A stretch of DNA of 64,000 nt from IMG/VR virus record IMGVR_UViG_3300034374_005671, positions 1 to 64,000 of that record; one strand, 5' to 3'. The translations under genes and the position numbers were made by a program. The notes below the pieces were generated by a model. That model was given only the letters and a program-made list of their open reading frames with translations, ran no database searches and was not told the DNA's origin. This document shows, in pieces, positions 1 through 64,000 of this stretch (position 1 is its first letter; each line of letters begins with the position of its first letter). Source of the DNA: a virus.

Positions 1-330
1 ATTGGCTCTGGAATCATGGATAACTCAATTACAGATAATAGAGGCAGCGGAAAGCGTTCTCCTTTTAGTAACTATCAAGATGGAAGTGGCTTTGGAACTA
101 CTAATAGACCTAAAGGCTTAATCATGCCTAGTGTTGAGGAACTAGCGAAGTCTCAAAAGAGTCCTAAAAAGATGAAAAAAACGCTTAAAAAAGCAACACC
201 CCCTAAACCTAGGAATCAGGGTGCTCGTTTTGATTTAAATTCAAAAGGTCTTAAGAGGGGACGAAAAGGTCCTATCAGTGATAGACGAGCTAAAAAGTTG
301 GATAGAAGAATCCGTAGAAACGCACTATAA
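1..330 (+). CDS. Small basic protein, start uncertain (may begin upstream of the window)
   Basis: The reading frame is open from base 1 with no stop, so this may be the end of a longer protein; the first ATG in the window is at 16, giving 104 residues. The product is rich in Lys, Arg and Pro, with a very basic second half ending in paired arginines, which suggests contact with nucleic acid or with an acidic partner. It carries the sequence SPFSNYQDGSGFG near residue 15, related to the aromatic-Q-x-GG motif found in many virion proteins of this window, and a PKPRNQ stretch like the GPKVxKNQ motif of the giant proteins further right. These shared motifs suggest a virion-associated protein. I do not recognise the family. 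Confidence 0.6.
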   Translation: MGSGIMDNSITDNRGSGKRSPFSNYQDGSGFGTTNRPKGLIMPSVEELAKSQKSPKKMKKTLKKATPPKPRNQGARFDLNSKGLKRGRKGPISDRRAKKLDRRIRRNAL

Positions 331-339
331 TCTTCTGAT

Positions 340-654
340 ATGAATTATAGAAGAATGTATCAACAAGGAGGAAGACCAATGCCCCAAAGAGGGGCGGGTC
401 AACCTGCTTCACCTGCTAAGGAAGTGTCTCCCCAAGAACTATTCAATAGATTAGTTGAAGAGTTAATGGCTCAAGGACTTTCAGAGGAAGAAGCTGTTGC
501 TGAAGCTAATAAAGTAATGGCTAGTAAAGGAGGAGCAGTTCAAGCTAAAGACGGGGGTAAAATATCTAAAAGGAAAAAGAAAAAGAAATCTACCCCTAAA
601 TATAAAGATGGAGGCACCTTTGGTGTACAAGGAGGCAGGTCGCCTTTCTCCTAA
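340..654 (+). CDS. Small basic virion-associated protein with GG motifs
   Basis: This 104-residue protein of unknown family lies 9 bases after the previous gene. The N-terminus contains YQQGG, the C-terminus contains YKDGG and QGGRSPFS, and the last six residues repeat the RSPFS seen in the previous protein. A predicted helical segment (about residues 28-62, PQELFNRLVEELMAQGLSEEEAVAEANKV split over two helices) resembles a small UBA-like or protein-docking helical hairpin, and is followed by a lysine cluster. The shared end motifs and adjacency suggest that it and the preceding protein bind a common partner in the virion. The function is inferred only from context. Confidence 0.7.
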   Translation: MNYRRMYQQGGRPMPQRGAGQPASPAKEVSPQELFNRLVEELMAQGLSEEEAVAEANKVMASKGGAVQAKDGGKISKRKKKKKSTPKYKDGGTFGVQGGRSPFS

Positions 655-689
655 AAAGACCATTTAAAAACCACTTAAAACAACCAATT

Positions 690-1601
690 ATGTATTCAGA
701 ATGCTTTGAAATAGTCAAAGGTAGAGTTTATCGTATTGTAGAAAAAGTAGACGATTCAACTCCAGGAGGATTAAGAGATATCAATAGATATAAAATGGTA
801 TCATACACCGCTGAACCAGCAAGATGCTTGTACATCGGTAACCCTGAAACAGGTAGATATGATACTGGATTTGATGAGAACTCAGTTGAGTTTGCAGGAA
901 AATCTAGCTCTGAAGCCGCGAAAGTTATAAAAGAAAGAAAGGACCTTATCGATTGGTTTAACAGAAAGAAAGAAAATTATTTCAAGACCAATCCTACAGC
1001 TACCGAAAATGATTTTATAGCTTCCGATAACTGCGGTATTGATTTGTCTCACAATGTGATTATTGATACAAATGACATGGACCAATACTTTAAGCTTTAC
1101 ATGGCTTATAGAGGAGGTCAACTTACTCCGCACTGTGACCAAAGTAACCCGAGATATAACGGGTCTTTATATTCAGTAGTAGATACTACTAAGAGTGCAG
1201 AGGACCAAACTACAGCATCTGAAAAGAAATTAGAAGTAATGACTTGGTTTGGAAACTTACACAAGAAAGATTCTGACAGGTTGAAGCAATACTTACAGTA
1301 TGTAGGAGCTTTACGAAGAGGTCAGAGTGCAACAAAAGGTGTAATGCTTTCACTCTTAGAAAAATGGATTGCAGACTCTAGAAACTTAGAATACATTCTA
1401 GAGACAATCAAAGAAACTGATTACGAAGAAATCTTAATTAAGAATAGGATTAACGATTTCGTAAAAAGAAGAAAAATTATTAAAGAAGACGGAACCTATT
1501 ATATAGACGGTGAAAAGCTAGGAAGAACTGTTAATCAAGCTTATGTTACCCTAACTAAGGTTGGAAACGAAGAACTCCTAGAGAAACTTCAACTTGACTG
1601 A
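690..1601 (+). CDS. Conserved-looking structural or packaging protein, 303 aa
   Basis: A soluble protein with mixed alpha/beta composition and no signal peptide or membrane segment. It begins MYSECFEIVKGRVYRIVEKV and has a mainly helical C-terminal half (about residues 180-303), which includes a possible winged-helix-like end where a short strand-turn-strand (DGTYYIDGEKLG) follows a basic helix. Its stop codon overlaps the start of the next gene (TGATG), so the two are probably translationally coupled. Its position, before a connector-like protein and an abundant structural protein, suggests a role in the head or neck. I do not recognise the family and cannot assign a function. Confidence 0.75.
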   Translation: MYSECFEIVKGRVYRIVEKVDDSTPGGLRDINRYKMVSYTAEPARCLYIGNPETGRYDTGFDENSVEFAGKSSSEAAKVIKERKDLIDWFNRKKENYFKTNPTATENDFIASDNCGIDLSHNVIIDTNDMDQYFKLYMAYRGGQLTPHCDQSNPRYNGSLYSVVDTTKSAEDQTTASEKKLEVMTWFGNLHKKDSDRLKQYLQYVGALRRGQSATKGVMLSLLEKWIADSRNLEYILETIKETDYEEILIKNRINDFVKRRKIIKEDGTYYIDGEKLGRTVNQAYVTLTKVGNEELLEKLQLD

Positions 1602-2269
1602 TGGATATACAAGAAGCATACTTAAGATTTTTAACTAAGGTAAATAAGAACTTAAGTTCTAATAATATAACTGCTTCTAAAGACAGGTTCGTTCTTCTTT
1701 ATAATGAAGAACAGATAAGACGGGTAGAGTACATTCTTGACAATAAGAATGATGACGAGATTAGAGAGATTAACACTTTTCTTGTTCAAAATAACAACCT
1801 ACCTCAAACATCACAGATAGATGACAAGGCGATAGTAGCACTGCCAGATGATTACCTAGACCTTTCCAGTGCTTATGCTTATGCAAAGTCAGCCGATTGC
1901 GAAGGGATTCGATTGAGTCTCTTTGAAATAAAAGACTTTGACTCTGAAAGCTACATATTCGACCCAAACAACGGTCCCTCTCTTAAGTGGAGAGAAGCTC
2001 CTTTCTATGTCGGAGCAAGAGCCTTGAACATCATTACAGATAACTTTGAAATAGAACGAGTACATTTATCGTATTATCGTCATCCACGAACAATTGATAT
2101 TTCGGGATACATAGACATAAATGGAAACGCTTCTACAGATATAGACCCCGAAGGTGACGATGCTTTTGTTAATAAAGTAATTTCGATGTGCGCAGAGTCA
2201 TTCTTCAGGAACTATGGGGATGCCAATCAATTTGGTATTCAAAGGGATAGGATTATTAATAACATTTAA
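1601..2269 (+). CDS. Probable head-tail connector / ring-type structural protein
   Basis: A protein of 222 residues. The middle part reads VALPDDYLDLSSAYAYA, then a stretch ending in LSYYRHPRTIDISGYID at about residue 165, followed by acidic residues and a helical C-terminus (VNKVISMCAESFFRNYGD). A beta-rich core with a 'Y-x-R-x-P-x-x-I-D' strand and a C-terminal helix is the general pattern of small adaptor or ring proteins of Bacteroidota podoviruses that stack below the portal. That pattern is from general knowledge of the family; the assignment here is by resemblance only. It overlaps the previous gene by one base and is followed 21 bases later by the large structural gene. Confidence 0.6.
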   Translation: MDIQEAYLRFLTKVNKNLSSNNITASKDRFVLLYNEEQIRRVEYILDNKNDDEIREINTFLVQNNNLPQTSQIDDKAIVALPDDYLDLSSAYAYAKSADCEGIRLSLFEIKDFDSESYIFDPNNGPSLKWREAPFYVGARALNIITDNFEIERVHLSYYRHPRTIDISGYIDINGNASTDIDPEGDDAFVNKVISMCAESFFRNYGDANQFGIQRDRIINNI

Positions 2270-2290
2270 ATTTAACTAAAACTCGAAATT

Positions 2291-4708
2291 ATGAATTCAC
2301 GTTCTCACAATTCAGCGTATTCACGCTTGATGGTTCTCTCAGAATTGGGAGGCCAATCAGTGGCCACTGCAGGAACAGGGTCACTAAGACTTGCTAATGG
2401 GCAGGTTGGTTTATTTAGAATGGCCTCTAAAACTGCAAACGGGCCAACCGCAGTAGCAAACCTTGACGGTTACGGAGCAAAAGAATTGTTCCAAATTCAA
2501 GTTGGTACAGGTCGCACACAGGATGCTGGTAACATGACTAACAAGAACTTTTCAACAATCTCTTTCACAAGAGATGATATTCTTGATGTCACTGTTGACA
2601 CAGCTAAAGCTCCTGTATATTCTTCTGTAACTTTAGGTTACAACGGAGTAGCTGGTACTGGTATCAAACTAAAAGAAAATGAGGCTACTACAGTTTCATT
2701 AAAATTATTCGGTGAGCAACTTTCTTACCTCGGTTTCCGTGATGGAGTTGCTAATATGGAATTCAGCGTATTCTCAGGCTCTCCTGATGCTTGTGATAAC
2801 TGTTTAAATCCATGTGCTACTACTTCTTGTACTTCTATCGTAAGAGACCTAGTTGAAAACATTAGAACTTACGAACTTCGTGCTGGTTCTGATGCTGGAA
2901 CAGGTGCATCTATCAAAGTAGGTGACTTAGTAGACGTTATCGGTACTTACTCTTGTACTCCTGACTTAGTACCTTCTGCTACTACTGTTAAATACAGCCT
3001 CACAATAGAGGATGAAGGCACTGGCGAAGCATTAGCTGCAGTTGCTTCTCAATATACCGAAGATGTAGAAAGAATTTCTAGAGAAGGAATTACTTCTGTT
3101 TATCAATTAGTATCAGGAGGAGGTCTTCCTGCAGCTTTCCAAGCACCTGCTAGTATACTTATTGATGCCTCTGGAGATGAAAGAGAGGTTCGAATTCTTG
3201 AAGATTGTGATACATGCCCTGCAGGTTTCACTCAGTTTCCTGCAAGTGGGGATGGATTCCTTTACCAAGTAGTATTACCTGAAGGCGTAAATACAAGTAA
3301 CGTTCTTGCTCAACTTCAAACTGATACTGCTGTTACTGCTGCTAACTCTTCACTATTAGATACAAATACAAGAGGAACTGGTCCTGTAGGAACAGAAATC
3401 ATTATCTTGAATCTAGATGTGGAAATTACTGTTGAAGAATTAATCGCATCATTAGATAACGATGCAACATTAGCCTTGACTCCTGCTGAGTACGAAGCTT
3501 CTGCTGTTTCACCAGCTGATGCCATCTGTGTTGGCGATGTTGACTATGTAGCTACAACTGCTTGGGTTGCAGGTGAAACTTGTAATCTTTACCAAAAAAC
3601 AATTCAACTTGATGTAGACTTGGATTGTGGTCCTTTCGCTACACCAGCGGCTAAGACTACTGCTGCTAATGCTAAATTAGCTGAGTTACAAGCTATCTAT
3701 CCTGATTTAAGTGTAACGCTTAACGCTGCTAATATCGGAGATTGTAGAGCACGTTTTGACGGAGTATTGACTTCAGAACCAGTATGTGATGGTTGTGAGG
3801 TTGAAGAGCCAATCTTCCCAGCTATGCCAGATGACTATGAGTTTTCTGCTTGGTCTGAAAGAACTGTAGCAGAAGGTGAAATTACTTCTTACACTATCGC
3901 AGCAGGTACACTTTCTGTAGATGCCGCTGATGGAGGTGCAGCAGGAGCTGAAACTTTAACTCAAGGAACTTCTGCAGCATTTGTTTCTACAAGTGGTAGC
4001 GGAACAGGAGCAGTTGTAAAAGTTGAGCTTGATGCTGCAAGTAACACTGTTACTTCCGTAGCCCTTGCTGATGGAGGTGAAGGATTTGCAGTAGGAGATA
4101 CTATTTCTCTTAACATTGCTTTAGCACCATTCTCTACATCTTCAACAGGTACAATCACTCTTACTATTACAGGAGTTGGTGGAGAGTTCCCAGACGATTG
4201 CGAATGTGGTATCAAATTCGTTGCTAAGAACGCTTTCTTATGTCCTCCAGCAATGCTTGCAGAGCAAATTGGAACTTTCACTCCTAAAGGAGTTAAAATC
4301 CAAGTTTCTGGTGGTGAAGCTCCTTCAGTACTTCAAGAGGGTTACCAATATGTAACTACTCCATTCCGTGTAACTCGTCACGAAAGAGACTTTGACGGAA
4401 CTAGCTGGGGTATTAACTACGTGAAGCAAGAGAAAGCTTCTGCTGAGTACTTCGCTGGAATTTCTCCACGAATGAGCTACGCTGAAGGTTACTTGAGTGG
4501 ATTCGAAACTAAGCTTGAGCCTTGTTTACAATATGACAAGTTCACAGTTAAGTTGAGAAGAAACAACTACGCTGGAACAGCAAGCCGCAGAATGGCTGAG
4601 GAAATCAGATACGTATTCTTGATTCCTCAAGGTGCTCAGTGCGCATACCAAGACTTCATTGAAGCTCTAGGTGGAGTGACTGAATGTCCCACAGTAGCAG
4701 GAGTCTAA
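2291..4708 (+). CDS. Large virion structural protein, 805 aa
   Basis: This is a beta-rich protein with many Ala, Gly, Thr and Ser residues and several Cys-rich patches (for example CDNCLNPCATTSC at about residue 172, CDTCPAG and CDGCEVEEP). Residues about 557-630 carry a Gly-rich repeat (GTGAVVKVELD ... ADGGEGFAVGDTISL) of a type seen in phage fibre and decoration proteins. The C-terminal 130 residues, starting near TPFRVTRHERDFDG, look like a separate conserved domain. It is followed by a strong dedicated terminator, and its codons look more uniform than those of its neighbours, both consistent with a highly expressed virion protein. It does not look like an HK97-fold capsid protein to me. 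Decoration, tail or head-fibre roles are all possible. Confidence 0.7.
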   Translation: MNSRSHNSAYSRLMVLSELGGQSVATAGTGSLRLANGQVGLFRMASKTANGPTAVANLDGYGAKELFQIQVGTGRTQDAGNMTNKNFSTISFTRDDILDVTVDTAKAPVYSSVTLGYNGVAGTGIKLKENEATTVSLKLFGEQLSYLGFRDGVANMEFSVFSGSPDACDNCLNPCATTSCTSIVRDLVENIRTYELRAGSDAGTGASIKVGDLVDVIGTYSCTPDLVPSATTVKYSLTIEDEGTGEALAAVASQYTEDVERISREGITSVYQLVSGGGLPAAFQAPASILIDASGDEREVRILEDCDTCPAGFTQFPASGDGFLYQVVLPEGVNTSNVLAQLQTDTAVTAANSSLLDTNTRGTGPVGTEIIILNLDVEITVEELIASLDNDATLALTPAEYEASAVSPADAICVGDVDYVATTAWVAGETCNLYQKTIQLDVDLDCGPFATPAAKTTAANAKLAELQAIYPDLSVTLNAANIGDCRARFDGVLTSEPVCDGCEVEEPIFPAMPDDYEFSAWSERTVAEGEITSYTIAAGTLSVDAADGGAAGAETLTQGTSAAFVSTSGSGTGAVVKVELDAASNTVTSVALADGGEGFAVGDTISLNIALAPFSTSSTGTITLTITGVGGEFPDDCECGIKFVAKNAFLCPPAMLAEQIGTFTPKGVKIQVSGGEAPSVLQEGYQYVTTPFRVTRHERDFDGTSWGINYVKQEKASAEYFAGISPRMSYAEGYLSGFETKLEPCLQYDKFTVKLRRNNYAGTASRRMAEEIRYVFLIPQGAQCAYQDFIEALGGVTECPTVAGV

Positions 4709-4732
4709 TCGACTGATTCATTAACCTAAGAA

Positions 4733-4758
4733 GGGGGAGGGTATCCTCCCCCTTTTTT
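4733..4758 (+). terminator. Rho-independent terminator after the 805-aa structural gene
   Basis: A perfect 8-bp GC stem (GGGGGAGG at 4733-4740, CCTCCCCC at 4745-4752) with a GTAT loop is followed directly by six T residues (4753-4758). It lies 25 bases after the stop of the preceding gene and reads rightward. Confidence 0.93.
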
Positions 4759-4772
4759 ATAAATATATTATC

Positions 4773-4859
4773 ATGGCTAGTAATCCAGGACTATCAAAAT
4801 TTTTTGAAAGAATGCGTGAACTCGCAGAAAAAATTAAACAACAAAATAACGGGAAATGA
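4773..4859 (+). CDS. Small 28-aa protein before the fibre cassette
   Basis: An ATG at 4773 opens a 28-codon frame (MASNPGLSKFF, then a helical Lys/Glu-rich end) whose TGA overlaps the ATG of the next gene (ATGA, 4856-4859). That coupling is the main reason to believe it is translated. It starts 14 bases after the T-tract of the terminator, in an AT-rich leader. The peptide is predicted to be one amphipathic helix. No function can be assigned; a leader peptide for the fibre operon is one possibility. Confidence 0.55.
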   Translation: MASNPGLSKFFERMRELAEKIKQQNNGK

Positions 4860-5905
4860 GTTTATCTAAGTACACAGCGAGTACGCCCACATACGACTTC
4901 TCTATACCAAAGGAAAGAGTAATTAAACAAAATTGCAACATTCCTGTAGGGTATAAGAGACTTTCGTGTTATTTCGCAAATACTGCGGAAAATGGCGTTT
5001 ATTTTAAAGTAGGACAAGAAGGTGCAAAGACTATTGCACTTGGAGGACCTTTAACAGAAGACACAATTGTAGGAAACACTGAGACTGACTTTTCTATCGC
5101 CATCAGTACAGGTGATGATAAGAAAGGAGGTGCAGGTTTTATAGCTATTGAGAAGTTAGATGATAATGGGAAACTGCCTCAAGGTTTTCCCCTTAGAGAC
5201 TTCTTTACAATAACTGATGCTACCGCATTCCCAGGCACCCAAAAAGTAATTAATGAAGAAGGTGCAGTACTATATGTTTCTAAGTTTGAAAACGATTTAA
5301 CTAGAGGACAGTTTGCAATAAAAACAGTCGGTCTAGACTCAGAAGGAACATTAAACCTTCTAAATCCAGGTCAACCTGCTATTTATAGCACAGACATTAC
5401 AACCTCCTATGAGAGTGATGCATATTCCTTTTTAGCTATTAACAACTTAGGAAATCCTGCTACTTTTGGTACGGCAGGAAAGGCTGGTATAATTGTAAGT
5501 GCAACTTCTGTAAGAGAGGATGCAGTCATAAATGTGCTGTCTAGAACTCAGGATGCTACCAAAAATGCAGTAACTACGGTGTCTGCCGAGGATTTTACCA
5601 CGGATATAGGACATTCTTTAGTCCTGCAAGTAAATGCAGGGGTTAAAAACTTTAACTATTCTAAAGTTGTACCAAGCACTAATACCACAACACCAGTCTA
5701 TAGCTTTCCCACACCTAACACATCACCTGGAGCAAATCAAATGCTCATAACAGATAGTAACAGTGTACTTCAGTTTTCTGATATACAAGCTGTACTAGCC
5801 CTTGTACCTGCATATGTAGACAATGCTACTGCTGTTGGAGCAGGATTAGTTGTGGGTGATACCTATTATAACACAACTAGTACTACATATACTAGAGTAG
5901 TATAA
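4856..5905 (+). CDS. Tail appendage / fibre structural protein
   Basis: This 349-residue protein is rich in Thr, Ser, Ala, Gly and Asn with alternating beta propensity and no hydrophobic segment or Cys clusters. The first 60 residues (STPTYDFSIPKERVIKQNCNIPVGYKRLSCYF) look like a folded attachment domain. The rest looks like stacked beta-sandwich or fibre repeats, ending in a short region (AYVDNATAVGAGLVVGDTYYNTT) typical of fibre tips. It opens a run of short fibre-like genes, and the next gene starts 11 bases later. Assignment as a virion appendage comes from composition and context rather than a recognised domain. Confidence 0.6.
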   Translation: MSLSKYTASTPTYDFSIPKERVIKQNCNIPVGYKRLSCYFANTAENGVYFKVGQEGAKTIALGGPLTEDTIVGNTETDFSIAISTGDDKKGGAGFIAIEKLDDNGKLPQGFPLRDFFTITDATAFPGTQKVINEEGAVLYVSKFENDLTRGQFAIKTVGLDSEGTLNLLNPGQPAIYSTDITTSYESDAYSFLAINNLGNPATFGTAGKAGIIVSATSVREDAVINVLSRTQDATKNAVTTVSAEDFTTDIGHSLVLQVNAGVKNFNYSKVVPSTNTTTPVYSFPTPNTSPGANQMLITDSNSVLQFSDIQAVLALVPAYVDNATAVGAGLVVGDTYYNTTSTTYTRVV

Positions 5906-5916
5906 AATAAAATAAA

Positions 5917-6588
5917 ATGGCAAAAGAAGTATTAATACCAAAAAAATGGATATGGGATGGAAGTTGTACTTATTCTACTAAGTATGAATTTCTTTCCAAT
6001 TACTTTATAAAGCAACCAGCAACAGCTGGCACTGCAGGACAAGTTCTTGCACTTAACTCTGATTTAGAGCCTGTATGGACAGACGAAGGAGAACTTCCTG
6101 CTCCAGGTACGGAAGGGCAAGTTTTGGCACTAAATGCTTCTTTAGAGCCTGTATGGCAAGATGACAAGACTACTACAATTTATCAAACATCAGATGTACC
6201 TAGTTCTTTTAACTATAAAGGAGATGTTTATATTCCAACCGCAACTGGTGTAACTTTAACTATAGGAAGTGTGCATTATTTAGCAGACAGTGGTGGTGAT
6301 GATAGACTAGCTGTAGTAAATGATGTAACATCTGCAGCGCAAATGACTGCATTTGTAGGTATTGCATTTGATACAGATGATACACAAGGTGTTCTTATAA
6401 AAGGTATTATCAACTTGGGTTCTAACCCTGGAACTAGTATTGGTGAACCTCTTTACTTAACTGGTTCAGGTGCATTATCTTCTACAGCACCATCTGGTGC
6501 AGGAGAATACGTAAGAGTGATGGGATATTATTTAGGGAATAACAAAGTATTCTTCAATCCATCACAAGACTTTATATTATTATCATAA
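5917..6588 (+). CDS. Tail fibre protein with shared N-terminal module
   Basis: A protein of 223 residues. The N-terminus (IPKKWIWDGSCTYSTKYEFL) is closely related to that of the protein at 8055 (IPKTWITDGTCTVSSKYTSL), so the two probably attach to the same site on the virion. Residues about 37-82 contain two tandem copies of GTxGQVLALNxxLEPVWxD, a repeat class common in phage fibres ('GQVL...W'). The C-terminal part is a beta-rich segment with aspartates (GDDRLAVVNDV, FDTDDTQGV) and probably the exposed tip. These features support a receptor-binding or linking fibre. Confidence 0.7.
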   Translation: MAKEVLIPKKWIWDGSCTYSTKYEFLSNYFIKQPATAGTAGQVLALNSDLEPVWTDEGELPAPGTEGQVLALNASLEPVWQDDKTTTIYQTSDVPSSFNYKGDVYIPTATGVTLTIGSVHYLADSGGDDRLAVVNDVTSAAQMTAFVGIAFDTDDTQGVLIKGIINLGSNPGTSIGEPLYLTGSGALSSTAPSGAGEYVRVMGYYLGNNKVFFNPSQDFILLS

Positions 6589-6598
6589 AAATAAAAAC

Positions 6599-6874
6599 AT
6601 GTTACAAGGTTCATTTACATTTAAAGGAATTTCATTACGTACAGCATATCTAGACTTAGCTAAGATAACTCTAGAGAATGGTACAGCAGTAGCTGAGTAT
6701 AGAGTATATGCAGACAAAGCTGCTTTTGAAGCAGACAAGACTCAATACTTAACAACTCACTCTGAAAGTTTTCCTTATACAACAAAGCAAATTGAAACTC
6801 TGTTGGATAACGGTAAAGCCGAAGCTAAAAAAGAAGGTAAAAGGTTTAACGGTTTTACTGACCCTCCAAAATAA
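6599..6874 (+). CDS. Small tail-appendage protein, 91 aa
   Basis: A protein of 91 residues lying 10 bases after the preceding fibre gene and 6 bases before the next. The first half is beta-rich (GSFTFKGISLRTAYLDLAKITLENGTAVAEYRVY split over three strands). The second half is a helical, charged region ending in KKEGKRFNGFTDPPK. Small alpha/beta proteins of this kind in fibre cassettes are often chaperones or adaptor subunits, but I see no diagnostic motif. Assignment is by position only. Confidence 0.6.
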   Translation: MLQGSFTFKGISLRTAYLDLAKITLENGTAVAEYRVYADKAAFEADKTQYLTTHSESFPYTTKQIETLLDNGKAEAKKEGKRFNGFTDPPK

Positions 6875-6880
6875 TAATCT

Positions 6881-7771
6881 ATGCCTACCATAGACAAACT
6901 TAATGGAGTAACAGCTACTGATATATCATCAGTGGATAACCACAATGCATCTGCTATTGCAAGCATTAATGGTCAAAGTTTAGTTACGTCTACGTTATTG
7001 TTAGATTTATATGGTGCTAATGTAGCTGCTGCTTACTCTTTACGTAAACTTAGAGCAGGATACACAGGTGCAGCAATAAGGGTTAGAGAATCCGTTTTTA
7101 ATACTGAACAAGATATTGGATTTGATTCTAATGGTGATTTAGATGAAGCAGCATTAACAGCTTTTACAAGTTATCCTGGAATGAATGGGCTCATAGTTAA
7201 ATGGTATGACCAAAGTGGTAATGGTAATGATGCTGTTCAACTTAGCACAGGAAGTCAGCCACATATTGTATTAAATAATGTAATACAAAAACATAATGGT
7301 AAACCTGCTGTTGTCCAGGATACAACCCTAGGTAATCCAAGTAATCAGTTTTTAGATACTCCTACAATTAGTGCAGTGCATAACTTTATTGTATTCTACC
7401 AACCTGCCGCAGGTGGTGGTCGAGCATATTACGCTGAATCAGCCACTAAAAAAGTATCACACGATGGATTTAGGATTGACTACGAGGATGGAGTAAACCC
7501 ACGCATAGATGGGGTTGCTAATATTAGAACTGATTACGTATTAAGTGAGGTAAAGTCCTTGAGTGGTACAGTCACAAGTATAATTAATGGGTCAACAGAT
7601 GCAAGTGGCACGGCAAATGTACTGCAAGTTGAAGCACTTATGGGTAATCCAACATCAGGAGGCGGTGCAATTGTAAAAATGCAAGAGATGATATTTTTTA
7701 GTGCAGACAAGTCTTCTGATGCAACAGCTATATCTACAGATATTAACACATACTATTCAATTTATCCATAA
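6881..7771 (+). CDS. Fibre protein with arabinofuranosidase-B-like (ConA/LamG fold) lectin domain
   Basis: A protein of 296 residues. After a short N-terminal region (residues 1-40) comes the motif series AAAYSLRKLRAGYTGAAIRVR, IGFDSNGDLDEAALTAF, IVKWYDQSGNGNDA and QPHIVL...GKPAVV. This order (YSLRxL-YxGxAxRVR, G-x-x-D-x-x-A-L-x-x-F, V-x-x-WYDQSGNGNDA) is characteristic of the concanavalin-like domain of the alpha-L-arabinofuranosidase B family, which in phages and Bacteroidota proteins often acts as a carbohydrate-binding module. I infer a receptor-binding adhesin that contacts surface polysaccharide; enzymatic activity is not established. Its stop overlaps the next start (TAATG). Confidence 0.8.
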   Translation: MPTIDKLNGVTATDISSVDNHNASAIASINGQSLVTSTLLLDLYGANVAAAYSLRKLRAGYTGAAIRVRESVFNTEQDIGFDSNGDLDEAALTAFTSYPGMNGLIVKWYDQSGNGNDAVQLSTGSQPHIVLNNVIQKHNGKPAVVQDTTLGNPSNQFLDTPTISAVHNFIVFYQPAAGGGRAYYAESATKKVSHDGFRIDYEDGVNPRIDGVANIRTDYVLSEVKSLSGTVTSIINGSTDASGTANVLQVEALMGNPTSGGGAIVKMQEMIFFSADKSSDATAISTDINTYYSIYP

Positions 7772-8055
7772 TGCATTTATATTATCCATTTCCTGACGAA
7801 GCATCTGTTATTACAGCAAGTGAAGACATTTATGATTTGAATGCTCCCCCAAGAGATGAGCGTACAACCTTATATGCTTTTGATTGGTTTCCTAACTCAG
7901 GCAACCCAACCTATGTTCTTGCATGGAATGATGAGCCACAGACATTTGATACAGGAGATGTATTAGATGGTATCACTGCTCTTACAGAACAGGAAGCTAT
8001 TGATGCTGGTTATGAGATAGATGATGAGCACAGTGGTATGAGGAACTTAGAATAA
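7771..8055 (+). CDS. Small acidic tail-fibre assembly or tip protein, 94 aa
   Basis: An acidic 94-residue protein whose start overlaps the stop of the lectin-fibre gene (TAATG) and whose stop overlaps the next start in the same way, so the three are probably co-translated. It contains aromatic and proline residues at the start (MHLYYPFPDEASVITAS) and a central WFPNSGNPTYVLAWNDEP segment. Small acidic proteins encoded directly after a fibre gene are commonly fibre chaperones or caps; that is a context inference. No family is recognised. Confidence 0.6.
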   Translation: MHLYYPFPDEASVITASEDIYDLNAPPRDERTTLYAFDWFPNSGNPTYVLAWNDEPQTFDTGDVLDGITALTEQEAIDAGYEIDDEHSGMRNLE

Positions 8056-8609
8056 TGGCACACAGAAACAAAGACATAGTAATACCAAAAACTTGGATAA
8101 CTGATGGCACTTGCACTGTTAGCAGTAAGTATACCTCTTTACTAGATTTTCTAGATGAGAGGCAAACTGCTTATGCTGAAATGTATTCTGTAAATGGGGG
8201 GCAAACTTTTGAAATAAATGCTACATCTTTTACTCCATTAGAAAACACAGACCGAAGTGAGTTCTATAATATCGACTATGAAGCACCAGTAGGTACTTAT
8301 GGAGATAGCTTTGTAATTAAAATACCAGGAACATATCAATTTGTCGGGGCGTTTGCGGTATCAGTTAGCCAAAATAATGTAGATGTAGAAACTGGGGTAT
8401 TTCACAATGATGTTGAAGTACCAGAAAGTCAAAGTATAAGGTCTTTTCAAGGAGTTAGTGCATCAGGTGCATTTGCAGTAACATTTTTAAAATATCTACA
8501 AGTAGGTGACAAACTAGATGTAAGGTTTAAAGGTTCAGGTACTTTTGATTTGACAGCGGAAGCAATATCTTTTAATTTAAGCCTTTTAAGGGCACATGAC
8601 GGAGCATAA
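8055..8609 (+). CDS. Tail fibre protein sharing its N-terminus with the gene at 5917
   Basis: A protein of 184 residues. Residues 8-30 (IVIPKTWITDGTCTVSSKY) match the N-terminal module of the 5917 protein, indicating paralogous attachment domains. The remainder is a beta-rich domain (GDSFVIKIPGTYQFVGAFAVSVSQ ... VGDKLDVRFKGSGTFDL, in separate strands) with the pattern of a TNF/C1q-like jelly-roll head: a 'Y-x-I-x-x-x-G-x-Y' strand and a 'V-x-x-G-D-x-V-x-V/R-x' strand near the end. C1q-like trimeric heads are common receptor-binding tips. The jelly-roll call is an inference from strand pattern. Confidence 0.65.
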   Translation: MAHRNKDIVIPKTWITDGTCTVSSKYTSLLDFLDERQTAYAEMYSVNGGQTFEINATSFTPLENTDRSEFYNIDYEAPVGTYGDSFVIKIPGTYQFVGAFAVSVSQNNVDVETGVFHNDVEVPESQSIRSFQGVSASGAFAVTFLKYLQVGDKLDVRFKGSGTFDLTAEAISFNLSLLRAHDGA

Positions 8610-8620
8610 AATAAGAAAAT

Positions 8621-9214
8621 ATGATTGAATTATGGATAGCCATTATAGGGCTTTTGAGTGTTTTTGTAGGTGGAATTCTAGGGGTGGTAAGCTCAAACTT
8701 CGATGCCTTTAAATATATGCTACCAAAGAAGTGGAGGAAGGAGACAAACTTCGGTCAGGTAGTGTCTACAAAACTACATCTAGACACATTAGCTAGGCTC
8801 TTACAAAATAGAGCAAACATAAACAAAGCAGTTCTTGTTCACGTATCTAACGGTGGAACTGTTGTAAAACCAGAGGGACTTTTGTATGGAACAATTATTA
8901 ACCCTACAGAATTCACTCACACATTTAACAAACAAGCTCTTGATAACGAATACATACATATGGTACAAGAAATATATCAAGATGGCAAAACTAAGAGAAG
9001 TGTAAAGGAATTGAATAAAAAAGGATTACTTCGTCCTTTATTGGTAGCACAAAAAGTCGGGGAAACTCATTGCTTCCATGTAAAGGAAATCCACAATAAA
9101 AACAATTTCTGTTACATCTTCTTGGCTGTTGACGTTCACATGGGTGCAACGCTAAATGACGAGGATTTTGATGCAATCAGGAACGTCATCAGTCAGATAC
9201 AAAACATATTGTAA
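8621..9214 (+). CDS. Membrane-anchored protein with globular cytoplasmic or periplasmic domain, 197 aa
   Basis: Residues 4-24 (LWIAIIGLLSVFVGGILGVVS) form one transmembrane helix. The rest is a soluble alpha/beta domain containing a strand AVLVHVSNGG, a helix-rich middle (EYIHMVQEIYQDGKTKRSVKE), and a C-terminal strand-helix unit. The layout loosely resembles a small GAF/PAS-like sensor domain, but no binding residues can be named. It sits between the fibre genes and a pair of membrane/secreted genes that may be spanins, and its stop overlaps the next start. A role in lysis or host-membrane interaction is possible; I do not recognise the family. Confidence 0.6.
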   Translation: MIELWIAIIGLLSVFVGGILGVVSSNFDAFKYMLPKKWRKETNFGQVVSTKLHLDTLARLLQNRANINKAVLVHVSNGGTVVKPEGLLYGTIINPTEFTHTFNKQALDNEYIHMVQEIYQDGKTKRSVKELNKKGLLRPLLVAQKVGETHCFHVKEIHNKNNFCYIFLAVDVHMGATLNDEDFDAIRNVISQIQNIL

Positions 9215-9621
9215 TGAATTTGGATATTAAGAATATTTTACGTAAATTCGAAGAGCGTGGAGGAGCCAAGATATTGGACTTTCTCCTTCGTCTTTCTATC
9301 CTATGTATCTTGATAGGAATACTGTTTACTAAGGGTTGCAACTCAAAAGACAGTTACATAGACCAAGACATTATCAACAAGCGTAAGAAAGTAGAGCAAG
9401 AGCTTGATGCTCTTCTTGAAATGACCAAAGACATAAAAAGCAGTCAGTCTAAAATGGACAGTCTGCAAATAAGCATTTATAATGAATTAACCAATTTTGA
9501 AAACCTACTAACTGAAAACATTTATGAAACCGATTCTACTCTTATTATTATTCGCAATACTCCCTTGGACAGCATACTCTCAGGAATCCCCGAATATAGT
9601 GGAGACAATGGAGGTCTTTAG
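9214..9621 (+). CDS. Membrane protein with coiled coil, inner-spanin-like
   Basis: A protein of 135 residues. A basic N-terminus is followed by a transmembrane helix at about residues 24-41 (LLRLSILCILIGILFTKGC) and then a charged, helical region (KRKKVEQELDALLEMTKDIK) likely to form a coiled coil in the periplasm. This topology (N-in helix plus periplasmic coiled coil) matches inner-membrane spanins of the Rz type. The last 98 bases overlap the next gene in another reading frame, as is common for spanin pairs. The sequence itself is not a recognised spanin family, and the other lysis-type genes lie on the opposite strand far to the right, so the functional call is tentative. Confidence 0.6.
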   Translation: MNLDIKNILRKFEERGGAKILDFLLRLSILCILIGILFTKGCNSKDSYIDQDIINKRKKVEQELDALLEMTKDIKSSQSKMDSLQISIYNELTNFENLLTENIYETDSTLIIIRNTPLDSILSGIPEYSGDNGGL

Positions 9622-9991
9622 GTTTGAAGCTGATGATACCACGTATGTGATGTTCTATGCTGACGACTATAAAAGGCTTCTTGAGATAGGTAGAGAAAAT
9701 GTTTTATTGAACGAAATAAAAGACTCTCTCACAATAAGCTACAATGCACTTGTAGGGAACATTGATATGTTTGTGATGGAGTACGAAACACTTTTGGAAA
9801 ACCTAGACTCTCTAAAATTAATTGCTACGGACTTACAAAAGAGTTTCAAAAAGTATACGGATGTTACTGAAGACAAACTAGAGAAGGCGGTGAGAAAATG
9901 GTATCGGTGGAGGTCAGTCGGGATGACATCTTTAGGTTTTAACTTCCTACAGGTTGGAGCCTTAGTAACGACTATTAAACTATTGAAATGA
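9524..9991 (+). CDS. Exported protein with C-terminal hydrophobic helix, overlapping the previous gene
   Basis: A protein of 155 residues. The N-terminus (MKPILLLLLFAILPWTAYSQ) is a clear signal peptide with a likely signal peptidase I site after AYS; there is no lipobox cysteine. The mature part is helical and coiled-coil-like (YETLLENLDSLKLIATDLQK), and a hydrophobic segment lies near the C-terminus (MTSLGFNFLQVGALVTTIKL). Signal sequence plus C-terminal membrane helix resembles a one-protein spanin without the lipid anchor. Its ATG at 9524 lies 98 bases inside the preceding gene, in a different frame. Its stop overlaps the next ATG (ATGA at 9988). Confidence 0.65.
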   Translation: MKPILLLLLFAILPWTAYSQESPNIVETMEVFRFEADDTTYVMFYADDYKRLLEIGRENVLLNEIKDSLTISYNALVGNIDMFVMEYETLLENLDSLKLIATDLQKSFKKYTDVTEDKLEKAVRKWYRWRSVGMTSLGFNFLQVGALVTTIKLLK

Positions 9992-10563
9992 GCAGTGGAT
10001 TAGACCCAGTATTAAATTTTGAAGTATTTCCTACCTATGATGCTAGGACACTAATTATTGCAGATATATCTGTATGGAAACATCTAGTAGATGAGCCTAC
10101 GTATATAGATGTAACTATTCCTGGTTCTAAGAAAGCGGTAACACATCCTTACGGTAAAAATAAAGTGATGACATACAACGCATCCTCTTTGAACTATGGT
10201 TGTTCCAGTGGATGTGATGATGATTTACCTGACCTTCCAGATGGTATCTACAAGATAAAAATCTATGTATGCGAGGGTACTCAATTTTCTTACGAAAGAA
10301 ATTACCTAAGAACTGTTAAGCTAGAATTAAGAATACAGAAACAAGTTATGGGTCTTAACCTAGAGTGCGTTCCTGATTCTAGCTGTTTAAATAAAATAAT
10401 GCAAGCAGAGTTTATGGTTAGAGGAGCCAAGGCTGACTTGCTTTTTGGAAATATCAAAGCTGCTAAAAGAAAGTATGATTTAGCAGTAGATATTGTTGAA
10501 GATTTAGAAAACTGCGATTGCGGAGAAGACTGCGGAAATGGACACACTACAACGTCATATTAA
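9988..10563 (+). CDS. Virion structural protein with PDGIY core, 191 aa
   Basis: A beta-rich N-terminal half contains TYIDVTIPGSKK and a DLPDGIYKIKIYVCEGTQ segment at about residue 84, followed by paired strands with FSYERNYLRTVKLELRI. The C-terminal half is helical (MQAEFMVRGAKADLLFGNIKAAKRKYDLAVDIVEDL). An 'LPDGIY-x-I' strand followed by a helical tail with Cys is a pattern I associate with conserved small structural proteins of Bacteroidota phages, function unknown. Cys pairs (CSSGCDDD; CDCGEDCG at the end) link it in style to the Cys-rich proteins that follow. It overlaps the next gene by 26 bases. Confidence 0.65.
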   Translation: MSSGLDPVLNFEVFPTYDARTLIIADISVWKHLVDEPTYIDVTIPGSKKAVTHPYGKNKVMTYNASSLNYGCSSGCDDDLPDLPDGIYKIKIYVCEGTQFSYERNYLRTVKLELRIQKQVMGLNLECVPDSSCLNKIMQAEFMVRGAKADLLFGNIKAAKRKYDLAVDIVEDLENCDCGEDCGNGHTTTSY

Positions 10564-10789
10564 TACCCAAGACTCTATCTACGAAAAGATACAGAGGCAC
10601 TATCAGAACAAGTCTGATGGTTTGCTTCATAAATATATCTTTGATATGGAGTATAGTTTCAACATACCTGATTACTTCGTAGTAAAGGCTATGGAAAGTA
10701 TTATCTGTCAAGACCTTGACTGTGACTACAAAGTGACCGATTGCATGTTGGAAGAAATGAATATATACCTAGAAAAAAATAAAAAATGA
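10538..10789 (+). CDS. Small helical protein of the Cys-rich tail cassette, 83 aa
   Basis: This protein starts at an ATG 26 bases inside the preceding gene and ends overlapping the next gene (ATGA, 10786-10789), so it is embedded in a coupled set. It is mostly helical and polar, with three cysteines in the second half (SIICQDLDCDYKVTDCMLEE). No domain is recognised. The tight coupling with the structural genes on either side suggests a minor structural protein or assembly factor. Confidence 0.6.
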   Translation: MDTLQRHINTQDSIYEKIQRHYQNKSDGLLHKYIFDMEYSFNIPDYFVVKAMESIICQDLDCDYKVTDCMLEEMNIYLEKNKK

Positions 10790-11271
10790 GTTGTAATAGT
10801 TATAAATATAGCGATACTTGTGGGCAATCTATCTATGCTACTTGTGTGAATGTAGAACATGACTTCATCGCACCTTCTAGTTTAGCAGGAGAGACTTGTA
10901 CTGACTTAGATGCAGCCATAACAGACATATATGCTCTTATCAATAAGACTTATGTAGACATGGCAGGAGACATTTCAGGTGCTACTGGGGGACCATACGT
11001 CAAAGGATGCCTTGACTACTCTCCTACAGCAGATGCTGACATCACTCCCATCCAAGTTTTGAACAAACTAACTTCAGAAGTTTGCACGATAAAAACAACA
11101 TTAGATGAGTTACCTGATTTTGATGACTTACAATACATTCCTACTCTTAATTTTGATAATATAAACATTCCTATTGGTTGTTTTAGTGGGACTTGTGACC
11201 CAGACCCTGCAACCTTAGAAGAATTGTTAAATGCTATTATCTCAAAACTTTGCACTTGTTGCTCATCATAA
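10786..11271 (+). CDS. Cysteine-rich tail-appendage protein with shared 'T-x-L' module
   Basis: A protein of 161 residues with about a dozen cysteines spread over the whole chain, including a CTCC cluster at the C-terminus. The segment GETCTDLDAAITDIYALINK (residues 36-55) belongs to a module shared with the proteins at 11284 and 12177, in which a Cys/Gly turn is followed by a helix with D-x-x-x-x-L. A short SGATGG near residue 66 recalls the collagen-like start of the protein at 12177. I infer that these three proteins form or dock onto one appendage. The cysteines may bind metal or form disulfides after release. Confidence 0.65.
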   Translation: MSCNSYKYSDTCGQSIYATCVNVEHDFIAPSSLAGETCTDLDAAITDIYALINKTYVDMAGDISGATGGPYVKGCLDYSPTADADITPIQVLNKLTSEVCTIKTTLDELPDFDDLQYIPTLNFDNINIPIGCFSGTCDPDPATLEELLNAIISKLCTCCSS

Positions 11272-11283
11272 AATAATAATAAA

Positions 11284-12015
11284 ATGGCTTGTAAAACTTG
11301 TAATGAAGTAACTGTACAAAATTGCGATACTTGTTATTGTGATAATAGTGTATGTACGCCTTGTAAAATAAAATTACCCGATAGATGTATTACCGTTACA
11401 TCTGCTTTACCTAATATTGGTGACAATCTAAATTGCCAGGACCTTAACACAGTTCTTTTAGCTTTGAATAGTAAGGCAGGTCACATTGCCTCTAATCAGT
11501 TTTTTGCAACTGATGGCACTAACGACTTCCCTATCACTTCTGATGATGAGTACAGATGGGCTGGTGAGGTAGCTACAGGGGTAAACTTGTGGGACCAAAA
11601 TATTTACACAGAGGGACTTGACTCTGCACCAACAGCGTTCAGTAATGCTTCAGACCAAAGAATGGCAGGTATTCCTGTTCCTTTTGATATTGCAGCAGGA
11701 GCCAAGTTAGTCCTTACAGGTACGTTTACAAATACAAACAATGTTCAAATTAACGGTAAAGTTGCTGTAGGATTTACAGCTTGTGCATCACCTGCCACAG
11801 CAATAACTCAGTTAGTAGAAGCATCTGAGACTCCTAACTATGATATAGAAACTGCTCAGATAGGAAGCATGTACACAACCTGTTTTAGAAAAGAATTTAC
11901 GGTTCCTACAGGAGGTATAGCTAAGGGTACCAATTTACTTGTGGTAGGATGGCAAGTAAGTCAAACATTGACTCCTACCGATAATCTAATAGTTAGTTGG
12001 ACACTATCTAATTAA
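11284..12015 (+). CDS. Cysteine-rich N-terminus plus beta-sandwich fibre head, 243 aa
   Basis: Eight cysteines fall in the first 35 residues (MACKTCNEV ... CDTCYCDNSVCTPC), followed by the shared module DRCITVTSALPNIGDNLNCQDLN. The C-terminal 150 residues are beta-rich with GAKLVLTGTFTNTNNVQINGK and a WQVSQTLTPTDNLIVSWTLSN end, typical of a jelly-roll receptor-binding head. The layout is thus an attachment module followed by an exposed head. The protein at 12177 has the same layout with a collagen-like spacer, so these may be alternative or co-assembling fibres. Confidence 0.7.
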   Translation: MACKTCNEVTVQNCDTCYCDNSVCTPCKIKLPDRCITVTSALPNIGDNLNCQDLNTVLLALNSKAGHIASNQFFATDGTNDFPITSDDEYRWAGEVATGVNLWDQNIYTEGLDSAPTAFSNASDQRMAGIPVPFDIAAGAKLVLTGTFTNTNNVQINGKVAVGFTACASPATAITQLVEASETPNYDIETAQIGSMYTTCFRKEFTVPTGGIAKGTNLLVVGWQVSQTLTPTDNLIVSWTLSN

Positions 12016-12030
12016 GATAAATAAAAACCA

Positions 12031-12180
12031 ATGGAAAAATTTATTATAGATAACAATCTGATGAATGATATAAAATTAGTAATACTAAATAGTAAGCAAG
12101 ACACTTTCCCTATTCAAAAAGTAATTACAATTTTAAATCAACTACAGAATCTACCTAAACTAGAAAAAGAAGAAAAATGA
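12031..12180 (+). CDS. Small 49-aa protein between two Cys-rich fibre genes
   Basis: An ATG at 12031 opens a 49-codon frame ([20 protein letters not shown], then a helical Gln/Asn/Lys-rich end) that stops at a TGA overlapping the ATG of the next gene (ATGA, 12177-12180). The overlap, and the fact that it fills an otherwise empty gap, support real translation. The predicted product is one or two amphipathic helices with no cysteines, unlike its neighbours. It could be a small chaperone or oligomerisation subunit for the fibre. No family is recognised. Confidence 0.65.
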
Positions 12181-13313
12181 GTTGTAGCAGTAGTAGCAGT
12201 TGTACTTGCACTTGTAGCAGTTGTAGTTCAAGTTGCAGTAGTTGTACTTGCAGTAGTTCAAGCTGTAAGACAGGATGTAATTGTGGTAGTCTAGGATGCA
12301 GTCATTTACTTGATGATAAATGCATTAGACTCACAAACGCATTGAATGTTTGTGGAGTAAAGACTATCCCTGCAGGGACATACTATGATAGTGCTATAAA
12401 AACAATTGTAGATACTATTTGTGCAAATGTAACCACAGGTGCAACAGGGCCCGCTGGTCCTACAGGACCTACTGGACCTACAGGAGCGACTGGTGCCACA
12501 GGTGCTACAGGCCCTGCTGGGCCAACAGGTCCAACAGGGGCTACAGGGGTAGGAGTGGCTTCTACCTCCTATGCAGCTGGTACTGGTATTTTAACATTTA
12601 ACTACAGCAATGGTACATCTTTTTCTACAGGAGATTTAAGAGGTGCTACGGGTGCTGCTGGCCCTACAGGTCCAACGGGTCCTACAGGTCCAACGGGAGC
12701 CACGGGAGCCACAGGGGCTACAGGTGCCACAGGTGCAACTGGTGCTGCAGGTACGAATGGTACGGATGGTGCTGATAATATGGCTATCCTGTACACAAAT
12801 TTCACACCCCAAGCCTCAACTTCTACTTCTTTTACAACGGCTTCTGGTTTTGAATACCCGCTACCAGCGAACACTTTAGATGCTGATGGAGAGTACTTAC
12901 ACATAAGAGTCTTATTTACAGGACCTTCAGGAGGAGTTTTCACTCTTGATGGCAATGCAGTAAAGTTACGTTTTGGGGGTAGAGATTTAGTTAGAAGACT
13001 ACCCTCTCTCCAAACATTTTTAGCAAAAAGCACAAAATCAGAAGCTTTGTTTAGATTAGATATAAAATTACGTAGAAGTAGCTCCAGTACATTAGCCGTA
13101 GAGGTAAATAAAGAAACAGCTACTTCACTAAGAGCTGCCTACGATTATTTACCAAATTATGCCATCCCCTGTACTGATGCAGCTGGTACACCAGAAGCAA
13201 TGTCTTCAATTGATTTCACTATACTTAATGATATAGAAATCCAATTAGCAGATGTTGCTTCAGCAGGTAACATAGTAGCACAAACTATGACAATAGTCCA
13301 TTATAAATCATAA
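12177..13313 (+). CDS. Collagen-like tail fibre with Cys/Ser-rich N-terminus and globular head
   Basis: A protein of 378 residues. The first 43 residues are almost only Cys and Ser with Thr (12 cysteines by eye). The shared attachment module follows ([15 protein letters not shown], residues about 46-60). Two collagen-like blocks of Gly-Pro-Thr / Gly-Ala-Thr triplets lie at about residues 87-125 and 155-198, separated by a 30-residue beta segment ([16 protein letters not shown]). The C-terminal 170 residues form a globular head with basic patches ([11 protein letters not shown]). Collagen-like triplets build trimeric rods in phage fibres, so this is a trimeric fibre with a distal receptor-binding head. 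The low-complexity N-terminus is unusual. Confidence 0.85.
12437..12552 (+). repeat. Collagen-like triplet repeat, block 1
   Basis: Imperfect tandem 9-base units encode Gly-Pro-Thr and Gly-Ala-Thr triplets, with synonymous variation between units. The block is inside the fibre gene at 12177. Such tracts commonly change length by slippage or recombination. Confidence 0.9.
12641..12774 (+). repeat. Collagen-like triplet repeat, block 2
   Basis: This is a second tract of Gly-Pro-Thr and Gly-Ala-Thr codons, similar in DNA sequence to block 1 and separated from it by about 90 bases. It ends in a few degenerate triplets (GTNGTDGAD). The two blocks could recombine in frame to remove the spacer. Confidence 0.9.
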
Positions 13314-13316
13314 GAA

Positions 13317-14063
13317 ATGCCTTTAATAAAAAAACAAGAAAGTTTTGAAATAGTAAGTGGAGGTAACACCTTTAACCTAGATGTAGAGTCTAGAACTACT
13401 TCTTACAGGATATATTCTTCAGCACCTGTGACTCCAGTAGGTAACCACTCTTTTACAGTATCAGGTACACCAGTAGAAGGTATGACCTTTACATTTAGAT
13501 ACTTAGCTGATGCAACACTAAATTCTCCTGTTGTTATCAGTATCTTCGGTTCTACAATGCCTAGCGTACTTGGAAACAAAAATCATACTATTACAGCATA
13601 CTATGATGGAGCCTCTTGGGACGTACAGTTTGTACCCGACTTAGACCAAACTGGTACATTACCTTACGATGTCTTACCTCAAGATGAAAGTTTCACCGCA
13701 GTCAATGCTTTCGGAGGAGCTTCACCAGCATTCGCAAACGCTGATTATACTTCATCAGGGACTACAGCACTTGGCTTTAGATTAAGGGGGGACAAGAGAG
13801 TAGAGTTTAGAGGGGTTGTAGACAGTGCTGCAGGGGTTAATAGTCAGTTATTTACTCTTCCTGCTGGGTATCGCTCTGGCAGAGACAAAACATACCCATT
13901 CACAGTTAGAAATGTAACTGATAGTGCTTGGGAAACAATGACTCTAACAATAAATGGTACAACCTCTGGTACTCCAGGACAGGTAGAAGTTTCTGGATTA
14001 ACGGGTGCTAAAAACTATAAAATATACTTTGATAGCTTTGTAGCTTATCGAATTGATGAATAA
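13317..14063 (+). CDS. Tail fibre tip / appendage protein, last gene of the appendage cassette
   Basis: A protein of 248 residues, beta-rich throughout, with no cysteines and no hydrophobic segment. The first half (SFEIVSGGNTFNLDVESRTT ... GTPVEGMTFTFRYLADATLNSP) resembles a beta-helix or beta-sandwich shaft. The second half (GFRLRGDKRVEFRGVVDSAAGVNSQ ... FTLPAGYRSG) has the pattern 'hxFRGxV ... LPxGYRP' seen in small C-terminal heads of many phage tail fibres. The gene starts 3 bases after the collagen-fibre gene and is followed by a terminator, so it closes the cassette. Confidence 0.7.
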   Translation: MPLIKKQESFEIVSGGNTFNLDVESRTTSYRIYSSAPVTPVGNHSFTVSGTPVEGMTFTFRYLADATLNSPVVISIFGSTMPSVLGNKNHTITAYYDGASWDVQFVPDLDQTGTLPYDVLPQDESFTAVNAFGGASPAFANADYTSSGTTALGFRLRGDKRVEFRGVVDSAAGVNSQLFTLPAGYRSGRDKTYPFTVRNVTDSAWETMTLTINGTTSGTPGQVEVSGLTGAKNYKIYFDSFVAYRIDE

Positions 14064-14096
14064 TGAGGGGTTTTGGTTGGTTTTCCCCCATAACAG

Positions 14097-14121
14097 GAGG
14101 GCTCTTGGAGCCCTCTTTGTT
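14097..14121 (+). terminator. Rho-independent terminator closing the fibre cassette
   Basis: An 8-bp stem (GAGGGCTC at 14097-14104, GAGCCCTC at 14108-14115) with a TTG loop is followed by a T-rich tract (TTTGTTTTTG). It is the only long gap between rightward genes before 26768 and sits just before the putative promoter motif at 14132. Confidence 0.9.
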
Positions 14122-14131
14122 TTTGTAAGAA

Positions 14132-14154
14132 ATTTGGTTATATCATATATATTT
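14132..14154 (+). promoter_or_regulatory. Putative promoter, copy A of a shared motif
   Basis: The motif ATTTGGTTATATCA, then TATATATTT, lies 37 bases before the start of the 233-aa ring-type gene, directly after a terminator. The same 14 bases occur at 26791 before another giant gene. The preceding bases give GAAATTTG, seven of eight matches to the Bacteroidota -7 element TAnnTTTG, with a TTG about 21 bases upstream inside the terminator stem. Promoter function is inferred from position and recurrence. Confidence 0.6.
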
Positions 14155-14168
14155 ATTAAATTAGAAGA

Positions 14169-14870
14169 ATGACTATATATCAGTTCATATCAGACGTAAG
14201 TAACTCTATCCAGGCCATAAATAAGGATGACCGTGTTAGCGATAGGTATATTTACTCTCTAGCTAAAGATTATACTAGCTATATTTTATCCCAAAGACCT
14301 TTAAGAGACGTATTCAGAGATAGTTCTATCTTCACTGAGGTGACTTGTGTAGAGATGGAACGAATAAGAGCTGACAAGTGTGAGATAGCAGAGTTTAGAA
14401 AGTGTGATAAGATAATGAGAACTACTTGCAAGCTTCCTGATATATTCAATTCTTCCATAGGTCCTATCATTATATCAGTTTCCAACATCACAGGTGAAAC
14501 TGAATACCAAAGACTAAGAACCCTTGCTGATTTTAAAACTCAGCAAAAAAGAAAATTCCAAAATGCTGCTAGTTACTTCTACTTAGCAAATGGCTATTTG
14601 TACGTGGTAGGCAGCACTCCTGAAATTGTAACCGTTAACGCCTTGTTCACAGATAAATTAGAAGCAGAGTCTTTTACTGAATGTGGGCAGAAGGTAGATG
14701 CTTGTGCTACCCCGTATGAATTTGATATTGTTATACCAAACAAATATATCTCTACAGTGAAGGACCAAGTAATCCAACATATAACTACAACATATAAATC
14801 AATACCTGCTGATGAAAATTCTGACTTAGATTCTAATCAGAAGATGGGTCCTGGTATGAGGTCGAAGTAG
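14169..14870 (+). CDS. Ring / tail-tube type structural protein, 233 aa
   Basis: This is the first gene after a terminator and a promoter-like motif, and it starts a block of four genes leading to the muzzle protein. An N-terminal helical region (MTIYQFISDVSNSIQAINKDDRVSDRYIYSL split by a turn) is followed by a beta-rich core with several cysteines, and by TVNALFTDKLEAESF and a helical C-terminus (VKDQVIQHITTTYKS). In crAss-like phages several small ring proteins between portal and muzzle are encoded next to the muzzle gene; position and size fit one of them. I cannot say which ring. Confidence 0.65.
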   Translation: MTIYQFISDVSNSIQAINKDDRVSDRYIYSLAKDYTSYILSQRPLRDVFRDSSIFTEVTCVEMERIRADKCEIAEFRKCDKIMRTTCKLPDIFNSSIGPIIISVSNITGETEYQRLRTLADFKTQQKRKFQNAASYFYLANGYLYVVGSTPEIVTVNALFTDKLEAESFTECGQKVDACATPYEFDIVIPNKYISTVKDQVIQHITTTYKSIPADENSDLDSNQKMGPGMRSK

Positions 14871-14871
14871 T

Positions 14872-15375
14872 ATGAGTAAATTTAAAAGAGGAGATAGGAA
14901 AGCATCATCCTGGGGTAAACCAGTAAATGTCCTAGGAGACAAACATTTTGCAAGGAATGTGATGAGAGATAATCCTGACTTGAAAGGTAGGTACACTACC
15001 CAAGAATGGAGAAAGATAAGAGATGACTTCTTTGAGTTAGTAGGAGACATCATGGTGGAGCAACCAAATGGAGTAGTTTTAGATGGTTTAGGGTACTTTT
15101 GTTTCCCTGCATACAATAAGAGGGTAAAAATACCTTTAACGAATCAAACCACATTCCAAACAGGAGGACTAGTATACTACACTCAGTTCTTTGGAAAACT
15201 ATTTAATAGATTATTTCCTGGTGGCCTATCATTTGAACTAACTAGAAAACAAAAGAAAAAGTGGAGAGACCGCTGTTCTGATGGAGCACAGTACCTTTGC
15301 CACTATGACAACGTAAAAAATATAATCGGTAATGGAACAAAATGCCTACACCCCACTAGAACAGTTCATCGCTGA
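14872..15375 (+). CDS. HU/IHF-like virion protein, 167 aa
   Basis: The core (residues about 45-88) reads helix (EWRKIRDDFFELVGDIMVEQ), then NGVVLDGLGYFCF, then a basic strand (YNKRVKIP). Helix, 'G-V-x-L-x-G-L/F-G-x-F' turn and basic strand is the hallmark order of HU/IHF proteins, although the DNA-contacting beta-arm is not obvious here. IHF-like proteins are part of the conserved virion gene set of crAss-like phages. The first 40 residues and the C-terminal basic tail (KQKKKWRDRC) are extensions. The gene begins one base after the previous stop (TAG) and overlaps the next gene by 44 bases in another frame. Confidence in the fold is moderate. Confidence 0.6.
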   Translation: MSKFKRGDRKASSWGKPVNVLGDKHFARNVMRDNPDLKGRYTTQEWRKIRDDFFELVGDIMVEQPNGVVLDGLGYFCFPAYNKRVKIPLTNQTTFQTGGLVYYTQFFGKLFNRLFPGGLSFELTRKQKKKWRDRCSDGAQYLCHYDNVKNIIGNGTKCLHPTRTVHR

Positions 15376-16285
15376 TATTACTGCTGGTAATTACTTCAAA
15401 GATAATCCACATCTTGTGGATGAAGCATCTATTGCTAGGTGGGTGTATATGAAGTTAAAGAACTTTGGCAGAAACATTATGGATAAGTACGAAAGAACTA
15501 TCCATATTTCTGATTATAGGGGAGAAGTACCTGAAAACTTTTCTTCTTTAGTTCTTGCAGTATTTTGTGAGCCTGACTTTGCATCTATACCTAAAGACTC
15601 CGACCTTTCTAGAGTACAGTCTCGAATCTATGGAGAGCAACTAAAATGTTTTGAAGATAGACTTTGCGAAGAATGTACCCCACAATGTAAGGAAGGAGAC
15701 TGCGTAGAAAGAATAGTTGAAAATCTTTATTTAGAAAATACAAAGATGTCTTTCTACTACAAGAATCCCGTTTATGTAAGATTAGGTAAAGACCTTATAA
15801 GAAGTCAGTGTGAGACTAACTGCATAAATAGAAGTGTAAAAGACAGTCCTTACTCTATAAACATAAAGGGTAAGACAGTGTACGCTAATTTCAAGAAAGG
15901 GACTATCTACCTACAGTACTACGGCATCCCGATGGATGACGACTGTCTACCAGTGATTCCTGTTACTAAGAATGGTTACCTAGAAGAATACTTAGAGTAC
16001 CACGTAAAAAGAAAAATACTTGAAGATGCTATGCTATCTGATGACAGCCCTAACAAACAGGGAATATACAAAGCATTCTTTGAGTTTGAAAGAGACTTAG
16101 AACCAAAAGCAAAAGCCGACACATCTAATATTGATATGGTTGCTCTATTTAGAGCAATGGGGACTAATAGATTCCGAATGCACAAGTATGATGTTAACTT
16201 AGGTTCAATCAAATCGAACTATGATGCTTCAGGACCTGCTGCTGGTTACGGTTCATTCCAAAATCCAAATCCATTTAGATTCTAA
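15332..16285 (+). CDS. Ring / tail-tube structural protein, 317 aa
   Basis: A helical N-terminus (TPLEQFIADITAGNYF, then a helix with MKLKNFGRNIMDKYE) is followed by a Cys-rich middle (CEECTPQCKEGDC). A strand-turn TVYANFKKGTIYLQYYGIPMDDDCLPVIP comes next, with the pattern 'I-x-L-x-Y-x-G-x-P-x-D-x-x-x-x-P-x-I-P'. The last part is a helical bundle. That strand-turn motif followed by an end helix (YLEYHVKRKILEDAM) is known to me from ring/adaptor proteins of crAss-like and related podoviruses that connect portal to muzzle. It overlaps the previous gene by 44 bases, and its stop overlaps the muzzle start (TAATG). Confidence 0.7.
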   Translation: MEQNAYTPLEQFIADITAGNYFKDNPHLVDEASIARWVYMKLKNFGRNIMDKYERTIHISDYRGEVPENFSSLVLAVFCEPDFASIPKDSDLSRVQSRIYGEQLKCFEDRLCEECTPQCKEGDCVERIVENLYLENTKMSFYYKNPVYVRLGKDLIRSQCETNCINRSVKDSPYSINIKGKTVYANFKKGTIYLQYYGIPMDDDCLPVIPVTKNGYLEEYLEYHVKRKILEDAMLSDDSPNKQGIYKAFFEFERDLEPKAKADTSNIDMVALFRAMGTNRFRMHKYDVNLGSIKSNYDASGPAAGYGSFQNPNPFRF

Positions 16286-19200
16286 TGAAGCCACAAAGAG
16301 AAGTCGGAGTAGCTAAACAAGGCATGAATAAGGACATTCACGTAACGTCCTTAAATGAAAATTCATATATTCATGCCCTCAACGCTAATTTTCAAGGTCA
16401 AGACGGAGACTCTGTTAACTTACAGAACGAAGAAAGTAATATTCTTTGCTCTAAGTTTGTTGAGGGGTTTCACGTTATTGGGGTACAGCATGACAACACA
16501 GGGGAAAGGACATACTTCTTTTTAACTAATCCAACTACTAGAGAGTCTGAAATAGGTTATATAGCTGACCTCGAGAATCAAATATCTTTCACAGACACAA
16601 TACAAGAATGCGACTGCGACATTAAATCTTTACTTTCTAGTGGGTTAGAAAGCGTAGCCCAAGTTGCTACCTGTACTTATGTGACATTAATAGCTGACCA
16701 TGGGACCAAGCCCTGTCAAGGAAGTTCCGAAGGGGCAGGGTGCCTAGGTTTCAATGTTAACTATCCTATATCCTCAATAATCAAACAAGAAAAATGTGGG
16801 GATGTATTATATTTCACAGATGACCTCAACCCTAGAAGACGAGTAGAAGTTGCAAAGCCTGAGCAGTATAATAAGAAAACTGTATTTTGTGATGACGACA
16901 CAGACCCCGCCTGTGATTGCGGTAGAAAGGAAGTAACTGTTTGTTTTAACTGCGATAAACTAAATATTTTACCAAGTAGTGAGAAACTTTGCATAGATAT
17001 TCTTGGTAGTGTTGTAGGAGGTAAAACAAGGCACGGTCAGTATCTTTTCTTTGCAGGGTACTGTGACTCCCAAGGTAACCTCGTAAATAACTATGTTGCT
17101 GCTTCGGGTGCCTGTTCTATAAACGATGAAAACAGAGAAGTTTATCAACAATTTGAATTAGACACTCTAACTAATTTATCTATAAAACTAAAGATAAATA
17201 ATTTAGACCCATCTTTTGACTACTATAAAGTAGCAGTATTACAGCGAAACGCTGTGGATGGAGCAGAGAATGCTTTTGTAGTAGATATCCTCCCAACGTC
17301 TACTAGTGAATTACTTTACTCAGGAAGTCAAGAGTTACAACCTATAGATGCTAGAGAACTAGTAAGAGAGTTACCTGACTACCTAACAGCTAAAACAGTA
17401 ACGCAAGCAAACAATCAATTATTCTTTTCTGACCTTGAGGCTCGCCCTGACCCTAACTTGCAACCTGTTGTCAACTTTATGGGGCAGTTTGCAAAATGGA
17501 GAACAGCTATTTCAGAAGAAGGCTTATACAAAACTACTAGAGGCACAGGTTCTTTTAAGGGGTACATGAGGGATGAAGTAGTGCCTTTCGGTATTAGATT
17601 CGTTACTAACCAAGGATACAAAACTCCAGTATACCCACTAATACCTAGAGTAGCTACAGACCTTGGTGATAAGTATTTTGATAGTCACCATGCAACACAT
17701 GGAGCGACTCTTATACAAGCAATTGCAAACGCTTCATCTAAGAAAGCTTTAGAGCTTGATTTACCTGCATATGGAACTAATTTGGCAACTAGTCCTTGGA
17801 TAAACGATGTTTATTCTGTTTTAAAGAACGGTAATAATGGATGTGCAAACGAAGAAAGAATTTATAAGTGGCAGTTCTACAATACAGCCACTAACTTAGG
17901 CCCGATTCCCAACGCTAACTGCTCAACTGCAGACTTCACTACAGTCTACAAACTTGTAGAAAGAATTTGTGTTACTGATAGAATAGGAGATAATTCTATT
18001 AGAATAAATCAAGCTAACGCACCTATAGTAATAGATGTAGATGAAGACGAGTATGATTATACTACTTTCTTTAACTTTGTAAATGACAGGCAGGAAGATA
18101 TTGAAAGAGCCTATCTGCTTGGCACACCTGCAGAAAAAGCTATATTAGCTTTCTTACTAAAAGATAGCTATAAAGAAGGTGGGCTAAAAGAGGGAGAAGT
18201 GGTTTGTTGTGACCCAGATACCCCAGAGAGCTTGTTTGATGAAGGATGTGATTTAGATGATTTAAGTCCTTCTGATGAAATCGTAGACTTTTTGTCTTTT
18301 GACGAAATTAATGGAGCTACACCTGAACTAAATGAGGTTCCTGTAAAATGCCAAGACATATCAAGACCCCCTACACCTGATGTAGATTCTTTTGTAGAGA
18401 CTGATAGTGAGGGTGACCCTAAAAACGACAATGAAGATAATGCGATTAAGTACGGCCCTGACCCCGATAACCCTGAAAATGAAACTGATGAGTACGAATT
18501 TTGGGTAGCAGATAGAAAAGACACCAATAAACACGATTTTGTTTTTAAAAGAACTAAATCTTTGTTTGGTAAAGACAGCTGTGATGATGCTCAGTTTCTA
18601 GCTACAAATTACGAAGGAGAAGGAACATATCCATATACTTTCCACATATCTCCACTATTTCCTGAATTGGATATAAACACCGATAACTTTTCTACAAGTC
18701 CAGACACACCTATTCCTTTAGATACAAATTCTCCTTATCATCAAATCATACAACTAGTAGATAACACGTTGCCTGCAGGATTTGGGGGAGCACTTGACTT
18801 CATATCTAGAACAGCAGAAGAGCTTCCGTTTAGAAGTCTTGCAGCACCAGGAGTAATAGGTACAAATCCCACTCAAGTTCCTCATAATTGGTTTAGAAAA
18901 TTTCCAAATCAACCATTCAATGCAGGTAATATAACTTTTCCTATAGATGTATTAACAGGAGAACCTCTTGGCGATAGAATAAAAAAAGATAATTGTTATC
19001 AAAAAGGCGACATTTTTGAAGGTGGGTTTTTCACTAAGAATCAGTCTATTTCTTGGTCGGGAGGGTCTAGTGGAAGTTTTATAGGGGGAGCGTTAACAAG
19101 CTTTACCCCATTCCCAGCTTTACCTAATCAGGGATTTCTAGGTAGGAATGCGATATTCTTCAAAATAAAAGTAGATAAAACAAAACCCACTTTGGTTATA

Positions 19201-22200
19201 TCACTATCCGATATAGCAAACGGACCAAAGGCTAAAAACAAAAAAGATTGTTTGTGGTATCCTGCTTTTGTTAGAGTTTCCCTATATAAAAATTGTGATA
19301 TTGATTATACTGATGCGTTTGCCCATACCATACCTAATATAGACAACACTAATACTGTCTGGGAAAGATGTGGAGGATATACAGGTAACGACCCATTCAT
19401 AGACCAAAATTCTTTTTTGTATAGAATGGGCTCAAGAAGGGCTTCTGGTGGAAGAATACCTGATGGAGATATAAATAAAATAGTTATCCACTTAGCTGAT
19501 AACCCTACTATGTTTGATGGTGTAGACGAAATAATAGTCGCAGTGGACACACCTCTTGTTTCAGTCACTCATATGGGACGGAACAATAGGTCAGACTATG
19601 GTGGCGCAGGGTTAGGCTCTGCTGGTCTACAGGCTAATCATACAAAACAGTATTTTTATGCTTCAGGTACTTGGGGTACGTTAAATATAAAAGCTGATTA
19701 TCCTCCAATAGACAAGATAGAATTGATAAATGGGGGAGAACTTGCAATAAACCTAGAGAAAACTTGTGTATTTGAGACTAGATGCCCTTTTAAAGTGTAT
19801 GAAGACTTAGTTTGCAATCCTGTACCATTTGAATATGGTAACTTCTCATATTGGGAGTCTACCCTTAACTATCCAAACAATAATTTCTTGTATGATAGTC
19901 AAAGCGTGGTGATTACCGAGGCAGACATCCCACCTGATATCAGGACTGAGTTCCAAAACGTATTTACAAATGGTGCCCCTGCTGCAGGACAGCCTTACGT
20001 ATTATCAGATGCTGCTGACTTTAGTTGTAAGCCAATTAGGCACTTCAAGTTCCCTGACTTCAACACAGCACCTGCATTTGACCAAGATGCTATACCATTC
20101 AGAAAAAACAATATATTCCCTATTGGATTACACTTGGATAATGAAGTAATTGAGGCTTTCCTTGATATTGCTGTAAATAATAATTACATAAATCAAGAGT
20201 TTAGGGATTCTATAACTCACTACGAAATATTTAGAGGGGATACTAAATTTGATAGGTCTGTTATAGCCAAAGGGTTATTGTATGATATGTATCAGTATCC
20301 TGAGTATGAGTTTTCTACAGAAGACTCTAACACAGACAATAATGCTTGGTTTAGTAATTTCCCTTACAATGACCTTTCTAACAACAAGTTATTGTATCAA
20401 GACGAAGACAGAACTGAATACATCCCCCACCCTTTTAGGAATTCAAGAGCTGGGGCAGCTCGTAAATCTAACTACAAATATACTTTCCACTCTCCTGAGA
20501 CTAGCTTTGATAAGCCTATACTACCTTTTGAAATGTATGTGGAGTCTCACTTTACGGGGCAGAGTAGAGGGTCGTTTGTGGCTGTAAAGAATCACCCTGT
20601 CTTCACAGTACTATCACCAAGAGCACATAGGTTGGCCAAGATACTAGCGGCTACAGAAACGTCTTTTGAAGTTCTTGCATTGAGTACAGAACTTTTTATA
20701 CAGGTCCAACAAGCTTCAGGAGGTGTGATACCTATTGGTAAGGTAGCAGCTTGGATAGCTTGGGCCATACTTGCTGGTTCTGCTGTGGCGAGTTCTATAC
20801 CTGCAGGTAGACGAAGAAGAGTGGAGTGGGAAGAAATATTTTACAATAGAGGAGAGCGACATAACTTTGCTTACTATTATTCCTCAGTAGGATATTACAA
20901 TCAATTCTCTAGAGCAAACAACGATGAGTTCAATACTTATGGACTGGTGGGAGATAAGCTTAGAGGACTAAAAGAAAGACTGTATATTAAAGATGGTAGA
21001 TACAGAATAGACGAAGCATTTGACAGTCAACCTACTGTCATAAACAATACCTTTAGAGAGTCTTCTGTATTCTTAAGTCTAGGTTCCGAAGTAGAATCTA
21101 CTTTAGAACAAGATTCTAACTTTAACTACTCATTTAATTTAGAACCACCTGCCGCTATAAGAAATAGAGACAATAGTAGATATGCAGCTAGTGACCACAC
21201 TTGTGTAAATGTAGGGGATAGAACACCAGAAACTACTAGAAGTATTGCATCTCCTTATGTCTCATTAAAGCAGTTTATCCCAAATCAGCATGGAAACATA
21301 AATGATTTGAGATACATATACACTTCATACTGTGGCAAGTTGGGAACAGACAACTCTTGTGATATAGTTTATGGAGGAGATACATTCATCAATAGATTCT
21401 ACATAAAAAGAAAGTTCCCATTCTTCTTAGCACCTATGATAGATGGTAACAATTCTTTACCTGACCTCATACCTTTTAACTATCAAGACGTTAGAAATAT
21501 TGGGTATCCTAAGTATTACTTAAACTACCGAATGAGTGAGAGGGATGAAAGCACAAGTCTAGGTAGTATACCTAATATGGTGTCTGACTATGAGTTAGAT
21601 TGTTTCTCGAAAGGTAACAAATATATTGTTCCTCCGTCCAAGTTTTACTTGTACTATTACGGTATACCAGGATTTATGGTAGAGTCAGCCATGAACCTAG
21701 ATTTCCGATACGGAGAGAACGAAACAGACAAAGGATATTATCCTGCTCAGTCTGACTTCTATAACTGGACTCAAGAAAGTGTAGTACCTATTAGAGAAGA
21801 CAATCAATATTTCTACTGGAATGTATACTCTACTGAGAATGATAGAGTTGGATACAGGTACTTACCTGATAATTATGACCCAGCAGAGTTTAATTGTAGA
21901 TTTGACCATTATGATAGAACTATCTACTCATTGCCTGATACAAACGAGCAAGACCTCTTAGATAATTACAGAGTCTTTTTGGCTAATAACTTCTACGATT
22001 TCGGTAGCAAGTACGGACCTTTGAAAGCCCTGCATAGTATAGAGTCTGCTAAGGTTCTAGGTTTATTTGAGAATGGTGTGGTAGTATTTAATGCATACAG
22101 CACTATCCAAGCTACAACCGATGACTATTTGGTTGGTAATGCAGGTATATTTGCAAATAGACCCCAAGAGTACTTTAAATCAGACCTAGGGTACGGAGGA

Positions 22201-23373
22201 ACTCAACACACAGCGTTTGCCACTTGCCAGTACGGACATTTTTGGGTTGATGCCAAGAGAGGCAGAGTATACTCTGTTCAACCAGGAGGTGCAGGTATGC
22301 AAGAGATTTCTCAGAATGGCTTAGGTAATTGGTTTAGAGAAAATCTTCCATTTAGAATAAAGAAACAGTTCCCTAACATATCAGACAATATGATAGACAA
22401 TCCATATGAAGGATTAGGCATATCAATGGTATGGGATGATAGATACTCAAGATTATTCGTCACCAAGCTAGATGCCAAAGTAAAATCAGGTATCACTATA
22501 TACGATGGACCTAAAGAAACACTTCCATGTGTACCAGGAGGGTCTATCACAATTGACGTTAGATACGAAGATGATAAAGAAAAGTTAGATTTTTGGTATC
22601 TTTCTCCATCTCCGTTCTGCGAAGGACCGACTTTAGTACACCCACAAACTCATCCAAACATATTTGACTCTGCTTCTTGGACTGTATCGTATAGTCCTAT
22701 TACAAAGTCATGGGTGTCTTTCCACTCGTTCTTACCTAACTATTATGTAGCTCACAATAACTACTTCTCTTCAGGACTTAATTTCGGTTCTAATTCAGGT
22801 ATTTGGAATCACTTACTTGGTAGTAATCAAACGTTCCAAGTATACTACGGAACACTGTACCCTTGGATTATTGAGGTACCTGTGAAGCAGAACTACAACA
22901 CAAGAATGTACGAAGACTTCTCGTATCGACTTGATGTTAGGAGATACAGCAATGAGTATGATTATCACTATTTCCCTGAAAACTTTGATACAGCTGTATT
23001 CTACAATGACAGAGAATCTACAGGTTTGCTAAACCTTATAACTCAACAACAGAACAATCAACAACAATTGATTGAATTACCTAGATTTACTGGTAGTGGA
23101 GTTGATATATTAGCTACTAAATCAGACTATACTTGGTCAGTAAACTTCTTCCTAGATAACCTTAGAGAGAATCATACCTTACCAATATGGAATCATGCAG
23201 TAAACAATGTAGGTAAGAGCCTAAATGCAACAGCATTTAACTATCAACCTACATTCAAAAACCATATTAGAGGACAGTATCTCATTGCTAGGCTATCTCA
23301 GAATAATGAGTCCCGACTCAAGTATATCTTTGAACACTTCATTTCCGATTCACTACTTTACGATGCTTATTAA
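16285..23373 (+). CDS. Giant P22 gp10-like stabilisation protein ('muzzle'), 2362 aa
   Basis: The N-terminus contains GMNKDIHVTSLNENSYIHALN and, later, NEESNILC and a VQHDNTGERTYFFL strand. This is the characteristic start of the P22 gp10-type tail accessory factor / crAss muzzle family: 'GMNxD ... L-x-x-N-x-Y-x-x-A-x-N' followed by beta-propeller blades. The family forms the distal end of the tail tube. At 2362 residues this copy is several times longer than P22 gp10, with many Cys-containing loops. An acidic, Pro/Asp/Glu-rich insertion covers about residues 580-770. One hydrophobic helix near residue 1490 (KVAAWIAWAILAGSAVASS) is followed by arginines. A well-folded, aromatic-rich C-terminal third follows. 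Confidence 0.85.
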   Translation: MKPQREVGVAKQGMNKDIHVTSLNENSYIHALNANFQGQDGDSVNLQNEESNILCSKFVEGFHVIGVQHDNTGERTYFFLTNPTTRESEIGYIADLENQISFTDTIQECDCDIKSLLSSGLESVAQVATCTYVTLIADHGTKPCQGSSEGAGCLGFNVNYPISSIIKQEKCGDVLYFTDDLNPRRRVEVAKPEQYNKKTVFCDDDTDPACDCGRKEVTVCFNCDKLNILPSSEKLCIDILGSVVGGKTRHGQYLFFAGYCDSQGNLVNNYVAASGACSINDENREVYQQFELDTLTNLSIKLKINNLDPSFDYYKVAVLQRNAVDGAENAFVVDILPTSTSELLYSGSQELQPIDARELVRELPDYLTAKTVTQANNQLFFSDLEARPDPNLQPVVNFMGQFAKWRTAISEEGLYKTTRGTGSFKGYMRDEVVPFGIRFVTNQGYKTPVYPLIPRVATDLGDKYFDSHHATHGATLIQAIANASSKKALELDLPAYGTNLATSPWINDVYSVLKNGNNGCANEERIYKWQFYNTATNLGPIPNANCSTADFTTVYKLVERICVTDRIGDNSIRINQANAPIVIDVDEDEYDYTTFFNFVNDRQEDIERAYLLGTPAEKAILAFLLKDSYKEGGLKEGEVVCCDPDTPESLFDEGCDLDDLSPSDEIVDFLSFDEINGATPELNEVPVKCQDISRPPTPDVDSFVETDSEGDPKNDNEDNAIKYGPDPDNPENETDEYEFWVADRKDTNKHDFVFKRTKSLFGKDSCDDAQFLATNYEGEGTYPYTFHISPLFPELDINTDNFSTSPDTPIPLDTNSPYHQIIQLVDNTLPAGFGGALDFISRTAEELPFRSLAAPGVIGTNPTQVPHNWFRKFPNQPFNAGNITFPIDVLTGEPLGDRIKKDNCYQKGDIFEGGFFTKNQSISWSGGSSGSFIGGALTSFTPFPALPNQGFLGRNAIFFKIKVDKTKPTLVISLSDIANGPKAKNKKDCLWYPAFVRVSLYKNCDIDYTDAFAHTIPNIDNTNTVWERCGGYTGNDPFIDQNSFLYRMGSRRASGGRIPDGDINKIVIHLADNPTMFDGVDEIIVAVDTPLVSVTHMGRNNRSDYGGAGLGSAGLQANHTKQYFYASGTWGTLNIKADYPPIDKIELINGGELAINLEKTCVFETRCPFKVYEDLVCNPVPFEYGNFSYWESTLNYPNNNFLYDSQSVVITEADIPPDIRTEFQNVFTNGAPAAGQPYVLSDAADFSCKPIRHFKFPDFNTAPAFDQDAIPFRKNNIFPIGLHLDNEVIEAFLDIAVNNNYINQEFRDSITHYEIFRGDTKFDRSVIAKGLLYDMYQYPEYEFSTEDSNTDNNAWFSNFPYNDLSNNKLLYQDEDRTEYIPHPFRNSRAGAARKSNYKYTFHSPETSFDKPILPFEMYVESHFTGQSRGSFVAVKNHPVFTVLSPRAHRLAKILAATETSFEVLALSTELFIQVQQASGGVIPIGKVAAWIAWAILAGSAVASSIPAGRRRRVEWEEIFYNRGERHNFAYYYSSVGYYNQFSRANNDEFNTYGLVGDKLRGLKERLYIKDGRYRIDEAFDSQPTVINNTFRESSVFLSLGSEVESTLEQDSNFNYSFNLEPPAAIRNRDNSRYAASDHTCVNVGDRTPETTRSIASPYVSLKQFIPNQHGNINDLRYIYTSYCGKLGTDNSCDIVYGGDTFINRFYIKRKFPFFLAPMIDGNNSLPDLIPFNYQDVRNIGYPKYYLNYRMSERDESTSLGSIPNMVSDYELDCFSKGNKYIVPPSKFYLYYYGIPGFMVESAMNLDFRYGENETDKGYYPAQSDFYNWTQESVVPIREDNQYFYWNVYSTENDRVGYRYLPDNYDPAEFNCRFDHYDRTIYSLPDTNEQDLLDNYRVFLANNFYDFGSKYGPLKALHSIESAKVLGLFENGVVVFNAYSTIQATTDDYLVGNAGIFANRPQEYFKSDLGYGGTQHTAFATCQYGHFWVDAKRGRVYSVQPGGAGMQEISQNGLGNWFRENLPFRIKKQFPNISDNMIDNPYEGLGISMVWDDRYSRLFVTKLDAKVKSGITIYDGPKETLPCVPGGSITIDVRYEDDKEKLDFWYLSPSPFCEGPTLVHPQTHPNIFDSASWTVSYSPITKSWVSFHSFLPNYYVAHNNYFSSGLNFGSNSGIWNHLLGSNQTFQVYYGTLYPWIIEVPVKQNYNTRMYEDFSYRLDVRRYSNEYDYHYFPENFDTAVFYNDRESTGLLNLITQQQNNQQQLIELPRFTGSGVDILATKSDYTWSVNFFLDNLRENHTLPIWNHAVNNVGKSLNATAFNYQPTFKNHIRGQYLIARLSQNNESRLKYIFEHFISDSLLYDAY

Positions 23374-23375
23374 TT

Positions 23376-26300
23376 ATGATTAGACTAGATTTAAATAAAA
23401 AGTTAACTAAGGCTGAAAACGGTACAGTTATACCTGTAGCTAGACATCAAAATTATTTTACAGTTGACCCATTTGGGGAAGGTCTAGATAGACCAAATAA
23501 TAATTTGTATGATGAGAGAAATAGGGGAGGAAGTAATGCATATTCTGCACCAACTTCAGGAGGGCAAGGGTTCTATGGAGAAGCTACTAGAAATAGAACA
23601 AATGCAGATGCAATAGTACAAAGCCAAATAGCACAAGAAACTCAAGCAAGAATTGACGAGGAAAAAGAAAGACAACAAGAGATAGACCGAAACACCCTGG
23701 CTCCATATAGTTACTATAGGAAGTATGATTTAGATAAAAAGCCTATTGCTGGTTATTCTCCTGGAACCCCAGGACACACATTTGCATTGTATGGAGAGGA
23801 TATAAAAAATTATCAGTACGGATTCGACAGTGCAGAAGATAACATTGCATTAGCGAATCAGTTAAGAGGCATATATACAGATTACACAGGCTCCGAAAGG
23901 CAAGAAAAATTAGATGCTCTTAGAGATGCACAGTATCAAAGATACCTTATGAATCCTGAACGTTTGGCGGCTATGGACCAAGATATAGCATATAATGAAG
24001 GTATACAGTCTAACGTAGATAGGGATTTTGGACCAGGTGTTGATAATGCTAGGGCTGATGTTAATAATTTTAGGTATCAAATGAGATGGGACCCTTTATT
24101 ATGGCAAGATAAAAAATTACCTCCTAAAAACATAAACTACAATAGTTTAAATTCACAAATACACACTACTCTTGGTACTTTGGGAATGGTTCCAGTATTT
24201 GGAGAACCTTTTAACTTGTTAGATGCAGGGTTATACCATCTTGAAGGAGATAATTTCAACAGAAATCTATCACTAGGCTCTATGATACCCTTTTTAGGAA
24301 ATGCTACAGGAGGTGCTCAATTGGCTAGAAAAGGATTTCAATATGGAAAAAATTTCTTTAGGAGGGGAGCATCTGCAGCTCCTACGATAGCGAGAGGAGC
24401 TACCAATATTCCTTCTCCTCAATTTAGAGGAGTAAATAGACAATTATTTCAATCGGATATAGATTATGGAAAATCATTAGGGCTAGACATTAATAATGTA
24501 GATGACTTAATGAAGAATTATAATTTAAGAAACAGAACATACAGAGCGATTGATGTAAATCCTAATACATTTAATGACCCAGGATTCAGACAAGCCGCAA
24601 CAAATGTAGGGGTTGATGTAGAGGACGTTGATGCACTTACAACATATATGGGCTCATCAGTTCCTTACAAAAGGATAGGCAATGTATACACAGAGGGTTT
24701 ATTGAAAAACACGGGAGATAGCAAATCATTTATGTTCACATCTCCAAACAAAGACTTTACTACAAATTACATTAGAAATGCAGATAATCCCTATGTTTTT
24801 AGGTACCCCATATTTAATGATGATGTTACTAACCTAACTAATACTGATATACTAAACAGAATACGTTATGGTACGAGAGATAATTTCAGTAATGTTGGAC
24901 AATTTGGACAAGAATTACCATATGAGTTTTTATTACGTAATCCAGATGCAGCAAAAAGTCTAGGTAAAGGACAAATAGTATCAATGCCACCTAGTGGTAA
25001 TAAACCTTTTGTACAGACAAACACCATACAGTTTGTAGGTAATAGAGGAGATGCAATAATAGACCCTAGTAAAGTTGAATTTATGTCACCTTCTAACCCT
25101 GCTTTTGTTGACTTCCAACAGGGAGGTACGGCAAGAAGACATCAAGATGCAGAACCTCTAACATTAGAGCAAAGGGCAGAAGCTATGGGCGAGAACCCAG
25201 AGTACGCTAGAAACGTACAAAAAATGCTTGATGAGGGGGCAACTATACAAGAGTTAGCCGCCAGAAGAGTAGGTACTGTAAGTGGTTTATCTAAGTTATT
25301 CCCTGATGCTGAAATGGGGACTGCGCCTGAACGAAGTTCAAGCAGAAGCACTAGTAGTTCTAGTAGTCGGGGAGGCGGGTCTGATGTAGAGTCCAGAGCA
25401 GCTGAATTTAATATGTCCCCCGAAAAGTTTGTTGGGTACTACAACAGGGGGGCAAGAATGATTAACGAAGGTAAGAGTATAGATGATTTAGTTAAAATGG
25501 GATATGGCACAAGAGGAGCCTTATCAAGAATGTTCCCAACTGCCCCTACTGAAACAGTTAAGGTGGAGGAAACACCAGAAAAATCTTCAAATCTTGATAA
25601 TTTATCTCAAGAAGAGATTAATGCTCTTTGGGTGCAAATGGGGAATGATATTAAAGATGCTCCAAAGGCAAAGAACCCTGAAGGTACCCGTATAATGAAA
25701 GATTTTCAACCAATAGGATTTCTTGATTACACTCCCCCTCCTCCAACAGTAAATGAAGATTTAGATATACTTAATTCTGCTGCTTCTTTTTCTTCGCAAT
25801 CATTAGACGAAATAAGTACTCCCGACATTTTTAAAGAGAAAAAAGAAGTACAACCGCCTGGTAGCGGGACAGTTCTGCCTGGAAGAAGAAATATCTTTAC
25901 AGGGGAGTATGTAAGACCCGCAGAAGGTAAAGATATTTTTGAAGCTACAGGAGAATTTTTTAATAGAAATATTGTAGAACCTATTGAGGGTTTTGTAGAT
26001 AAAAACATCATACAACCTTTCGAAGAAAAGTTTATTGAACCTATACAAGAGGAAATTGAATTTGCACAAGGAACTTTTAGCCCAGAAGTACAAAAAGATT
26101 TAGCGGCTCTTGAGTCTAGTGAAAATCAACAAAAAATAGCAATGGAGATTCTTCTGAATCCCGACCTCACTATACAAGATGCGTTGAGGGATAGTGGTTT
26201 TACTCATGCAGCTCAGGCTATGGATGATGTAGAATACCTAGAAGAAAATTATGGAGATTGGTATGATTGGTATTTAGACCAAGGTACTACGGCTAAAGCA

Positions 26301-26768
26301 CTTAAGAATATAGGAGAATTTGTATCAGGACAGGACCTTGACGTTCCTCAAGAAGCCCAGGAAGGCATTTCTGCAGGCAGAGAATTTTCTAGAATGAAGG
26401 ACTTTACTGGTATAGAGTTCTTGTCTGACCCTTGGGTTGCAGACAATTACGGTGACCAAATATTTGAATCAGTTATGGGTTACAAACCAGAAGAGGGAGA
26501 ATATGAAGAAGCCCTTCCAATGATACAGGATTTAATAGAAATCCAACAGTTGATGGCTGAACAGGGTTTTGATATTAGTGAAATATTCCAACAAGGAGGT
26601 AAAATAAAACTAGACCTTGAAAAAAAATTAGGAGTAGATATAGACAAGCTAGACCCTTTACCAATAGGTACATCCTACAAATCCCGTAGGTTTTTCCAAG
26701 AAAATCCTCTTGCAGCCATAGCATATGGTAAAAATCCTTTTAGAAAAGCAGGCTCTCCACCAAGATAA
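23376..26768 (+). CDS. Giant virion protein with possible ADP-ribosyltransferase-like segment, 1130 aa
   Basis: The gene follows the muzzle gene by 2 bases. The first 270 residues are polar and helical. A hydrophobic, Gly-rich segment near residues 300-320 (LGSMIPFLGNATGGAQLA) precedes a domain at about 385-570. That domain has TYRAIDVNP, SKSFMFTSPNKDFTTNYI, YVFRYPI and GQELPYEFLL in an order reminiscent of R-S-E ADP-ribosyltransferases. Two tandem copies of a 45-residue helix-turn-helix-like unit follow (ending GLSKLFPDAE and ALSRMFPTAP), at nt 25160-25330 and 25395-25550. FQQGG occurs twice. The last 400 residues are acidic and helical. I infer a packaged, possibly injected protein; the enzyme call is weak. 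Confidence 0.65.
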   Translation: MIRLDLNKKLTKAENGTVIPVARHQNYFTVDPFGEGLDRPNNNLYDERNRGGSNAYSAPTSGGQGFYGEATRNRTNADAIVQSQIAQETQARIDEEKERQQEIDRNTLAPYSYYRKYDLDKKPIAGYSPGTPGHTFALYGEDIKNYQYGFDSAEDNIALANQLRGIYTDYTGSERQEKLDALRDAQYQRYLMNPERLAAMDQDIAYNEGIQSNVDRDFGPGVDNARADVNNFRYQMRWDPLLWQDKKLPPKNINYNSLNSQIHTTLGTLGMVPVFGEPFNLLDAGLYHLEGDNFNRNLSLGSMIPFLGNATGGAQLARKGFQYGKNFFRRGASAAPTIARGATNIPSPQFRGVNRQLFQSDIDYGKSLGLDINNVDDLMKNYNLRNRTYRAIDVNPNTFNDPGFRQAATNVGVDVEDVDALTTYMGSSVPYKRIGNVYTEGLLKNTGDSKSFMFTSPNKDFTTNYIRNADNPYVFRYPIFNDDVTNLTNTDILNRIRYGTRDNFSNVGQFGQELPYEFLLRNPDAAKSLGKGQIVSMPPSGNKPFVQTNTIQFVGNRGDAIIDPSKVEFMSPSNPAFVDFQQGGTARRHQDAEPLTLEQRAEAMGENPEYARNVQKMLDEGATIQELAARRVGTVSGLSKLFPDAEMGTAPERSSSRSTSSSSSRGGGSDVESRAAEFNMSPEKFVGYYNRGARMINEGKSIDDLVKMGYGTRGALSRMFPTAPTETVKVEETPEKSSNLDNLSQEEINALWVQMGNDIKDAPKAKNPEGTRIMKDFQPIGFLDYTPPPPTVNEDLDILNSAASFSSQSLDEISTPDIFKEKKEVQPPGSGTVLPGRRNIFTGEYVRPAEGKDIFEATGEFFNRNIVEPIEGFVDKNIIQPFEEKFIEPIQEEIEFAQGTFSPEVQKDLAALESSENQQKIAMEILLNPDLTIQDALRDSGFTHAAQAMDDVEYLEENYGDWYDWYLDQGTTAKALKNIGEFVSGQDLDVPQEAQEGISAGREFSRMKDFTGIEFLSDPWVADNYGDQIFESVMGYKPEEGEYEEALPMIQDLIEIQQLMAEQGFDISEIFQQGGKIKLDLEKKLGVDIDKLDPLPIGTSYKSRRFFQENPLAAIAYGKNPFRKAGSPPR

Positions 26769-26790
26769 TTTACGTCATAATTTGTAAATT

Positions 26791-26813
26791 ATTTGGTTAT
26801 ATCAAATATGTTT
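26791..26813 (+). promoter_or_regulatory. Putative promoter, copy B of a shared motif
   Basis: ATTTGGTTATATCA followed by AATATGTTT is an exact 14-base match, plus near-matching flank, to the motif at 14132. It lies in the 75-base AT-rich gap before the 829-aa gene, 53 bases upstream of its ATG. There is no obvious terminator before it, so it would add transcripts to readthrough from upstream. Confidence 0.6.
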
Positions 26814-26843
26814 TTTATATTCGTATTTATTCTCTAAATCAAT

Positions 26844-29333
26844 ATGTACAGGAACTTTACTAATAAAAGAAAATTTCAAGATGCTAACTCTATTGGCGCA
26901 GAGGGGACTGTGCAGAATATACCTATTGCTGATGTTAACTTCGATGATAATTACATAGAGCAATTAGAAAGCACTTTACCTCAAGATAATATTGATTTAA
27001 AGTTTGAAGACCTTTCTTTTTCTGCACAACAAGACCCTTACATGCGGCAATACTATGGTATCACGGAAGGTACAACATATAATCCTCCGTCAGGCATGCA
27101 ACCTGCAGGTCCTCCTCAAGCTTCAACACCAGACATGAAGCCTGTAACATTAGGACAAAAAGTTAGGAATAACACGATAAATAGGCTACAAAAAAGGTTA
27201 TCTAATATTGAAGAAGGCAGAGAGAATAAAATAGCTAAGGCTGTAGATTTATTAGGTTTAGGAAATATAGGCACAGCAGGCGGGTATATGCAAGCTTTTA
27301 CTGATTTACCCGAAAGAGCTTTCGCTAGAGCAGGGTACAATATGGAGCAAGGACCTAGAGGTAAAGCTAGAGCACTAGGAAACATAATAGAGGCCAGTAC
27401 AGGGTTGGGAGGAGCTTTTTTGCAAGGGCTTGGTTCTTTTAAAAAGACAAAACCCATGACAGAAGAAGAGTACATCGCAGCTAAAAAAGCAGAGCAAGCC
27501 AAGAAAAACAATACTGTCATGATTGGCGATACCCGCTACACCTTAGTAGAAGATAGCGAGGGTAGAATGACAATTGGACCTGAATACCAAGAAACCGAAA
27601 CTATGAAAATGGGGGGACGAATGGGCCCTAAAGTTATTAAGAATCAAGATTTCTATACAAGACTAGATGAGGCAACTAAAGGAGTGAATCAGTCAGGGAC
27701 TAGGAACACAGCTACACGTTCTGGAGTTGGAGAGCAATATAGCCTTGACCTGTCTACTGTTTTTCAAAGCCCTCAAGATTTGGTGGATTATTATGGCATG
27801 AGCAGTCTTACAAGTGACCCTAAATCTACTTACTATGTTAACCCAGAAAGGGCAAAAAGAATGTATGAATTAGTCACAGGGTCAGGTAAAATAAACCCTG
27901 CTGAACTTCACATGATTATGCAGGCTAGAGGATTAGATTCAGAAGGTTATGAAAATTTAACCAATGCCCAAGTGATGGATGCTATTAATAAGGTTAATGA
28001 GCATATGCCTGGAACATATCAGGCTGGGCCTCAAGGAGGGTTTAGCGGTGAACAAAATTTAGCTGCTGTTCAAACTGCTTTAGACCATTACGGGGGCGTA
28101 AGAAGAGCTTATGGAGTACCTTTTACCCCAGGCCAAACAGCTGAAGAAAGATTTAGCGAACTGTATTATGAAGATTATATGGCTAGTAATCCCAATACAC
28201 CTGAAGGTAATATTGTCAAGTTAGACGGAGGAATGGGAGGTGTTATGCGCTTACAGAATGCCAGCCCTACTATGTTTAATCCTTTTGCAATTCAAACACC
28301 AAGCATCCAACCTTTCACAATGGAACAAGTAGATGCTGATTTTGCAAATGTACCAGAGCCTTCACCATTCATGACTGATTTTGATATGGATGGTATTTCT
28401 GATTATATAGATATTGATGCAGGTGAAGGTACCAATCAAGCTTTACCAGGAGTATTAGGAGGACCATCGATTGCTACCCCCACACCTACAGACTTTTCCT
28501 ACTCTGATGCAAGTAGCCCTGTAGACATGACTACTGATTCCGATGGGGATGGTATTCCTGATTATCAAGATGATTTTGATAATTCTATAGTGTCTGAAGA
28601 GGAAAGACAGAAAGACATAGCCAAAAAACAAAATTCTCTGTTTGGCATGGCAGCATCTTTAGGTTCTGCGGTAGGCTCCGATGATTTAACTTCTCGAGCA
28701 GCTCGTGCAGGTCTAATGGCAGGCCGCTTACTACAAGGAGAAAGCCCTTTAGCATCAACCATAGGGTTGGGAGCAGGGTTAGGTTCGGTTGGATTTGGAG
28801 CTGCAAGGACAATGAAAGGAGCTAGGGCAGAAGCTATCGCCACTGCAGATGCAAGAAAAAGAGCTGCAGAAAGATTAAGACAAGGGATTATGACAGGGGG
28901 TACAAAAGGCAGAGACGTAGCATCCCTAGAATCATATCTACAAAGTTCTACCTACGACCCTATGGCAACAGAGTTTGGCCAAGATGGTATGATGATGGGG
29001 GGTAATAAAGGAGGAATGGCACAAGGTGGCAACCAAGGTACTCCTCCTCCCAAAGGAGTTGTGATTGGACGAAATACTGCCAAGTACTTCCAAAAACCAC
29101 AACTACCTGTTTCACCTAACGGTTTGGTAGAATATCCTAATCAAATGGTTAATGTACCTACAACAGGTACTATAACTATGAATGAAGAAAAAGCAGGTGG
29201 ACCACTACCTGAGTATGTTTTAGCTGTGCCTAACGGAGATACACCAGTCATAATGCAAAATGGTTACGACTATGATTTCCCTAATAGTGACATGGTAACA
29301 GAGATACCCTTAAATCAAGCATTGTATGTCTAA
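26844..29333 (+). CDS. Virion protein with calcium-binding (TSP3-like) repeats, 829 aa
   Basis: A protein of 829 residues. A polar N-terminal 60 residues are followed by a Gly/Ala-rich region with weak hydrophobic stretches (FLQGLGSF). The motif GGRMGPKVIKNQ (about residue 257) is shared with the next protein. At nt 28376-28430 and 28531-28590 lie DFDMDGISDYIDIDAG and TDSDGDGIPDYQDDFDN. These are thrombospondin type-3-like repeats ('D-x-D-x-D-G-I-x-D-x-x-D') that bind calcium. A Gly-rich segment with KGGMAQGGNQG follows. The C-terminal 80 residues (PLPEYVLAVPNGDTPVI) may be a small beta domain. It overlaps the next gene by 8 bases. A virion structural or cargo role is inferred from its position. 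Confidence 0.65.
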   Translation: MYRNFTNKRKFQDANSIGAEGTVQNIPIADVNFDDNYIEQLESTLPQDNIDLKFEDLSFSAQQDPYMRQYYGITEGTTYNPPSGMQPAGPPQASTPDMKPVTLGQKVRNNTINRLQKRLSNIEEGRENKIAKAVDLLGLGNIGTAGGYMQAFTDLPERAFARAGYNMEQGPRGKARALGNIIEASTGLGGAFLQGLGSFKKTKPMTEEEYIAAKKAEQAKKNNTVMIGDTRYTLVEDSEGRMTIGPEYQETETMKMGGRMGPKVIKNQDFYTRLDEATKGVNQSGTRNTATRSGVGEQYSLDLSTVFQSPQDLVDYYGMSSLTSDPKSTYYVNPERAKRMYELVTGSGKINPAELHMIMQARGLDSEGYENLTNAQVMDAINKVNEHMPGTYQAGPQGGFSGEQNLAAVQTALDHYGGVRRAYGVPFTPGQTAEERFSELYYEDYMASNPNTPEGNIVKLDGGMGGVMRLQNASPTMFNPFAIQTPSIQPFTMEQVDADFANVPEPSPFMTDFDMDGISDYIDIDAGEGTNQALPGVLGGPSIATPTPTDFSYSDASSPVDMTTDSDGDGIPDYQDDFDNSIVSEEERQKDIAKKQNSLFGMAASLGSAVGSDDLTSRAARAGLMAGRLLQGESPLASTIGLGAGLGSVGFGAARTMKGARAEAIATADARKRAAERLRQGIMTGGTKGRDVASLESYLQSSTYDPMATEFGQDGMMMGGNKGGMAQGGNQGTPPPKGVVIGRNTAKYFQKPQLPVSPNGLVEYPNQMVNVPTTGTITMNEEKAGGPLPEYVLAVPNGDTPVIMQNGYDYDFPNSDMVTEIPLNQALYV

Positions 29334-32300
29334 AAGTATCTTTGACAGAAACCCTTTAACTGAAATGTTCTCTTCTATAGAAGAAGCAATGAGATGTGCT
29401 GATTCTATGGAGTTAAAGAATATGTTAAGAAACTCATTTAAAAATATAACAACAGACCCTATATTAGGTAAACCGAATAAATCTAAACAATCAATGTCAA
29501 TCACAATAATTGCAGGTGATGACCTTAATAAATTAAATAATATAAACACACTGGAAAACGGAGGAAAAATGAAAAAGTTTAAATACACAGGTAGATATGC
29601 TGATGGTGGTAAAAATTTGAAGCCAATCCCAGCAGACAACAAAGGACTTCAGGCTCTTGCCAAGAAGAATCCTAAGTTAGTTATGGACATGGGATTCAAT
29701 CCTAACAGCGTAGCAGCTAAAACTAAAGGTAAAAAGAAAGGACCTAAAGTTTCTAAGAATCAAGATGTTGAAAGAGTACCTGAGACTGCACGTATAGGTG
29801 ATGACATGAGTAGCATGAACGCTCTTAAAAGACTTTATTATGATTATCTAGCTGGAGAGGGAGCTCAAACTGATAGAGTAATACAGGCTGGAAGGATATT
29901 CCCGTTTGGTCAAATTTTTCAAGCTGCTGAGGGTATAACAGATATAATATATCCTTTTCTGACTGATGAGAGTCAAGCAAAGGAGGACAAACGTAGAGCC
30001 ATCCAGCAAGAAGCTACTGAAGACTTAGAAGAATACAAACAATATTTAAAAGACAAGGGACTATACAAAACACCTTTTGAAACTGTAAAAGGCTTTTTCG
30101 GTTTTCAAAACGGAGGAATGGGACCTAAAGTTCCTAAGAATCAAGGTGGAAGATTAGTTGTACCAGGATTTACTGGTGGTATGATTGACCCAACCACAGG
30201 AGAAAGAGTACCTATGCTTGAGGATTATGTCAGAAAAGGTATGCAGTATTTCATGGGAGATACTACAGCTAACCCACCTAAGTTTCAAAATGCAGACCCC
30301 ACTATCGTACCTTCTGTTACAAACTTAGATGAGACAGTTGTAACTGCTTATCCAAATGAAGGAGAGATGGGAGTACTCAACACCACAATTTATACGCCAC
30401 AAAATGTCTCTAAGAAACAGCTGAGACAGATGAATAGAAATAATGCAGCTCAGGCTATGATGTCAGGAGAGCCTCTTTCTTACGCAGAACTTGCAGCTAT
30501 GTACGGACCGAGAAAAGCTTCTAGAATCATTGCATCGGGAGCAGGTGCTTCAAATTTCAATCAAAATATAAGCGGTGTATCTAGTGCAAATGCAGACGTA
30601 GGGGATGTAACCTCAACTTCAGAAGTAGGAAATGTAAGTTCATCTTCAGTTTCAGATTCTTCAGGAAACGCTATGGACATGCAAGGTGCTAACATTGGTT
30701 CAGGCGTAATGGACAACTCGCAGATGGTAACTAACCAAAACGGTGGAAGAATGACTCCTAACCTTGGAGGATACCCTGACATCCCTTACTTATTTGGATA
30801 TCAGATAGGAGGAATGGTACCTGGTTATCAGAATGCTGCCCCATCCATCAGAAATTTCCCAAGTAGTATTGAAGGATTTCCTAATTTTCAAATGCCTGTA
30901 GCTGGCTCTCCTTCCGAAGGAGGTACCACTGAATTTATGAATTCAGACCAAAGTGTAATGTATAATGAGCGAGCGTGGGTAGAAATGCTTCAGAATCTAG
31001 GTGTTGATGCTGAACAACTATTAGCAGGAGGTGGAGCAAATTTACCTGCATTTTTAGATAAAATGGCTCCTCAATTAAGAAACCAAGTAACTGGTATACT
31101 AGAGGGCGCAGGCATTTCAGTTCCTCAGAGTAATGCACAACTAATTTCAGGCTTTAAGAATTTGCTACAGGAGAACCCTCAAATATTATCTGAGCTTAAA
31201 AAATTAGAGAATATAAGCATGGAGGATGTTATGAATTTGGGTACTGAAGCTCTAGGGGAGCAGGGTATGCAAGGATTATTAGGCATAATCAACAATCCAT
31301 TCTTTAAAAAACTTGAAGGACAAGCACTACAATTTGGACAAGCTATGCAAGGCTCAAAAGAAGTGCAAGATTTACTTGGTCTAATAAATAAGGCTCGAGA
31401 TGTGTATGACGAGGTAAGTTCACAGCCCTCTACTGCTCCAACAACTGGTGGTAGTGCGCCTGCTGCAGGTGATGAAAGCACAGCTGAGGTTGCTACTGCA
31501 GAAGACAATAAAGATAGGTCAAACTATCCTTATAAAGTATTTAAGAATGTTGGTCTTGACATAAAAGACTTCCAAAAAGGTCAATATTCTGACCGTTCTG
31601 CTGATAGCAATAGAGAACTTAGAAGACTTTTACAAGAACATTTAGCTGCAGGAGGCTCACCTGAAACATTTAGTGTCAGACAGACAGCTGAAACTGCTGA
31701 TATTGAAGAGGCTAAAAGGAAATTAATGGAGAACATTACTACAGTTCCAGTTGAATTCGAGGACATTGTGCCTGAAGATGAACTAGAGAAAGTCAGCCTG
31801 AGCGAAGAACAAACGGTCCCAACGTCTCGTAGACAAAATAGACGAGCCAATAGACTTGAGAAGCTTGAAGGCAGACTGGAAAGAACTCAACAAAGAACGG
31901 CAGATAGACAAGCTAGAAGAGACGACAGGCAGCAAAGAAGAGCAGATAATCAGGCGGTTAGAAGCAATCAAATGCAGCAAATAAAAGACCTTAGAGAGCA
32001 AATCCGAGCTGCTAGAGGTAATGCTATGGACGGTATGAGATATTTCCCACCTACCATAGGAGGTAATATTCCTAACGGAGGACAGATGGCACCTGCATTC
32101 AACTTTGCTCAAGACGGCATACTTACTGGTATGCGACCAAATATGATGGCACCACCTTCATATCAAAAAGGAGGCATAATGAATGTACAACCAATGCCTT
32201 ATGACCCTACCTCTCAAGATAGCACTATGCTTGGTGGAGGTACTGCTCCTATGTTCCAAGATGGCACCGATTATCTTAGGAATCTACGTGTACCAGGATA

Positions 32301-32577
32301 TACTGGGGGCATGATTAATCCAATGACAGGAGCAATCATTAGAACTCCCCAAGATATGATTAATCAGGGATTAAACTACTTTGTACCTGATTCTACTAGG
32401 GTATCACCACCTCGAAATCAAGATGGCCAAATGATGAGAGGAATTGCACCAAGTAATGAGCCTTACCACTTAGAGAAATTAGGGATTGCACCAGTGGGTG
32501 GACCATCTTTGAGACCAACTCCACTAGGCCAAATGATGAGACCTATGCCTCTTAATAGAATTCAAAGATTACGCTAA
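29326..32577 (+). CDS. Giant motif-repeat virion protein, 1083 aa
   Basis: This protein carries the densest set of aromatic-x-x-GG motifs in the window (for example ENGGKM, FQNGGMGPKVPKNQGG, YQIGGM, YQKGGIM, FQDGT). The unit VPGFTGGMIDPTTGE with following D-x-x-x-x-G-x-x-YF-x-x-D-T is present at about residues 284-325. It recurs near the C-terminus at about 990-1030 as VPGYTGGMINPMTG, an internal duplication. The middle (residues about 540-690) is helical with a hydrophobic, Leu-rich segment. Residues about 830-900 form a highly charged Arg/Gln helix (RTADRQARRDDRQQRR). The starting ATG is 8 bases inside the previous gene. It is probably a packaged protein that is multivalent for some partner. 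Confidence 0.65.
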   Translation: MSKSIFDRNPLTEMFSSIEEAMRCADSMELKNMLRNSFKNITTDPILGKPNKSKQSMSITIIAGDDLNKLNNINTLENGGKMKKFKYTGRYADGGKNLKPIPADNKGLQALAKKNPKLVMDMGFNPNSVAAKTKGKKKGPKVSKNQDVERVPETARIGDDMSSMNALKRLYYDYLAGEGAQTDRVIQAGRIFPFGQIFQAAEGITDIIYPFLTDESQAKEDKRRAIQQEATEDLEEYKQYLKDKGLYKTPFETVKGFFGFQNGGMGPKVPKNQGGRLVVPGFTGGMIDPTTGERVPMLEDYVRKGMQYFMGDTTANPPKFQNADPTIVPSVTNLDETVVTAYPNEGEMGVLNTTIYTPQNVSKKQLRQMNRNNAAQAMMSGEPLSYAELAAMYGPRKASRIIASGAGASNFNQNISGVSSANADVGDVTSTSEVGNVSSSSVSDSSGNAMDMQGANIGSGVMDNSQMVTNQNGGRMTPNLGGYPDIPYLFGYQIGGMVPGYQNAAPSIRNFPSSIEGFPNFQMPVAGSPSEGGTTEFMNSDQSVMYNERAWVEMLQNLGVDAEQLLAGGGANLPAFLDKMAPQLRNQVTGILEGAGISVPQSNAQLISGFKNLLQENPQILSELKKLENISMEDVMNLGTEALGEQGMQGLLGIINNPFFKKLEGQALQFGQAMQGSKEVQDLLGLINKARDVYDEVSSQPSTAPTTGGSAPAAGDESTAEVATAEDNKDRSNYPYKVFKNVGLDIKDFQKGQYSDRSADSNRELRRLLQEHLAAGGSPETFSVRQTAETADIEEAKRKLMENITTVPVEFEDIVPEDELEKVSLSEEQTVPTSRRQNRRANRLEKLEGRLERTQQRTADRQARRDDRQQRRADNQAVRSNQMQQIKDLREQIRAARGNAMDGMRYFPPTIGGNIPNGGQMAPAFNFAQDGILTGMRPNMMAPPSYQKGGIMNVQPMPYDPTSQDSTMLGGGTAPMFQDGTDYLRNLRVPGYTGGMINPMTGAIIRTPQDMINQGLNYFVPDSTRVSPPRNQDGQMMRGIAPSNEPYHLEKLGIAPVGGPSLRPTPLGQMMRPMPLNRIQRLR

Positions 32578-32596
32578 TATATCTCAATACTAAAGT

Positions 32597-35500
32597 ATGA
32601 ATTTTTATAATCTTGACTTACTTTCTAATTACCAAGATGGCGGTAATACTAAGATAGAAGAACAGGTATCAGGTAGATACGTGAAGGGTGTTGCAAAACC
32701 TGAACAGCATGATGTTAATGCTGAGGTTGAGAAAAATGAATTTATACAGTATCCTGATAGAGAGATATCCCAAGTAGACCCAAAAGGTAAATCACACGCT
32801 CAAGGGGGAGAATTTATGAATCTTCCCCCTGAAACTAAAATTTTATCCGATAATATTAAGATTGGTAAAGAATTACGTGATAGATTAGAGGATATGTTTG
32901 GCGTAACTCTAAAAACATCTGATACTATTGCTAAGGCAATGGAGAAAGTAAGGAAGAGTATAGGAATGGAATCCATCCTTGTTCGAATGGAACAATACCT
33001 TAAAAAGATAAAAGAAAATAATAAGGTAAAAGACAAGGACACTAAAAGAGTCAATGAGGAATACTTAGCTAATAAAATCTACGAACTAGAACAAGAGCGA
33101 AATCAAAAGAAAGAACTTGAGAATCAAGTCTTTGAGATGTTGTTTAATGTTCAAGAGACTAGAAAGCAAGCTGAACAAATGGGTGACCCGAATCATCAGA
33201 ATATCAGAAAACGTCCCCCAATAGACCAGCCTACTGAGCAAGAGATGTCTGATTATGAGCAGATGAAGGAGGCAAAACAACCTAAAAATTTGGCTAGACC
33301 AGGACAGCAAGGACCTGAGACTATGCAGGTGATGGCTGAAAATGGTGGAAGACTCATAGAGGTTTTCTTCGATGGGGGGTCTCCTTACGTGGGCAATATG
33401 AATGATATGCAAGCCTTAGAGGTTCAAGCTATGCAAGATGGTTATGATAATCTTGATGAGTTTATTTTTGGTGTTTATTCTGACGGAGGAGGTATACCAC
33501 AAAGGTATAGAAGCAAAGGATTCACCAAAGTAGGTGTAAAGAAAAGAGCACCTTCTGGAGCTAAACACAAATGGGAAGTCCTTGCACGTAAAAAAGTAGG
33601 AGGCAAAACAAGATATAAAATTGTTAAAGGTGGCTTCCGTGGGATGAAAGATTTTAAATCTCACAAAGACCCTAAGAGAAAGAAAAGATTTTGGGACAGA
33701 ATGGGGGGTAAAAACTCTCCCAAAGCAAAAGACCCATTTTCTCCTTTGTATTGGCACAAACGTTTTGGTACTTGGGAAGAAGGAGGAGTGCTAGGATATC
33801 AAAATGCTGGTGAAACAGCATCCGCATTTGCTGCAAGAATGGGTCAGGCTTGGCCTAAAGGTGTAAAAGACCCAGTATACAATGCCGATACTAAAATGTG
33901 GGAATTTGCTGATGGTACACCAGCTATTAGTAGGGGGGATGCTATGAATTTAGCAAGAGATATTAATCGAACAGGTGAGGTACCAGATGCCTATAAAGTA
34001 GCTGAAAATATAAGAAACCAGGGGGGAGTAGCATCCACACCAATTACTCCTAGTGAAGAGCAAACAGCAGCTAACCAGAACGGACCAGTTACTCAATATA
34101 ATCCAGAACCTGTAGATATAGGAGGTGTACCTCACTATGAAGTAATAGTAGATGGTAAACCTTATTTGCTTGAAGCAGGCAAAGTTTCTACCATTCAAAC
34201 AGATGATGGCTCAATATTCCGAGTAGATATGGGAGATGTAGAATCTCAAGATTTTAGTGTGGACACTAGGCAAGAAGCAGGATATAGAACAGGTTACTCA
34301 TCAAGAGGCGATGTAAAAGGTTATAGAGGGGCTGATAAGGCCGCTATTGATGCTCAAATAGCAGAACTAGAATCCGATTTAGCTCCTTTCTTGCAAGCTA
34401 TCGAAGACGGCACAGTACAAGCTGACCCTGAAACAGGCAAGTTTAATTTACCTCTTACTATTAGAGGGGGTAGCTCATCCAGACCTATGGCACTGGGGCA
34501 AACTAAGAGCCAACTTCAGTCTAGTTTTGAAAACTTAATACAATACAATCCTGAATTAGAAGGCCAAGTTGGTTTTATCCAGCCTGATGGTTCAATAGAC
34601 CCTAACAAACAGACTGGACAGGTAGCATTACCTGCAGGATTTCATAATGTATTTGGAGATGAGTTTGACCCAGGAACCATAGAAACTTTCGATTTAGATG
34701 AATTAAGTAGGGGAGGGAAAGAAGGTGAAGAAGCTCTATCTAATATTGGTAATGATGCATTAGCGTACAATAGAAACAGAACCGAGTATGAAGAGGTTCT
34801 CCTTCCTTTCCTAGAACAAAAAGGCTATGATATAGACCAATTTAATGTCTCTAACGAAATGCTACCATACAGAACTGCTGAAGAAACAGCAGCTGACTTA
34901 GGAATAGATTACGAAAAAGTACAAGCAGGAGATTTCTCTGAATTATCAGAGAGATTAGGCAGAGAGATAACCTCGGTAGAACAAGCTAAGGAATTCTTAC
35001 TTGATGCTGCTCAGTTCTCAGGGATTGGAGGGGCTTCTGAAGGAGAATTAACTTCTTTGGTATCTGAAGTAACTCCAGATGACGGAGGGATACCACCTCC
35101 TATAATTCAAGATGACCCTGTTATGGGAGGTCCTATGCTATTATCTACTCCTAGAAGACTAGGCCCTGACCCAATGATGGTTGGACCTTTCATTATGCCT
35201 GAGTACGACAGAGTATCAGCTATGAAGGTATCTCCTCAAGCGGGTTATCAAGCTAATACTAAGCAGGTTAAAGCGGGTATGGACCTATTAACTCAATCAG
35301 TTGGTTCTCAAGCGGGTGCAAATGTTGCTAATCTTTTAGGACAGTCTGCAGAAGGTATTAACCAATTGACAGCTAATACTAATCAACAAAATGCTCAATT
35401 GAAGCAACAAGCTGACCAGATGAATGCTCAAATACAGCAGGCAGAAGCTGCAGCAAGAGCACAGGCATTAGCTACCTTTGGTACAGAATCAATGACAGCA

Positions 35501-35818
35501 TACGCTAATACTTTAGCAGACAGAAGGGCTTACTTAAATATATTGGAAGAAGATAGATTAGCAAGGGATGCAGAAAGAAGACAGCTACAAATTCTTGATG
35601 CAATATACCCTCAATATACATTTGATATGTTTGGAAATGTACTTTACGACCCTTCAAGAGCAGGAGATTTCTACGTACCAGAAACTGCTTTAGCTCAACA
35701 AATATATAACCAAGGAACAGGGACAAGCGGAAGCACTGAGGCAGTAGATGAGAATTTTGATACTAGAACTATTGACGGTATCACATATCTAAGAGCACCT
35801 GATTCGTATCAGAGTTAA
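32597..35818 (+). CDS. Giant virion protein with SHAQGG domain and basic WHKRFG domain, 1073 aa
   Basis: Residues about 20-90 contain VEKNEFIQYPDREISQV, KGKSHAQGGEFMNLPPETKILSD, a domain pattern ('G-x-x-H-x-x-G-G-x-x-x-x-LP-x-x-x-x-x-SD') that I know from large proteins of Bacteroidota phages. A long coiled coil follows (about 95-215). At about 300-395 is a very basic domain with KWEVLARKK, KGGFRGMKDFKSHKDPKRK and FSPLYWHKRFGTW. The C-terminal 200 residues are Gln/Ala-rich coiled coil (QQNAQLKQQADQMNAQIQ). YQDGG, FFDGGSPY and EEGGVLGYQNAG motifs recur. It is probably a cargo or inner-tail protein; function is unknown. Confidence 0.65.
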   Translation: MNFYNLDLLSNYQDGGNTKIEEQVSGRYVKGVAKPEQHDVNAEVEKNEFIQYPDREISQVDPKGKSHAQGGEFMNLPPETKILSDNIKIGKELRDRLEDMFGVTLKTSDTIAKAMEKVRKSIGMESILVRMEQYLKKIKENNKVKDKDTKRVNEEYLANKIYELEQERNQKKELENQVFEMLFNVQETRKQAEQMGDPNHQNIRKRPPIDQPTEQEMSDYEQMKEAKQPKNLARPGQQGPETMQVMAENGGRLIEVFFDGGSPYVGNMNDMQALEVQAMQDGYDNLDEFIFGVYSDGGGIPQRYRSKGFTKVGVKKRAPSGAKHKWEVLARKKVGGKTRYKIVKGGFRGMKDFKSHKDPKRKKRFWDRMGGKNSPKAKDPFSPLYWHKRFGTWEEGGVLGYQNAGETASAFAARMGQAWPKGVKDPVYNADTKMWEFADGTPAISRGDAMNLARDINRTGEVPDAYKVAENIRNQGGVASTPITPSEEQTAANQNGPVTQYNPEPVDIGGVPHYEVIVDGKPYLLEAGKVSTIQTDDGSIFRVDMGDVESQDFSVDTRQEAGYRTGYSSRGDVKGYRGADKAAIDAQIAELESDLAPFLQAIEDGTVQADPETGKFNLPLTIRGGSSSRPMALGQTKSQLQSSFENLIQYNPELEGQVGFIQPDGSIDPNKQTGQVALPAGFHNVFGDEFDPGTIETFDLDELSRGGKEGEEALSNIGNDALAYNRNRTEYEEVLLPFLEQKGYDIDQFNVSNEMLPYRTAEETAADLGIDYEKVQAGDFSELSERLGREITSVEQAKEFLLDAAQFSGIGGASEGELTSLVSEVTPDDGGIPPPIIQDDPVMGGPMLLSTPRRLGPDPMMVGPFIMPEYDRVSAMKVSPQAGYQANTKQVKAGMDLLTQSVGSQAGANVANLLGQSAEGINQLTANTNQQNAQLKQQADQMNAQIQQAEAAARAQALATFGTESMTAYANTLADRRAYLNILEEDRLARDAERRQLQILDAIYPQYTFDMFGNVLYDPSRAGDFYVPETALAQQIYNQGTGTSGSTEAVDENFDTRTIDGITYLRAPDSYQS

Positions 35819-35829
35819 ACAAGTATAAA

Positions 35830-38800
35830 ATGGCTACAGCTTATTCACAACCTTTACAGTATACACCTTACCAGGAGCAATGGAATAAAGAGCTTCTGGC
35901 TAAGGCTTTGCAGTATAAGCAAGATAAATATGATACAAACAGGCAAGTCATAAAAGAGACTATTGCTCAAGTGTCTAACATCGACTTGATAAAAGACCAA
36001 GATGCTGAATATCTATACGACAGACTGCAAACAGTAGTTAACAACTTAAATACTCAAGGTACAGGTGACCTCTCTCTAGATTCTAGAGCTGATTACCTAA
36101 CAGGGTATGTTGCTGATGTGGCAGACCAAAAAGTAATGAATGGTTACATTGGTACTAGGGCATACAGAAACGTAGTTGCAGAGCACGAGAAGTATAAAGA
36201 AACAGGAGAAGCTTCTGATTTAAATTTATCTTATTCTTTGCAAGATATTAGTGCTTGGGCCAATGATGGCCAAATCGGAAGCGCATTACCTGCAGGAGCA
36301 AATACATCCTATGTAAAGTTTACTGATTTATATGAAAAATACCAAGAGGTAGCAAAAGCTTTACAACCTGATTCATATGTGGTGTTTGAACAATTTGGTG
36401 GAAGCGGATTCACATGGTACAGTCAGGAAGGTCTAAGACTCGATAAAAATAAATTAGTTTCTGCTTTTAATTTAGCTACAGAATCAGACCCTGCCATCCA
36501 AGACCAGTTAAGAGTAAATGCTTGGGGAGCAAATTTAAATGTTAGTGATGCAGATTTCATAGCAACTTTTAAAGAAGATGGAGCAAGAGAAAAAGAAGCT
36601 ATTGGTAGGTACATCAATAGACTAAAAGATGCTAAAGCTAAGAGTGTCAGTTCGTCTGAAATGGCCGAGTTGGATGCTAACATAGCAATATATGAAGAGC
36701 AAGTTAAGCAATATGATGAAGCTCTTATGATGACTGACGAACAGATACTAGCAAATAAAGAATCATACCAGTATCTTTCATACAGAAGTTCTTATTTTAC
36801 TGACTTGGCAGGAGTATTTTCATATGAACAAATGGAAGCACCTAAATTAGTAACAGACCAAGGTGCACTAGAAATGTACAAACAGCAGCAAGCAAACGCT
36901 AGAAACAGAGCTAGAATACAATCAAAAGAAGATATAGCTAGGGCAAAAGCAATTGTCGAAGAGGATAAAATGAGAATTGAAGATGAAAAAGCACTTAAAG
37001 CCTTAGCTATAGAGATACTTAAGGAAGAGGATACGGATATACAAGAGGGAATGTTACGATTCAATCAAGATTTAATTGCTCGTAATCCTGAATACGCTGC
37101 TAAACTAAATTTAGTTACAAACTTTGAAAAGAAAGAACCTAGATTAACCCTTGAAGAAGCTGCAAGTGAATACAATGTAGATTTAGTGGCTGTCAGTGAG
37201 GGAGATTACTCGACTATAGCAAGTGCTATGGGGGAAGGTGCAGTCCTTCCCGAGTTTGAAAGCCCCCAAGAGGCAGCTGCTTTTTTAGTAAGTCAGGCTA
37301 ACATAGCGAAAGGGTTTGACAACACTAACAGTTACGACCCAATGCTTGATGCTTATCTTGCAAACGGAATGATATCTCAAAAACAATATAATGAGATGAC
37401 AGCTGGAGGTTATTCAAATTTAACTCCAGATGAATTCCAACAACTATTCAACCCTATAGAAACAACGGCTGGCGTTCAAAACTTACAATTTGACGACATG
37501 ACTGTCACAACTGATGATGGTGGGCAGGAAGAACTCAATACCCTAAATATTCAGACTAAAATAAATGAGTTCTATGGTAAAAACGATGTGATAGAAGAGC
37601 AAGCCAGAAAAGAACTTGTAACAATATATGGGGAAGAAAAAGGGAATAGACTCTATAGAGAATTGGCAGGACTGGATAATATGTATTACCTTCGAATTAT
37701 TGGAAAAGATACAGACGGTAGCAATATTATTCAAAAAGAGTATGCGACCTACGACAAAGACGGCAAAATAGATATAAAATCCACGGAAGCTGATTGGGAT
37801 AGAAATAATTATCTTTGGAATGAAAATGCTAATGAACCAATGTATTATAAGGACCTAGGTACTAATGATATTCGTGCTATGGTTAATCCAGCCGCATTAA
37901 CTGGTTATAGGCAGGACATACCCGAGGAACAAGTATTTGCAGCTGCTGACAGGTTATCAACTTTAATGACTCAGTATTCCGTAAACGAGCAAACTATAAA
38001 TCACTTAGTAAATGCAAGGGATGGAGTGAGAACAGACTTTCGTTCCATCGCTGACGAGGCAGCAGACAATATCATAGATAATAAATTGAGTTTTTTAATT
38101 CATAACGATAAAGGAGGGTCTTGGAATGCAATGTACAATGAGGATGAAGACTTATGGTTTATTGAGGGTACATGGGATGCGAAGAATATGAGACCACTAT
38201 CCATAGGCGAGGAGGGTGTAAGAAGAAATCTTAGGAATAAACTAGGTCCAGGTAAAATGCCAGGTAAAGAGTATTCTTGGTGGAACTTTACAAAATGGGG
38301 CACATCAGAGGCAGGTACAGCTGACTATATAGAAACATATGATATAGGCACATGGGGGGCCACAAACAAAAACAGAATCAGTTTGGAAGCTAATAATGAC
38401 CAAGCAGAGAGAATCGTATTAGATAACGCCCTACTTCTAACAGCACCTAAAGAGAGTTTTTCTCTTGCAAGGAACAATGAACAGCAGTATCTTAGCTCAA
38501 TTATAGCAGCCAACCAATCTAATTTTGAACCTATAACTGCATCTGATATCGCTATGCTTGGTGAAGGCCAAAATTTACAACTTAAAACAGGAGTTAAGGA
38601 CGAAGGCGACAAAACAGTAGTACCTGCTGCTTTAGGACGTTTCACGGCCCTTACTGATGGTGCAGTGATAGACCAAACAATAAAAAATAATGTAGGAGCT
38701 ACAGAGGACAATGCAGCTACTACAACAGCTATGGATGGTAACGCAAGTATAATTACTACTGGCGGTTACCACTATATTATAGCGGGATATGATACTCGAA

Positions 38801-39381
38801 ATAAGGATGAAGTTAGCGTGATAGGGGGTAAAATACCTGTAGGGGCAATAGATTACTCGCAACCTAACCCTTTTCATGGTACATTACAAAATCAAATTAC
38901 TGCTGCAAAGACTGCAGAAAACAACTACTATATGGAAAGGGTAGTGGCTAATAGACTGGAGTGGGATGCGGAGACTCAGACAGGAGAAAGATATATTGAA
39001 CCTTTGGACAGAGCCCAACAATATTTTTCTCCTAACTTTTCAGTCGATGGTGTTAGTTACACTGCAGAGCTTAACCAATCAATTGAAAGGGTAGGACCCA
39101 ATGATGTAGATTACGGATTGGTTGTAAAAGTTAACAAATTCACTACTGATGAGAATGGTAATAAGGAGCCCCATATATTCCAAGGAGGGGAAGGTAATGA
39201 AAATAATATTGACTTTATATGGACACCTCTTGATGCGAATGGAAATCCTTTAACATTTGATACACCAAGTGATTTTCAATTGTATATTCAAGAAAATTAT
39301 AACGATGAAACAGCTCCTCTTGCTTTTGCATCAGCTATAAATGCATCAAACGAAGTACCAACAACAATAAACAAACCTTAA
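35830..39381 (+). CDS. Large virion / cargo protein, 1183 aa
   Basis: The N-terminus (YSQPLQYTPYQEQWNKELLA, then KQDKYDTNRQVIKETI) has the 'Y-x-P-x-x-x-x-W ... L-x-x-K-Q-x-x-Y-D' pattern that opens many inner-virion proteins of crAss-like and flavobacterial phages. It is mostly helical to about residue 430 (charged coiled coil near 340-400: EEDKMRIEDEKALKALAIEIL), then mixed alpha/beta. A segment at about 765-830 is rich in Trp and Gly (WNAMYNEDEDLWFIEGTW; YSWWNFTKWGTSEAG). No transmembrane segment or catalytic motif is evident. It lacks the GG motifs of the preceding three proteins. The next gene starts 5 bases later. Confidence 0.65.
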   Translation: MATAYSQPLQYTPYQEQWNKELLAKALQYKQDKYDTNRQVIKETIAQVSNIDLIKDQDAEYLYDRLQTVVNNLNTQGTGDLSLDSRADYLTGYVADVADQKVMNGYIGTRAYRNVVAEHEKYKETGEASDLNLSYSLQDISAWANDGQIGSALPAGANTSYVKFTDLYEKYQEVAKALQPDSYVVFEQFGGSGFTWYSQEGLRLDKNKLVSAFNLATESDPAIQDQLRVNAWGANLNVSDADFIATFKEDGAREKEAIGRYINRLKDAKAKSVSSSEMAELDANIAIYEEQVKQYDEALMMTDEQILANKESYQYLSYRSSYFTDLAGVFSYEQMEAPKLVTDQGALEMYKQQQANARNRARIQSKEDIARAKAIVEEDKMRIEDEKALKALAIEILKEEDTDIQEGMLRFNQDLIARNPEYAAKLNLVTNFEKKEPRLTLEEAASEYNVDLVAVSEGDYSTIASAMGEGAVLPEFESPQEAAAFLVSQANIAKGFDNTNSYDPMLDAYLANGMISQKQYNEMTAGGYSNLTPDEFQQLFNPIETTAGVQNLQFDDMTVTTDDGGQEELNTLNIQTKINEFYGKNDVIEEQARKELVTIYGEEKGNRLYRELAGLDNMYYLRIIGKDTDGSNIIQKEYATYDKDGKIDIKSTEADWDRNNYLWNENANEPMYYKDLGTNDIRAMVNPAALTGYRQDIPEEQVFAAADRLSTLMTQYSVNEQTINHLVNARDGVRTDFRSIADEAADNIIDNKLSFLIHNDKGGSWNAMYNEDEDLWFIEGTWDAKNMRPLSIGEEGVRRNLRNKLGPGKMPGKEYSWWNFTKWGTSEAGTADYIETYDIGTWGATNKNRISLEANNDQAERIVLDNALLLTAPKESFSLARNNEQQYLSSIIAANQSNFEPITASDIAMLGEGQNLQLKTGVKDEGDKTVVPAALGRFTALTDGAVIDQTIKNNVGATEDNAATTTAMDGNASIITTGGYHYIIAGYDTRNKDEVSVIGGKIPVGAIDYSQPNPFHGTLQNQITAAKTAENNYYMERVVANRLEWDAETQTGERYIEPLDRAQQYFSPNFSVDGVSYTAELNQSIERVGPNDVDYGLVVKVNKFTTDENGNKEPHIFQGGEGNENNIDFIWTPLDANGNPLTFDTPSDFQLYIQENYNDETAPLAFASAINASNEVPTTINKP

Positions 39382-39386
39382 TTAAT

Positions 39387-42300
39387 ATGGCTGCTGATTC
39401 TTCACCAAAATTTAAATTAGGTCAAAGAACTGCTAACATTACTCCACAAGAGGTAAAACAGCAATCAAGGCCTTCTTCTGCCGCTTATAACACTGGTATA
39501 ACTAAAGTAGATAAGTCTACTTATAATGCTGACCTTATAAGGAATACGCACTTTATAGACCCTTTTGAACATTATAAGCCAGTAGGTGAAAATATGTGGG
39601 CATCTCGATACCCAAATTATAGACCTTATTGGAGTGAGGACCAATGGGCTGAAATTCAAACTTCCGAGGAAGTCAGAAGAAATATGCGTAAAAGAGCTTG
39701 GGATGGATTCTGGGGGTCCTTTGCAGGTGGTTTTAAAAATACAAGTGAAAATATAGGAAACGTCCTTGGCCGTGATTTAGGAGGTCTTATAGTTAGCGAT
39801 GCAGGTAAGAAGGCAGGGGAGCGTATGGCAGCTGAAGAAGTTTTATATCCTATTTATACATCTAGAGAAATGAGGCTTGAAGATGCTAAGGCTGACCCAA
39901 GTATAGCAAGCTCATTTATGAAGTATATGCCAGGGGGAGCTGACCCAGGAAGAAGATGGGCACAATTAGGTGCATCATCAGGTTTTACTCTTGGTACACT
40001 AGCCACTGTGGCGGCTGAAGAACTTGCATTAGGGGCTTTAACTTCATTCACAGGTGGGGCAGCAGCTCCTGCTGCGGCTGTAAGAACAGGTAAAAATCTC
40101 AATAGATTAAGGAAGGCTTTTAAGACAATGTTCTCTAGTGGAGGTGATTTTCTTAAAACAACAAAAGCCTTAGCCGCAACAAAAAATGTAGCAAGAGGTG
40201 CAAAAGCTTTAGGCAAGGGAGCACTTTACACAGCTAGAATGGCGAATCTAGCATCTTATGAAGCTTCAATGGAGGCGGGTATGTGGATGGCTGAGTCTAA
40301 AGAAAATTATATTAGAGACTACATGGCTGAAAACGGAGGTGAATTACCTTCTAACGAAGAATTAGCAGAAGCATACGAGAAAATAGAAGAGGGAGGTGAT
40401 TTTTTGTTTACATACAATATGCCTTTACTCACAATGTCTAATCTCATAGTTCTACCTAATATTATTAGGCCAGCAATCCCTTTTAAATTTGGAACAGGAT
40501 TTATACCAAAAACACTCTTTAGAGGAGGTAAGTATAAAGCTTTGGGAGATGTGGTTAAAGAAGGGATGCAAAAAACGATGGGAAAAAGGCTCGGAGGGTT
40601 CGCATTCGGAACGGCAAGACTCACTGGTAAAGTAGCTAAACTAGCAGGCTCAGAAGGTTTTGAGGAAATGGCTCAGGGTATTGGGGGAGAAGCAGCTTCT
40701 AGTATGTATGACCCTGTTAACGGTGAGTATGCAGACACCCTTATGGAACAAATATCAGTTATTGGTAACGCTGCGAAAGAGTCAATGGGCTCTGGTAAAG
40801 GTTGGGATGAATTTGTAGCAGGGGGTCTTATGGGTCTTGGTTTTGGTGGATTTGGAGCAGTTAAGACTATGGTCACTGGGGGGAAAAGCCAACTTCAACA
40901 AAATAGAGAGACAGCTGCTGCAATGAATGCAGCTATGGATGATTTCATACAAGCCACAATGTTTAGTGCTGATAATATCAATGGTGCGACACAAACACAA
41001 ATACAAGCAGAGATATTAAAGGCAGAACAAGAAGGAGACACTAAAAGAGTAAAAGATTTAAAAAATCAAGCAAGAGCTTCTCTTTTCATGACTATGCATA
41101 GGTCAGGTAAAGGTAAAGACTTCGTTAATGATTTAATGGAGCAAGTAGAGATAATGCAAGAAGAAAACCCCGAAGGTGTGGAACTTCTTCTTAATGGTAA
41201 AACTATAGAGGAGACCAAGTTAGAACTCCAACAACAGTATGAGCAGTACTCCAAGGACATGGATATGTACACGAGTGCCTTTGGGATAAACGAAATGACT
41301 GACCCAAATGAGTACAGTGCTACATATAACGCAGCACATTTTCTCGCAGCTTCAGGAACTAAACTTAGAGATGGGCAGGCAAGGGTAGAAAACCTAAGAA
41401 ATGACTTAGCTAAGGAACTTGCTGAGAGCGAAGACGGTAAAGATGCAGATAAAACATTTAAGATAAATGAGATGTTTGAGGTCCTCATGGACCCAACAAA
41501 GCTTCCAGCCGCTATAAGCAGTGTGTATAATTCTTTAGAGACAAACAAAGAGATTCTTAAGAATTCTACAAATGAAGCTGAAAAGAAAGCTTTACAGGAA
41601 ACAATTGATAAACAAGAACAATACTTGTTTGCTCTCAATGCAATAAACAAGCAGGTATTTGATAAGAATGGTAATATATCAGATAACTATGATTCTGCGG
41701 AGGCTATAACGACCATCTTAAATCAGATGCAAAAGGTAGCTCCTTCTGCTGTTAATGAATCTTTCAGGCAAAAGGCTAAAGACCTTTTAAAAATTAACGC
41801 AGAAAACCAAAACATCACCTTCTTCCAAAACGTATTGACAGACCCTAAAGCTCGTGAAGCATACGCATCGAAATTTGTTGAGGCTCGTGAGATTGCCCAA
41901 GCAAAAAACGCTCTTAAAAAAGCTAAGGCTGGTAACAGAATGGTTAGGGGTGTAGACACTGACTTGGCAAATGCTGATAGCATGACAGAGCAAGAGTTTG
42001 ACGAAGCTACAGGTGATGCACAGTTTTCTCCTCAAGACATAGATTTAGTTCTATCTAAACTAGCTTCCATAAAGCAAAATCGTTTTACAGGTAAATACGT
42101 AGTAAATAAAAAGAAGTACGATACTTTAGAAGAAGCACAAGATGCAGCCTTAGATTCTTTACCAATACAAGTCAAAGAAAAAGCTGCCCCTTACAAAGAA
42201 GCATTTAAGAAAAGAGCTAACGCTATTGCTCAGTCTAAGCAAGACCCTAAAGCAGTAGAGGCTGCACAGAAAAGAGAAAAGCCTTTAAGAGATAGAATTA

Positions 42301-45300
42301 AAAGAGCAGAGAAGAAGCAACAAGCCGCTGACGTTGTCCGTAGAGGAGGTGGTAAAACTGTCGCACAGACAGAGTCTGCTTTAAAAAAGAACCAAGAGGC
42401 TCTTGCAAAAACAAAGAAGGACATTAAGGAAGCTCAGACTGAACTAAACCAAGCTACAAAAGCAGTAGAGGCTGAGAATAAAAAGAAAAAGAAAGATGCC
42501 GCTAAATTAAAAGAGGCTAAAGAAAAGCAGGCTAAAGCTAAAGAGAAGGTTGCTGAGTTAAAGCAAAAACAGTCTGATTTAAATAAAGCAATAAAGGCTG
42601 ATACGCAGTATTTACCTGAAATTAAAAAAGTTGAAGAAAAGCAAAATGCTATTGCTGAAGCTAACAAAAAAGGTGACTTAGTAACAGAGTTATCAGCTAT
42701 ACAAGATTTAATTAAAGCAGCATCCACAGGTGAAGTTATATTAAGCAAAGAACAATTAGCCAATTTAGTTGCTAGACGATTGGAAATAGAAAATCAAGGT
42801 TATTCAGTTGAAGCTCCTACTGTAGGACAGGTTATGACGGAGGAGATGGACAACAGTTATGATGTAGAAGAGGTTGTAACTGAAGACTTACCAGAGGGAA
42901 TGTCTGTAGTTAAAGAGGTTAAGCAACCCAAAGTATCCTATCAAACCGAAGAAAACGCAGACCCCGAGGTAAAACAAAAGGGTAAAGTAGTTGTAGCTAA
43001 AGGTATAGGTAATAAAGAGAACTTCAAAGAGCTTGAAACTCAAGAAAAAATAGAAAAAAACGCAGCGGAAAATAACAATCCTGAAGGACAAAAAGCAGCA
43101 CAAGAAAAAATACAAGACGAAAAAGAAACCATTGCTGCTAATTATATGTCCAAAGAGGAAGAAAAAGCTGAAGGAGCAGAAGAAAAATCTATTAAAGAAA
43201 AGATAGACACCGAGACTCCTCTTACTGAGCAGGAGAGAGTAGAACGGGATGATAAGTTAGCAGCTAGATTTAAAAATGCAGAAAATTCAGGCCCAAAAAC
43301 TCAAAATGAGGTAGACAATGATGCTACTCGTTTATCAAGACCACAAACCGAATCTTCTAGAGGAGTCCTTGGTTTGGTATTTGATTATGCCATCATGTCT
43401 CTTTACTACGGTCAAAATCTAACAGGATTTTTATCAAACTCAGCCAGCAGCAACCTCCAAAAACTATTTGGAGGATTGAGAGAAAAAGGCAAAACTCAAG
43501 GTAATGTAAGTATTGCTGTTATAAAACTAAACGATTCACTTATCCCTGAGTCTGAGATTTTAATAGACTTGTCAGAGAATGGTAAAGACAAATTACCTAA
43601 AAACGCTACAGATAGAGACATCACAAGACTGTCAAATAGAATAAATAAAAAACTAGAAGCAGGTGAAACTGTAGTAATAAGAGACAGCAAGAATAGACTT
43701 ATCATTATTAATAGAGGTCTAAACACAAGGCCGTTTCTACAAGCAATTGAGCAAAAGTATAGCTTATATAGAGATGCTTATACTGGTTTAATCAGGGAGG
43801 GAAGTGCTAATGGTAAGATATTTGGTTCTAATTTTAACGAAGGGCAATTCACAGAACAGTCTAAACAAAGACTCGGGCAACTTAGAATAGGTGATGAAGT
43901 ACAATTACGTATCCCTAATAACGAATACAATCAAAACCTCATTGAGCAATATCAAAGAGGCGAAATAACCCAGAGAGATGTATTTGCCAATATGGCTATA
44001 GAGATAGTAAGCGATGGGCATGTAGTAGGTCTTATACCAGGTTCTGAGAAAAATAGTACGTATGAAGTAGAAAGATTCCAAAGAGCTGAACAGCTAAGAG
44101 CTAAAGTGTTTGGGGGTAAAAGCAAAAAAGCTATCGACTCCGTAGTTTCCAAAGTAGGCAAAAGAACAACAGGCTACTTGGCAGGTAAAGTTGAAGTGAG
44201 CCAAAATTTTGTTAAAAGAGCTGGTAAACGTAACCCAGCACAAGACCAAACAGGACAAACAAACACCGTTTTTGTAGGTCTTGAACAGTTTGAACAAGAC
44301 CTAGCTGACAGCGGTGCTAATGTTACTGTAGAATACTTTGTAGGTGAGGACCCTTACACAGCCGTTGATGCTAATGGCAAAAAGATAGGAAATAAGGAGG
44401 CCAACAGAGAAAATTCACCTTTTAGAAAAGGTGCAGTATATATAAAAGTAACAGACAACGCTACACAACAGACACTCACTGTACAAGCAGTCACTCCTAT
44501 GTTTGATAGTGCAGGTAATCCTGTTGTGTCGCCTATGACCTATAATCAAAATGATTTAAAGTCTGAGGCGTTTAAACAAGAACTTTCTACAAATTTAGAC
44601 GGCTCTACAGGACAGCCTATCATATCAACTCAGATATTTGTAGATGGTAAATCATTCTCTTCTAATACCAATGAGACTAACAAATCAGAGACTGTATCCG
44701 ATAAATTTGGAGAAACTCAACAGAAAGGTAACGTAACTGTGGTGCCTGTAGGTGGTAAGCCTGTTCCTGTTACAGGTGCATCTATAGATAATGAAACAGA
44801 TACTTTCAAAGGAGAAGGCCCTGATGGACCGATAGAATTCCCATTAGCTAAGATAGAGGACTTCGCTCCTTACAAAGAAACTAATTCAGCTGCAAGACCT
44901 AAAAATGCTCCTCAAACTTCAGCAAGAAAGCAAGCTGATGAGGCGTTAGCCAGACTACGAAGAATAACTAAGCCAGCAGAAGTTATAGATAGAAGTGCAG
45001 TGCAAGCGGCAGCAGAGATAGTTAAAATAGAAAGACTAGTAGAAGGAGGTCTTCAGTTAAATGAAGATGAGCAAAAAATACTAGATAATGCCAAAGCAGG
45101 ACTTAAAAACGGGGGCTATAGTATAGAGACTAAAATCGAAGGAGAGGTATTAGATAAAGTGCCTACCAAAACAGAAGCAGTTACAAAGTTAGAAGAGGAT
45201 GATACTCTTCCTGAAGGTGTTGTTGTAGTTAAGAAAGTCAACAGACCTGCTGTAACTAAGGGTGGTAACCTAGTAAGTGGTACAGGTAGCAATACAGGTA

Positions 45301-48300
45301 AACCTAATTATACTCTTAGAGTAGGTACAAAGAAAAATACTGAACACGCTGAAAAGAAAGCAGAATTAAAAAGAGAACAAGACAGACTTGCTGCCCTCGA
45401 AGAACAACAGAAGAAACAACAAAAAGAATCTCCTAAGACTAGAACGGTTACTCAAGAAGAAACAGATGCAGCTATAAAAGAATTAGAAGATAGCCTTAGT
45501 AGTTTAAGTTTCCGCACGGGACTTGAAATTAACGAAATTGAATATGGTGGCTTTAGACCTTCTATTACTGTAGGAATTGAAACAATTACTGATGAAAATG
45601 GAAGGGAAACTACCAGAGAATATGTAGGGGATGAAGCTATTGCTGAGGCAAGGGCAAGGGGTATCTCACTTAGAATAGGTAATAAACCAGCACACCTAAA
45701 AAACACCGTACGAACATTAGAAATAAACGGTAAACAATATAGAGTTTTCGGAGAGTTCTACCCAGATGGGACAGTCATATATAATGCTAGTGAGTTAGAT
45801 GCTGCTGGAATACCAATCGCTGACCTTTCTGCGAGTGAGTTTAATGAGTTAATGGCTAGTCAGGAAGTAGAAGAAATAACTCCTGAAGCAAACGTCCCTA
45901 CTGCACAAGAACAAGAAGTTGTAGAGCAAGCAAAACTTGCGTTAGAAAAGAAGGACCCAGAGACTGGTCTTACTAAGCAACAAACATTAGAAATAAAGCA
46001 AGGACAATTAGCTGCCGAAGACCCAGGTAGTGCAGATGCAAAAATTCTTGAAAAAGAGATAGCAGGCCTAAAAGAGGCGATTGCTGTTCAAACATATAAA
46101 ATCAATTATCCTGCAGCTCATATCATACAACTTCAACTAGTCAAGGAGCGACTTAGATTAGAAAAAATAAGAGAAAAAACAGCTGCAGAAAAGAAAAGAT
46201 TATCAGAAGTAAATAAGCTTATTGATGAGATGGACCCTGCTACAAGGGAACAGGAGATAGCAGACAAAAGGTTTGCCAATCGAAAATCTCCTACCGCTAA
46301 ACAAAAGAAAGCCCTTGATGACTTAACTGTAAAATTAAAAGAAAAGTCTAAAGAGCAAAAAAGAAACGGTGAATTTGCTGAAAGATTAAACGATAACAAA
46401 AAGAAAATTAAAGAATTATTCCCTGACCTTTCTGCTGTTGCCGATAATCTAGTAAAATCAAAAGCAAAACCTGCTGTCAAAAAAGCTGAACCTAGAGTAA
46501 CTGCTGAACAAATTGCAGCTAAGTCAGACCGAGTAAATCAGCTACAAGCAGAGCTTGCAAATATAGAGAAAGAAATTGAAAATAACGCTGTTGCACAGGC
46601 AAAGGCTGATAACTCAAACGCTTCTGAGGTACGACCTTCTAGTAAGAATAAAGCTATAAAGAATGCAAAAGAAGGTAGCGAAGCTATTGATGTTAAAAAT
46701 GATACACTCCAAGAAGAGTTAAATCAAGTTAATGAAGAGTTAGCCAAAGCTAATAAAGAGTTCAAGGAAACATCCCAGAAGGTAGCAGAGTTAGAACAAG
46801 AAAGACTAGAAGCTCTTGAGTCGGTACCTGAAGGTGAGAGGGGTGCTGTTGCTAAGGTAGTGGAAGACACCGTAACAGGTTCAGTAGAAGGCACACCTAA
46901 AAACAGACAAGTAGCAAAGAACAATTCTGCTGCTATAGAGAGAATGTTACAGGCTGAACAACAACTAAGTGAAGCACGTAAAAAACTTTCAACTCTTAAG
47001 AAAGAAAGAGAGGCACTTAATACTCAAAAAAATCTAAACACTCAAGAAGGTCTCACCCTCGAAGAGCAACAAAAAGTCACTGAAGAAAAGAATACAGAAC
47101 GTGTTGCAAGACTCAACGAGAGGCAAGAGCAAATTTCTAAAGAATTAGCTGATAAGAAAAAACAAGCGGCTAGTGTATCAGAGGAGCAGGAAAAAGCTTT
47201 GAAGGCTGTAGAGAAAAGAGCAAACAAAGAAGTCACTCTTGAGGAAATTCAAGAAGAAATAGATAGCTTAGAAAATACTGAGTCTGGATTAATTAGAAGG
47301 GTTAACGATATTTTCGAGCAAAGCGTAAGCGTAAAAGAAGTAGCTAAAAAACTAAAAGCACTTCAAGGTCCCACAAATATTGCTGACTTCTTTACTGATA
47401 CACACAAGAAAAGGAATCTTGAGTTAAGTAAAAGAAACGGAAAAGACTTAGTTAGACAGATAGATAAGAGACTCAAAGAGTTAAAGTTAGCGAAGCAAGC
47501 TTTGGAAATCAAAAATTCTCAAGAGAACCAAGAGATTCAGAAGCTAGAACAAGAATTTGATAATAATGCAAATGATTTAGCAGCTGCAGAGGGTGCAGTA
47601 GAAGCATTGAATCAAGAACCTTTAACTAATGAGGAAATACTTGAGGAGGTAGCTGCAATAGAGAATGAGGAAGAGATAGAGGCTCTTAATGAGGAGTTGT
47701 CTAATTCTGAAAGAGAAACCCCTTTAAGTCCTTACGAAATCTTTGATTTACATGATTCTGCTACGGTAGAAGAGGTACAACAGAGATTTGTGCAAATTGT
47801 GAATGAAAACAACTTCTTTGATGCAGATGTCAATACAAAACTAGAAATACTTCTTGCATATAAAACTCTTCTTCAAGAGAGAGGTGCTGCTGCCCAAGCG
47901 ATATCTTTAGATGAACTTCTAAAAAGAGACGATTCTAGACAAGCAAGATTAGATGCCGTAGATGTTCAAGAAACTGTTGCAGCTAAACAGGCTTACATTG
48001 TTCAATATGGACAAGAAGGAGATGTATTTACAATGCCTGATGGTACAACATACACTGTATTGTCAAGGAATGAGGAGGAAGACACTATTACGTTGTCTAA
48101 AGAAGGATACAACCCTATCGTTGTTTCTATATCAGATGGCACCTTAGCAGCATCAGAATTAGAACTAGATAGACAAGATGTGGAGGAGAATCCTCCTACA
48201 GATGCGGAAATCATGCAACTCCTAGAAAAATTATCACAAGGTATTCAACTATCTCCAAGAGAAAACGCCACTATGATAGTGCATAAAGAAAGAATCAAGG

Positions 48301-49445
48301 AGGTTGCAGAACGTATGGCTACTTATAGTACCACATATCAAACACTTGATAAATTTGGATTACAGTACTCTGCTCAAGTTATGTACACATTAGATATAAA
48401 TATGTTTGATGATTTGGCATTAATAGTTGAAAAATATACTACCTTAGTGAAAGAGGGTCAACCCCTTCCAAATAATTTAGAAGAATTAATGTTACAGGCG
48501 GGACTAAGTGCAGAAAGAGTTGATGCTTACAGGCAAAACCTTACGGTAGCAGCATATGCTTCTATATGGGCATACGCTACACAAGCAGATATTTTGATTG
48601 GAGAGCAAAGGTCAGCCACATTAAGAGAGGTTCTTGGTCAGAATGCTGCTGTATTTGACAATCAAATACAAAGACTAGAAAGAATGGATGTGTCAAATAT
48701 GACTCCTGCGCTGTTAAGACAAGCATTAGGCATACCAAGAAGAATAATTGAGGACTTTTTTGCTGAACAATCATTATATTTGTCAGGAACAGATGTTATG
48801 GAAAACATGACTAAAGACCAAATGTTAGGACTATTAGGCTCTATAGGTAACTTTATTGATAGAACGGTAGAAGAAGAAACAGCTACTCAAGTTCTACGTA
48901 ATTATATGGAATTTACTAGAGAGTTGAGAGAGATTGGATTAGACCTTAACGTATCAACTATAGTCCTTACTCAAGAGGGACTAGACTTTGGAACTGGTTC
49001 TCAGCTGGTTTTCAACGACTCAATTGATTTCCTAAGTGAATTTAACGATGTCGAAATGAGTGAGAAGGCCTTAGAGGATATATCGTTAAATAACGAAGTC
49101 ATTAAAGTTAAAAATGATAAGGGGAGCATGTCTGAAGTGAATGTATCCGACTTAACTCCTCAACTCTTAAGCAGTGAACAAGTTCAAAGTGATGTGAAGT
49201 ATGTTAATTCTATCTTAAACGAGCTAGGGGAAGGCATGCAAATGTCTACGGCATACATAGCAGCATCGCATCTTGTTAACGGAAACGCAACCGAGATTGT
49301 ATCTAGAATTTTTGAGAGCAGCAGAGATGTTGAGCAGGTAGTTAGATATAGAGAGTTCACTAGAACAGGAACCTTAAAACCTGTTAATGAGTTCTTTAAT
49401 AGAGAGACAGAAGAAAAAGAAGTAGAAAACCAAATTTGTAAATAA
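39387..49445 (+). CDS. Giant polyvalent-type injected protein with internal duplication and J-domain-like segment, 3352 aa
   Basis: The longest gene here. The N-terminal 500 residues contain several hydrophobic, Ala/Gly-rich stretches (FTLGTLATVAAEELALGAL; MGLGFGGFGAVKTMV) and an EGFEEMAQGIGGEA motif common in large ejected proteins. Very charged coiled coils (Lys/Glu/Ala) dominate residues about 950-1090 and 2150-2750. A unit of about 70 residues (NxGYSxE ... LPEGxxVVKxVxxPxV) occurs twice, at nt 42740-42945 and 45060-45255. At about nt 47722-47900, PYEIFDLHDSATVEEVQQRF and LEILLAYKTLLQ resemble a J domain lacking HPD. No DxDxD RNA-polymerase motif was found. Such proteins are expected in the head or tail and to enter the cell with the DNA. 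Confidence 0.7.
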   Translation: MAADSSPKFKLGQRTANITPQEVKQQSRPSSAAYNTGITKVDKSTYNADLIRNTHFIDPFEHYKPVGENMWASRYPNYRPYWSEDQWAEIQTSEEVRRNMRKRAWDGFWGSFAGGFKNTSENIGNVLGRDLGGLIVSDAGKKAGERMAAEEVLYPIYTSREMRLEDAKADPSIASSFMKYMPGGADPGRRWAQLGASSGFTLGTLATVAAEELALGALTSFTGGAAAPAAAVRTGKNLNRLRKAFKTMFSSGGDFLKTTKALAATKNVARGAKALGKGALYTARMANLASYEASMEAGMWMAESKENYIRDYMAENGGELPSNEELAEAYEKIEEGGDFLFTYNMPLLTMSNLIVLPNIIRPAIPFKFGTGFIPKTLFRGGKYKALGDVVKEGMQKTMGKRLGGFAFGTARLTGKVAKLAGSEGFEEMAQGIGGEAASSMYDPVNGEYADTLMEQISVIGNAAKESMGSGKGWDEFVAGGLMGLGFGGFGAVKTMVTGGKSQLQQNRETAAAMNAAMDDFIQATMFSADNINGATQTQIQAEILKAEQEGDTKRVKDLKNQARASLFMTMHRSGKGKDFVNDLMEQVEIMQEENPEGVELLLNGKTIEETKLELQQQYEQYSKDMDMYTSAFGINEMTDPNEYSATYNAAHFLAASGTKLRDGQARVENLRNDLAKELAESEDGKDADKTFKINEMFEVLMDPTKLPAAISSVYNSLETNKEILKNSTNEAEKKALQETIDKQEQYLFALNAINKQVFDKNGNISDNYDSAEAITTILNQMQKVAPSAVNESFRQKAKDLLKINAENQNITFFQNVLTDPKAREAYASKFVEAREIAQAKNALKKAKAGNRMVRGVDTDLANADSMTEQEFDEATGDAQFSPQDIDLVLSKLASIKQNRFTGKYVVNKKKYDTLEEAQDAALDSLPIQVKEKAAPYKEAFKKRANAIAQSKQDPKAVEAAQKREKPLRDRIKRAEKKQQAADVVRRGGGKTVAQTESALKKNQEALAKTKKDIKEAQTELNQATKAVEAENKKKKKDAAKLKEAKEKQAKAKEKVAELKQKQSDLNKAIKADTQYLPEIKKVEEKQNAIAEANKKGDLVTELSAIQDLIKAASTGEVILSKEQLANLVARRLEIENQGYSVEAPTVGQVMTEEMDNSYDVEEVVTEDLPEGMSVVKEVKQPKVSYQTEENADPEVKQKGKVVVAKGIGNKENFKELETQEKIEKNAAENNNPEGQKAAQEKIQDEKETIAANYMSKEEEKAEGAEEKSIKEKIDTETPLTEQERVERDDKLAARFKNAENSGPKTQNEVDNDATRLSRPQTESSRGVLGLVFDYAIMSLYYGQNLTGFLSNSASSNLQKLFGGLREKGKTQGNVSIAVIKLNDSLIPESEILIDLSENGKDKLPKNATDRDITRLSNRINKKLEAGETVVIRDSKNRLIIINRGLNTRPFLQAIEQKYSLYRDAYTGLIREGSANGKIFGSNFNEGQFTEQSKQRLGQLRIGDEVQLRIPNNEYNQNLIEQYQRGEITQRDVFANMAIEIVSDGHVVGLIPGSEKNSTYEVERFQRAEQLRAKVFGGKSKKAIDSVVSKVGKRTTGYLAGKVEVSQNFVKRAGKRNPAQDQTGQTNTVFVGLEQFEQDLADSGANVTVEYFVGEDPYTAVDANGKKIGNKEANRENSPFRKGAVYIKVTDNATQQTLTVQAVTPMFDSAGNPVVSPMTYNQNDLKSEAFKQELSTNLDGSTGQPIISTQIFVDGKSFSSNTNETNKSETVSDKFGETQQKGNVTVVPVGGKPVPVTGASIDNETDTFKGEGPDGPIEFPLAKIEDFAPYKETNSAARPKNAPQTSARKQADEALARLRRITKPAEVIDRSAVQAAAEIVKIERLVEGGLQLNEDEQKILDNAKAGLKNGGYSIETKIEGEVLDKVPTKTEAVTKLEEDDTLPEGVVVVKKVNRPAVTKGGNLVSGTGSNTGKPNYTLRVGTKKNTEHAEKKAELKREQDRLAALEEQQKKQQKESPKTRTVTQEETDAAIKELEDSLSSLSFRTGLEINEIEYGGFRPSITVGIETITDENGRETTREYVGDEAIAEARARGISLRIGNKPAHLKNTVRTLEINGKQYRVFGEFYPDGTVIYNASELDAAGIPIADLSASEFNELMASQEVEEITPEANVPTAQEQEVVEQAKLALEKKDPETGLTKQQTLEIKQGQLAAEDPGSADAKILEKEIAGLKEAIAVQTYKINYPAAHIIQLQLVKERLRLEKIREKTAAEKKRLSEVNKLIDEMDPATREQEIADKRFANRKSPTAKQKKALDDLTVKLKEKSKEQKRNGEFAERLNDNKKKIKELFPDLSAVADNLVKSKAKPAVKKAEPRVTAEQIAAKSDRVNQLQAELANIEKEIENNAVAQAKADNSNASEVRPSSKNKAIKNAKEGSEAIDVKNDTLQEELNQVNEELAKANKEFKETSQKVAELEQERLEALESVPEGERGAVAKVVEDTVTGSVEGTPKNRQVAKNNSAAIERMLQAEQQLSEARKKLSTLKKEREALNTQKNLNTQEGLTLEEQQKVTEEKNTERVARLNERQEQISKELADKKKQAASVSEEQEKALKAVEKRANKEVTLEEIQEEIDSLENTESGLIRRVNDIFEQSVSVKEVAKKLKALQGPTNIADFFTDTHKKRNLELSKRNGKDLVRQIDKRLKELKLAKQALEIKNSQENQEIQKLEQEFDNNANDLAAAEGAVEALNQEPLTNEEILEEVAAIENEEEIEALNEELSNSERETPLSPYEIFDLHDSATVEEVQQRFVQIVNENNFFDADVNTKLEILLAYKTLLQERGAAAQAISLDELLKRDDSRQARLDAVDVQETVAAKQAYIVQYGQEGDVFTMPDGTTYTVLSRNEEEDTITLSKEGYNPIVVSISDGTLAASELELDRQDVEENPPTDAEIMQLLEKLSQGIQLSPRENATMIVHKERIKEVAERMATYSTTYQTLDKFGLQYSAQVMYTLDINMFDDLALIVEKYTTLVKEGQPLPNNLEELMLQAGLSAERVDAYRQNLTVAAYASIWAYATQADILIGEQRSATLREVLGQNAAVFDNQIQRLERMDVSNMTPALLRQALGIPRRIIEDFFAEQSLYLSGTDVMENMTKDQMLGLLGSIGNFIDRTVEEETATQVLRNYMEFTRELREIGLDLNVSTIVLTQEGLDFGTGSQLVFNDSIDFLSEFNDVEMSEKALEDISLNNEVIKVKNDKGSMSEVNVSDLTPQLLSSEQVQSDVKYVNSILNELGEGMQMSTAYIAASHLVNGNATEIVSRIFESSRDVEQVVRYREFTRTGTLKPVNEFFNRETEEKEVENQICK

Positions 49446-49451
49446 TTTATT

Positions 49452-52400
49452 ATGGCTTGTAGCATAATTAAAAATAAATCAGGAGTACAATCAGTTCTTG
49501 CACCTAATGGTGTTGAATCTAATTTATACCAAGATTTACTTAAATTACCATTTATAGAGGGGCAGAATGATGCGCTCGTGTACCATAACAAAGCACAACA
49601 GTACGCAAAAGATTCTTTCTTTACAGATGGGAATGGGGAACCTGTTCTTATGTTTAGAGCAAGGTCTGCTCCAGACCAATTAGGCTTGATGGGCAATAAA
49701 CTAGTTTATACTACTTCTTTTGCTGAAGCTTTGGCACAAGACAAACAAGGGAAAGGTGTAGAGGTAGGGTTTATGCAGAAGAGAGCTAAAGCCAATGTTC
49801 TTGAAAAGTCTAACACTCCTGCTGAATTTTTTAGAAACACTAGAAATGCAGGACTAGAAATAGGAACAGGTGAACAAGTTCTATCCGAACTAGCAGGTTC
49901 TAAGTCTGTTGTTGTTACAACATCTCAAAATGACTTCAAACCTATTGCTCTTTTTAATAGAGAGACTGATGCTTCTACAGCCGCAGGGTTTGCCACTATG
50001 ACAATGAATTCAGGGTTTGTCAAAAACGAAAAAGTTAATTTATCTAATTTACTAGAGGCACAACCTGCATCAGAAGGGTCTCAGGTGGTAAATGTAGAAA
50101 CAAGAGAAACTGGGGGCCAACCTTCTTCAATAAACGTTATCGTAAATGATAATAACGTTGCTAACATTGATTTGCAACCTATGCTGAATGGTTTTGAAGT
50201 GCCACTGCTAGACTTATCAAATGAAGCATTCCCTGAGACTGTAGCGCATGACATGCTCAAGTTGGCTTTCGCCAAAGTAAAAAAACCTATCTATTCTTCT
50301 AGAGAACTATCTGAACAAGAACGTAATGTGTGGGAAACACTTGTACAGGAACAAGTGGCCACGCAAATGCCTGACGGTAGATATGTTTTAGAGCGCATCT
50401 CTGCGAAGAAAAGAAACAGCAAGAATCAAGATATTTCGATTGCACAATTAAAAAACAACGGGACTATACAAGTTAAATTTAACTCATCAGACCCTCACTA
50501 TGTGTATAAAGGGCAAGTGTACCGCAGTCAAGGAGCTTTAAATAAAGCAGTTAAATTAGATTTGAGAAGAGGTAATGTTAGCGTTACTACTCCCAATAAT
50601 TCTTTTGTGTTTGAATTACAAGACCCTCTTTTTGAAGGGGTGATAGAAGGGTTTGCTGAGGAGATGTTTGGAACTAAAGACTTCCTTACATTTTTTGAAC
50701 AGAATGGCAAGGTCTACATGATGATGGACGAGAATCATGCCAATCAAATATTTAGTGATGTTAAAACCTTTAAAAACCTCCAAGGACAAGAAATGGAGGT
50801 AGATGTACGAAAAGAGTACGAGAAAGTCAAGAAGGGAGGACAAATACAAGATATACCTGGTTTATCAGAAGCAGTTGAAAACATGCTCCTTAGAGATATG
50901 CAAGATGCAGCCCTAGAAGAGGCTAGAAGCCTTCTTGACATGTCAGAACAAGATAAAATGAGGCAACTAACAGGGTTCCTAGATAGACTAGGAATTAATT
51001 TAGTTAGTTTAGACGATTATAAAAAGAGTTACGAACAGAGATTTGGTGTACCGTTAGAGGCAAATGGTTTAGCTGATATGCTTAACAAAGTCGTTGTTCT
51101 TAGTAATGAAGCTGATTTATCTGTTCTAACAGAGGAGGTTGCTCACTTTGCAATCGAATTCTTTAACGACCAAGAAGTTCTTGAAAACATGCTCAAGAAC
51201 ATAGACCAAACTAACGCATACAAAGCGAATGCAGCTAACTACCGAGATGCGTATAGTAAAAAGACTCAGGGAGCAAAAGGTTTGGAGGGAGATGCCCTTG
51301 AGCGTAAAGTAAGAAAAGAGGTTCTAGGTAAAATACTTGCTGATAAAATACAGGATAACTTTGACCAAAGCAGTGCATCCAACTCAGTAGAAACTGGTAT
51401 ATTCAGTATTCTTAGAGACTTTTTTAATCGTTTCTTGGATATATTTACACCAAACAGAGGTAATGTACAATTCTTTGAAGAGTTTGGTCAAACAATAGAT
51501 AATATAGCTCGTGGGGTTGTTGACCCTAACCAAACAGGTATGTTTACTGAAAGGCAAAGTAATGAGTTTTACTTTAGCTTACAAGCTGACCCTACCATGC
51601 AAAGGCTTAGTCAGAGTCTTGCTACCTCAATGGCTTCATATCAAACAAAGTACTTGAGACTTTTAGGTACTGAGAGTGAGGGACTGTCTAAGAGTAACCA
51701 AATGAATGAGATTGTGCAAAAAGCACTTGACCATCAGTTATTGGAAAGTAGTGCTCAGTTTTTAGGTATCATGCGTTCCGATGTTGAAAAGGCTGCTGAT
51801 ATATTCGATAGAGCTGAACGTCAGGTGATAGAAGATTTAAGGCAAGCCAATGCTGGTAACCCACAAACATCTGCTAATGTATCGCCACAGGTTAAAGCAA
51901 ATTTAATTCTAGAAAAAATACCCACTCCTAATGTTATGAATCTAATCACTTATATGAGTGATGTGACTACTGACTTGGATGTTATTGATGCCTTCTTAAC
52001 AGATGCAGCTGCAAGTGACTTGTTTAACCCTAATGATGTTGTAAGGTTACAAGACCTATCTCAAGCAATTAGAACACAGACTGCCCAACTGAGGCCCGTT
52101 GTGGATTCGGTAATTAGAGCTCAAGTAAAATCAGACATTATCGATTTAGCTAGACAAAAAGGAGCTACTGAATCTATGATTAAAGATTTGGAAGCTAAGA
52201 TGTTGTCGGGTGCGGGTTTAAAGGATATGACAATGGCTGCTTCTTATCTATTCTCAGGGTCTGATATGATTTCTAATCCTATATTGTCGTATGGCCTCAT
52301 GGCTATAAGAGAGGAGCAAAATAACGCTAATGGTATGACAGAATCTTACTTTAGTGATTTTGTACAAAAACTCAGAGAAACTAATATGTTTGGCCGTGAG

Positions 52401-55400
52401 GAAGAGTTTTTTGAGAAAGCTGTTAATGGTTCTTATTTCAGGAGCCCTATCGATATAGGAGCTTTTATGAAAGACTTCAATGATGCCAAGCAAGAAATAA
52501 AAGACAAGTACAAAGAGAAAATATCTAAACTAGATACTACAACAGACGAAGGAAATTTTAAAAGACAAGAACTTCTTTCAGAGCAAGCTGAAGAATTACA
52601 AAAAGTCAACGAGAAATTTTTGATGAGCAGGTACGTAGAAAAGCCTGACAACAGAAGAAGAGAAAGAGACACAGTGAACCCTGTCAGCGGCCTTAAAACA
52701 AGAACGCAAGATGCTCAAAGAAGCATAGCTAAGTTTTCTAAGGCTAAAGCAGAGATATATTCAAGATATAGAGACCCTGATACAGGAGAATTTGTAAATA
52801 ATTTCTCTACGAGAGATTTAGATGCTTTAGATGAGATTAAAAAACAAATTAAATTAGAATCTAGTCTTTACAATGCAGCTTTTAGACCAAAGACAGGTGG
52901 TGAGTTGGCCACTGCCCTTGACTTACAGGATTATTATGAATCTTTCCAAGGTGGTGAGATGTCGGAAGCAGCAAAAGATGCATACTACGTGGCTAGAGAG
53001 AAGGTCAAAGCAGAATATGGAGAAAATTCTAAAAACTTTAAAGCTTGGGAAAAAGTATTTTCTATAGAAACTTATGCTGAAGAATCCGTAGAAACTCAGG
53101 CAGAACCTGTAGAGATAGATGAAGAAGCACTGAGAGATGCAAGTATTAAGTATGATGCTACTATAGCATCTATAAGAGCTATGATAAACACTGAGAATAT
53201 AGCTGAATCGGACATCACTCCTTCATTTCTGTATGAAGCTCTCAAGGAAAAAAGAAGAACTATTTTAGCCCCCTACAGGTCTGCTAAACTTAATAATGAG
53301 GTAGATGGAACTAGTTTTAGTAGAAACGAACTTGCTGTAGCAGAAGTTAGAAAGATAGACGAATACTTATCTTTTTTAGTTGGACCAAGAACAAAGAACA
53401 CCCCACGAGGTGAATTTGTAATGAATCAAGAAAGGACAAGCCCTTTCACATTCGAAGCTGTACCTAATCAGTCGTTTAAAGCAAAATTTTTGCAGCTATT
53501 GCAACTAGATAATGAAACAGGTGGCTCCCAACTACAAGATTGGCTCAGAACATTAGAATTAGCTCCAGGAAAATCAGATGGCGTATTCCCTATACCTAGA
53601 GATGCTTACTACGTTACGTTCAAAAAATACAAGGATGGCGTACTTGTTCCAAAAGAAAAAGGACCATCTTTCGTGTGGGAGAGTATGACAGGCGAATCTA
53701 AAGAGTTAAATCCTGATTTTAATTCTGATTTAATAGGTAAGTTTCATCAACCCAGTGCTTGGGCAATGGAAAAGTACCGAGATGACAAATATTTTGAATA
53801 TTTTGGAATTAAAAAGTCAGTTGACCCTTGGTCAGACGTAGCTACTAGAAATACAGATGTATTTGACCTTCTTACGTACTACCAAGAAACTAAGTACGAT
53901 GTTGATAGATATCAAGGGTTAAACAACCATTACTACTTAAGACCTCAAGTAAGAAAGATTGCTAATGAAAGACTTTATAAAGGTCTCACAGACCCATCTA
54001 CTATTCCTGGCTCATTTAAAACTTGGGCTAAAGAAACATTCGTTATTGACTCTACGGATGAAGAATTTGGTGCAGCAAGACCTGATGGCAGCAAACAAGC
54101 AGTAAGAGGGTCTAGAGCAATTCCAAGATATTTCCACATAGAAAAACCACAAGAGGAACTCACGCAAGATGTTGCTTACTCTATGGGTAGATACATGGAT
54201 GCAGGATTTAGATACATAGGTAGGTCTAGAGCATTAATGAAAGCACAGATGGCATTGTTCATGCTAGAGCAGAATGTATATGCAGAGACTGGTCCTGGGA
54301 TACTTAAACGTAAAGGTACTAGTAATTACGCACAGACCATGCGTGAGATGATTGATAGAGACATTTTTGGTAACTTAACTAGTGGTGCGCTAATAGGAAC
54401 TGATGTTAACATAGGTGGTAACCAAGTGAATGCTGCAAAGACAGTCAAAGCTCTTACTAAGTATAGTAAAGGACTTCTCATGTCAGGTAACCCGTTTGTA
54501 CCTGCTACTTCTTATGCTGCATCTAGATTGATGATTAGGGCCGTAGGTAGAGAAGGTAAATTATTCACGGAAAAAAGTAGACGTAGAGCAAGGAGGAAAT
54601 ATTTACTTGATACAGGTAAGTCTATTTTTGATGAAAATACAGGACAATTTATCCCTGGAAACAGAGCAACTTTGCTTATCCAGTATGCAGGGTTGAAAAG
54701 AGACGTAGAAGAGATGTTCACAGGTACTACTCTAAGTAGGGGACGTAGAGCAGCAAGACGTTTTAAACCAGGTAATATTACAGGATTCCAAATATTTAAC
54801 CAAATACAATCCGTTGAGGCTGTTACAGCTGCTTTAGATAACTTTAGGTTGTATGATGGTAAATTTTTGACTCATGCTGCTTTTGTAAATAAATTACTTG
54901 AGGAGACTAACATGACTCGTGACCAAATAGAAAAACAATGGGATAAGCTGAGTGACAAAACATACGACAATTTCTTGACTAGAGAGGGCGAAAGACTAGT
55001 TTTAAATAAAGAAGCACTTAAGAAAGAGGGATTTGACCCTAAAAGCTATCAAATGGTAGAGGCACAAGCAAAAGAATTAGCAAAAACAGCTAAATCTAAG
55101 ATAGATGCTAACTTAGAGGGCTCTCAAGCTGCCCTTCTATCAAGAAGACCTGAGCTCGCTCTTTTCTTCCCTTTCAAAAATTACTTATCTGTATTTTTAG
55201 GCTCTAGGCTTAAGAGGGGAGGATTCGACCCAGTAACAGGTATCTATGATGAAGGGGTGTATAACACTGTATTTGGAGGTACGAAAGGAAAAGATTTATT
55301 TAAAGCTCTTGGTGCTATGGCACTATCTGCAGCAAACTTTAGTGCAGCTAACAACTCTGTGTTATCTCTATTAGACAATACAGACCTTTCTGAAGCACAG

Positions 55401-56000
55401 AAAAGGAACTGGATTAGAATGGGAGCTGATGTTAGAATGTTTACCATCGCAGCACTGTCTGCTTACCTTCTAACTATGTTGGCTTATCAACAAGGGGCTG
55501 ATGGTGAAGAAGATGATTCTCTAGCACTGAACTTTGCATCGTATATCGCTACGAGAGTGTACTATGAGACATTCAGTTCAACTTTCTTTGGTACTGCTTT
55601 CACTCCTCAAGAGATTATGGGTCCAGGTGCAGCTATAGGTCAGTTAACATCTTTCCTTGGGGATACTGTTAAAATTTTAGGTTTTGACCCAACTGCAGAA
55701 GAGGATACTCGTTCTAAGGCAGAAATAGAAAGTGACAGAGGTATTATCAGTGTGCTTGGTATAGAATCACCAAGTGAGTTTACTGGTATGATGGGAGAGT
55801 TGTTTGATAGATATGTTCCCCTATATTATAACTTACACCGTGCAATGGAGTATAGAGCTAATCCTGCACAAATTAGGAAAACTGAATCTAATTACATAAG
55901 ATACAGACCTAGTGTGTTTGGCCAGTGGTTATATAAGTCTTCTAAAGAAAAAGGTAAGGGTGATGAGGGTAAGGCTAAAATAGGAGGAAGTGCATATTAA
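49452..56000 (+). CDS. Giant polyvalent-type virion protein with N-terminal ART-like segment, 2182 aa
   Basis: The opening MACSIIKNKSGVQSVLAPNG resembles the start of large proteins in crAss-like phages. Residues about 50-115 (TDGNGEPVLMFRARSAP ... KLVYTTSFAEALAQD) follow the 'dGxPxxxyR ... xxxYFTxxxxxA' pattern of the ADP-ribosyltransferase-like domain found in polyvalent phage proteins. At residues 560-570 LTEEVAHFAIEFF looks like a zincin helix with Glu in place of the first His. Long helical regions follow (about 880-1250). The C-terminal quarter has Arg-rich segments and hydrophobic helices (ALGAMALSAANFSAANNSV; MFTIAALSAYLLTMLAY). Size is close to the 2180-residue virion RNA polymerase of phage phi14:2, but its catalytic DxDxD motif was not found. 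Confidence 0.7.
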   Translation: MACSIIKNKSGVQSVLAPNGVESNLYQDLLKLPFIEGQNDALVYHNKAQQYAKDSFFTDGNGEPVLMFRARSAPDQLGLMGNKLVYTTSFAEALAQDKQGKGVEVGFMQKRAKANVLEKSNTPAEFFRNTRNAGLEIGTGEQVLSELAGSKSVVVTTSQNDFKPIALFNRETDASTAAGFATMTMNSGFVKNEKVNLSNLLEAQPASEGSQVVNVETRETGGQPSSINVIVNDNNVANIDLQPMLNGFEVPLLDLSNEAFPETVAHDMLKLAFAKVKKPIYSSRELSEQERNVWETLVQEQVATQMPDGRYVLERISAKKRNSKNQDISIAQLKNNGTIQVKFNSSDPHYVYKGQVYRSQGALNKAVKLDLRRGNVSVTTPNNSFVFELQDPLFEGVIEGFAEEMFGTKDFLTFFEQNGKVYMMMDENHANQIFSDVKTFKNLQGQEMEVDVRKEYEKVKKGGQIQDIPGLSEAVENMLLRDMQDAALEEARSLLDMSEQDKMRQLTGFLDRLGINLVSLDDYKKSYEQRFGVPLEANGLADMLNKVVVLSNEADLSVLTEEVAHFAIEFFNDQEVLENMLKNIDQTNAYKANAANYRDAYSKKTQGAKGLEGDALERKVRKEVLGKILADKIQDNFDQSSASNSVETGIFSILRDFFNRFLDIFTPNRGNVQFFEEFGQTIDNIARGVVDPNQTGMFTERQSNEFYFSLQADPTMQRLSQSLATSMASYQTKYLRLLGTESEGLSKSNQMNEIVQKALDHQLLESSAQFLGIMRSDVEKAADIFDRAERQVIEDLRQANAGNPQTSANVSPQVKANLILEKIPTPNVMNLITYMSDVTTDLDVIDAFLTDAAASDLFNPNDVVRLQDLSQAIRTQTAQLRPVVDSVIRAQVKSDIIDLARQKGATESMIKDLEAKMLSGAGLKDMTMAASYLFSGSDMISNPILSYGLMAIREEQNNANGMTESYFSDFVQKLRETNMFGREEEFFEKAVNGSYFRSPIDIGAFMKDFNDAKQEIKDKYKEKISKLDTTTDEGNFKRQELLSEQAEELQKVNEKFLMSRYVEKPDNRRRERDTVNPVSGLKTRTQDAQRSIAKFSKAKAEIYSRYRDPDTGEFVNNFSTRDLDALDEIKKQIKLESSLYNAAFRPKTGGELATALDLQDYYESFQGGEMSEAAKDAYYVAREKVKAEYGENSKNFKAWEKVFSIETYAEESVETQAEPVEIDEEALRDASIKYDATIASIRAMINTENIAESDITPSFLYEALKEKRRTILAPYRSAKLNNEVDGTSFSRNELAVAEVRKIDEYLSFLVGPRTKNTPRGEFVMNQERTSPFTFEAVPNQSFKAKFLQLLQLDNETGGSQLQDWLRTLELAPGKSDGVFPIPRDAYYVTFKKYKDGVLVPKEKGPSFVWESMTGESKELNPDFNSDLIGKFHQPSAWAMEKYRDDKYFEYFGIKKSVDPWSDVATRNTDVFDLLTYYQETKYDVDRYQGLNNHYYLRPQVRKIANERLYKGLTDPSTIPGSFKTWAKETFVIDSTDEEFGAARPDGSKQAVRGSRAIPRYFHIEKPQEELTQDVAYSMGRYMDAGFRYIGRSRALMKAQMALFMLEQNVYAETGPGILKRKGTSNYAQTMREMIDRDIFGNLTSGALIGTDVNIGGNQVNAAKTVKALTKYSKGLLMSGNPFVPATSYAASRLMIRAVGREGKLFTEKSRRRARRKYLLDTGKSIFDENTGQFIPGNRATLLIQYAGLKRDVEEMFTGTTLSRGRRAARRFKPGNITGFQIFNQIQSVEAVTAALDNFRLYDGKFLTHAAFVNKLLEETNMTRDQIEKQWDKLSDKTYDNFLTREGERLVLNKEALKKEGFDPKSYQMVEAQAKELAKTAKSKIDANLEGSQAALLSRRPELALFFPFKNYLSVFLGSRLKRGGFDPVTGIYDEGVYNTVFGGTKGKDLFKALGAMALSAANFSAANNSVLSLLDNTDLSEAQKRNWIRMGADVRMFTIAALSAYLLTMLAYQQGADGEEDDSLALNFASYIATRVYYETFSSTFFGTAFTPQEIMGPGAAIGQLTSFLGDTVKILGFDPTAEEDTRSKAEIESDRGIISVLGIESPSEFTGMMGELFDRYVPLYYNLHRAMEYRANPAQIRKTESNYIRYRPSVFGQWLYKSSKEKGKGDEGKAKIGGSAY

Positions 56001-56031
56001 ATCTCTCTTTATCACAATCTAAATTACAATT

Positions 56032-56139
56032 ATGAGTTGGGGAAAAGCAATGTGGAAGTTATATCTTTTTTGCTGGGCATTGATGGCAGGACTTCTAGGC
56101 ACGATGACTTACGTAGCCCTTAAACATTTTATATTTTAG
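56032..56139 (+). CDS. Small single-pass membrane peptide, 35 aa
   Basis: An ATG at 56032 opens 35 codons (MSWGKAMWKLYLFCWALMAG, then LLGTMTYVALKHFIF) ending at TAG. Nearly all of residues 9-30 can form one membrane helix, flanked by Lys residues. It is the last gene of the rightward block, 31 bases after the giant gene and just before the convergent terminator. Possible roles are holin-like or membrane-perturbing, or a superinfection factor; none can be demonstrated. Composition and position support a real gene; no family is recognised. Confidence 0.6.
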   Translation: MSWGKAMWKLYLFCWALMAGLLGTMTYVALKHFIF

Positions 56140-56143
56140 GCAT

Positions 56144-56168
56144 AAAAAAAGGGGAGCTTTCGCTCCCC
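56144..56168 (-). terminator. Terminator between convergent blocks
   Basis: A 7-bp stem (GGGGAGC at 56151-56157, GCTCCCC at 56162-56168) with a four-base loop has seven A residues on its left (56144-56150), which become the U-tract for leftward transcripts. It therefore ends the leftward operon. On the right side there is no T-run, so rightward transcripts would be stopped less efficiently. Confidence 0.9.
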
Positions 56169-56192
56169 ACACACTGGAAAAAGATGATAAGC

Positions 56193-56588
56193 TTAGGCTT
56201 CAGTAGTAGCCTCTGCTTGTTGGTTTTCAGCTTCCTCAGCTTCCATAGCTTTAGTCTGCATAGCTTTCTTATAATCATCGAAATTCATCGTATGACCGTC
56301 CTCAAAGAAACGTCTGTGCATAGTACGATAAATCATACCATATAACTCAGCGATTGGTTGAGCGTAAGGTTGCATAAAGTGCCCGATAGGTTGGTTATTT
56401 TCACCGAACACTGCTTGGGTATTGTCATGGAGAAACTTCTCCAATCTACCCTTAATCTGCATCATCTCTGCACCATACATAGTAAGCTCCGTGTCGGGAG
56501 CATACATTTCCTGTTCGATAGCTTCATAATTGAAGTCATCATTTTGGGGAGTTGCCCCGTTCTGTGAAGTCTTTACTTCAGTTGCCAT
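56193..56588 (-). CDS. Small acidic hypothetical protein, last gene of the leftward operon
   Basis: A protein of 131 residues. The first 25 residues are polar and disordered-looking (TSQNGATPQNDDFNYEAIEQ). The middle is helical with aromatic residues (GHFMQPYAQPIAELYGMIYRTMHRRFFEDG), and the end is an Ala/Glu/Gln-rich acidic tail. It starts 30 bases after the helicase gene and ends 24 bases before the terminator. The composition recalls small abundant DNA-replication accessory or scaffold proteins with acidic tails (single-stranded-DNA-binding proteins often end this way), but no OB-fold pattern is visible. I do not recognise the family. Confidence 0.7.
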   Translation of the reverse strand: MATEVKTSQNGATPQNDDFNYEAIEQEMYAPDTELTMYGAEMMQIKGRLEKFLHDNTQAVFGENNQPIGHFMQPYAQPIAELYGMIYRTMHRRFFEDGHTMNFDDYKKAMQTKAMEAEEAENQQAEATTEA

Positions 56589-56618
56589 AATAATTGGTTT
56601 AAATTAAAAAATACAAAT

Positions 56619-57677
56619 CTACAAAATATCATTCAATGTATCATCAACTTGTTGAGGATTTTTTTCTTCCTCTTCAGGTTGCCTAACATCAAACAACTTC
56701 TCTACCCACACATCTTCGAATCCTTCCATATCTTCGATATCTCTAGACTTCAACATGTGATAGAAATAATTCCCTTCAGGGATAAAATGGTTATACTTAC
56801 CACCACCTTCTTCTATGAACTGCTCGTCAACGTACTGATAGGCGAACTTAGAGAACACCATGTACTTTCCTGTGGCTCCAACCTTGTAAGGGTTGTATAC
56901 CGCTAATACCAAGTCAGACAACTGAAACAATTGGTCTGACCCGTAGAAGTCTAGTTGGCGTGGTGCCTCTGATGGGTGGTTGCCAACTCTATCGAGTAAA
57001 TCTCTTTTGAGCTGCATCAGAGGTAGGAAGAATACATATGGGTGGTTTTTCTTGAGTTTGTTCATTTCTTCGAACAAAGCATCTATTTCTCCTTTTTCCC
57101 TTCCTTTTACCAAGCCAACGTGGTCGATGGTAATCATTACCTTCTTGTCTATATTAGATTGCAAAAACTCTGCCACCTCATCTCCGAACTGACGAGCTGT
57201 CACAGGTTCCTCATAATAGTACAATCCATCCCTCCTTTCTTGCTCACAGATGTCTTTTATGACTGTCAAGTTGTCTCCGTGTGGAGTATTGAACAGCACT
57301 TCTGACATCTTCATATCCGTCTTCTGCGTAATCTTCCTCAAAAGAAGCTTGTATACAGCAGACTCCCAATTACATCTCAATAGAACGACATCAGTATTAT
57401 TATCAATAACACTGTTCTCAATCTTCTGCATCAGGTACGTCTTACCGTGATTAGACAAACCTCCGATAGTCATTATCGTAGAAGGGAGAAACCCTCCAAG
57501 CAAGTGCCTATCTAACCACTCAAATCCTGTAGATATAGGAGCAATCTCTCCTGTCTGAAACTTGGCTATACTTCTTACAGCCTCATCTGTCTTCTCCTTA
57601 GCTGATTTAATTGGCATTGGCTTTACATTTTGTGTAGAGTCTGCTATCATCGATAGAAAACTTCCTAGCGTATGCAT
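56619..57677 (-). CDS. DnaB-type replicative helicase, RecA-like ATPase domain
   Basis: ATP-driven strand separation at the phage fork is the expected role. Counting from the ATG at 57677, the Walker A motif GGLSNHGKT is at residues 72-80. The sensor Glu region RCNWES is at 101-106, Walker B VMITIDHVG is at about 180-188 (Asp185), and an LMQLKRD motif (H3 Gln) is near 225. This is the C-terminal RecA domain of DnaB (SF4); the N-terminal primase-binding domain is missing, as in several crAss-like phage helicases. ATGs at 57650 and 57617 are also possible starts; the long form overlaps the preceding gene by 71 bases, the shortest by 11. The acidic C-terminus (PEEEEKNPQQVDD) is probably disordered. 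Confidence 0.88.
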   Translation of the reverse strand: MHTLGSFLSMIADSTQNVKPMPIKSAKEKTDEAVRSIAKFQTGEIAPISTGFEWLDRHLLGGFLPSTIMTIGGLSNHGKTYLMQKIENSVIDNNTDVVLLRCNWESAVYKLLLRKITQKTDMKMSEVLFNTPHGDNLTVIKDICEQERRDGLYYYEEPVTARQFGDEVAEFLQSNIDKKVMITIDHVGLVKGREKGEIDALFEEMNKLKKNHPYVFFLPLMQLKRDLLDRVGNHPSEAPRQLDFYGSDQLFQLSDLVLAVYNPYKVGATGKYMVFSKFAYQYVDEQFIEEGGGKYNHFIPEGNYFYHMLKSRDIEDMEGFEDVWVEKLFDVRQPEEEEKNPQQVDDTLNDIL

Positions 57678-58140
57678 TCGAAGGCTTCCAAATAAACAAG
57701 TCTAATCTAGCCGTGTATTCGGGGTCTGTCTGCATAAGATACTCCTCTACTGTTTCAACAATATGGTCAAAGGTAAACAAATTTTTTGTTTCTTCAACAA
57801 ACTGAGCAAACATTTTTAGTGCCTTGTTAGCACTACCCACGTTACGCCCATAGTCTTTGTATAGCTGTACTAATCTTAGGAAGGTAGCTTTTATCTCATC
57901 ACTAATTCCTGCTGTACCAACATCTCTTAGAAAGCCATTACCTTTTTTAGTTATCTTATACCAATTATCTTTCTTACGAGGTTCCACTAAACCTTCTCTA
58001 AGAAGAAGGCTCATATACTTCTCGACATGGTCAGAATCCATCCACAGCTTATCACAGTCGTTCTGTTTGACTGCAATAAGGAGAACAAATGAAGGATATG
58101 TCATCTGTGCTTTGTCGAGAACATCAAAGTTTATGTACAT
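57607..58140 (-). CDS. Hypothetical winged-helix-like protein upstream of the helicase
   Basis: The ATG at 58140 gives 177 residues; a TTG two codons earlier is possible but less likely. Residues about 10-75 (a helix with SFVLLIAVKQNDC, then VEKYMSLLLREGLVEPRKKDNWYKITKKGNGFLRD) follow the helix-helix-wing order of a winged helix-turn-helix. In these the recognition helix ends in 'LVE' and the wing has 'YKITKKG'. The C-terminal 100 residues are helical. Its position directly before the helicase suggests a helicase loader or initiator-type role, but that is inference from context only. Confidence 0.65.
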   Translation of the reverse strand: MYINFDVLDKAQMTYPSFVLLIAVKQNDCDKLWMDSDHVEKYMSLLLREGLVEPRKKDNWYKITKKGNGFLRDVGTAGISDEIKATFLRLVQLYKDYGRNVGSANKALKMFAQFVEETKNLFTFDHIVETVEEYLMQTDPEYTARLDLFIWKPSNAYARKFSIDDSRLYTKCKANAN

Positions 58141-58142
58141 AC

Positions 58143-58232
58143 TCAATCTTTTTTATCGGGAAATAGGTAATCAACTAGAGCTATCACTCCAAATACAATC
58201 ACAATTATCCCACCTATTACTAAAAGTTCCAT
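58143..58232 (-). CDS. Small single-pass membrane peptide, 29 aa
   Basis: ATG at 58232, TGA at 58143-58145. The peptide (MELLVIGGIIVIVFGVIALV, then DYLFPDKKD) is one hydrophobic helix of about 20 residues with a charged C-terminus, predicted N-out or N-in by charge with no clear bias. It fills the 95-base gap between the amidase and the winged-helix-like gene. A membrane peptide next to an amidase suggests a holin-like or lysis-regulating role, but sizes below 30 residues are unusual for holins. No family is recognised. Confidence 0.55.
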   Translation of the reverse strand: MELLVIGGIIVIVFGVIALVDYLFPDKKD

Positions 58233-58241
58233 TACTATAAT

Positions 58242-59123
58242 CTATAAACTAACTAACATGTCCATCATCTCCTGTTGGGGATGAATATCACACTTACCTG
58301 TGTTTGTGTTTGTATGGGATAGCACACCCTTAATCAAACCTCTGTACGCTTCTTCTTTCCATTCAAAAGCCTTAGCACCTTCCTTCTTAATCCATCTAGG
58401 AAGTCCCTCACGGATATCAATACCATCTCTCTCAGCAATGAAGTATAACCACTCCCGAACTTTCTCTATCTGTGCATCTGAGAACCTGTGCCACTGACTC
58501 ATACCTTTGAAAGGTTCAGCTAAAGTTACAAATTGAGAAGGGTCTGCTTTTACCCCTGCCCAAGTCTTACCTTCTTTAAGATAACCCCAGTTGCAAATTT
58601 CTAATCCTACAGAATGCTCGTGCATATACTGAGAACCATTTCTACCGATGTGCCAAGCATACGCTCCTGATGGGAATGCCTGTACCATTCTGCCATCGTA
58701 TGTATCATCGTCACCCTTAATAGAAGGACCTCCCAAAACAAACTCAGTTGCAATACGTCCTCTACTATCTCTGCCCCAATGGTCAATACACTTGTAAGGG
58801 TTATGCCATCCTGCTGTAAAGTGCAAGAACGCATACTCCTTTGTGGTAGGACCGTTTAGATACTCTCCTGTGGGCAGGTAATGAGTATCATAAGCAAACT
58901 TCGAGTCGATAGCTTTATCTACGGTCAAATCCGTATCTAGCAGACTCATCGCCTCTAGTGTCTTAGGACCAACAATCCCATCAACTACTAAACCTCTGAC
59001 CTTTTGAAAGGTCTTTACTGCATCCTCTGTTTGAGGACCAAATATGCCATCTACATCGATAGCACCCAAAAAGGACTGAATTTCCATTACCATTCGTCCT
59101 CTACTTCCCATTCTATAAACCAT
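58242..59123 (-). CDS. N-acetylmuramoyl-L-alanine amidase with peptidoglycan-binding domain
   Basis: Cuts the amide bond between N-acetylmuramic acid and L-alanine, so it is the likely endolysin. Residues 5-62 are a PG_binding_1 domain (VMEIQSFLGAIDVDGIFGPQTEDAV, with a second half-repeat VDGIVGPKTLEAM). Residues about 95-290 are an Amidase_2/PGRP catalytic domain. Zinc-ligand candidates are His101 in FLHFTAGW and the C-terminal HTNTNTGKCDIHPQ region (His270, Cys278), with conserved HSVGLEICNWG in between. There is no signal peptide, so export would depend on a holin or equivalent. It overlaps the previous gene by 11 bases. Confidence 0.9.
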   Translation of the reverse strand: MVYRMGSRGRMVMEIQSFLGAIDVDGIFGPQTEDAVKTFQKVRGLVVDGIVGPKTLEAMSLLDTDLTVDKAIDSKFAYDTHYLPTGEYLNGPTTKEYAFLHFTAGWHNPYKCIDHWGRDSRGRIATEFVLGGPSIKGDDDTYDGRMVQAFPSGAYAWHIGRNGSQYMHEHSVGLEICNWGYLKEGKTWAGVKADPSQFVTLAEPFKGMSQWHRFSDAQIEKVREWLYFIAERDGIDIREGLPRWIKKEGAKAFEWKEEAYRGLIKGVLSHTNTNTGKCDIHPQQEMMDMLVSL

Positions 59124-59376
59124 GATTGTAATCTTTATAAGTTATTGAAATCAGTTTATCTAAATAAACTCTTGCCTTCTCTAAATCCTCCAAACCATTC
59201 TTAGATTTGTGGCGAGTCACGTACTTGATAATATTCCCTTCGAAGAAATCCAAGTTGTGAGCTGCGATATAATCCCAAGTTTCTATGTTCTTGTTGTAGA
59301 ACTTAGGATGTGTAGTGCCACTCCTCTTTGGGCTGTGTGGATTATCCATTAAAGGGTCTCTAGTGTTTTGTCCCAT
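59113..59376 (-). CDS. DUF3310 family protein
   Basis: The start chosen is the ATG at 59376, one base after the preceding stop, giving 87 residues; an in-frame ATG at 59427 would overlap the previous gene. The core matches the DUF3310 pattern: HPKFYNKNIETWDYI, LDFFEGNIIKYVTRHKSKNG and LEDLEKARVYLDKLI ('hPxxY-x-x-x-I-E-x-x-D', 'G-N-x-x-K-Y-x-x-R', 'K-N-G-x-x-D-L-x-K-A-x-x-Y-L'). The family is widespread in phages and sometimes labelled nucleotide kinase, but its activity is not established; the fold is predicted to be related to MazG-like helical NTP pyrophosphohydrolases. It probably acts on nucleotides during replication. Confidence 0.85.
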   Translation of the reverse strand: MGQNTRDPLMDNPHSPKRSGTTHPKFYNKNIETWDYIAAHNLDFFEGNIIKYVTRHKSKNGLEDLEKARVYLDKLISITYKDYNHGL

Positions 59377-59377
59377 A

Positions 59378-59563
59378 CTATTTATTCTTTGCGACACTAT
59401 ACTCAGTATTGTTGTCTGCGTTAACATTCAAGAGGTCTACTAGTTTTTTAGCCTCTTCTTTCGATTCTAAGTTTAGTACAACTCCCAAACTGTCTAACAA
59501 ATATACGCTAGAAGAAGGTAATTGAGAGTGTACTTTAACTTTTTTTATGATTTTATATCCCAT
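59378..59563 (-). CDS. Small hypothetical protein, 61 aa
   Basis: A protein of 61 residues that overlaps the end of the M23 gene by 11 bases and is followed one base after its TAG by the DUF3310 gene, so it is tightly packed in the operon. It contains a beta-strand pair (YKIIKKVKVHSQLP; VYLLDSLGVVLNL), then a helix (SKEEAKKLVDLLN). The strand-strand-helix order is that of many small phage accessory proteins. No family or function is recognised. Confidence 0.65.
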   Translation of the reverse strand: MGYKIIKKVKVHSQLPSSSVYLLDSLGVVLNLESKEEAKKLVDLLNVNADNNTEYSVAKNK

Positions 59564-60263
59564 GGGTAATATAGTGTCTACCTTTTTTAATTAAATTAAT
59601 ACTATCGCTCACAAGGGTTGAATCATCCAAGTTGATTATCAACTCAGGGTCGATAGGCACACCTAAGAATCTTGTTTCCAAGTGAAGGTGGGGACCTGTA
59701 GAACGCCCTGTGGACCCAACTAGTCCAATTGCATCCCCTGCTTCTAGTGTGTCTCCTTGTTCTACAAATAATTTTCTGTGGTGGGCATAGTAAGTCTCAA
59801 GACCATTGAAGTGTCTTATAATAACTAAGTTACCATAACCTCCGTTATAACCCCTCTTTGAATACCTTACTACTCCAGGAAACATACTTTTCGTAGTGTC
59901 CCTGTTATTGTATGCTATGTCGATACCATCGTGACTTCTGCCCCAACGCCATCCGTATCCGCTTGTCATTCTCCCATCTACAGGGTAACAATACTCGTGT
60001 TTGTGAGTCACTAAGGGAAGTGTTACAGTATCAGGGGCATCATAATCCCTGTAATGCAATCTATCCCACGAATACGTAGAATCATACAACGTATCGCCCA
60101 TAAGAACTGCTGTATCCAAATCAAACGTAGAGTCTACAATTATAGCAGTCTCTATATCGTAATAATTGTTTACAGTCTTACTGTTTAGCGATGCCCAAAC
60201 CCATAGCATCAATACAGTAATCAATACTAATTTCCAATCAATCATATTTACTTTATGTTCCAT
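59553..60263 (-). CDS. M23 family metallopeptidase (lysostaphin-like), membrane-anchored
   Basis: Cleaves peptide cross-links in peptidoglycan. Residues about 8-26 (IDWKLVLITVLMLWVWASLN) form an N-terminal membrane or signal anchor. Residues about 92-210 are the M23 domain: MTSGYGWRWGRSHDGIDIAY has the HxxxD motif (His111, Asp115), followed by GNLVIIRHFNGLETYYAHH and the HxH motif in GPHLHLE (His192, His194). All three zinc ligands are present, so it is probably active. Its ATG lies 3 bases after the stop of the endonuclease gene. With the amidase downstream it makes a lysis pair, though tail-associated use is also possible. Confidence 0.9.
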   Translation of the reverse strand: MEHKVNMIDWKLVLITVLMLWVWASLNSKTVNNYYDIETAIIVDSTFDLDTAVLMGDTLYDSTYSWDRLHYRDYDAPDTVTLPLVTHKHEYCYPVDGRMTSGYGWRWGRSHDGIDIAYNNRDTTKSMFPGVVRYSKRGYNGGYGNLVIIRHFNGLETYYAHHRKLFVEQGDTLEAGDAIGLVGSTGRSTGPHLHLETRFLGVPIDPELIINLDDSTLVSDSINLIKKGRHYITHGI

Positions 60264-60265
60264 AA

Positions 60266-60349
60266 TTATTTTGCTTCATACCATGATGTGCCAATATTGG
60301 CTTCTGCCCCCATCTCCACTAATCCACTACTAAGATAGTAATTTCCTCC
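60266..60349 (-). repeat. Displaced copy of the DNA polymerase 3' end, fused to the endonuclease
   Basis: The last 28 codons of the endonuclease gene match the last 28 codons of the DNA polymerase (61281-61364). By eye 21 of 28 residues are identical (AEANIGxSWYEAK at the end) and 61 of 84 bases match. The family A polymerase end is normal in the polymerase, so this copy is the odd one. Confidence 0.9.
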
Positions 60350-61093
60350 TCTGCTATCCTCCACTTCTCCAAAACTTTTAATACACAATTCTACACCACC
60401 TGTCCTACATTCCGTCATACCCTCAAAATCAATAGAGGGTGTGTACTTGTATTCTTTTGTCAAACGTAATAATTTTTTTTCTAATTCCCAAATTTTAGAA
60501 GCTTCGTTTTCCACGATAGCGACTACTTTGTATTCATAAGGTAGTCTTCCTGAAAAACGTTTCTCCAAAGTATCCCCTGTTATGCCTATTTTGTAGAACA
60601 CCTCCTCATCTTTATTCAATTCTAAGATATATAATTTAGGGTTTTTTTCATTGCTCTTTTCTACCCATCTGTCTTTCTTGTAAGCAGAGTAGTAACCACA
60701 CTTAGGACAACCATGCCCCCTCTGATGGTGTAATGGTTGTTGCCAAAACTCTCCGTGGGTGGGGCAAGTAATTTTCATATCTTCTTGAGAGAGAGTAATG
60801 GTTTCGGGGTGATAAGTGTATTTACCCCCATGAACTGTTTTAAACTGTTTTATTTTTTCTAAAGGCTTTATACTATCTCTTTCTTTTATGTAATCGGCAT
60901 AACATTTTTTACAGCCTGTGTTTACACTTCTTAAATGTAATTGAGGAGAGGTTTCAAACTCAGTATTATGTTTATTACAAAAAACATTTATGCTATTTTT
61001 AGAACCTTTAATTACATCAGGATAAGAAAACTTATCACCATGCATATCTCTGAACCTTTCAATCCAGTCTTTAGTTGTCAGATACTTTCCCAT
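60266..61093 (-). CDS. Homing-endonuclease-like protein (DUF723 zinc motifs + GIY-YIG-type domain) fused to a polymerase tail
   Basis: A protein of 275 residues. Residues about 28-60 and 100-140 carry two DUF723-like treble-clef units (VFCNKHNTEF ... CKKCYADYI; ITCPTHGEFWQQPLHHQRGHGCPKCGYYS), typical DNA-binding parts of phage homing enzymes. Residues about 145-235 have the T5orf172/GIY-YIG-like order KLYILELNKDEEVFYKIGIT, R-containing helix, KIWELEKKLLRL and FEGMTECR. The last 28 residues are a second, diverged copy of the DNA polymerase C-terminus. The module lies directly downstream of the polymerase gene, its target by inference. The start overlaps the ribbon-helix-helix gene by 23 bases. 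The DNA appears more AT-rich than its neighbours, consistent with recent transfer. Confidence 0.82.
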   Translation of the reverse strand: MGKYLTTKDWIERFRDMHGDKFSYPDVIKGSKNSINVFCNKHNTEFETSPQLHLRSVNTGCKKCYADYIKERDSIKPLEKIKQFKTVHGGKYTYHPETITLSQEDMKITCPTHGEFWQQPLHHQRGHGCPKCGYYSAYKKDRWVEKSNEKNPKLYILELNKDEEVFYKIGITGDTLEKRFSGRLPYEYKVVAIVENEASKIWELEKKLLRLTKEYKYTPSIDFEGMTECRTGGVELCIKSFGEVEDSRGGNYYLSSGLVEMGAEANIGTSWYEAK

Positions 61094-61226
61094 TGTCTTG
61101 CTCCATTGCTTTTATTATAACCATTCTAATATAGGAAGACATATCAAGTCCTAGCTTATCAGCCGCCTTTCTTACTCTTTCTTTTAACTCAGAATCAGTT
61201 CTTACTATTATTTGTACTTCTTTCAT
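61071..61226 (-). CDS. Ribbon-helix-helix repressor / antitoxin-like protein, 51 aa
   Basis: ATG at 61226, TAA at 61071-61073. The sequence MKEVQIIVRTDSELKERVRK, then AADKLGLDMSSYIRMVIIKAM has the RHH order: a beta strand (VQIIVRT), helix A (SELKERVRKAADKLG) and a turn with helix B (DMSSYIRMVI). This is the DNA-binding fold of Arc/MetJ, RelB/DinJ-type antitoxins. It overlaps the endonuclease start by 23 bases, so the two are co-expressed. It probably represses its own promoter and the endonuclease. There is no toxin-like partner besides the endonuclease itself. Confidence 0.85.
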   Translation of the reverse strand: MKEVQIIVRTDSELKERVRKAADKLGLDMSSYIRMVIIKAMEQDNGKVSDN

Positions 61227-61229
61227 AAT

Positions 61230-61267
61230 TACAATGTTACTACAATTTTATCAATTATCCAAATTTA
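61230..61267 (-). promoter_or_regulatory. Promoter-like and operator-like sequence before the RHH gene
   Basis: Reading leftward, TAAATTTG (61267-61260) matches the Bacteroidota -7 element TAnnTTTG exactly. Nearer the start codon, ATTGTA occurs twice (61246-61241 and 61235-61230), 11 bases apart, i.e. one helical turn, as expected for a tandem ribbon-helix-helix operator. A well-spaced -33 TTG is not evident. Confidence 0.5.
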
Positions 61268-61280
61268 TTACAAAATACTT

Positions 61281-61364
61281 TTATTTTGCCTCGTACCAAG
61301 AGTCTCCTATATTCGCCTCTGCCTTAATATCTACTAAGCCACTTGTTAAATAGTATTGTCCACC
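61281..61364 (-). repeat. DNA polymerase 3' end, partner of the displaced copy at 60266-60349
   Basis: These are the last 28 codons of the polymerase gene. Together with the copy at the end of the endonuclease they form direct repeats that bracket the RHH/endonuclease module (about 0.9 kb between them). Both copies lie in frame at the end of an open reading frame. Confidence 0.9.
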
Positions 61365-63305
61365 TTTAATCATGCAGTCCTCAAGCACTTTTTTATACTC
61401 ATCTACTAGGCTTTCATCCACCTCAAGAACAAATTCATCATGGGGTATATTACATATTCTTACCTTTCGAAAATGTCCATTGTCTACTATATAATCAAAA
61501 AGTAAACAAGCGGCTCGTTTTGTCATATGTGCTGAAGTCGCTTGAACAGGGTTGTTCAAGGCCAACCTGAAGTATTTTCCTTGCCAAGAAAAGTACTTAG
61601 AAAGTTTAGGTCTCATCTTTGTATATACCTTGTATGCCTCTTTGTTTACTACGGTATATGTCTCTCCTTTCTCTTCAGCCTCTTTTTTCTTGTTAGCTTC
61701 TACTTTACCTGCCTTGTACAGCTTCTTATCAGCTTCTCCTGTAGCATCCATCCATTTTTTAAGGTCAAGGAATTGGTCAAACCAAGGAAGGTCTAATTTA
61801 AAACCATCTGCTGATTCTACCCACCCATTCTCAATGGATTCTTGCAGTTTCTTTCTGCCCCAAGTATATACTCCAGGATGTAGTTCTTTGTATAGCTGTT
61901 CTAATCGTTCCCCTTCCTTTACCTCGATATTAAGACTCTTAGCTGCTGTAAAGCCTGTCCCACCATACGAGAAACAGAAGCGAGGTGCTTTGGAGAACTG
62001 CCTTTTATCTTTATGGTTGTTTTTAATTTCATCGTCAGTTAATTCTTGCAGTTCAGGGAATATCAATCTTGCGAATGCAGAGTGTAAATCATCTCCATTC
62101 TTGATTGAGGATATCATCATTGCATCTTGGTGGAGGTCAGCACCGACCACATTTTCTTGGCCTTCGTAGTCAGCCACGACCATTTTATATCCATGTGTAG
62201 CCACAAAGCAATCCCTAGTTCTCTTATTAGCTGGAAAATTAAGAATATTAACCCCGCCACGCCTAGTAGAAATTCTAGCAGTATCCAGCACAGGATTAAA
62301 ATCAGTATAAATTCTGCCATCTTTAATTTTATTTAAAATGTTTTCTCCGTATGTAGATACATCATGCTCTGCTTGTTTGTATGTTAACCATAACTCTACG
62401 AAAGGGTGGCTACTTCTCCTAAGAACATCCTTGTGTAGAGTCTTCTTGTCAGGGTTCTCATCCGATTGTACATCAATACCAAACTCCTCAAAGATAGGAA
62501 TCATTTGTAGAGATGACGACAATAAGGGGATGATACGTGGAGAGCTATCAAACATATCTATCTGTCTGTCCCTATATTTAGGTAACTCGTCATAGACAAA
62601 TTTGACCACATCATCCTTAGCTTTTTCTAGAGCAATCTTGTCTTGCTCAATTTTATCTTTCCATTTAGCTTCTGATATTGGGATACCACACTGCTCCATA
62701 TAGGCAAGAGCTCTGATATATCGACAATGTAGCTTGAATGTTGGTACACATCCTCTGTCTCGCAACCTTTCCCCTAAAACTTTAACTAATTCTAATACTT
62801 TGTCTACGTCATTGAAAGCATATCGAATAGCTTTTGGATTTGACAATTGGGTCTTAGCAATGTTCTTTTGCTCACTCTTATCATAGCTGATACCCAACTC
62901 ACGCTCCATCACAAAACCAAAACCGTGTCTTGTAATTAAACCGTTTCCGTTGTAAAGTATTTTACTTGCAATAAATGTATCGTAAACTTTTTTAGGTACA
63001 AAGTTATATTTGTATAACCACCCAAGGTCGAATGTAAGGTTGTGACCAACCAATGTCTTGCCTTCCAGGAAAGGAGCCACCTCATCAAATGTTATCTCTC
63101 CTCCTAATTGTTGAAGGTCTATAATATAGTTGTCCTTCCCTGTACCTATCTGCACAGAGAACATATGACCGTCTATAGGTTTGAGGGAGGTAGTCTCCGA
63201 GTCAAACGCAATAACATCAGGTAGCACCATATCTTCTAAGGTGCAATAATTGTACGCTCCTATCTTCTCAAAGAAAGGACGATTGTTTGTTATGATATAA
63301 TTCAT
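61281..63305 (-). CDS. Family A DNA polymerase with 3'-5' exonuclease
   Basis: Replicative polymerase, 674 residues. Exonuclease motifs are intact: ExoI FDSET (Asp35, Glu37), ExoII GHNLTFDLG (Asn89, Asp93), ExoIII YAFND (Tyr162, Asp166). Polymerase motif A is VVADYEGQENVVGAD (Asp379; Glu384 at the position of E. coli Glu710). Motif B is RQFSKAPRFCFSYGG (Arg435, Lys439, Tyr447), and motif C is IPHDEF (His622-Asp623-Glu624). A charged, Lys/Glu-rich insertion of about 30 residues precedes the last third. The C-terminus ends IGDSWYEAK as is usual for family A. The start overlaps the upstream gene (ATGA). A homing-endonuclease module lies immediately downstream. Confidence 0.95.
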   Translation of the reverse strand: MNYIITNNRPFFEKIGAYNYCTLEDMVLPDVIAFDSETTSLKPIDGHMFSVQIGTGKDNYIIDLQQLGGEITFDEVAPFLEGKTLVGHNLTFDLGWLYKYNFVPKKVYDTFIASKILYNGNGLITRHGFGFVMERELGISYDKSEQKNIAKTQLSNPKAIRYAFNDVDKVLELVKVLGERLRDRGCVPTFKLHCRYIRALAYMEQCGIPISEAKWKDKIEQDKIALEKAKDDVVKFVYDELPKYRDRQIDMFDSSPRIIPLLSSSLQMIPIFEEFGIDVQSDENPDKKTLHKDVLRRSSHPFVELWLTYKQAEHDVSTYGENILNKIKDGRIYTDFNPVLDTARISTRRGGVNILNFPANKRTRDCFVATHGYKMVVADYEGQENVVGADLHQDAMMISSIKNGDDLHSAFARLIFPELQELTDDEIKNNHKDKRQFSKAPRFCFSYGGTGFTAAKSLNIEVKEGERLEQLYKELHPGVYTWGRKKLQESIENGWVESADGFKLDLPWFDQFLDLKKWMDATGEADKKLYKAGKVEANKKKEAEEKGETYTVVNKEAYKVYTKMRPKLSKYFSWQGKYFRLALNNPVQATSAHMTKRAACLLFDYIVDNGHFRKVRICNIPHDEFVLEVDESLVDEYKKVLEDCMIKGGQYYLTSGLVDIKAEANIGDSWYEAK

Positions 63306-63538
63306 TCATCAGGATTCTCGTCAGGGGTCAAACAATCCCCTTTAAAAAATATCTCCTTGCTTAGAACTTCTTCTAGCTGTAATAACTCATCATCTTCCAA
63401 ATCATACACATCGATGTAGTCAGGAACTGAACCTGTAGCTAACAGTCCTGCTAATCTAACTAGGTCATCTTCACATCTAACCTCTTTCCCATATATGTAA
63501 AGACAGCAGTCTTTTACTTCAAATTTTTTACTTGACAT
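63302..63538 (-). CDS. Small acidic hypothetical protein between helicase and polymerase
   Basis: A protein of 78 residues overlapping both neighbours by a few bases (ATGA at the polymerase start), so translation is coupled. A short strand region (VKDCCLYIYGKEVR) is followed by a helix (EDDLVRLAGLLATGSVPDYIDVY) and an acidic stretch (LEDDELLQLEEVL), ending in acidic residues. No domain is recognised. Its place between SF2 helicase and DNA polymerase suggests a replication accessory. Confidence 0.7.
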   Translation of the reverse strand: MSSKKFEVKDCCLYIYGKEVRCEDDLVRLAGLLATGSVPDYIDVYDLEDDELLQLEEVLSKEIFFKGDCLTPDENPDE

Positions 63539-64000
63539 TACGCAAATAATTTTATATTAACAAATTCGCAAACACCACTTTTAAATGCCTTTGCGCTGGG
63601 GGTACTTGGCTCAAATTTATCTGAGGTAACCCACATTACATAATTTTTATCTTTATACCAAACTTGTTCTACTGGCTCTCCTTTGTATTTACCGAAACCA
63701 AACATCAAGTTAAAGTCAGACCTTTTAGATTGTTTTTTATATCGTAGAAACTCCTTATCGGTGTACAACCCTTCAGACATAGGGATACCCGTAACAAGTC
63801 TTTCTTTTGCAAACATACCCCACCCATACCCATCAATATCTTCAAAGTTAAGTTCTTCTATCTTACCAAATTTCAAAGAGTTACCTGCTAAGTCTATTAT
63901 CTTACAATCCTTTTTGTTGGGAGCGATACGCACCCCTCTACCCAAGGTTTGGTAGTATATAGCCATCGAATTAGTAGCTCTAGCGTGGATGATAGCATCT
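63538..64000 (-). CDS. SF2 helicase, C-terminal part, with exonuclease-X-like C-terminal domain (cut by window edge)
   Basis: The frame is open beyond an ATG at 63966 and continues to base 64000, so the gene runs out of the window; the true start is to the right. The visible part begins DAIIHARATNSMAIYYQTLG and continues with QTLGRGVRIAP, helicase motif VI ('Q-x-x-G-R-G-x-R') of the UvrB/ResIII-type SF2 helicases, followed by CKIIDLAGN. The last 60 residues contain MFGFGKYKGEP and NYVMWVTSD, the 'FGKYKG ... Y-x-x-W' pattern of the exodeoxyribonuclease-X-like C-terminal / DUF3820 domain. It probably unwinds or remodels DNA in replication or recombination. Confidence 0.85.
   Translation of the reverse strand, partial: DAIIHARATNSMAIYYQTLGRGVRIAPNKKDCKIIDLAGNSLKFGKIEELNFEDIDGYGWGMFAKERLVTGIPMSEGLYTDKEFLRYKKQSKRSDFNLMFGFGKYKGEPVEQVWYKDKNYVMWVTSDKFEPSTPSAKAFKSGVCEFVNIKLFA

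Follow-up and report, generated by a model that had tools for sequence, protein, structure and literature searches.

The window, that is, the whole stretch of 64,000 nucleotides that was analysed, comes from a virus record of 83,369 bp and carries genes for a family A DNA polymerase, an RHH protein, an endonuclease, and an M23 peptidase, in this order and all on the minus strand. The intact polymerase ORF (61281–63305, 674 aa) consists of a resident part (61531–63305), which encodes the 3′-5′ exonuclease and most of the polymerase domain (Pfam DNA_pol_A_exo1 and DNA_pol_A) and has 94.5–95.0% DNA identity to the related contigs L003 and L004, and a foreign 3′ end (61281–61526), which comprises the last 82 codons, with the HDE motif C (residue 622) and the stop codon among them, and is delimited by a drop in identity to the same two contigs. 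An intergenic spacer (61227–61280) with a weak match to the Bacteroidota −7 consensus TAnnTTTG (61267–61260, consensus match alone) separates it from the intact RHH gene (61071–61226, 51 aa). The endonuclease ORF (60266–61093, 275 aa) is intact as well and is composed of the endonuclease proper (60380–61093, ~238 codons), a short piece of resident polymerase DNA that is read out of frame (60353–60379, SFGEVEDSR) and ends in a small indel, and the displaced original 3′ end of the polymerase gene (60266–60352), which is in frame and forms the last 28 codons and the stop codon. The M23-peptidase gene (59553–60263, Pfam Peptidase_M23) lies downstream, and it directly follows the polymerase stop codon in uninterrupted relatives. 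The polymerase and endonuclease genes thus end as intact ORFs where the first-pass annotation had placed their ends, at 61281 and 60266, respectively. The last 82 codons of the polymerase gene, the RHH gene, and the T5orf172/GIY-YIG-like endonuclease gene together make up a segment of ~1.15 kb. The window and contigs L007 and L035 represent one phage (99.94% identity over 8.7 kb), which was the only carrier of the element (two 99.94% identical contigs).

The endonuclease is predicted to consist of two treble-clef Zn fingers and a T5orf172/GIY-YIG-like nuclease domain. It looks intact, with all conserved residues present, namely the eight Zn-finger ligands (C39, H42, C61, C64 and C110, H113, C129, C132) and the nuclease-domain residues Y155, K168xG170, R179, E205, and TEC229, which are invariant columns in the alignment of its relatives. 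Residues 8–230 matched the PHROG family phrog_681 ‘endonuclease’ (E = 1e-35). Twenty relatives were aligned, with T5orf172 detected in 12 (E ≤ 0.01), DUF723 in 10, and DUF4379 in 10, and the score of the enzyme itself against Pfam T5orf172 was 15.6 bits, under the gathering cut-off of 20. The first-pass annotation had named a DUF723/GIY-YIG-type endonuclease; the probable assignment here is by relatives and motif. AlphaFold modelled the protein with a mean pLDDT of 79.5, with ~90 for the nuclease domain and good confidence up to residue 243, while the tail (residues 244–275) had a pLDDT <50 and no confident structure. The fold assignment rests on sequence, since a Foldseek search of the model against the PDB returned nothing at E ≤ 0.001; a PDB sequence search with the endonuclease returned nothing relevant. 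The RHH protein is RelB/Arc-like, with sub-threshold matches to Pfam RelB/NikA/CopG, a match to TIGR02384 RelB_DinJ (E = 7e-7) that is below the cut-off, and affiliation with phrog_582 (Arc-like repressor). A single weak phage relative of its gene was found. The RHH protein is perhaps a regulator of the endonuclease.

The ends of the polymerase and endonuclease genes are alike in 21 of 28 residues and 61 of 84 bases (72.6%), the same counts as given by the first-pass annotation. Its 84-base match therefore stands, but the divergent part of the polymerase gene and the displaced copy are both longer than it had described. By tblastn, the tail match had an E-value of 4e-13 in the near-identical locus L035 and of 5e-9 genome-wide. 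Among polymerase relatives drawn from viral contigs, six related contigs (L003, L004, L005, L006, L016, and L019) lack the insert. Their polymerases end with ...GGN[YH]YLSSGLVEMGAEANIGxSWYEAK and are followed by the same M23 peptidase gene five bases further. The displaced end in the window has kept the original stop codon and the spacing to the downstream gene, with TAATTATG after the stop codon common to the window and L003, L004, L005, L016, and L019. The last 84 bases of the endonuclease-fused copy (60266–60349) are identical to the resident polymerase end of L005 (84/84) and match those of the other five contigs at 79–82 of 84 positions. The uninterrupted genes of L003–L006 have 94–100% identity to the displaced copy versus 68–73% to the present end of the window polymerase, and a tree built from the last 84 bases places the displaced copy among the resident polymerase ends and the window's own polymerase end outside. 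It is thus the endonuclease-fused copy that the uninterrupted alleles fit better, which supports the earlier proposal of an insertion with replacement that displaced the original end by ~1 kb. There is also a recombination boundary at the end of the same polymerase gene among contigs that lack the endonuclease: L003 has 73–74% identity to L005/L006 in the polymerase body and 92–94% in the last 84 bases, followed by a well-conserved downstream module.

The left junction lies within the polymerase gene. Compared with L004, 5.0% of the sites of the window polymerase differ up to 61530 and 29% from there to the stop codon (0.050 to 0.292 per site), and the comparison with L003 gave an identical breakpoint (Fisher p = 2e-25 for the contrast). 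In terms of identity to the window, both contigs fall from ~95% up to 61530 to ~70% beyond (breakpoint at 61530/61526), while L003 and L004 compared with each other have no identity step at 61530. Divergence sets in 160 bp ahead of the duplicated part, and the co-converted flank on the polymerase side amounts to at least 246 bp relative to element-free alleles. The foreign 3′ end is in frame with the polymerase gene. Since motif C is within the swapped part, an insertion that brought no replacement end would be expected to inactivate the enzyme, judging by family A polymerase biology. The nearest sampled tail to the foreign end is that of L021 (78.6% identity, with a 35-bp exact match at 61529–61495), which has neither insert nor endonuclease. 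Within this match, the window and L021 read CAT ATG where L003–L006 read CAT/CAC CAA; Met at that codon is also encoded by L116. A donor with the same foreign end and the endonuclease was not found in viral contigs queried with the polymerase end and the endonuclease, nor in genome contigs scanned with the endonuclease.

At the right junction, resident DNA resumes at 60379–60383 in blastn alignments with every uninterrupted relative. An exact 18/18 word, AAAAGTTTTGGAGAAGTG (60379–60362), is shared with L004 and is read in another frame by the endonuclease gene. Past a TAT-to-GAG change and a short indel (residents, GATAG--AT; window, GATAGCAGA), the reading returns to the polymerase frame. What survives of the resident end is its last 114 bp, with which the endonuclease gene now closes; ~140 bp of the resident gene have been lost between the two junctions. 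Position 60379 corresponds to codon 638 of 674 in the polymerase. The right junction is non-homologous and sets the 3′ end of an endonuclease gene against the middle of a polymerase gene. As out-of-frame resident DNA lies upstream of the in-frame tail, the tail is a relic of the insertion and not a domain of the enzyme's own.

We consider an intron-free homing endonuclease element that replaced the end of its target gene to be the probable history of the locus (roughly 85%). In the donor phage, a polymerase gene with a diverged end would have been followed immediately by the genes for the RHH protein and the T5orf172/GIY-YIG-like endonuclease. During a mixed infection, the endonuclease may have cleaved the polymerase gene of the resident phage a short way 3′ of motif C, and the left broken end would have been repaired by homologous copying from the donor polymerase gene, with a crossover at or upstream of 61530. 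Copying would have imported the last 82 codons of the donor gene together with the RHH and endonuclease genes, and on the other side the broken 3′ part of the resident gene was apparently attached at 60379, through short homology or by end joining, with loss of the ~140 bp and conversion of the final 114 bp into the 3′ end of the endonuclease gene. With the replacement end the essential polymerase would remain functional, and because this end is diverged it may lack the cleavage site and so protect the carrier by recoding; the element may also be mobile at present. A gain in the window is favoured on parsimony over a loss in L003 and L004: the resident end is found in every element-free lineage, the outgroup L005/L006 among them, and the remnant fused to the endonuclease gene is resident DNA. 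The order of the window, L003, and L004 in the tree of polymerase bodies had moderate support (72).

Four other histories were weighed against end replacement. If the tail belonged to the endonuclease family as a native or selected domain and resembled the polymerase by common use or domain capture, it would be expected to be in frame, uninterrupted, and closed by a stop codon, which it is, and the tail of the unrelated HNH enzyme of L116 described below is in frame, too. Such a domain should, however, recur in the family, and a copy of an upstream gene's end was absent from 43 other endonuclease-family loci and from two other endonuclease genes behind polymerases. Homologous endonucleases with the same tail at unrelated loci, or a tail native to the family, either of which the first-pass annotation had named as evidence against its own proposal, were not found among these 43 loci. 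The out-of-frame extension of resident-polymerase homology upstream of the tail, its perfect identity to the resident end of L005, and its low pLDDT likewise speak against a native domain, which we regard as hardly credible; given the tailless loci and the low pLDDT it was rejected. Two copies in direct orientation would result if the polymerase 3′ end had been duplicated in tandem within the lineage and the copies had later diverged, with an endonuclease inserted between them. This history is extremely unlikely, as the upstream copy is 27% divergent and the downstream copy unchanged relative to residents, and divergence sets in sharply ahead of the duplicated part and not at its start.

Splicing of the polymerase body to the displaced tail, from an intron or intein-like insert, has parallels in the crAss-like phage cr116_1, in which an HNH enzyme related to that of L116 is found within an intron-like polymerase insert, and in L116 itself, the polymerase gene of which contains an insert with a LAGLIDADG gene further upstream. 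In the window, on the other hand, the polymerase has a full ORF that includes motif C and an end of its own, and since the resident end is reduced to 114 bp, a splice to what remains could only begin inside the foreign end. There was also no Rfam match up to E = 1 in 60000–63500 and no intein domain among the Pfam hits, in line with the earlier view that neither intron nor intein is needed, and we consider splicing very unlikely. Ordinary homologous recombination between phages or assembly chimerism, with the endonuclease as a passenger, is unlikely. Polymerase modules are exchanged in this phage group (L003 and L005 have 74% identity in the bodies and 94% in the last 84 bases), yet both junctions are also present in a second contig (L007), the right junction is not homologous, and the same architecture is found with a different nuclease in L116.

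Phage homing endonuclease genes are common beside essential genes. To our knowledge, the entry of a free-standing endonuclease into a coding region without killing the host gene has usually been inferred and seldom been seen; for this single phage locus, the sequences show the two junctions, the foreign end, and the displaced remnant as well as the empty site. The order of foreign C-terminus, endonuclease ORF, and displaced native C-terminus is known from fungal mitochondria, first from Allomyces atp6, then from Glomus atp6, atp9, cox2, and nad3, and also from Rhizopus atp9 and Mortierella cox2 (PMC3630166). In Glomus, relatives have 91–98% nucleotide identity to the native end and 64–81% to the inserted end (PMC3630166). 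The window shares with these elements a foreign C-terminus in phase, an endonuclease ORF between the two ends (LAGLIDADG or GIY-YIG in fungi), and a displaced end that is nearer to element-free relatives. It differs from them in that the host is a dsDNA phage, the target is an essential replication gene whose catalytic motif falls within the swapped part, the endonuclease carries the displaced end as an in-frame fusion, and an RHH gene is carried along. The phage element is thereby linked to a long-known mitochondrial arrangement. The first-pass annotation knew of no description of the arrangement for family A polymerase genes. A fungal precedent exists (PMC3630166). For phages and for DNA polymerase genes, a search of literature mostly without subscription papers found no account of an end being replaced and a displaced remnant left behind, which weakly suggests that there is no earlier one.

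Among phage systems, free-standing T4-type endonucleases such as SegG perform intronless homing with co-conversion (PMC2988022), and like these the present endonuclease gene adjoins its target without an intron and with a co-converted flank. For those reviewed cases, there is no mention of a second, displaced copy of the target's end (PMC2988022), and the present locus looks homologous on one side only, the other side being an illegitimate junction within the target gene. T5orf172 enzymes are classed as phage homing endonucleases of a GIY-YIG subfamily; their genes cluster near essential genes, and they have treble-clef or DUF723-type DNA-binding fingers, as does the putative enzyme here; in the parts of that source available to us, target-end replacement is not reported for them (PMC10448857). 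The gene-splitting insertions mobE in Aeh1 nrdA and mobA in T4 gene 60 also place a homing endonuclease gene within the coding region of an essential gene (PMC2988022). Unlike these, which split the gene into two needed polypeptides, the polymerase was made whole by its replacement end.

We screened ~80 polymerase loci for a second copy of the gene's own end and recovered one independent case, L116. Its polymerase gene (1042–4417) ends with DLEIKAEAHYGPDWYSAKG and is followed, after a 74-base gap, by an HNH endonuclease gene (4492–5223) that ends with ...NDTFKTELNIKADAATGESWYSAKG and has as its last residues ELNIKADAATGESWYSAKG, the displaced polymerase end in frame. A 75% identical HNH enzyme behind the polymerase of L129 stops at ...NKTFKKL and lacks the tail, so two unrelated nuclease families have the same arrangement at the same gene end. 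A search for an empty site with the L116 polymerase and its downstream gene returned L116 itself as the sole match. The L116 polymerase gene is also broken in its middle, by an insert with a LAGLIDADG-like gene (2330–3301). Nuclease genes behind the polymerase gene without a displaced end were found in L008 (T5orf172), L010 (HNH with NUMOD), L129 (HNH), and L144 (LAGLIDADG). In L144 (4456–5226), the gene adjoining the family A polymerase gene encodes a LAGLIDADG_3 protein of 256 aa. In cr116_1 (L149, 990–3965), the intron-like insert splits the polymerase gene just before motif C, its HNH gene is related to those of both L116 and L129, and the gene halves are annotated as two separate ‘DNA polymerase I’ genes. 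From the nuclease genes and inserts at these loci, the 3′ part of the polymerase gene emerges as a repeated target.

Another 80 HNH loci were screened for a second copy of the end of the upstream gene without yielding a further 3′ case; the hits obtained in L182, L196, and L200 look like short, low-complexity, or internal-repeat matches. Tentatively, and at somewhat less than even odds, gene-end replacement may be a general and unrecognised route by which several unrelated families of phage endonucleases enter essential genes without introns or inteins. It would have been taken independently by T5orf172/GIY-YIG-like and HNH enzymes at the 3′ ends of family A polymerase genes and, in mirror image, at a 5′ end in L222, with the displaced end kept in frame because this preserves the stop codon as well as the region where translation of the next gene starts. 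As a search signature, one may use a gene end that recurs on the far side of a nuclease gene, and whole-gene polymerase phylogenies should be read with the caution that such genes can be mosaics. In L222 (3697–4923), an HNH gene lies ahead of a phrog_624 gene (MNIFYLSPNAK...), and immediately upstream of that HNH gene is a second, diverged phrog_624 start (GTG, NIFYISTDPIIAAQMMVDRHVVK); the arrangement is probably a mirror-image 5′-end swap of the gene start.
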